Part shown: positions 1 through 20,218 of the stretch, one piece after another
Layout: every line of letters begins with the position of its first letter
Position numbering within the stretch: position 1 is the stretch's first letter
From: a virus
DNA: 20,218 bases
Reading direction: 5' to 3' (one strand)
IMG/VR virus record: IMGVR_UViG_3300009000_000056
Span: 1-20,218 of that record
The notes under the pieces: model-generated
What the model was told of the DNA's origin: nothing
Database searches by the model: none
The model's input: only the letters and a program-made list of their open reading frames with translations
Made by a program: the position numbers and the translations under genes

Positions 1-395
1 TCTGATACTTCACCAAACCTCCCCTCTTTTACTAATATTCGTGCAACTTCTTCTAAACACATGTCTTCATAAAAATCTATGTAGCCTAGATCACACATAA
101 TAATTTCATCAATATCATTACTATAATTTTCTACTAAATATTTTAATCTTAATCGGTCAATTCTATCTAAACTATCATAGTGTTGAGCCAATCTGTTTAA
201 ATCTTCAACATCTGCATATTTGCCAACCGAATAATACTCGCATTCATAATCAGAAATAAAATATAATTTCGGTTTCCCAATTCTTTTTAAAATCGCTTTT
301 AAATCTTTATTAAAGTTATCAAGTGGTAAGGTTACCCACTCGCCTTGTAGTTTGCCATTTTTGCATGGCTCCATGTTTCTTATATAAATTCTCAT
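1..395 (-). CDS. ardA: ArdA-family antirestriction protein (partial, C-terminus beyond window)
   Basis: ArdA proteins are small acidic DNA mimics that bind type I restriction-modification enzymes in the cytoplasm and so protect incoming phage or plasmid DNA. Reading the minus strand from the ATG at 395-393 gives 131 residues without a stop before the window edge. Recognisable ArdA features in order are GEWVTLPLD (residues 18-26), FISDYE (46-51), the LNRLA helix (66-70) followed by LD near 76-77, a GYIDFYE segment near residue 103, and LEEVARILVKEGRFGEV close to the visible end. The family is usually about 165-180 residues, so roughly 35-50 residues are missing. The first ATG was chosen because the family begins with a short strand of the form MRIYI; a second ATG lies at codon 8. 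There is no Shine-Dalgarno sequence. It is transcribed away from the structural genes, as expected for an early anti-host gene. The family assignment is by motif recognition, not a search. Confidence 0.88.
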   Translation of the reverse strand, partial: MRIYIRNMEPCKNGKLQGEWVTLPLDNFNKDLKAILKRIGKPKLYFISDYECEYYSVGKYADVEDLNRLAQHYDSLDRIDRLRLKYLVENYSNDIDEIIMCDLGYIDFYEDMCLEEVARILVKEGRFGEVS

Positions 396-529
396 GTTTG
401 TATGGTTATAAATATACACTTACTTAGTGTAGTATTATGGTACCAATATAATAGTATACAACCAAGTCTTTTTAGTTGTCAGACTTTTAGAACTGTTGTA
501 TTGTATAAATACTTGATTTAACTAAAAAC
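396..529. promoter_or_regulatory. Divergent intergenic region between ardA and terminase
   Basis: This 134-bp, very AT-rich gap separates two genes that are transcribed in opposite directions, so it must hold promoters for both. On the plus strand TTGTCA (476-481) and TATTGT (499-504) lie 17 bp apart and would start transcription about 19 nt before the terminase ATG. A TATAAT also sits at 447-452 without a good -35 box. On the minus strand CATAAT (complement of 434-439) is a possible -10 for ardA. A perfect 6-5-6 inverted repeat, TACACT-TACTT-AGTGTA (415-431), could be an operator. A weaker pair, AAGTCT (464-469) and AGACTT (481-486), is also present. No open reading frame is supported. The promoter boxes are by eye and are not strong matches. 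Confidence 0.45.
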
Positions 530-1996
530 ATGCAAAAAAAGGCTGTATTAAAAGAACTAGCTATCCGAGAACTGGAAGATCGTCACAAAGAACAACGTGA
601 ATCTTTAGTTAGTTTCATTGAATTCTTTTTTAAAAATGAACTGAACAAAGAGTTTCAAGCCAATTGGCATTACAAAGTTATAGAAGAGAAGCTCAAAGAA
701 GTACTAGAGGGTAAGTGTAACAGACTTATTATCAACATTCCTCCAGGCTCTGGGAAGACTGAGCTTATTACTAAGTGTTTTCCTGTTTGGGCTTTAGGGC
801 ATAAGCCTGATATGCGTTTTATTGTTACTGGTTACTCCTCTACATTAACTCAAGACTTTGGTTCACAAGCTCGTGACTATTATAGAAGTGAAACATTTAG
901 ATCAGTGTTCCCGAGACGTGCAAACATAAGAGAAGACCAAGACACAAAAGCGGAATGGACTAACGACAAAGGAGGCGTATATTTTGCCACTGGTGCGGGT
1001 GGTGCTATTACTGGTCGTCGTGCAAATGTATTTATTATTGATGATCCTATCAAACCAGATGAAGCCTTATCAGATGTAAAACGTACGGCGATAAATCGTT
1101 GGTATGAGAACACCGTTGTTTCTCGTTTGTTCAATCCATTGCAAGACGCTGTAATTATTATTATGCAAAGAACCCACGAGGATGATCTATGTGGTATGTT
1201 AATGGAAAAAATGAAAGATGGAACGGGAGAACATTGGGACACTATCGTACTACCCGCTATCGCTACCGAAAGGGATGATTATAGAGATTATGGCGAAGCG
1301 TTACAAAAAGAAAGATACCCAATTGAAGCATTAGAGCTAATCAAAAAGTCATACGGTGAAGCTAACTTCTCAACACAGTATCAACAAGAGCCAGTTAACA
1401 AAGAGGCACAAGAGTTCCACGAGGAATTCTTTCAGTATTATGATCAGCCGCCAGTTGGTTGCCATGAAATTTTTACAGTAGTAGACCCAGCGTTCTCACA
1501 AAAGCAGGATGCTGACTATTCTTGTATTATTACGGGTGTCTTTGATAAAGATAAGCTTTACGTATTGGAGATTTCAAACATTAAAGTTGATGCTTATAAA
1601 CTCATTGAGAAGATTGTCTACCACTGTCGAAAGTGGGGAACTCAAAAGATCGGTATTGAAGCAATACAAGCCCAAACAGTACTAGCACAAATGTTAAAGA
1701 AAACATTAGTTGAAAATCGTTTATATATATCCATTCACGAGATAAAGCAGAGAGGTGAGAAAGAAATGAAGATTAGAAAGCTTGTGCCTCTCATTCGTAA
1801 CGGTTTGATATTCTGGAAAAAGGAAATGACAGAGTTAGAACTCCAGCTGATTAAATTTCCAAGGGGTAAGCATGATGATATAATTGACGCGTTGCAAATG
1901 TTTTACGAGTTGAAAGTCATTCAGCCAGTAGGGCAATCTATGCAATATAAGCCAGCAACACGCTTTAACGCTGATGGCTTGCCAATATATAATTAG
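530..1996 (+). CDS. terL: Terminase large subunit (packaging ATPase/nuclease)
   Basis: This is the DNA-packaging motor: the N-terminal ATPase pumps phage DNA into the prohead through the portal and the C-terminal nuclease cuts the concatemer. The 488 residues carry a Walker A motif PPGSGKT (71-77), a Walker B NVFIIDDP (166-173) and a coupling-type segment IIIMQRTHEDDL (209-220). The RNase H-like nuclease residues are visible as D319 in TVVDPAF, E377 in GIEA, and D449/D450 in KHDDIIDA. Length and domain order are normal for a complete protein. The start is the first ATG after the divergent promoter region, with the A-rich leader CTAAAAAC and no Shine-Dalgarno sequence. No small terminase gene is recognisable in the window. 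It is the first gene of a rightward morphogenesis cluster and is followed after 7 nt by a small gene. Confidence 0.97.
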   Translation: MQKKAVLKELAIRELEDRHKEQRESLVSFIEFFFKNELNKEFQANWHYKVIEEKLKEVLEGKCNRLIINIPPGSGKTELITKCFPVWALGHKPDMRFIVTGYSSTLTQDFGSQARDYYRSETFRSVFPRRANIREDQDTKAEWTNDKGGVYFATGAGGAITGRRANVFIIDDPIKPDEALSDVKRTAINRWYENTVVSRLFNPLQDAVIIIMQRTHEDDLCGMLMEKMKDGTGEHWDTIVLPAIATERDDYRDYGEALQKERYPIEALELIKKSYGEANFSTQYQQEPVNKEAQEFHEEFFQYYDQPPVGCHEIFTVVDPAFSQKQDADYSCIITGVFDKDKLYVLEISNIKVDAYKLIEKIVYHCRKWGTQKIGIEAIQAQTVLAQMLKKTLVENRLYISIHEIKQRGEKEMKIRKLVPLIRNGLIFWKKEMTELELQLIKFPRGKHDDIIDALQMFYELKVIQPVGQSMQYKPATRFNADGLPIYN

Positions 1997-2003
1997 ATCA
2001 AAA

Positions 2004-2357
2004 ATGAACTATAAAAATTTTTTAGAAGATCAATTTGCCTTTCGAGAATTAGACGAGGAAGGATATTTACAGTTTTCTAGGGTAGATAACGATTTTTTTT
2101 ACAGCAAAGAAATAAATGGCATGTGTGCAGTTGTGGCGAGTTGTGTTAACGATGTGATTAAAATTGAAAATATTCCATTACTTGAAAAGTATTTACCAGG
2201 TGTGTTGGATGAAATGATTGGGGAGATAGTGCAAGAAGTGTTTGAAGCACAACACAAAACAGAAGAGGAATTTATAAAACAAACGATTGAACACACAAAC
2301 AAACTACACACAATCGCTATTGCCCGCACAATGAAAAAGAAAAATGAATTTGATTGA
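2004..2357 (+). CDS. Hypothetical protein between terminase and portal
   Basis: I do not recognise this 117-residue acidic protein. It begins MNYKNFLEDQFAFRELDEEG and its second half (about residue 60 onward) looks mainly helical, with many Glu residues and a basic end, TMKKKNEFD. No membrane segment or signal peptide is visible. I prefer the ATG at 2004 to an in-frame ATG at 1974: the later start avoids overlapping the terminase C-terminus by 23 bp, leaves a 7-nt gap, and is preceded by the A-rich sequence ATCAAAA like other starts here. The stop TGA is followed at once by TAA, giving a tandem stop. Its place between terminase and portal suggests a packaging or head-assembly accessory role, but that is position-based inference only. 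Confidence 0.75.
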   Translation: MNYKNFLEDQFAFRELDEEGYLQFSRVDNDFFYSKEINGMCAVVASCVNDVIKIENIPLLEKYLPGVLDEMIGEIVQEVFEAQHKTEEEFIKQTIEHTNKLHTIAIARTMKKKNEFD

Positions 2358-2401
2358 TAAGTTTTATTGTTGTAAAATATGTTTAGCAATAAGCTCCGCC
2401 C

Positions 2402-4228
2402 ATGCAATTAAAAGACACACACAAAAAGCGTGCAGTTACTCACGTTAAAAAAACTAAAGCAAAATACAAAACTGGTTGCGAAAAGCAACACGGTAGACTA
2501 TCAGCTATTAGAGAAGAGATTATGCGAAATAAATTGATATATGACGAGAGTCATTTATATCAAGGCATGAGTACAACGAAAGTTAACTTTAGTAAGAACA
2601 TTGAGGACAATATTGTAGCCAGATTGATGGCTAAACCAATGAAGTTTTTGGCTTCGTACAAACATCCATTCGCACAAATTGAAAGAAGTTACAAAAAAAT
2701 TGATAAGGAAGATTTAAGAGAGTGGCCGATTAGAATTGCTACTTATCTAAATGCTGTTTTTGCTACTCACGAATTGAGAAAGTTACAAGAGTTAGTTTTG
2801 CGAAATCTTATTAGATACGGTAACGCTTATGTCATACCTACTTTCAAAGTTGATTTTTATTCAACTATGAAAAACGGAAAAATACAAAAGAAAATTAAAG
2901 GCGAACGACCAGAGTTTGAAGTCGTGCCAGTTACTAACATGTTTTTAGATAACAGGTTTAAGGACGTACAAAAAAGCCCAGCAGTTATCAGAGTTCACGA
3001 TAAGGTTACACTTTCAGAGCTTTACAGTGTGTCCGATCAATTAGAAAAAGGAGTTTTAGAAAATATAGAGGTACACAAGGACGGTGGCTACAAAATACAT
3101 CAGCCAAAATCACACCAAAACGATTATAAAATTGTAAAAGAGTTTAGCATTGATAAGTTTTACGGGTATTTTAACCCGACAATTGGTAGCCAAAAAGTAG
3201 ACCATAAAGCCGAAGCGTTGTATGAGATTTGGACGTTGAACGATGCTTTGTGTTTAAAAATTCAACCAATCCCGCAAATACCTATTAAATCTGTAGGTTT
3301 GTTTAATGATACTGAAGATCACTACTCTGTCGGTCTAATTGAGCCAATCATGGGACTTGAAAGGCTTTACAACCTAAGATCAAACCAAGCTCAAAAATTG
3401 GTTAATATGGGACTAAACAGAAATTTTATTGTTGGTAACACTGGTTCGTTTACAATCGCAGACGTTAATGCTTTGAATCAACCTGGCGGAATCTTGGTTG
3501 CTCAAGGTTCTGCAATAGATGCACAGCAAAACATTGTTGAAATGCCAGTACCACAAATCAACCCTGACTATTTTGCGACACAGAACGAAATTGTAAGAAA
3601 TATTCAAAAGCTAACTTACACAATTGACACTACGGCAACATCTTCACAACAAGGGTTCACAAACACAGCCACAGCAGTGAGGGCAAGATTCTACGAGTCG
3701 AACACAATGTACGCTTACATTCTACGCAAATTTGAAAACTTCTTTGCTGAGTTAGCTTATGAACTCTTAGAGCAAGTATATCAACATTCTAGTGTAGACA
3801 TCTTTTTAAATTCAGGCGATCAACTACAAAAAGACCGCCGTGTATTTATGAAGGACGCGTTTGGTCAAGCACCTCTTAAATATGTTATTGAGGTAGAAAT
3901 GAACAGCTCTAGTTTTGAAGATATAGAATCTAAACGAGAAGACGCCCTAGCTATGCTTCAAGTGTTAACACAAGCGAAACAAATGGAAGTGCCAGTTAAG
4001 CTAAATGAAGGAGTCAAAAAGGTATTAGAATCGTTTGAACGTGTAAACCCAGAAAAGCTAATTGAAGATCAAATGGTTACAGATCTTGAGGGTCTTATGG
4101 GACAGATGCAACAGCAAGCAGGAGGACAAGCAGCACCGCGCATTAACCCAGAAAAACAAACACCACGGGCAACGGGTTTAGATAACCCAGAGCAACTCAC
4201 ACAAGACGTGGCTTTAGGAAACATTTAA
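2402..4228 (+). CDS. Portal (head-tail connector) protein
   Basis: The portal forms the dodecameric ring at one capsid vertex through which terminase threads DNA and to which the tail attaches. The 608-residue length, the position directly after terminase and before scaffold and capsid, and the sequence character support this call. An N-terminal basic stretch (about residues 1-35) leads into a helical region (90-140, including LQELVLRNLIRYGNAYVIP). It is followed by a mixed core with PVTNMFLDNRF (about residue 177), a long helix (about 320-345, LERLYNLRSNQAQ) and a Gln/Pro-rich C-terminal tail (about 560-608), as is common in podovirus-type portals. The start ATG has no Shine-Dalgarno sequence (leader AAGCTCCGCCC). 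It lies 44 nt after the previous stop and 10 nt before the next gene. The family call rests on context and general resemblance rather than a diagnostic motif. Confidence 0.82.
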   Translation: MQLKDTHKKRAVTHVKKTKAKYKTGCEKQHGRLSAIREEIMRNKLIYDESHLYQGMSTTKVNFSKNIEDNIVARLMAKPMKFLASYKHPFAQIERSYKKIDKEDLREWPIRIATYLNAVFATHELRKLQELVLRNLIRYGNAYVIPTFKVDFYSTMKNGKIQKKIKGERPEFEVVPVTNMFLDNRFKDVQKSPAVIRVHDKVTLSELYSVSDQLEKGVLENIEVHKDGGYKIHQPKSHQNDYKIVKEFSIDKFYGYFNPTIGSQKVDHKAEALYEIWTLNDALCLKIQPIPQIPIKSVGLFNDTEDHYSVGLIEPIMGLERLYNLRSNQAQKLVNMGLNRNFIVGNTGSFTIADVNALNQPGGILVAQGSAIDAQQNIVEMPVPQINPDYFATQNEIVRNIQKLTYTIDTTATSSQQGFTNTATAVRARFYESNTMYAYILRKFENFFAELAYELLEQVYQHSSVDIFLNSGDQLQKDRRVFMKDAFGQAPLKYVIEVEMNSSSFEDIESKREDALAMLQVLTQAKQMEVPVKLNEGVKKVLESFERVNPEKLIEDQMVTDLEGLMGQMQQQAGGQAAPRINPEKQTPRATGLDNPEQLTQDVALGNI

Positions 4229-4238
4229 CCCTTCCCCT

Positions 4239-4532
4239 ATGGATTTTCTAGAATTTATAAGAAATCAACAACTAGCTAGGCAAGCTAAATCAGAATCAAT
4301 ACAAGCAGATAAAGTTTTTAAAGAAAATGTCAAAAACTTGAAAAAGATCCAAGATGAAAAGGGTTTTATTGTAATGATGAACTATTGGCAATCAAAGATC
4401 CAAAGTTGTGAAAGTATGCTTAGAAATCAAAATCTAGACCGTGAAAGTGTTTACAAAATTAATATGGAAAAGAATCTGATGAGACAGCACTTAGAATTTA
4501 TTGCTAATTTGTTAGAAAGCGATAGCGAGTAG
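4239..4532 (+). CDS. Small helical hypothetical protein between portal and scaffold
   Basis: This 97-residue protein is rich in Lys, Gln, Asn and Glu and looks almost wholly alpha-helical, with likely coiled-coil stretches around residues 15-40 and 48-92. It begins MDFLEFIRNQQLARQAK and ends in an acidic ESDSE. I recognise no family and see no catalytic motif, signal peptide or membrane segment. It starts 10 nt after the portal stop, so it is probably in the same operon, and it is followed by a strong hairpin and then the scaffold gene. A small head-assembly or internal virion protein would fit the position, but nothing in the sequence proves it. The start codon lacks a Shine-Dalgarno sequence (leader ACCCTTCCCCT). 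Confidence 0.75.
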   Translation: MDFLEFIRNQQLARQAKSESIQADKVFKENVKNLKKIQDEKGFIVMMNYWQSKIQSCESMLRNQNLDRESVYKINMEKNLMRQHLEFIANLLESDSE

Positions 4533-4534
4533 TC

Positions 4535-4579
4535 TATCGAATCCAGCCTACTATCCGTGTTGGTAGGTTGGATTCGGTG
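4535..4579 (+). promoter_or_regulatory. Strong RNA hairpin upstream of the scaffold gene
   Basis: The left arm CGAATCCAGCCTAC (4538-4551) pairs with the right arm GTAGGTTGGATTCG (4563-4576) across an 11-nt loop, with a single G-U wobble. Two more wobbles and an A-U pair extend the stem to 4535-4551 with 4563-4579. It begins 2 nt after the preceding stop codon and ends 30 nt before the scaffold ATG. There is no T-run after it, so it does not look like a standard intrinsic terminator. An RNase III processing site or a stabilising 5' structure for scaffold and capsid mRNA is a reasonable guess. Confidence 0.6.
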
Positions 4580-4609
4580 TATTACCGTTTAATATCTAAC
4601 TCGTTTCAA

Positions 4610-5266
4610 ATGACAAACGAAAACCACAACTTGGAAAACCAAGTGCAGGACGTGAGCCCACAAGTGGACAACTCACAGGCACAAGCAGACCAAGCGGTCG
4701 AACAAAACAGCCCACAAGATGGACAACTGTTAGGAGGCAAATTTAAATCACAAGAAGATTTATTGAAAGCCTACAAAGAACTAGAAAAAGCCTCGTCGCA
4801 AAAAAGTGAAGAGCTTTCAAAATATAGAAAAGCTTTTGACTTAGTAAACGAGCAAGAGGATGCACAACCGACACAAGAATCAAATGATCTTGCAGCAGCG
4901 GTTGAGATGCTCGCTCAATACTTCCCGACGAAGGACGAACTAGCTCAACGTCAAAGAGTAGATAATTACTTTTCTGATGTGGCTCCAGACCTAGTTGAAC
5001 ATAAAGACAAGATTCAACAATGGGGTCAACTTCCAGAAAATCAAGGTAAATCCATCGAAGAGGTAGCAGATAGCTACCAAAAAACATTTTTAAAAAATCT
5101 TCCAGCGGATACCAAACCCAGTGCATTAGGTCAAAACAATGTGCCACAAAAAGAGCTTCACGAATTATCAAGAGAAGAACTCATTGAGGCTACAGGATTG
5201 TCGAGATATTTGCCTTATGGGGTAGTACAAAAAAACGTACAAGGTCGCTTGAGGAGAAAATACTAA
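4610..5266 (+). CDS. Capsid assembly scaffolding protein
   Basis: Scaffolding proteins guide coat protein into a closed prohead and leave or are degraded before DNA packaging. The 218 residues show the usual design: an extended acidic Gln/Asn-rich N-terminus (1-38), the phage-scaffold signature GGKFKSQEDLLKAYKELEK (about 42-60), a helical, probably coiled-coil middle, and a basic C-terminal end, GRLRRKY, of the sort that contacts coat protein. It sits directly before the major capsid gene (12-nt gap), the canonical position. The ATG at 4610 was chosen over an in-frame TTG at 4568, because the TTG lies inside the right arm of the hairpin and would add residues unlike a scaffold N-terminus. No Shine-Dalgarno sequence is present. 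Confidence 0.85.
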   Translation: MTNENHNLENQVQDVSPQVDNSQAQADQAVEQNSPQDGQLLGGKFKSQEDLLKAYKELEKASSQKSEELSKYRKAFDLVNEQEDAQPTQESNDLAAAVEMLAQYFPTKDELAQRQRVDNYFSDVAPDLVEHKDKIQQWGQLPENQGKSIEEVADSYQKTFLKNLPADTKPSALGQNNVPQKELHELSREELIEATGLSRYLPYGVVQKNVQGRLRRKY

Positions 5267-5278
5267 CCCATTTACAAT

Positions 5279-6550
5279 ATGGCATTTCGAGAGTTGGTAA
5301 ACCCAACATTAAAAAATATGCGAGCGGAGACTTATTCTTCAATGCTCCAAGAAATTTATCAAGCAAACTCAGTCATTGAACAAGTGGCATCTACTACAGC
5401 TCAATCAGAACTGGGTACAAATCAAACATATCACAGAGCTTCAATTGATGGTTTCTTTTCTGGACTTAAAAAAATTGACGCTGGTCAAGATATTCCTAAA
5501 TCTCCTTTAGGAGCTATTGACGAAACTCTGACAATTGACAGATATTTCGGTGACAGATTTGAAATCCCAGAAGTTCAATCAGAACTTGAAAGATTTAATC
5601 TTAGACAAGAGTTTGGTGCTCTTAAAATGAGAGAGCTAGCTCTTCAAATTGATGGGGATTGTTTAGGTCATATGGCTGAATCAGCTTCAATTCAACTAGA
5701 TGCAGGTGATTTTGGTGGAAACGCAGGTGAACCACTACGTCTAGCAGCAGGTACAATCGAAGATATTGTCCCAGCTATTAAAGCAGAGCTTTCTTTGAAC
5801 AAAGTTTCAGGTACTGACATGGTAGGTATCATCACACCAGAGTTTGTGAAAATTCTTACTTCTCAAACTCAAGGTCGTGCAACTGAATTCGGTGACGCAA
5901 TTCTAAGAAATGGTTTTATGTCTGGTGAAGTTCTACGACATCAAGGTTTCACTATGTACGAATCAGTAAACGTTCCAGTTTCTCTATACCTAGATATGAC
6001 AGGTAACGCGGTTGATGGGCAAACAGTTTCAATCAACGGTGCTACTGTTACTTTCAAAGATGTAGTAGCGGCTAAAGGTCAAGTAGCGATTGGTGCAGAT
6101 GCAGTTGAAACAATGACTAACTTGAAAAACTTCTTTGAAAACCCAACATCTGGAGACTTCTCACACGTTGCATATAATGCAGAATCAGACCACTCTTCTT
6201 TAGTTCCTCTTGGATTTGGTTCTAAATTTGAAATCACTGTTACTGATCAAGGTGCTGGAGCAGCAGAAGTTAAATTCTTTATGCTTGGTGGCAACCTTAG
6301 AATTAAATCTACACTTGCTGAAACTTTGACTAACGGTTCTTGGAACTCTGACAAACATTCACAACATATTATCTTCACTAAACGTGGCGGTATTGAACTA
6401 GTAAGAGCTATCGCTCCTAAAACTGCTTTTGTGTCTGCTGATGCGAACATGTTCCAACAAAGTGAAATTGTTAAATTGACTGCCCTTTATGGTAGAAAAG
6501 TATTTGCTGATCAAAAGCAATCTATTCTATCTCTACGAGCAGCCCTTTAA
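5279..6550 (+). CDS. Major capsid protein
   Basis: This 423-residue protein is called the major capsid protein from its size, its place right after the scaffold, the intrinsic terminator immediately behind it, and its sequence character. It opens MAFRELVNPTLKNMRAETYS and has the long helix ERFNLRQEFGALKMRELALQ (about 103-122), as expected for the spine-helix part of an HK97-type fold. Residues about 241-302 contain a separate-looking segment starting AVDGQTVSINGATVTF and ending near HVAYNAES, which resembles a surface insertion domain found in some capsid proteins. The C-terminal part returns to core-like sequence, KRGGIELVRAIAPKTAFVSA. The ATG lies 12 nt after the scaffold stop without a Shine-Dalgarno sequence. 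The fold assignment is inference; a structure prediction would settle it. Confidence 0.9.
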   Translation: MAFRELVNPTLKNMRAETYSSMLQEIYQANSVIEQVASTTAQSELGTNQTYHRASIDGFFSGLKKIDAGQDIPKSPLGAIDETLTIDRYFGDRFEIPEVQSELERFNLRQEFGALKMRELALQIDGDCLGHMAESASIQLDAGDFGGNAGEPLRLAAGTIEDIVPAIKAELSLNKVSGTDMVGIITPEFVKILTSQTQGRATEFGDAILRNGFMSGEVLRHQGFTMYESVNVPVSLYLDMTGNAVDGQTVSINGATVTFKDVVAAKGQVAIGADAVETMTNLKNFFENPTSGDFSHVAYNAESDHSSLVPLGFGSKFEITVTDQGAGAAEVKFFMLGGNLRIKSTLAETLTNGSWNSDKHSQHIIFTKRGGIELVRAIAPKTAFVSADANMFQQSEIVKLTALYGRKVFADQKQSILSLRAAL

Positions 6551-6560
6551 TCATTCCGAC

Positions 6561-6582
6561 GGGGGCGTAAAGCCCCCTTTTT
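6561..6582 (+). terminator. Intrinsic terminator after the capsid gene
   Basis: A perfect GC stem, GGGGGC (6561-6566) with GCCCCC (6572-6577), encloses the loop GTAAA and is followed by TTTTT (6578-6582). It starts 10 nt after the capsid stop codon. The next gene starts only 18 nt further on with no room for a full promoter, so that gene must depend on read-through or on a promoter inside the capsid gene. Such a leaky terminator would hold fibre expression below capsid expression. Confidence 0.9.
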
Positions 6583-6600
6583 AATTTAACAATCAAAAAA

Positions 6601-9600
6601 ATGGTATATGTACAAAAACAAGTCATATCATACCAAATAGATGATATAACGGCTGATCAAATTAATGCAGATCAATTCGTTGGTACTCATGTGGGTGATG
6701 TGATGTCTGTTGATGGTGTCATTTTAGTCGATGGCACAAACAAAAAAATATACGCTCCAAATGGTTTTGTCGGTGATGTTGTTGGTAATGCCACAACTGT
6801 TACTAATGGTGTTTACACTGTTGGAGATCAAACCATTGAGGGGGTAAAAACATTTCAAGATAAAGTAGTAGCTTTTAGTGGCGTTGACACTCCACACCTA
6901 AGCGACAATCTAGGGAATCAAGCTATTGTAATCAGTGAAGGTAGTGAATCAACTTCTCCAAGAGTCACTATTCTTGGTGAACTTATTATACAAGGCGAAC
7001 GAACTGTAATGAATACAAGCGTTGTAGATGTTGAAGATATTAATATTACACTAGCAAAAAACAATAGCAGTTCAGCTGTTTTGGTTGGGTCTGGTCTCAC
7101 TTTAAGTGGTGGAACTGGTGATGATGTAACTTTTGTTTGGTCATCAAGCAATACAATGACTTTAAACTCGCCACTAGATATTTCTAACGGTGATGTTCGA
7201 ATCCAAAGCGGTGATTTAACTGTTAGCGGAGATGTAGCAGCTAGAAAAGCAGCGTTTACAGATTCGGTAGTTACTCCAGAAATTCAAGCTACAGTTGTAG
7301 CTCAGGATAATACTACACTTTTAAACAAAGACACTAAATCATTAACGGTTGATACAGTAGTTGCCCCATCTATTACTGGTGATGTGACAGGTACAGTTTC
7401 AGATATTTCAAATCATACAACAAACGAACTTGCAGAAGGTACGCAAAATCTATATTACACAGATACTAGAGTTCACGAAGCTTTGTCTGCTGGTGTTGGC
7501 GTTCATTATAACGGCTCTGGTGAGTTTTCTATTGGTCAAGAAGTAGAAACTACTAGCGATGTAACTTTTAACGCTCTAACGGCAAGTTCTGACGTTGTCG
7601 TAGGTGGTGATGTTTCTGTTTCTGGTGGTCGTGTGTATGTAAAAGGAGACCCTCAATCTGTTGGTGTTGAGCTTTACAGCGAACAAACAAACGGTGGTGC
7701 TTTAAGATTCCACACAAAAGCAGGACAAACAGCATTTATCTCAACAACAGAAGGAAACGCCCCTATTACAGTTACAACCTCTTTATTATGGGTTCGTGCT
7801 ATTAATGGCGGTAGTGGTGATGCGATGGTTGATGGTGACTTAGAGGTCAAAGGCACACTATCTGGACCAACTATCACAGCACTTCAAGCCTCTGCCTCTG
7901 CTGACTTGGAACAAGAACGCCAAGAACGCATTGCAGGCGATAACTTGCTACAAACAAACATTGATAGCCTAAGTGCTGATTTAGCTACTGAAACAGCAAA
8001 CAGAATTGCGGCGGACGATGCTTTTACAGCTGATTTAGCTACCGAACAAGCTTTGAGAGATGCTCAACATGCAGAAATTCAAGGAAACATCGAAGCAGAA
8101 TCAAACGCAAGACAAGTTGCAGATGCTAATACTTTAACTGCAGCTAACAACTACACAGATATTGAGATTGCCAATCTTGTGGCTTCAGCTCCAACTACTT
8201 TAGATACTCTCAATGAAATTGCTCAAGCACTAGGCAACGACCCAAACTTAGCAACGACTTTGACTAATCAAATTGCAGGCGTTCAAGCTAACTTAGACGC
8301 TGAAATTGCAACTACTAACTCAGAAGTCACAGCACTTCAAGACCAAGATGTAATACTACAGAATAATATTGATACAGAAGCGGCAAACAGGGTTTCTGGA
8401 GATGCTACACTTCAAGGAAGTATCAACACAGTAGCGGCTAATTTAGCGACTGAAACTACTAATAGAGAAAGTGCAGATACAACATTGCAATCTAATATTG
8501 ATACAGAAGCGGCAACTCGTGCTAGTGCAGACACTACACTTCAAAACAACATTGATACTGTAGCTTCAGATTTAGCGGCTGAAATATCAGCTACTAATGC
8601 GGATGTTTCTGGTTTATCTGCTCAAGATGCAATTTTACAATCTAATATTGATTCAGAAGAAGCAGCTAGAATTTCTGGTGACAGTACATTGCAAACAAAC
8701 ATAGACACAGAGGCAACAACTAGAGCGGCGGACGATGCAACTTTGCAAGCAAACATTGACGCACTTGAAACAGCGTTACAAAATGAAATTAACGCTACTA
8801 ATGCAGATGTTTCGACTCTACAAGCAGCCGACATTACACTACAATCAAATATTGATACTGTAGCAGCTAATTTAGCAACTGAAATATCTACTACAAACAG
8901 CGAAGTTTCAGCACTACAAGCACAAGATCAAGTTTTACAAGCAAATATAGATGCAGAAGAGGCGGCTAGAATTTCATCAGACAACGCTTTAACATCTGCA
9001 ATCAGTCTAAAATTAGCAAAAGCGGAATTTGGTACGTATCACGACACTGAAATAGCTTCAACATCAGTAGGTGAGCTTTCAGACGTTGATTTGACTGGTA
9101 TTCAATCAGGACAAATTTTAAAATGGGACGGTTCTAAATTAGCCCCAGGCACTGATCAAGAAGACTTATCAAACAACAGCACAGACGACTTGTCGGAAGG
9201 TACAAGCAATCTTTACTATACTGATTCAAGAGTTGGTGCTTACCTTGCTACAACTGACCCTATTGCCATAGGTGGTAAAATTAATTTAGATAGTGGTACA
9301 GCATATATTGATTATGACACGGCGACTGGTTCTCTAGTGTTCAATTCACTGTCTACATTGTCTACAGACCCACTTGTAATCAATCAACAAGGTCAAATTG
9401 TTGCTGATTATGGTGTTGTTGGTGATTTAACTGGTGATGTTCTTGGAACTGTTTCAGATCTTTCGAATCATACGACTGATGCTTTAAATGAAGGTACTAC
9501 AAATGTATATTTTACAAATTTCCGTGCAAGACAAGCTGTTTCAGCAACTGGAGATTTAAGTTACGATAGTGCTACTGGTATATTTAGTTTTACTGAAAGA

Positions 9601-12213
9601 ACTGACAGTGAAGTAACAGCACTTGCAGACGCAGCAATTACTGCGACTTTGGCTGGTGATGTGACAATCGGTGGTGACTTAATTATTGACGAAGGTGCAG
9701 GCCCACAAATTAGACTTAGAAGCGAATCAAATGTTGCGGCTGGTATAGACTTTCAAAACGGTGGTTCTGGCTCTTACGCTTACATTGATTCAACTAACGG
9801 TTACGGTAACGACAATTTGCAAATCTGGTCAACTTTACTTTGGGCTAGAGCAATCAACGGTTCAACTGGTAAAATCAAGGCTGATGGCACTATAGAATCA
9901 ACTGGTGGTTTCCTAGGTAATGTAACAGGAACGGTTTCAGATATTTCAAACCATGATACTGATGCACTATCAGAAGGAACTGCAAACCTTTACTACACTG
10001 ATACAAGAGTAGGTGATTATTTAACTGCAAACGGTTATGCACTACAAACAAGCGTTGATACTGTCGCAGCTGATTTAGCTACTGAAATTTCAACTACAAA
10101 CAGCGAAATTACAGCCTTACAATCACAAGACACTGTACTACAAGGTAATATAGATGCAGAGGAAACTGCAAGAATTGCAGGAGATGCAAGCACTTTAAGC
10201 TCTGCACAATCTTATACTGACAGTGCTTTAGCAAGTTTGGTTAATAGTGCTCCAACTACGCTTGACACACTAAATGAAATTGCCGCAGCGTTAGGCGATG
10301 ATCCAAATTTTGCCACTACTATAACTACAAGTATTGGAACTAAATTGGCAACTGCTGATTTTGACTCTACTTTTGACACTAGACTAGCGACTAAAACAAC
10401 AAGTGATCTGACAGAAGGTACAAACCTTTATTATACTGATGCTAGGGTTGCTTCTTATCTCTCAAGTGGTGCAAGCATAGATATTAATGCGGCACTTGCT
10501 ACTGGCGACATCACAATAGATGCAGGTGGAGACGAAGCTAAACTTACTTTTGTACTAGAAACAAATGGAGGTGCAGATACTGGCTCAATTATCTTTACTA
10601 GAAACTCTGGCGGTGCTGATATTGGTGCTATTAAATACATCCGTTCACAAGACGCTTTAAATTTTTATACTAACGGCACTACATCTGCTGATGTCACTAT
10701 TAATAGTTCGGGTACTCTTGTTGCTAATAATGGTATCACTGGTAATTTGACGGGCAATGTAACTGGTACTGTATCAGATATTTCAAACCATGATACTGGA
10801 GCTCTTGCTGAAGGAACTAACCTTTACTACACAGATGCAAGAGTAGACGCTAGAATAGCTGCTGCTTCTGTAACTGACTTATCAGATGTAGATCAAACAC
10901 TTGCAACTACAAGCAATGTTTCATTCGATTCAGTTAAATTTACTAACAGCACTTCAAGCGCGACATTATCAGAAGATAACACTTACGAAACTATTGGTGT
11001 GACAATTGGAGATGGAACTAATTCACCTATAAATTTACAAGGTTTAATTTATGGTAAGGCTACACAAAATTTAAATACTGGTGATGTTTTGTATTTTGCA
11101 GGGGTTCAAGGTGATCATATATTATTTACAGTGGCTGATATGAGTAGCCCTTCATTTGACCCTACGTATGTTGTTGGTATTTGTAACAAAGCAATTAACG
11201 CAAATGACTTTGGTTATGCTGTTACAGATGGTGTTGTTGTTGTAAACACTTCAACTCTGCAAGCTGGTGATGTTTTATATTTAGATCCAAACAACGCAGG
11301 TCAACTTACAACAACTGTTCCAACTTACCCAGAACACATTATTCAAGTGGCTGTTGTAACTCGTGCAGCTAATGACGGTAAATTACAAGTAAGATTTACA
11401 CACATTAATGATATAGATGAATTAGCAAATGTAAGTATTACAAATATTGCTGATGGTCAAATTCTTACTTATAACAAAAATTCTTTTGCGTGGGAAAACA
11501 CTGATCTGCCTACTTACACTACAAGTGATATTTCAGAAGGTACAAATCTTTACTTTACTGATGAACGTGTAGACGATAGAGTTTCTCAATTGTTACAAGC
11601 AGGGACGAATATTACTTTGAGCTATGACGATGTAGGTAACACGCTAACTATTAATTCAAGCGGAGGCTTAAATTCAATTTCTGGAACTACAAACGAAGTT
11701 ACAGTTACTGAACCTACAACTGGTAATTTTGAAATTGGGTTACCAAGTACGGTTCGTGTATCAAACGTGCTACAAGTTAATACAACTAGCACAGCTGGTG
11801 CGTTGAATGTTAATGGCAAATCTAATTTAGGAGGCGATACTACTATTACTGGTAGATTGCATACAATAGGTGAAGCTTCACAATCTTTTAATGGAAGTGA
11901 TAACGGCACTTCTGCTAATCAATTGGATATTAGCAAATCCGTAGTTTATATTGATGAAGCTAGTGGAAATGCAAAAGATATTTATCTTTCTATCCCTACT
12001 GGTTCAGATGGACAAGAATTAACGATATTGATTGTTCCTGGCTATACTGGTTTATATACTATTTATATTGAAGACACAAACGGAGGAACAGTTCCTACAA
12101 ATATTAATGGAACGGCTCAATTTGGGTCATATAACCGTTCAGCAAGGCTGAGATATTCAGCGAATTACGGTTTATGGTTCTTTGTTGGTGGCGATGCTTT
12201 TATGCAATATTAA
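6601..12213 (+). CDS. Large modular tail fibre / virion structural protein (1870 aa)
   Basis: This is very probably a trimeric phage fibre built from recurring modules. The N-terminal part has the fibre motif GDQTIEGVKTF (about residues 75-85) and a GELIIQGERTVMNTS / VEDINITLAKN segment (about 126-153), which is widespread in marine phage fibres. Seven copies of an EGT-(x)NLYYTDxRV motif have their LYYT or equivalent at about residues 281, 871, 969, 1130, 1276, 1408 and 1650. Four of them follow a GTVSD(I/L)SNH segment. Residues about 426-810 form a long coiled-coil-like stalk of LQxNIDxExxxR units. A TLDTLNEIAxALG module occurs twice. The last 110 residues, after SQSFNGSDNG, form a distinct beta-rich tip ending GDAFMQY. 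No catalytic motif is seen. The start has an A-rich leader and no Shine-Dalgarno sequence. Receptor binding is likely but inferred. Confidence 0.85.
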   Translation: MVYVQKQVISYQIDDITADQINADQFVGTHVGDVMSVDGVILVDGTNKKIYAPNGFVGDVVGNATTVTNGVYTVGDQTIEGVKTFQDKVVAFSGVDTPHLSDNLGNQAIVISEGSESTSPRVTILGELIIQGERTVMNTSVVDVEDINITLAKNNSSSAVLVGSGLTLSGGTGDDVTFVWSSSNTMTLNSPLDISNGDVRIQSGDLTVSGDVAARKAAFTDSVVTPEIQATVVAQDNTTLLNKDTKSLTVDTVVAPSITGDVTGTVSDISNHTTNELAEGTQNLYYTDTRVHEALSAGVGVHYNGSGEFSIGQEVETTSDVTFNALTASSDVVVGGDVSVSGGRVYVKGDPQSVGVELYSEQTNGGALRFHTKAGQTAFISTTEGNAPITVTTSLLWVRAINGGSGDAMVDGDLEVKGTLSGPTITALQASASADLEQERQERIAGDNLLQTNIDSLSADLATETANRIAADDAFTADLATEQALRDAQHAEIQGNIEAESNARQVADANTLTAANNYTDIEIANLVASAPTTLDTLNEIAQALGNDPNLATTLTNQIAGVQANLDAEIATTNSEVTALQDQDVILQNNIDTEAANRVSGDATLQGSINTVAANLATETTNRESADTTLQSNIDTEAATRASADTTLQNNIDTVASDLAAEISATNADVSGLSAQDAILQSNIDSEEAARISGDSTLQTNIDTEATTRAADDATLQANIDALETALQNEINATNADVSTLQAADITLQSNIDTVAANLATEISTTNSEVSALQAQDQVLQANIDAEEAARISSDNALTSAISLKLAKAEFGTYHDTEIASTSVGELSDVDLTGIQSGQILKWDGSKLAPGTDQEDLSNNSTDDLSEGTSNLYYTDSRVGAYLATTDPIAIGGKINLDSGTAYIDYDTATGSLVFNSLSTLSTDPLVINQQGQIVADYGVVGDLTGDVLGTVSDLSNHTTDALNEGTTNVYFTNFRARQAVSATGDLSYDSATGIFSFTERTDSEVTALADAAITATLAGDVTIGGDLIIDEGAGPQIRLRSESNVAAGIDFQNGGSGSYAYIDSTNGYGNDNLQIWSTLLWARAINGSTGKIKADGTIESTGGFLGNVTGTVSDISNHDTDALSEGTANLYYTDTRVGDYLTANGYALQTSVDTVAADLATEISTTNSEITALQSQDTVLQGNIDAEETARIAGDASTLSSAQSYTDSALASLVNSAPTTLDTLNEIAAALGDDPNFATTITTSIGTKLATADFDSTFDTRLATKTTSDLTEGTNLYYTDARVASYLSSGASIDINAALATGDITIDAGGDEAKLTFVLETNGGADTGSIIFTRNSGGADIGAIKYIRSQDALNFYTNGTTSADVTINSSGTLVANNGITGNLTGNVTGTVSDISNHDTGALAEGTNLYYTDARVDARIAAASVTDLSDVDQTLATTSNVSFDSVKFTNSTSSATLSEDNTYETIGVTIGDGTNSPINLQGLIYGKATQNLNTGDVLYFAGVQGDHILFTVADMSSPSFDPTYVVGICNKAINANDFGYAVTDGVVVVNTSTLQAGDVLYLDPNNAGQLTTTVPTYPEHIIQVAVVTRAANDGKLQVRFTHINDIDELANVSITNIADGQILTYNKNSFAWENTDLPTYTTSDISEGTNLYFTDERVDDRVSQLLQAGTNITLSYDDVGNTLTINSSGGLNSISGTTNEVTVTEPTTGNFEIGLPSTVRVSNVLQVNTTSTAGALNVNGKSNLGGDTTITGRLHTIGEASQSFNGSDNGTSANQLDISKSVVYIDEASGNAKDIYLSIPTGSDGQELTILIVPGYTGLYTIYIEDTNGGTVPTNINGTAQFGSYNRSARLRYSANYGLWFFVGGDAFMQY
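7876..9030 (+). repeat. Coiled-coil stalk repeats within the 1870-aa fibre
   Basis: This in-frame stretch encodes about 385 residues made of degenerate copies of a unit such as LQSNIDTEAATRASAD, alternating with DLAxEISxTNxDVxALQ units. The hydrophobic spacing and the Asp/Glu/Arg content fit a trimeric coiled-coil stalk. Copies differ at many synonymous and some non-synonymous positions. The TLDTLNEIAQALG module (about 8196-8235) interrupts it, and a related copy lies downstream near 10257-10296 with a shorter stalk just before it. Confidence 0.75.
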
Positions 12214-12217
12214 GATT

Positions 12218-12243
12218 ATGGGGCTTAACCGCCCCATGGTTTT
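12218..12243 (+). terminator. Intrinsic terminator after the 1870-aa fibre gene
   Basis: ATGGGGC (12218-12224) pairs perfectly with GCCCCAT (12231-12237) across the loop TTAACC, followed by GG and TTTT (12240-12243). It begins 4 nt after the fibre stop codon. The T-run is short, so termination may be partial, but the position and the GC-rich stem in an AT-rich setting support the call. Confidence 0.8.
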
Positions 12244-12245
12244 CT

Positions 12246-12286
12246 ATACATGTTTAATGTATGATAAGAGCATATAATCCTAGCTT
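12246..12286 (+). promoter_or_regulatory. Candidate promoter and operator before the third gene cluster
   Basis: Just after the terminator there is a perfect inverted repeat, ATACAT-GTTTA-ATGTAT (12246-12262), followed by a consensus -10 box TATAAT (12273-12278). No good -35 box is visible; the inverted repeat overlaps where one would be, as an operator or activator site might. Transcription from this box would begin within a base or two of the ATG at 12287, giving a nearly leaderless message. This is consistent with the general lack of Shine-Dalgarno sequences here, but it is a reading of sequence only. Confidence 0.4.
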
Positions 12287-12475
12287 ATGCAAAAAAAATT
12301 TTATCAAGTAAGAACAAAAAGCCAAAAACCTGGAATGCAAAAGGTTTTTGAATTAGATCCGAAAAATGTAGATCCTTTATTTTGGATTGAGGTAGAAAAA
12401 CCAAAACCAATTAAAAAAACAAAAAATGAAAATAATAAAACTGCCAAACGCAAACGCAGCAAAACTGAGAATTAA
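12287..12475 (+). CDS. Small basic hypothetical protein (62 aa)
   Basis: I do not recognise this 62-residue, strongly basic protein. The first half is mixed (KPGMQKVFELDPKNVDPLF, about residues 14-32); the second half is a run of Lys, Pro, Asn and Arg ending KRKRSKTEN, which is probably disordered and could bind nucleic acid or another acidic partner. It opens the cluster that contains the giant repeat protein, and its last 50 bp overlap the start of the following gene in another frame. The start has a candidate -10 box directly upstream and no Shine-Dalgarno sequence. Its short length lowers confidence, but the position between a terminator and a tightly packed gene pair supports it as real. 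Confidence 0.6.
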   Translation: MQKKFYQVRTKSQKPGMQKVFELDPKNVDPLFWIEVEKPKPIKKTKNENNKTAKRKRSKTEN

Positions 12476-12755
12476 TAATGAATTTAAGGGGTTATACACA
12501 TTAATTAAAGAAGCCGCAGGAGATGTTAGTTTTGAGCAATTTGAAAAATTAAGGAATCAGATCGACGGTATAATACTATGGGTTGAAGGTCCAGCAGATA
12601 TACAAGCTATTTTTGATGGGAATGTAGGTGATAACAATGGTATTGATATTGGTCCAAATTATACTGAAACCTTTACACACACGAATGTTTGGAACTTTAA
12701 ATTCAAATCTACTGGTGATGATTCTTTTATGTATATACAATTATTAATTAGCTAA
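12426..12755 (+). CDS. Small virion-type protein, paralogue of the N-terminal domain of the giant repeat fibre
   Basis: This 109-residue protein aligns along its whole length with residues 1-105 of the giant protein encoded 6 nt downstream. Shared landmarks are the opening MxxxKLP, a LI-EAA helix near residue 26, GIxL-xxGxA, a DGN-NNGI segment (about 64-72), and the closing FKF-STGDD/VGDN-IQL strand. The pattern of a DGN segment followed by a polar GI(P/D)(L/I) turn and terminal beta-strands resembles a small beta domain seen in phage head-fibre and decoration proteins; that is from memory and not searched. The ATG at 12426 overlaps the upstream gene by 50 bp. It is preferred because both paralogues then begin at the same point of the alignment and because it has an A-rich leader. 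It may form the base on which the fibre assembles, or compete with it. Confidence 0.75.
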   Translation: MKIIKLPNANAAKLRINNEFKGLYTLIKEAAGDVSFEQFEKLRNQIDGIILWVEGPADIQAIFDGNVGDNNGIDIGPNYTETFTHTNVWNFKFKSTGDDSFMYIQLLIS

Positions 12756-12761
12756 AAAAAT

Positions 12762-15700
12762 ATGCAATATTACAAACTGCCCGAATTAGCATTAAGACTA
12801 ACAGTCACGAATGAAAGTGCTACTTTGCGGCAATTAATAGAAGCGGCTACTAATCAATCTATTGATTTACCAGACAGCTTGTCAGGGATTGATTTATATA
12901 ATGATGGTGCTGCAACTGTCAGATTTTTTATGGATGGGAATGACCCAGAAGCCAACAATGGTATTCCGTTAGAAACTGGCAAAATTTTTAAATTTAGAAA
13001 TTTAGACCCTCAAAGGTTTAAATTCATATCAGTTGGTGATAACACTGATATACAAATTCAATTAGGTTTCTCTAGTACTGGAGAAGCTGGAATGATAACA
13101 GATACAAGACCTGGAGCTGGTGAAGGCGGTGGTGTAGAAGGTGCTTTGATAGCAGCTAACAACTTAGGAGATTTAACGAATGTTGTTGTAGCACAGACTA
13201 ATTTAGGACTAGGCTCTTCTGCTACTAAAGATTCAGGCTCAGAAATTGGCAATGTTCTTGAAGTTGTTGATGATGGTGCGGGTAACGCAGCTTTACCAGC
13301 AATTGACGGTTCAAATTTAACAGGTATTCAGGCGGAAGGGTCTTTATTAGCTGTTAATAACCTATCTGATGTAACCGATGCAGCTACTGCACGTACTAAC
13401 ATCGGAGCTGGTACTGGTGATGGTGATGTGCTAGCAGCCAATAACCTTTCTGATTTACAAAATGCAATTATTGCAAGAACTAATCTTGGTCTTGGTAGTT
13501 CTGCCACTAAAGACGCTGGTACGTTAGGAGGTCAAGTTCTTTTATTAGATGCAGACAATGATTTACCTCAAGCTATTAGAGAATCTTTATTAGAAGGCGT
13601 AATGTTAGGAGCTAACAATTTATCAGACGTAGCTGATGCAACAGTTGCTAGAACTAACCTTGGACTAGGTACTTCTGCTACTAAAGATTCAGGTGCTGGT
13701 ATTGGAAATGTGGTTGAATTAATTGATGACGGTGCAGGAAATCCTACACTTCCAGTTATTGATGGGTCAAATTTAACAGGTATACAAGCCGAAGGTTCTT
13801 TATTAGCTGTTAACAACTTATCTGATGTAACTGATGCTGCGACAGCTCGTACTAACATCGGAGCTGGCACTGGTGACGGTGACATGCTAGCCGCTAATAA
13901 CCTAAGCGAAGTAGACCCGATACAAGCCAGAGCAAATATCGGAGCTGGTACAGGTGATGGTGATATGTTAGGGGCAAATAATTTAGCTGATGTTGCTGAT
14001 GCCGCTATAGCAAGAACAAACTTGGGAGCTGGTACAGGAGACGGAGATATGCTCGGCGCTAATAATTTAAGCGATGTAGCAGATGCAGCTACGGCAAGAA
14101 CTAACATTGGAGCGGGTACCGGTGATGGTGACTTATTAGCTGTTAATAACTTGAGCGAAGTAGATCCTGTTCAAGCTAGAGCAAATCTGGGTGCTGGTAC
14201 TGGTGATCTTTTAGCTGCAAATAATCTTAGTGATGTAACCGATGCAGCTACTGCACGTACTAACATCGGAGCTGGTACTGGTGATGGTGATGTGCTAGCA
14301 GCCAATAACCTTTCTGATGTTGCTGATGCAGCTATAGCTAGAACCAACCTTGGAGCTGGTACTGGTGATGGTGACATGTTAGGTGCCAATAACCTATCAG
14401 ATGTAACCGACGCAGCAGCAGCTCGTACTAACATCGGAGCAGGTACAGGCGATGGTGACTTACTTGCTGCTAACAACTTGTCAGAAGTAGATCCTGTTCA
14501 AGCTAGAGCAAATTTAGGTGCTGGCACTGGTGATGGTGATATGTTAGCTGCTAATAATCTAAGTGACGTTGCGGATGCAGCAGCAGCTCGTACTAACATC
14601 GGAGCAGGTACAGGTGACGGAGACTTATTAGCTGCTAATAATTTAAGTGAAGTAGACCCGATACAAGCCAGAGCTAATATTGGAGCGGGTACTGGCGATG
14701 GAGATATGTTAGGTGCTAATAACCTTTCGGATGTCGCAGATGCTGCCACAGCTAGAACTAATATTGGCGCTGGTACTGGAGATGGTGATCTTTTAGCGGC
14801 CAATAATTTATCAGATGTAACCGACGCAGCAGCAGCCAGAACCAATATTGGAGCAGGGACTGGTGACTTACTAGCTGTTAATAATTTAAGCGAGGTAGAT
14901 CCTGTTCAAGCACGTACCAATATAGGCGCAGGTACTGGAGATGGTGATATGCTTGGTGCTAATAATTTATCAGATGTAACCGACGCAGCAGCAGCCAGAA
15001 CTAACATTGGAGCGGGTACCGGTGATGGTGACTTACTAGCCGCTAACAATTTATCTGATTTAACTGATGCAGCTACTGCTAGAACAAATTTAGGATTAGC
15101 AAACTTTGGTACTGGTGACATGCTAGCCGCTAACAACCTTTCAGACGTGGCTGATCCAGTTGCAGCTAGAACCAATATTGGAGCGGGTACAGGCGATGGT
15201 GACTTACTTGCTGCTAATAATCTTAGTGACGTTGCGGATGCAGCTACGGCAAGAACTAACATTGGAGCTGGTACCGGAGATGGTGATCTTTTAGCGGCCA
15301 ATAATTTATCAGAGGTAGATCCAGTTCAGGCTAGAGCAAATATCGGTGCTGGTACTGGTGATGGTGACATGTTAGGTGCAAACAATTTATCTGACGTAGC
15401 TGATCCAGCTGTTGCCAGAACTAATCTTGGAGCTGGTACTGGTGATGGTGATCTTTTAGCGGCCAATAATTTATCTGACGTTGTTGACGCGGCTATTGCA
15501 CGTACCAACTTAGGTGCTGGCACTGGTGATGGTGACATGCTAGCCGCTAACAACTTATCTGATGTAGTAGATCCTGTTGCAGCTAGAACTAATATCGGTG
15601 CTGGCACTGGTGATTTACTAGCAGCCAACAATCTTTCGGATGTAGCAGATGCAGCGACCGCACGTGCTAACCTTGGAGCGGGAACAGGCGATGGTGACAT

Positions 15701-18700
15701 GCTTGGTGCTAATAATCTAAGTGATGTTGCTGATCCAGCAATTGCACGTACTAATATTGGAGCTGGTACTGGTGATCTTTTAGCGGCTAACAATCTTAGT
15801 GACGTAACTGATGCGGCTACCGCTAGAACTAACCTTGGAGCGGGAACAGGTGATGGAGATTTACTAGCAGCCAACAATCTTAGTGATGTGGCCGATACTG
15901 CCATTGCCAGAGCCAATTTAGGTGCTGGTACAGGCGATGGTGACTTGCTTGCTGCTAATAACTTGTCAGATGTAGCCGATGCAGCAATTGCACGTACCAA
16001 TTTAGGTGCTGGCACTGGTGACGGTGACATGTTGGGAGCAAACAATTTATCTGACGTTGTTGACGCAGCTACTGCCAGAGCAAATATCGGTGCAGGAACA
16101 GGCGACGGTGACTTGCTAGCTGTAAATAATTTAAGTGAAGTAAATCCGGTACAGGCTAGAGCTAACATCGGAGCTGGTACAGGCGATGGTGACATGCTTG
16201 GTGCCAATAACTTATCAGACGTAGCTGATGCAGCAATTGCCAGAACTAACATCGGTGCAGGTACAGGTGACGGTGACTTACTTGCTGCTAATAACCTTAT
16301 AGATGTAGCAGATGCAGCGACCGCACGTGCTAACCTTGGAGCGGGTACCGGTGATGGTGACATGTTAGGTGCTAATAACTTGTCAGATGTAACCGATGCG
16401 GCTACCGCTAGAACTAACATTGGAGCGGGTACCGGTGACGGTGATATGCTTGGTGCTAATAATTTATCTGATGTATTAGATGCGGCTACCGCTAGAACTA
16501 ACATTGGTGCGGGAACCGGAGACGGTGATATGCTTGGTGCTAATAACCTTTCAGACGTAGCAGATACTGCGATTGCTAGAACTAACCTTGGCGCTGGTAC
16601 TGGAGATGGTGATCTTTTAGCAGCTAACAACTTATCTGACTTAGCTGATCCAGCCATTGCAAGAACTAACATAGGAGCTGGAACTGGTGATCTTTTGTCC
16701 GCAAACAACTTATCTGATGTAGCCGATGCAGCGACTGCACGTGCTAACATTGGAGCAGGTACAGGCGATGGTGACTTATTAGCGGCTAATAACCTTTCAG
16801 ACGTTGACGACACTGCTGTTGCCAGAACTAATCTTGGAGCAGGTACCGGTGACGGTGATATGTTAGGTGCTAACAATCTTAGTGACGTAACTGATGCAGC
16901 TATTGCACGTGCTAACATTGGAGCTGGCACGGGCGATTTACTAGCGGTAAATAATTTATCAGAAGTAGATCCTGTTCAAGCCAGAGCTAATCTTGGAGCA
17001 GGGACTGGTGATGGTGACATGTTAGGTGCTAATAACTTGTCAGATGTAACCGATGCGGCTACCGCTAGAACTAACATTGGAGCTGGCACAGGCGATGGTG
17101 ACTTACTTGCTGCTAATAATCTTTCTGATGTAACTGACGCAGCAATTGCCAGAACTAATTTAGGTGCAGGAACAGGTGACGGTGATCTTTTAGCGGTCAA
17201 TAATTTATCAGAAGTAGATCCTGTACAAGCGAGAACGAACCTTGGAGCAGGTACAGGTGATGGAGACATGCTTGGTGCTAATAATCTAAGTGATGTAGCC
17301 GATGCAGCAGCAGCTAGAACCAACATTGGAGCGGGTACTGGTGATTTACTAGCGGTAAATAATTTATCAGAAGTAGATCCTGTACAAGCAAGAACCAATC
17401 TTGGTGCAGGTACGGGAGATGGAGACTTACTAGCAGCAAACAATTTAAGCGATGTAGCCGACACTGCCATTGCAAGAACTAACCTGGGAGCGGGTACAGG
17501 CGATGGTGATATGTTAAGTGCTAACAATCTTAGTGACGTAGCTGATGCAGCTATTGCTCGTACGAACATTGGTGCAGGTACTGGTGATGGTGATATGCTC
17601 GGCGCTAATAATTTATCTGACGTTGTTGATCCGGCTGTTGCAAGAACAAACTTGGGAGCGGGTACTGGCGACGGAGACATGTTAAGTGCAAACAACCTTT
17701 CGGATGTCGCTGATACTACTGTTGCACGTACAAACCTTGGACTAGGTACTTCTGCTGTCAAAGATTCAGGAGTAGCAATAGGAAATGTTTTAGAAATTAT
17801 TGACGTCGACCCAACACAAAACACAGTTGCTGGTTTGCCAGTCGTTGATGGTCGAAACATTACAAATATCAATATTCCAAATATTTATTTACAAAAAGCA
17901 AACAACTTATCTGATGTATTAGATGCGGCTACTGCTAGAACTAACATCGGTGCAGGTACCGGAGACGGCGATATGTTAAGTGCAAACAATCTTAGTGACG
18001 TTGCGGACACTGCTATAGCAAGAACAAACTTGGGTGCTGGTACTGGTGACGGCGATATGCTTGGTGCCAATAACTTATCAGACGTAGCTGATGCGGCTAT
18101 CGCGAGAGCAAATATTGGAGCGGGTACTGGTAATGGTGATTTACTAGCCGCAAACAATTTAAGTGAAGTAGATCCTGTTCAAGCCAGAGCAAACTTGGGA
18201 GCTGGCACTGGTGACGGTGATCTTTTAGCAGCAAACAATCTTAGTGAAGTAGATCCTGTTCAAGCTAGAGCCAATTTAGGTGCTGGTACTGGTGACGGTG
18301 ATCTTTTAGCTGCTAACAACCTTTCTGATGTTGCTGATACCGCTATAGCAAGAACAAACTTGGGAGCAGGGACTGGAGACGGTGACATGCTTGGTGCTAA
18401 CAATCTTAGTGACGTAGCTGATCCAGTTGCAGCTAGAACTAACATCGGTGCAGGTACTGGTGATGGAGATATGTTAGGTGCTAATAATCTTAGTGAAGTG
18501 GTAAATCCAGCAATTGCACGTACTAACATCGGAGCAGGTACTGGAGACGGTGATATGCTTGGTGCTAATAATCTAAGTGATGTTGCCGACACTGCTATTG
18601 CAAGAGCTAATTTAGGAGCGGGCACTGGAGATGGCGACTTACTTGCCGTTAACAACCTTTCTGATGTTGCGGATGCAGCTATAGCGAGAACGAACATTGG

Positions 18701-20218
18701 AGCAGGTACAGGTGACGGTGATCTTTTAGCTGCTAATAACTTATCAGATGTTGCTGATGCGGCTACCGCCAGAACTAACATCGGCGCAGGAACAGGCGAC
18801 GGAGATATGCTAGGAGCTAATAACCTTAGCGATGTTGCAAATCCAGCAGTTGCAAGACAAAATATTGGTGCAGGGATTGGTGATGGTGATATGTTAAGAG
18901 CCAATAACCTTTCTGATGTTGCAAATACTGTCACAGCACGTACAAACCTTGGACTAGGTACTTCTGCTACTAAAGATTCAGGCACGCAGCTTGGACAAGT
19001 GTTGTTATTAGACGCAAATAATCAACTTCCAGCCGCAATTAAAACAGACACTCGAAGCGGATTGCTTGTTAGTGCAAACAATCTTAGTGACGTTGCGGAT
19101 ACCGCAACCGCTAGAGCCAATTTAGGAGCTGGCACTGGTGACGGTGACTTACTTGCTGCTAACAATTTATCCGATGTTGCTGATGCGGCTACGGCAAGAA
19201 CTAACCTTGGAGCAGGTACCGGTGACGGTGACATGTTAGGAGCTAATAATTTATCAGACGTAGCCGATGCAGCTATTTCTAGAACTAATTTAGGTCTTGG
19301 CAGTGCTTCCACTGTAGAAGCAGGGACACTCACAGGTGAAGTTTTATTGCTTGATGCAGACAATCAACTTCCAGCCGCAATTAAAACAGATACTAGAAGT
19401 GGTTTACTTGTTGGAGCTAATAACTTATCAGACGTAGCAGATGCAGCTACTGCTAGAACTAATATTGGAGCGGGTACAGGCAACGGGGACATGTTAGGTG
19501 CTAACAACTTATCTGATGTTGCTAATCCGGCTACTGCCAGAGCTAACATTGGAGCAGGTACCGGTGACGGTGATTTACTAGCGGTTAACAATTTATTAGA
19601 CGTAGCGAATGTAGCTATAGCTAGGGCCAATCTGGGTGCTGGTACTGGTGATGGAGATATGCTAGGAGCTAATAATCTAAGTGATGTTGCGGATGCGGCT
19701 ACTGCTAGAGCTAACATAGGTGCAGGCACAGGTGATGGAGATATGTTAGGTGCTAATAACCTATCTGATGTAAACGATGCAGCTACCGCAAGAACTAACA
19801 TCGGTGCAGGTACTGGTGATGGTGACATGCTAGCCGCTAACAACTTATCTGATCTAACAAATGCAATTACTGCTAGAGGTAATTTAGGATTAGGCACAGC
19901 GGCTACTGTAGACGCTGGAACAAATGTTGGTGAAGTTCCGCAGGTTGTTGCCGTAATATCGCCAAATGGGATTGCAAACGGTTTACCTGTTTTAGATGGG
20001 TATAACCTTGTTAACTTAAATATTCCAAACATTTATTTAGAAAAAGCCAATAATTTATCTGATGTTGCCGATGCAGCAATTGCCAGAACTAACATCGGTG
20101 CAGGTACTGGTGATGGGGATATGCTTGGAGCTAATAATCTTTCTGATGTAACTGACGCAGCAATTGCACGTACTAACATTGGAGCTGGTACAGGTAATGG
20201 TGATTTACTAGCCGCAAA
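12762..20218 (+). CDS. Giant repeat tail-fibre / adhesin protein (partial, C-terminus beyond window)
   Basis: The frame opens at the ATG at 12762 with A-rich leader CTAAAAAAAT and stays open to the window end, at least 2485 codons. Residues 1-105 form a small domain paralogous to the upstream 109-residue protein. A Gly-rich hinge (GAGEGGGVEG, about 117-126) follows. From about residue 130 on it is a tandem array of a 27-28-residue unit: NNLSDVADAATARTN, then (I/L)GAGTGDGD, then (M/L)L(G/A)A. I count 76 complete copies. The NNLSDxxDAxTARxNLGL motif is known from phage tail-fibre repeats, where copy numbers are usually small. No signal peptide, membrane segment or catalytic motif is seen; the receptor-binding tip must lie outside the window. 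A long trimeric fibre is the likely role, by inference. Confidence 0.85.
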   Translation, partial: MQYYKLPELALRLTVTNESATLRQLIEAATNQSIDLPDSLSGIDLYNDGAATVRFFMDGNDPEANNGIPLETGKIFKFRNLDPQRFKFISVGDNTDIQIQLGFSSTGEAGMITDTRPGAGEGGGVEGALIAANNLGDLTNVVVAQTNLGLGSSATKDSGSEIGNVLEVVDDGAGNAALPAIDGSNLTGIQAEGSLLAVNNLSDVTDAATARTNIGAGTGDGDVLAANNLSDLQNAIIARTNLGLGSSATKDAGTLGGQVLLLDADNDLPQAIRESLLEGVMLGANNLSDVADATVARTNLGLGTSATKDSGAGIGNVVELIDDGAGNPTLPVIDGSNLTGIQAEGSLLAVNNLSDVTDAATARTNIGAGTGDGDMLAANNLSEVDPIQARANIGAGTGDGDMLGANNLADVADAAIARTNLGAGTGDGDMLGANNLSDVADAATARTNIGAGTGDGDLLAVNNLSEVDPVQARANLGAGTGDLLAANNLSDVTDAATARTNIGAGTGDGDVLAANNLSDVADAAIARTNLGAGTGDGDMLGANNLSDVTDAAAARTNIGAGTGDGDLLAANNLSEVDPVQARANLGAGTGDGDMLAANNLSDVADAAAARTNIGAGTGDGDLLAANNLSEVDPIQARANIGAGTGDGDMLGANNLSDVADAATARTNIGAGTGDGDLLAANNLSDVTDAAAARTNIGAGTGDLLAVNNLSEVDPVQARTNIGAGTGDGDMLGANNLSDVTDAAAARTNIGAGTGDGDLLAANNLSDLTDAATARTNLGLANFGTGDMLAANNLSDVADPVAARTNIGAGTGDGDLLAANNLSDVADAATARTNIGAGTGDGDLLAANNLSEVDPVQARANIGAGTGDGDMLGANNLSDVADPAVARTNLGAGTGDGDLLAANNLSDVVDAAIARTNLGAGTGDGDMLAANNLSDVVDPVAARTNIGAGTGDLLAANNLSDVADAATARANLGAGTGDGDMLGANNLSDVADPAIARTNIGAGTGDLLAANNLSDVTDAATARTNLGAGTGDGDLLAANNLSDVADTAIARANLGAGTGDGDLLAANNLSDVADAAIARTNLGAGTGDGDMLGANNLSDVVDAATARANIGAGTGDGDLLAVNNLSEVNPVQARANIGAGTGDGDMLGANNLSDVADAAIARTNIGAGTGDGDLLAANNLIDVADAATARANLGAGTGDGDMLGANNLSDVTDAATARTNIGAGTGDGDMLGANNLSDVLDAATARTNIGAGTGDGDMLGANNLSDVADTAIARTNLGAGTGDGDLLAANNLSDLADPAIARTNIGAGTGDLLSANNLSDVADAATARANIGAGTGDGDLLAANNLSDVDDTAVARTNLGAGTGDGDMLGANNLSDVTDAAIARANIGAGTGDLLAVNNLSEVDPVQARANLGAGTGDGDMLGANNLSDVTDAATARTNIGAGTGDGDLLAANNLSDVTDAAIARTNLGAGTGDGDLLAVNNLSEVDPVQARTNLGAGTGDGDMLGANNLSDVADAAAARTNIGAGTGDLLAVNNLSEVDPVQARTNLGAGTGDGDLLAANNLSDVADTAIARTNLGAGTGDGDMLSANNLSDVADAAIARTNIGAGTGDGDMLGANNLSDVVDPAVARTNLGAGTGDGDMLSANNLSDVADTTVARTNLGLGTSAVKDSGVAIGNVLEIIDVDPTQNTVAGLPVVDGRNITNINIPNIYLQKANNLSDVLDAATARTNIGAGTGDGDMLSANNLSDVADTAIARTNLGAGTGDGDMLGANNLSDVADAAIARANIGAGTGNGDLLAANNLSEVDPVQARANLGAGTGDGDLLAANNLSEVDPVQARANLGAGTGDGDLLAANNLSDVADTAIARTNLGAGTGDGDMLGANNLSDVADPVAARTNIGAGTGDGDMLGANNLSEVVNPAIARTNIGAGTGDGDMLGANNLSDVADTAIARANLGAGTGDGDLLAVNNLSDVADAAIARTNIGAGTGDGDLLAANNLSDVADAATARTNIGAGTGDGDMLGANNLSDVANPAVARQNIGAGIGDGDMLRANNLSDVANTVTARTNLGLGTSATKDSGTQLGQVLLLDANNQLPAAIKTDTRSGLLVSANNLSDVADTATARANLGAGTGDGDLLAANNLSDVADAATARTNLGAGTGDGDMLGANNLSDVADAAISRTNLGLGSASTVEAGTLTGEVLLLDADNQLPAAIKTDTRSGLLVGANNLSDVADAATARTNIGAGTGNGDMLGANNLSDVANPATARANIGAGTGDGDLLAVNNLLDVANVAIARANLGAGTGDGDMLGANNLSDVADAATARANIGAGTGDGDMLGANNLSDVNDAATARTNIGAGTGDGDMLAANNLSDLTNAITARGNLGLGTAATVDAGTNVGEVPQVVAVISPNGIANGLPVLDGYNLVNLNIPNIYLEKANNLSDVADAAIARTNIGAGTGDGDMLGANNLSDVTDAAIARTNIGAGTGNGDLLAA
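13158..20218 (+). repeat. Tandem array of at least 76 tail-fibre repeats (81-84 bp unit)
   Basis: The usual period is 84 bp (28 codons). A variant with SEVDPVQAR in place of SDVADAATAR is 81 bp, and seven junctions lack the second GD, which removes 6 bp. All length changes are multiples of three. Seven longer linkers follow copies ending GLG: about 13206-13352, 13487-13610, 13659-13809, 17736-17899, 18948-19073, 19290-19412 and 19884-20045. Between the third and fourth linkers, 48 copies run on with only one small irregularity (GLANFG near 15097). Exact long duplicates include 13367-13454 with 14231-14318 and 16350-16426 with 17007-17083. The array is cut by the window end. Confidence 0.95.

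Follow-up and report, generated by a model that had tools for sequence, protein, structure and literature searches.

The reach of a phage is set by the length of its fibres, and to our knowledge nature offers few series of fibres that share a repeat but range in its copy number from a handful to dozens. What, then, is the product of a viral gene that runs for at least 2485 codons, nearly all of them spent on a single repeat? This gene occupies positions 12762-20216 (+) of IMG/VR record IMGVR_UViG_3300009000_000056, the complete 20,218-bp sequence of which is the window analysed here. It starts with an ATG at 12762 and is still open at the contig end. Because the window is the complete record, the end of the protein lies beyond the available sequence, and an exact 35-mer from the contig end, used to seek an extension, found no match. 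The protein is incomplete, with neither a stop nor a C-terminal domain in sight, and the frame may shift past position 20218. The open frame is not a product of chance, as every one of the remaining five frames of this DNA is broken by stops, 18-378 per frame. Long antisense ORFs within the array were dismissed as a composition effect of the repeat, with only 18 stops in one antisense frame.

The repeat array covers 13155-20216 (+) up to the open contig end and comprises 76 units with a consensus of about ANNLSDVADAATARTNIGAGTGDGDMLG. Counted by their [AV]NNL motif, 49 units are 28 aa long, 11 have 27, six have 26, two have 29 and one has 25 residues, while seven carry spacers that bring them to 58, 66 or 70 aa in all. 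A unit HMM counted 77, and Tandem Repeats Finder recovered the same array with a period of 84. The spacers, of the classical GLGTSATKDSG...LLLDADNQLPAAI type, interrupt the array at unit 1 (13155-13352; 66 aa in all, GLGSSATKDSG...NLTGIQAEGSLLA), units 3 and 4 (13437-13808; 58 and 66 aa), unit 52 (17688-17897; 70 aa), unit 65 (18900-19073; 58 aa), unit 68 (19242-19415; 58 aa) and unit 74 (19836-20045; 70 aa; all +). Units 5-51 form a spacer-free stretch, so that unit 52 brings the first spacer after 47 uninterrupted units. The original prediction had described a stop-free frame of at least 2485 codons with at least 76 repeats, almost all of 27-28 residues. All three points hold, with the refinement that seven modules are longer and that the first 130 or so residues consist of a separately folded anchor and a glycine-rich linker.

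This N-terminal anchor domain (residues 1-105; 12762-13076, +) is supported by AF2 modelling, homology and Foldseek. The AF2 model, with pLDDT mostly 75-90 at residues 10-100, shows a beta-sandwich with one helix. A Gly-rich linker, GAGEGGGVEGALIA (13077-13154, +), leads from the anchor into the array and has a similar counterpart in a sister contig, L047 (IMGVR_UViG_3300021964_000970; 16.7 kb). The anchor is homologous to N-termini in L047 and two further contigs, L006 and L009, and it recurs as a stand-alone protein of 107-109 aa. In the window, such a stand-alone paralogue of 109 aa (12426-12755, +) lies directly 5' of the giant gene, an arrangement also seen in L047, and is 36% identical to the first 105 residues of the giant protein over 107 aa (E 4e-12). 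A Foldseek search of BFVD with the anchor model returned predicted marine-virus proteins at E 4e-9 to 1.5e-7. They include one stand-alone protein of 107 aa and two longer ones, of 604 aa and 392 aa, the last of which is named tail fiber protein. As predicted models, these stand-alone and longer matches mirror the pair of stand-alone and fused anchors found here. Against the PDB, the anchor model had no match at E <0.001, and the phi29 protein gp8.5 was absent among the 50 matches listed. The anchor alignment yielded no conserved stretch that could serve as a query.

The repeat itself is a phage fibre repeat. It matched PHROG families 2282, 26622, 21510 and 158 at E 6e-136 (34 stretches), 3e-107, 2e-127 and 2e-233, values that are inflated by the repeated units, and it resembles by sequence the short tail fiber gp92 of PDB 9zd7 (E 9e-9). 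The name of phrog_158, 'major tail protein', was not taken literally, since the match falls in the repeats. The proposal that this is an established tail-fibre repeat thus stands with respect to the fibre, but not with respect to a tail rather than a head attachment. Several other candidates were rejected: the Pfam NQRA_SLBB match stayed below its cutoff and, like the gamma-tubulin GCP6 matches in the PDB, reflects chance or low-complexity similarity; an RTX/calcium-binding repeat misfits, as the GAGTGDGDML spacing departs from GGxGxDxUx and no Pfam RTX match appeared; and phi29 gp8.5 is no sequence relative, the unit HMM scoring negative bits on it.

The gene lies in a virion structural module, downstream of genes for the terminase large subunit (TerL; 530-1996, phrog_38 E 1.5e-110), the portal protein (2402-4228), a probable scaffold (4568-5266, or from an alternative ATG at 4604) and the major capsid protein (MCP; 5279-6550, phrog_267 major head protein E 2e-15, 48% identical to the L047 MCP). 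The portal falls into PHROG portal families and is of SU10 type, with a match to Pfam SU10_portal (PF23899) at E 2e-8 and 33.4 bits, above the cutoff of 30. The scaffold assignment follows from its place between portal and MCP, which a gene likewise takes in L047 and in the distant relatives L003 and L006. A fibre-like virion protein of 1870 aa (6601-12213; all +) comes next; it matches PHROG tail and structural families and was aligned to a 1743-aa orthologue in L047. An ORF of 62 aa separates its gene from that of the 109-aa anchor paralogue. At the thresholds used, no cultured relative of the portal, MCP or anchor was detected in the phage collection.

In the sister contig, the gene order is the same as in the window. 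Alongside the fibre-like protein of 1743 aa and an anchor paralogue of 107 aa, L047 encodes a protein of at least 495 aa, which begins with the same anchor, continues with six repeat units and then has more than 200 aa of non-repeat C-terminal sequence. Its repeat includes a 27-aa SEVDP subtype that also occurs in the window. Units 2-4 share 83-91% of the 54 DNA bases compared and are thus young duplicates. Of the six units in the sister gene, three are therefore of recent origin; the window has at least 76, with highly diverged codons. That the same anchor and repeat occur in L047 in six units, followed by a non-repeat C-terminal region, indicates that a real gene underlies the expansion, which is particular to this lineage.

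Comparison beyond this pair gave the same contrast in copy number. The linker pattern GAGTGDGD-x-L followed by NNL was found in just two further sources, a viral contig and a Planctomycetota MAG, and a wider motif search recovered 35 viral contigs, each with only a few units. No viral contig was confirmed as a relative of the whole giant protein, the search patterns having fallen in the repeats. Among isolates, 212 records matched, none over 80% of the query, and the six that were checked, Pseudomonas and Streptomyces phages among them, have 4-6 units each. The Pseudomonas phages Otagovirus REC1 and COT4 and Nankokuvirus Ab17, together with gp92 of 9zd7, share the NNLxDxxxAxxARxNLGL motif by HMM match; their proteins, however, are only about 490-500 aa long, are annotated as tail fibres and have 4-6 units. 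The phages also differ from the window in their N-terminal region and gene neighbourhood (endolysin, chaperone), and their tail fibres have GLGTAAT... in place of the linker GAGTGDGDML. The array is the largest found within the searchable sequence, covered by pattern- and filter-limited searches, and with 4-6 units in the relatives and six in the sister, the claim of an exceptional copy number was borne out as far as the relatives found are concerned.

In the literature on comparable repeat arrays, only phiCbK gp76 and the crAssphage BACON protein were found. The latter is likewise a phage structural protein with a tandem domain array grown by duplication (PMC6949934), but it has eight Ig-like domains and its repeat is unrelated to ours. 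The repeat, the idea of a fibre repeat and giant filament proteins of phages are thus already known. What is new is how many copies of this repeat one gene has, how widely that number differs under a shared gene order, and how nearly complete the synonymous divergence is.

We consider the product of the giant gene likely to be a virion fibre of great length, anchored at its N-terminus and probably trimeric, in an uncultured phage whose head and neck module is of the short-tailed type. Residues 1-105 would bind the virion, and beyond the glycine linker the 76 or more known fibre repeats would build a thin, acidic shaft, in which the spacer modules may serve as joints. The unseen C-terminal region, which is present in the sister phage, may hold a receptor-binding part. 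The likely job of such a fibre would be a long-reach first contact with the host. Its length can be estimated by analogy: 546 residues of T4 gp34 span just over 30 nm (PMC5537660), and phiCbK gp99, with 1158 aa, was estimated at 58-95 nm (PMC3556154). At such a rise per residue, the roughly 2350 residues past the anchor would extend about 120-190 nm, which is a lower bound for the fibre as a whole.

Where on the virion this fibre would sit is less clear, and we regard attachment to head and to tail as nearly even. Both possibilities agree with the long anchored fibre and differ from each other in the site alone, to which our estimates refer. As a strict tail fibre, the protein would form trimers on the adaptor or nozzle, where it would take the place of the usual long tail fibre or add to its length, and we put this at just short of an even chance. 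The annotation of the repeat family and the short tail fibre in 9zd7 point in this direction, as do the BFVD anchor match named tail fiber protein and the contig L039, in which a weak anchor homologue lies between adaptor-like and nozzle-like genes. Against it stands the gene order, which places the giant gene beside the capsid gene, and no adaptor, nozzle or fibre chaperone gene was seen within the window, which is without any tail gene of the first two kinds. The order expected of SU10-like (Kuravirus) phages is adaptor, long fibre and nozzle; the distant relatives L003 and L006 instead have adaptor, nozzle and fibre downstream of the MCP.

Alternatively, the anchor could bind the capsid or a vertex, with the array as a long flexible filament for remote capture; the 109-aa stand-alone paralogue, which adjoins the giant gene, may likewise bind there. 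We hold this placement to be possible, if somewhat less than an even prospect. The giant gene follows the MCP, in an interval that in relatives lies between the MCP and the adaptor and nozzle genes, and in SU10 the same interval is occupied by gp10, an Ig-like protein that resembles the phi29 head fibre (PMC9509320). In the distant relatives L003, L004 and L006, a separate gene of fibre-like type follows the nozzle gene, and gene 31 of the Streptomyces phage Moab, which carries the repeat, lies between MCP and head-to-tail adaptor. Long capsid filaments have precedents in phiCbK (PMC3556154) and in the capsid fibres of phage 7-7-1 (PMC12796354). On the other hand, annotated relatives of the repeat are nearly all tail fibres, one anchor homologue bears the name tail fiber protein, the L039 homologue sits between the adaptor-like and nozzle-like genes, and many copies of so large a protein per capsid would be very costly.

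The head-filament candidate phiCbK gp76 is, at 2799 aa, also a giant protein of the virion module, encoded near the head genes, expanded by tandem duplication and proposed to form a long filament (PMC3556154); it differs in being Gly-rich, in its ConA-like domain and in the type of phage, with no sequence relation shown. phi29 gp8.5 has a trimeric stem of repeats, which rises from a beta-tulip base that binds the capsid, and is encoded directly after the MCP, but it has only 280 aa and is not matched by the unit HMM. We also noted two proteins in the MCP-adaptor interval of L006. One (21026-21448) is collagen-like (GPQGxxG), which indicates that shaft types differ at this position. The other (19250-20554), of 434 aa, appears by eye to have two LamG/ConA-like lectin domains and had no PHROG match.

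Whichever site the long virion fibre would occupy, its array bears the marks of age. The 49 units of 28 aa share on average 84% of their residues and 73% of their nucleotides. At fourfold-degenerate sites, identity is 42.2%, compared with 36.8% once the codons of the array have been shuffled. Mean pS among units is 0.703 and mean pN 0.119, which corresponds to a dN/dS of about 0.06 (Jukes-Cantor), a rough value because dS is close to saturation. A repeat too regular to be a remnant, as had been suspected from its appearance, is just what the low pN (0.12) beside a near-saturated pS (0.70) describes. At lags 1-4, the similarity between units does not exceed that of random pairs, which speaks against a recent expansion by slippage. 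Similarity is weakly raised at lag 8 (p 0.03), which fits a single 88-bp duplicate. This is one of only two exact repeats of at least 55 bp, located at 13367-13454 (+) with its second copy at +864; the other, of 77 bp, lies at 16350-16426 (+), with its second copy at +657. Identity at the protein level, near-random silent sites and the lack of likeness between neighbours together indicate an old array that is maintained by selection on the protein.

Selection is also visible in a coupling between two positions of the unit, three before the Asn pair of [AV]NNL and just before its A/V. Residues there form M-L-G or L-L-A: Met occurs with Gly over Ala at 27:5, and Leu at 1:33 (Fisher p 2e-12). Two ancestral unit lineages as the source found no support, as the codon of the intervening Leu is unlinked to the coupling (p 0.52); the preceding Asp codon shows no association either (p 1.0), and the NNL Leu codon gave p 0.03, uncorrected for several tests. 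We read the coupling as selection on side-chain packing, not as shared descent. The array would have grown by duplication, not recently, with silent sites diverging while selection held the protein repeat. The diverged DNA should also guard it from recombinational collapse, and the silent divergence might itself have been selected because it blocks recombination. We consider it doubtful, however, that all of this comes together in a capsid or vertex filament of well over 100 nm, built from a repeat that elsewhere in our searches made up short arrays in ordinary fibres, with its gene stabilised by near-complete synonymous scrambling among at least 76 copies and its reach tuned by repeat number.

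The age of the array at silent sites and its maintenance also argue against decay, recent slippage and assembly error. The last of these, by which the length or order of the array would have been mis-assembled from several loci or strains, had been named in the original prediction as the route to its refutation. The contig does stop within the array, and two stretches, of 88 and 77 bp, are repeated exactly. No exact repeat reaches 90 bp, though, so that all units are resolvable at k >=90; the frame is intact across 7.4 kb, near-identical blocks of units are absent, and L047 independently has the same type of gene. Mis-assembly is therefore unlikely, with only a small chance in our estimate. 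Given how varied the DNA of the copies is, the array probably exists as such and has long been maintained, and it is probably neither an error nor a recent expansion. A flexible non-fibre polymer, that is, a disordered or beta-solenoid single chain for display, coating or wrapping, would suit the acidic, low-complexity composition of the array (net charge -218, Cys and Trp absent) and the beta-solenoid-like, low-confidence AF2 monomer of nine units (pLDDT 58), but it is improbable in view of the residue coupling and strong protein conservation, which imply a packed fold, of a repeat family known from fibres and of a solenoid model that matched no solved structure.

Between two phages that share their gene order, the same unit thus differs at least twelvefold in copy number. 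The array is also an example from nature of a long tandem coding repeat that persists, with its protein near constant and its silent DNA near random. If the fibre does turn out to be a capsid or vertex filament, phages would tune their reach by the number of repeats, with six in the sister and at least 76 here.

The 1870-aa protein directly after the MCP (1743 aa in L047) is a second giant fibre-like product, and judging from the sequences two adjoining virion genes may both have become enlarged in this lineage. Its C-terminal domain weakly matched a 121-aa stand-alone protein after the MCP in L003 and the C-termini of 335- and 375-aa proteins in L006 (hhalign E 3e-4, probability only 39%). 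By eye, the probable terminase small subunit gene that precedes the large subunit in L047, L003 and L004 is missing 5' of TerL in the window (420-529). A 127-aa protein is encoded 3' of TerL (1974-2357), and its 114-aa counterpart in L047 lies 5' of the terminase genes, so that it appears, again by eye, to be a conserved small gene that was relocated. The window also differs in composition along its length: GC is 0.41-0.47 with a constant positive GC skew at 13001-20000, compared with 0.33-0.41 elsewhere, and is raised in the array because the repeat is rich in Ala, Gly and Asp.
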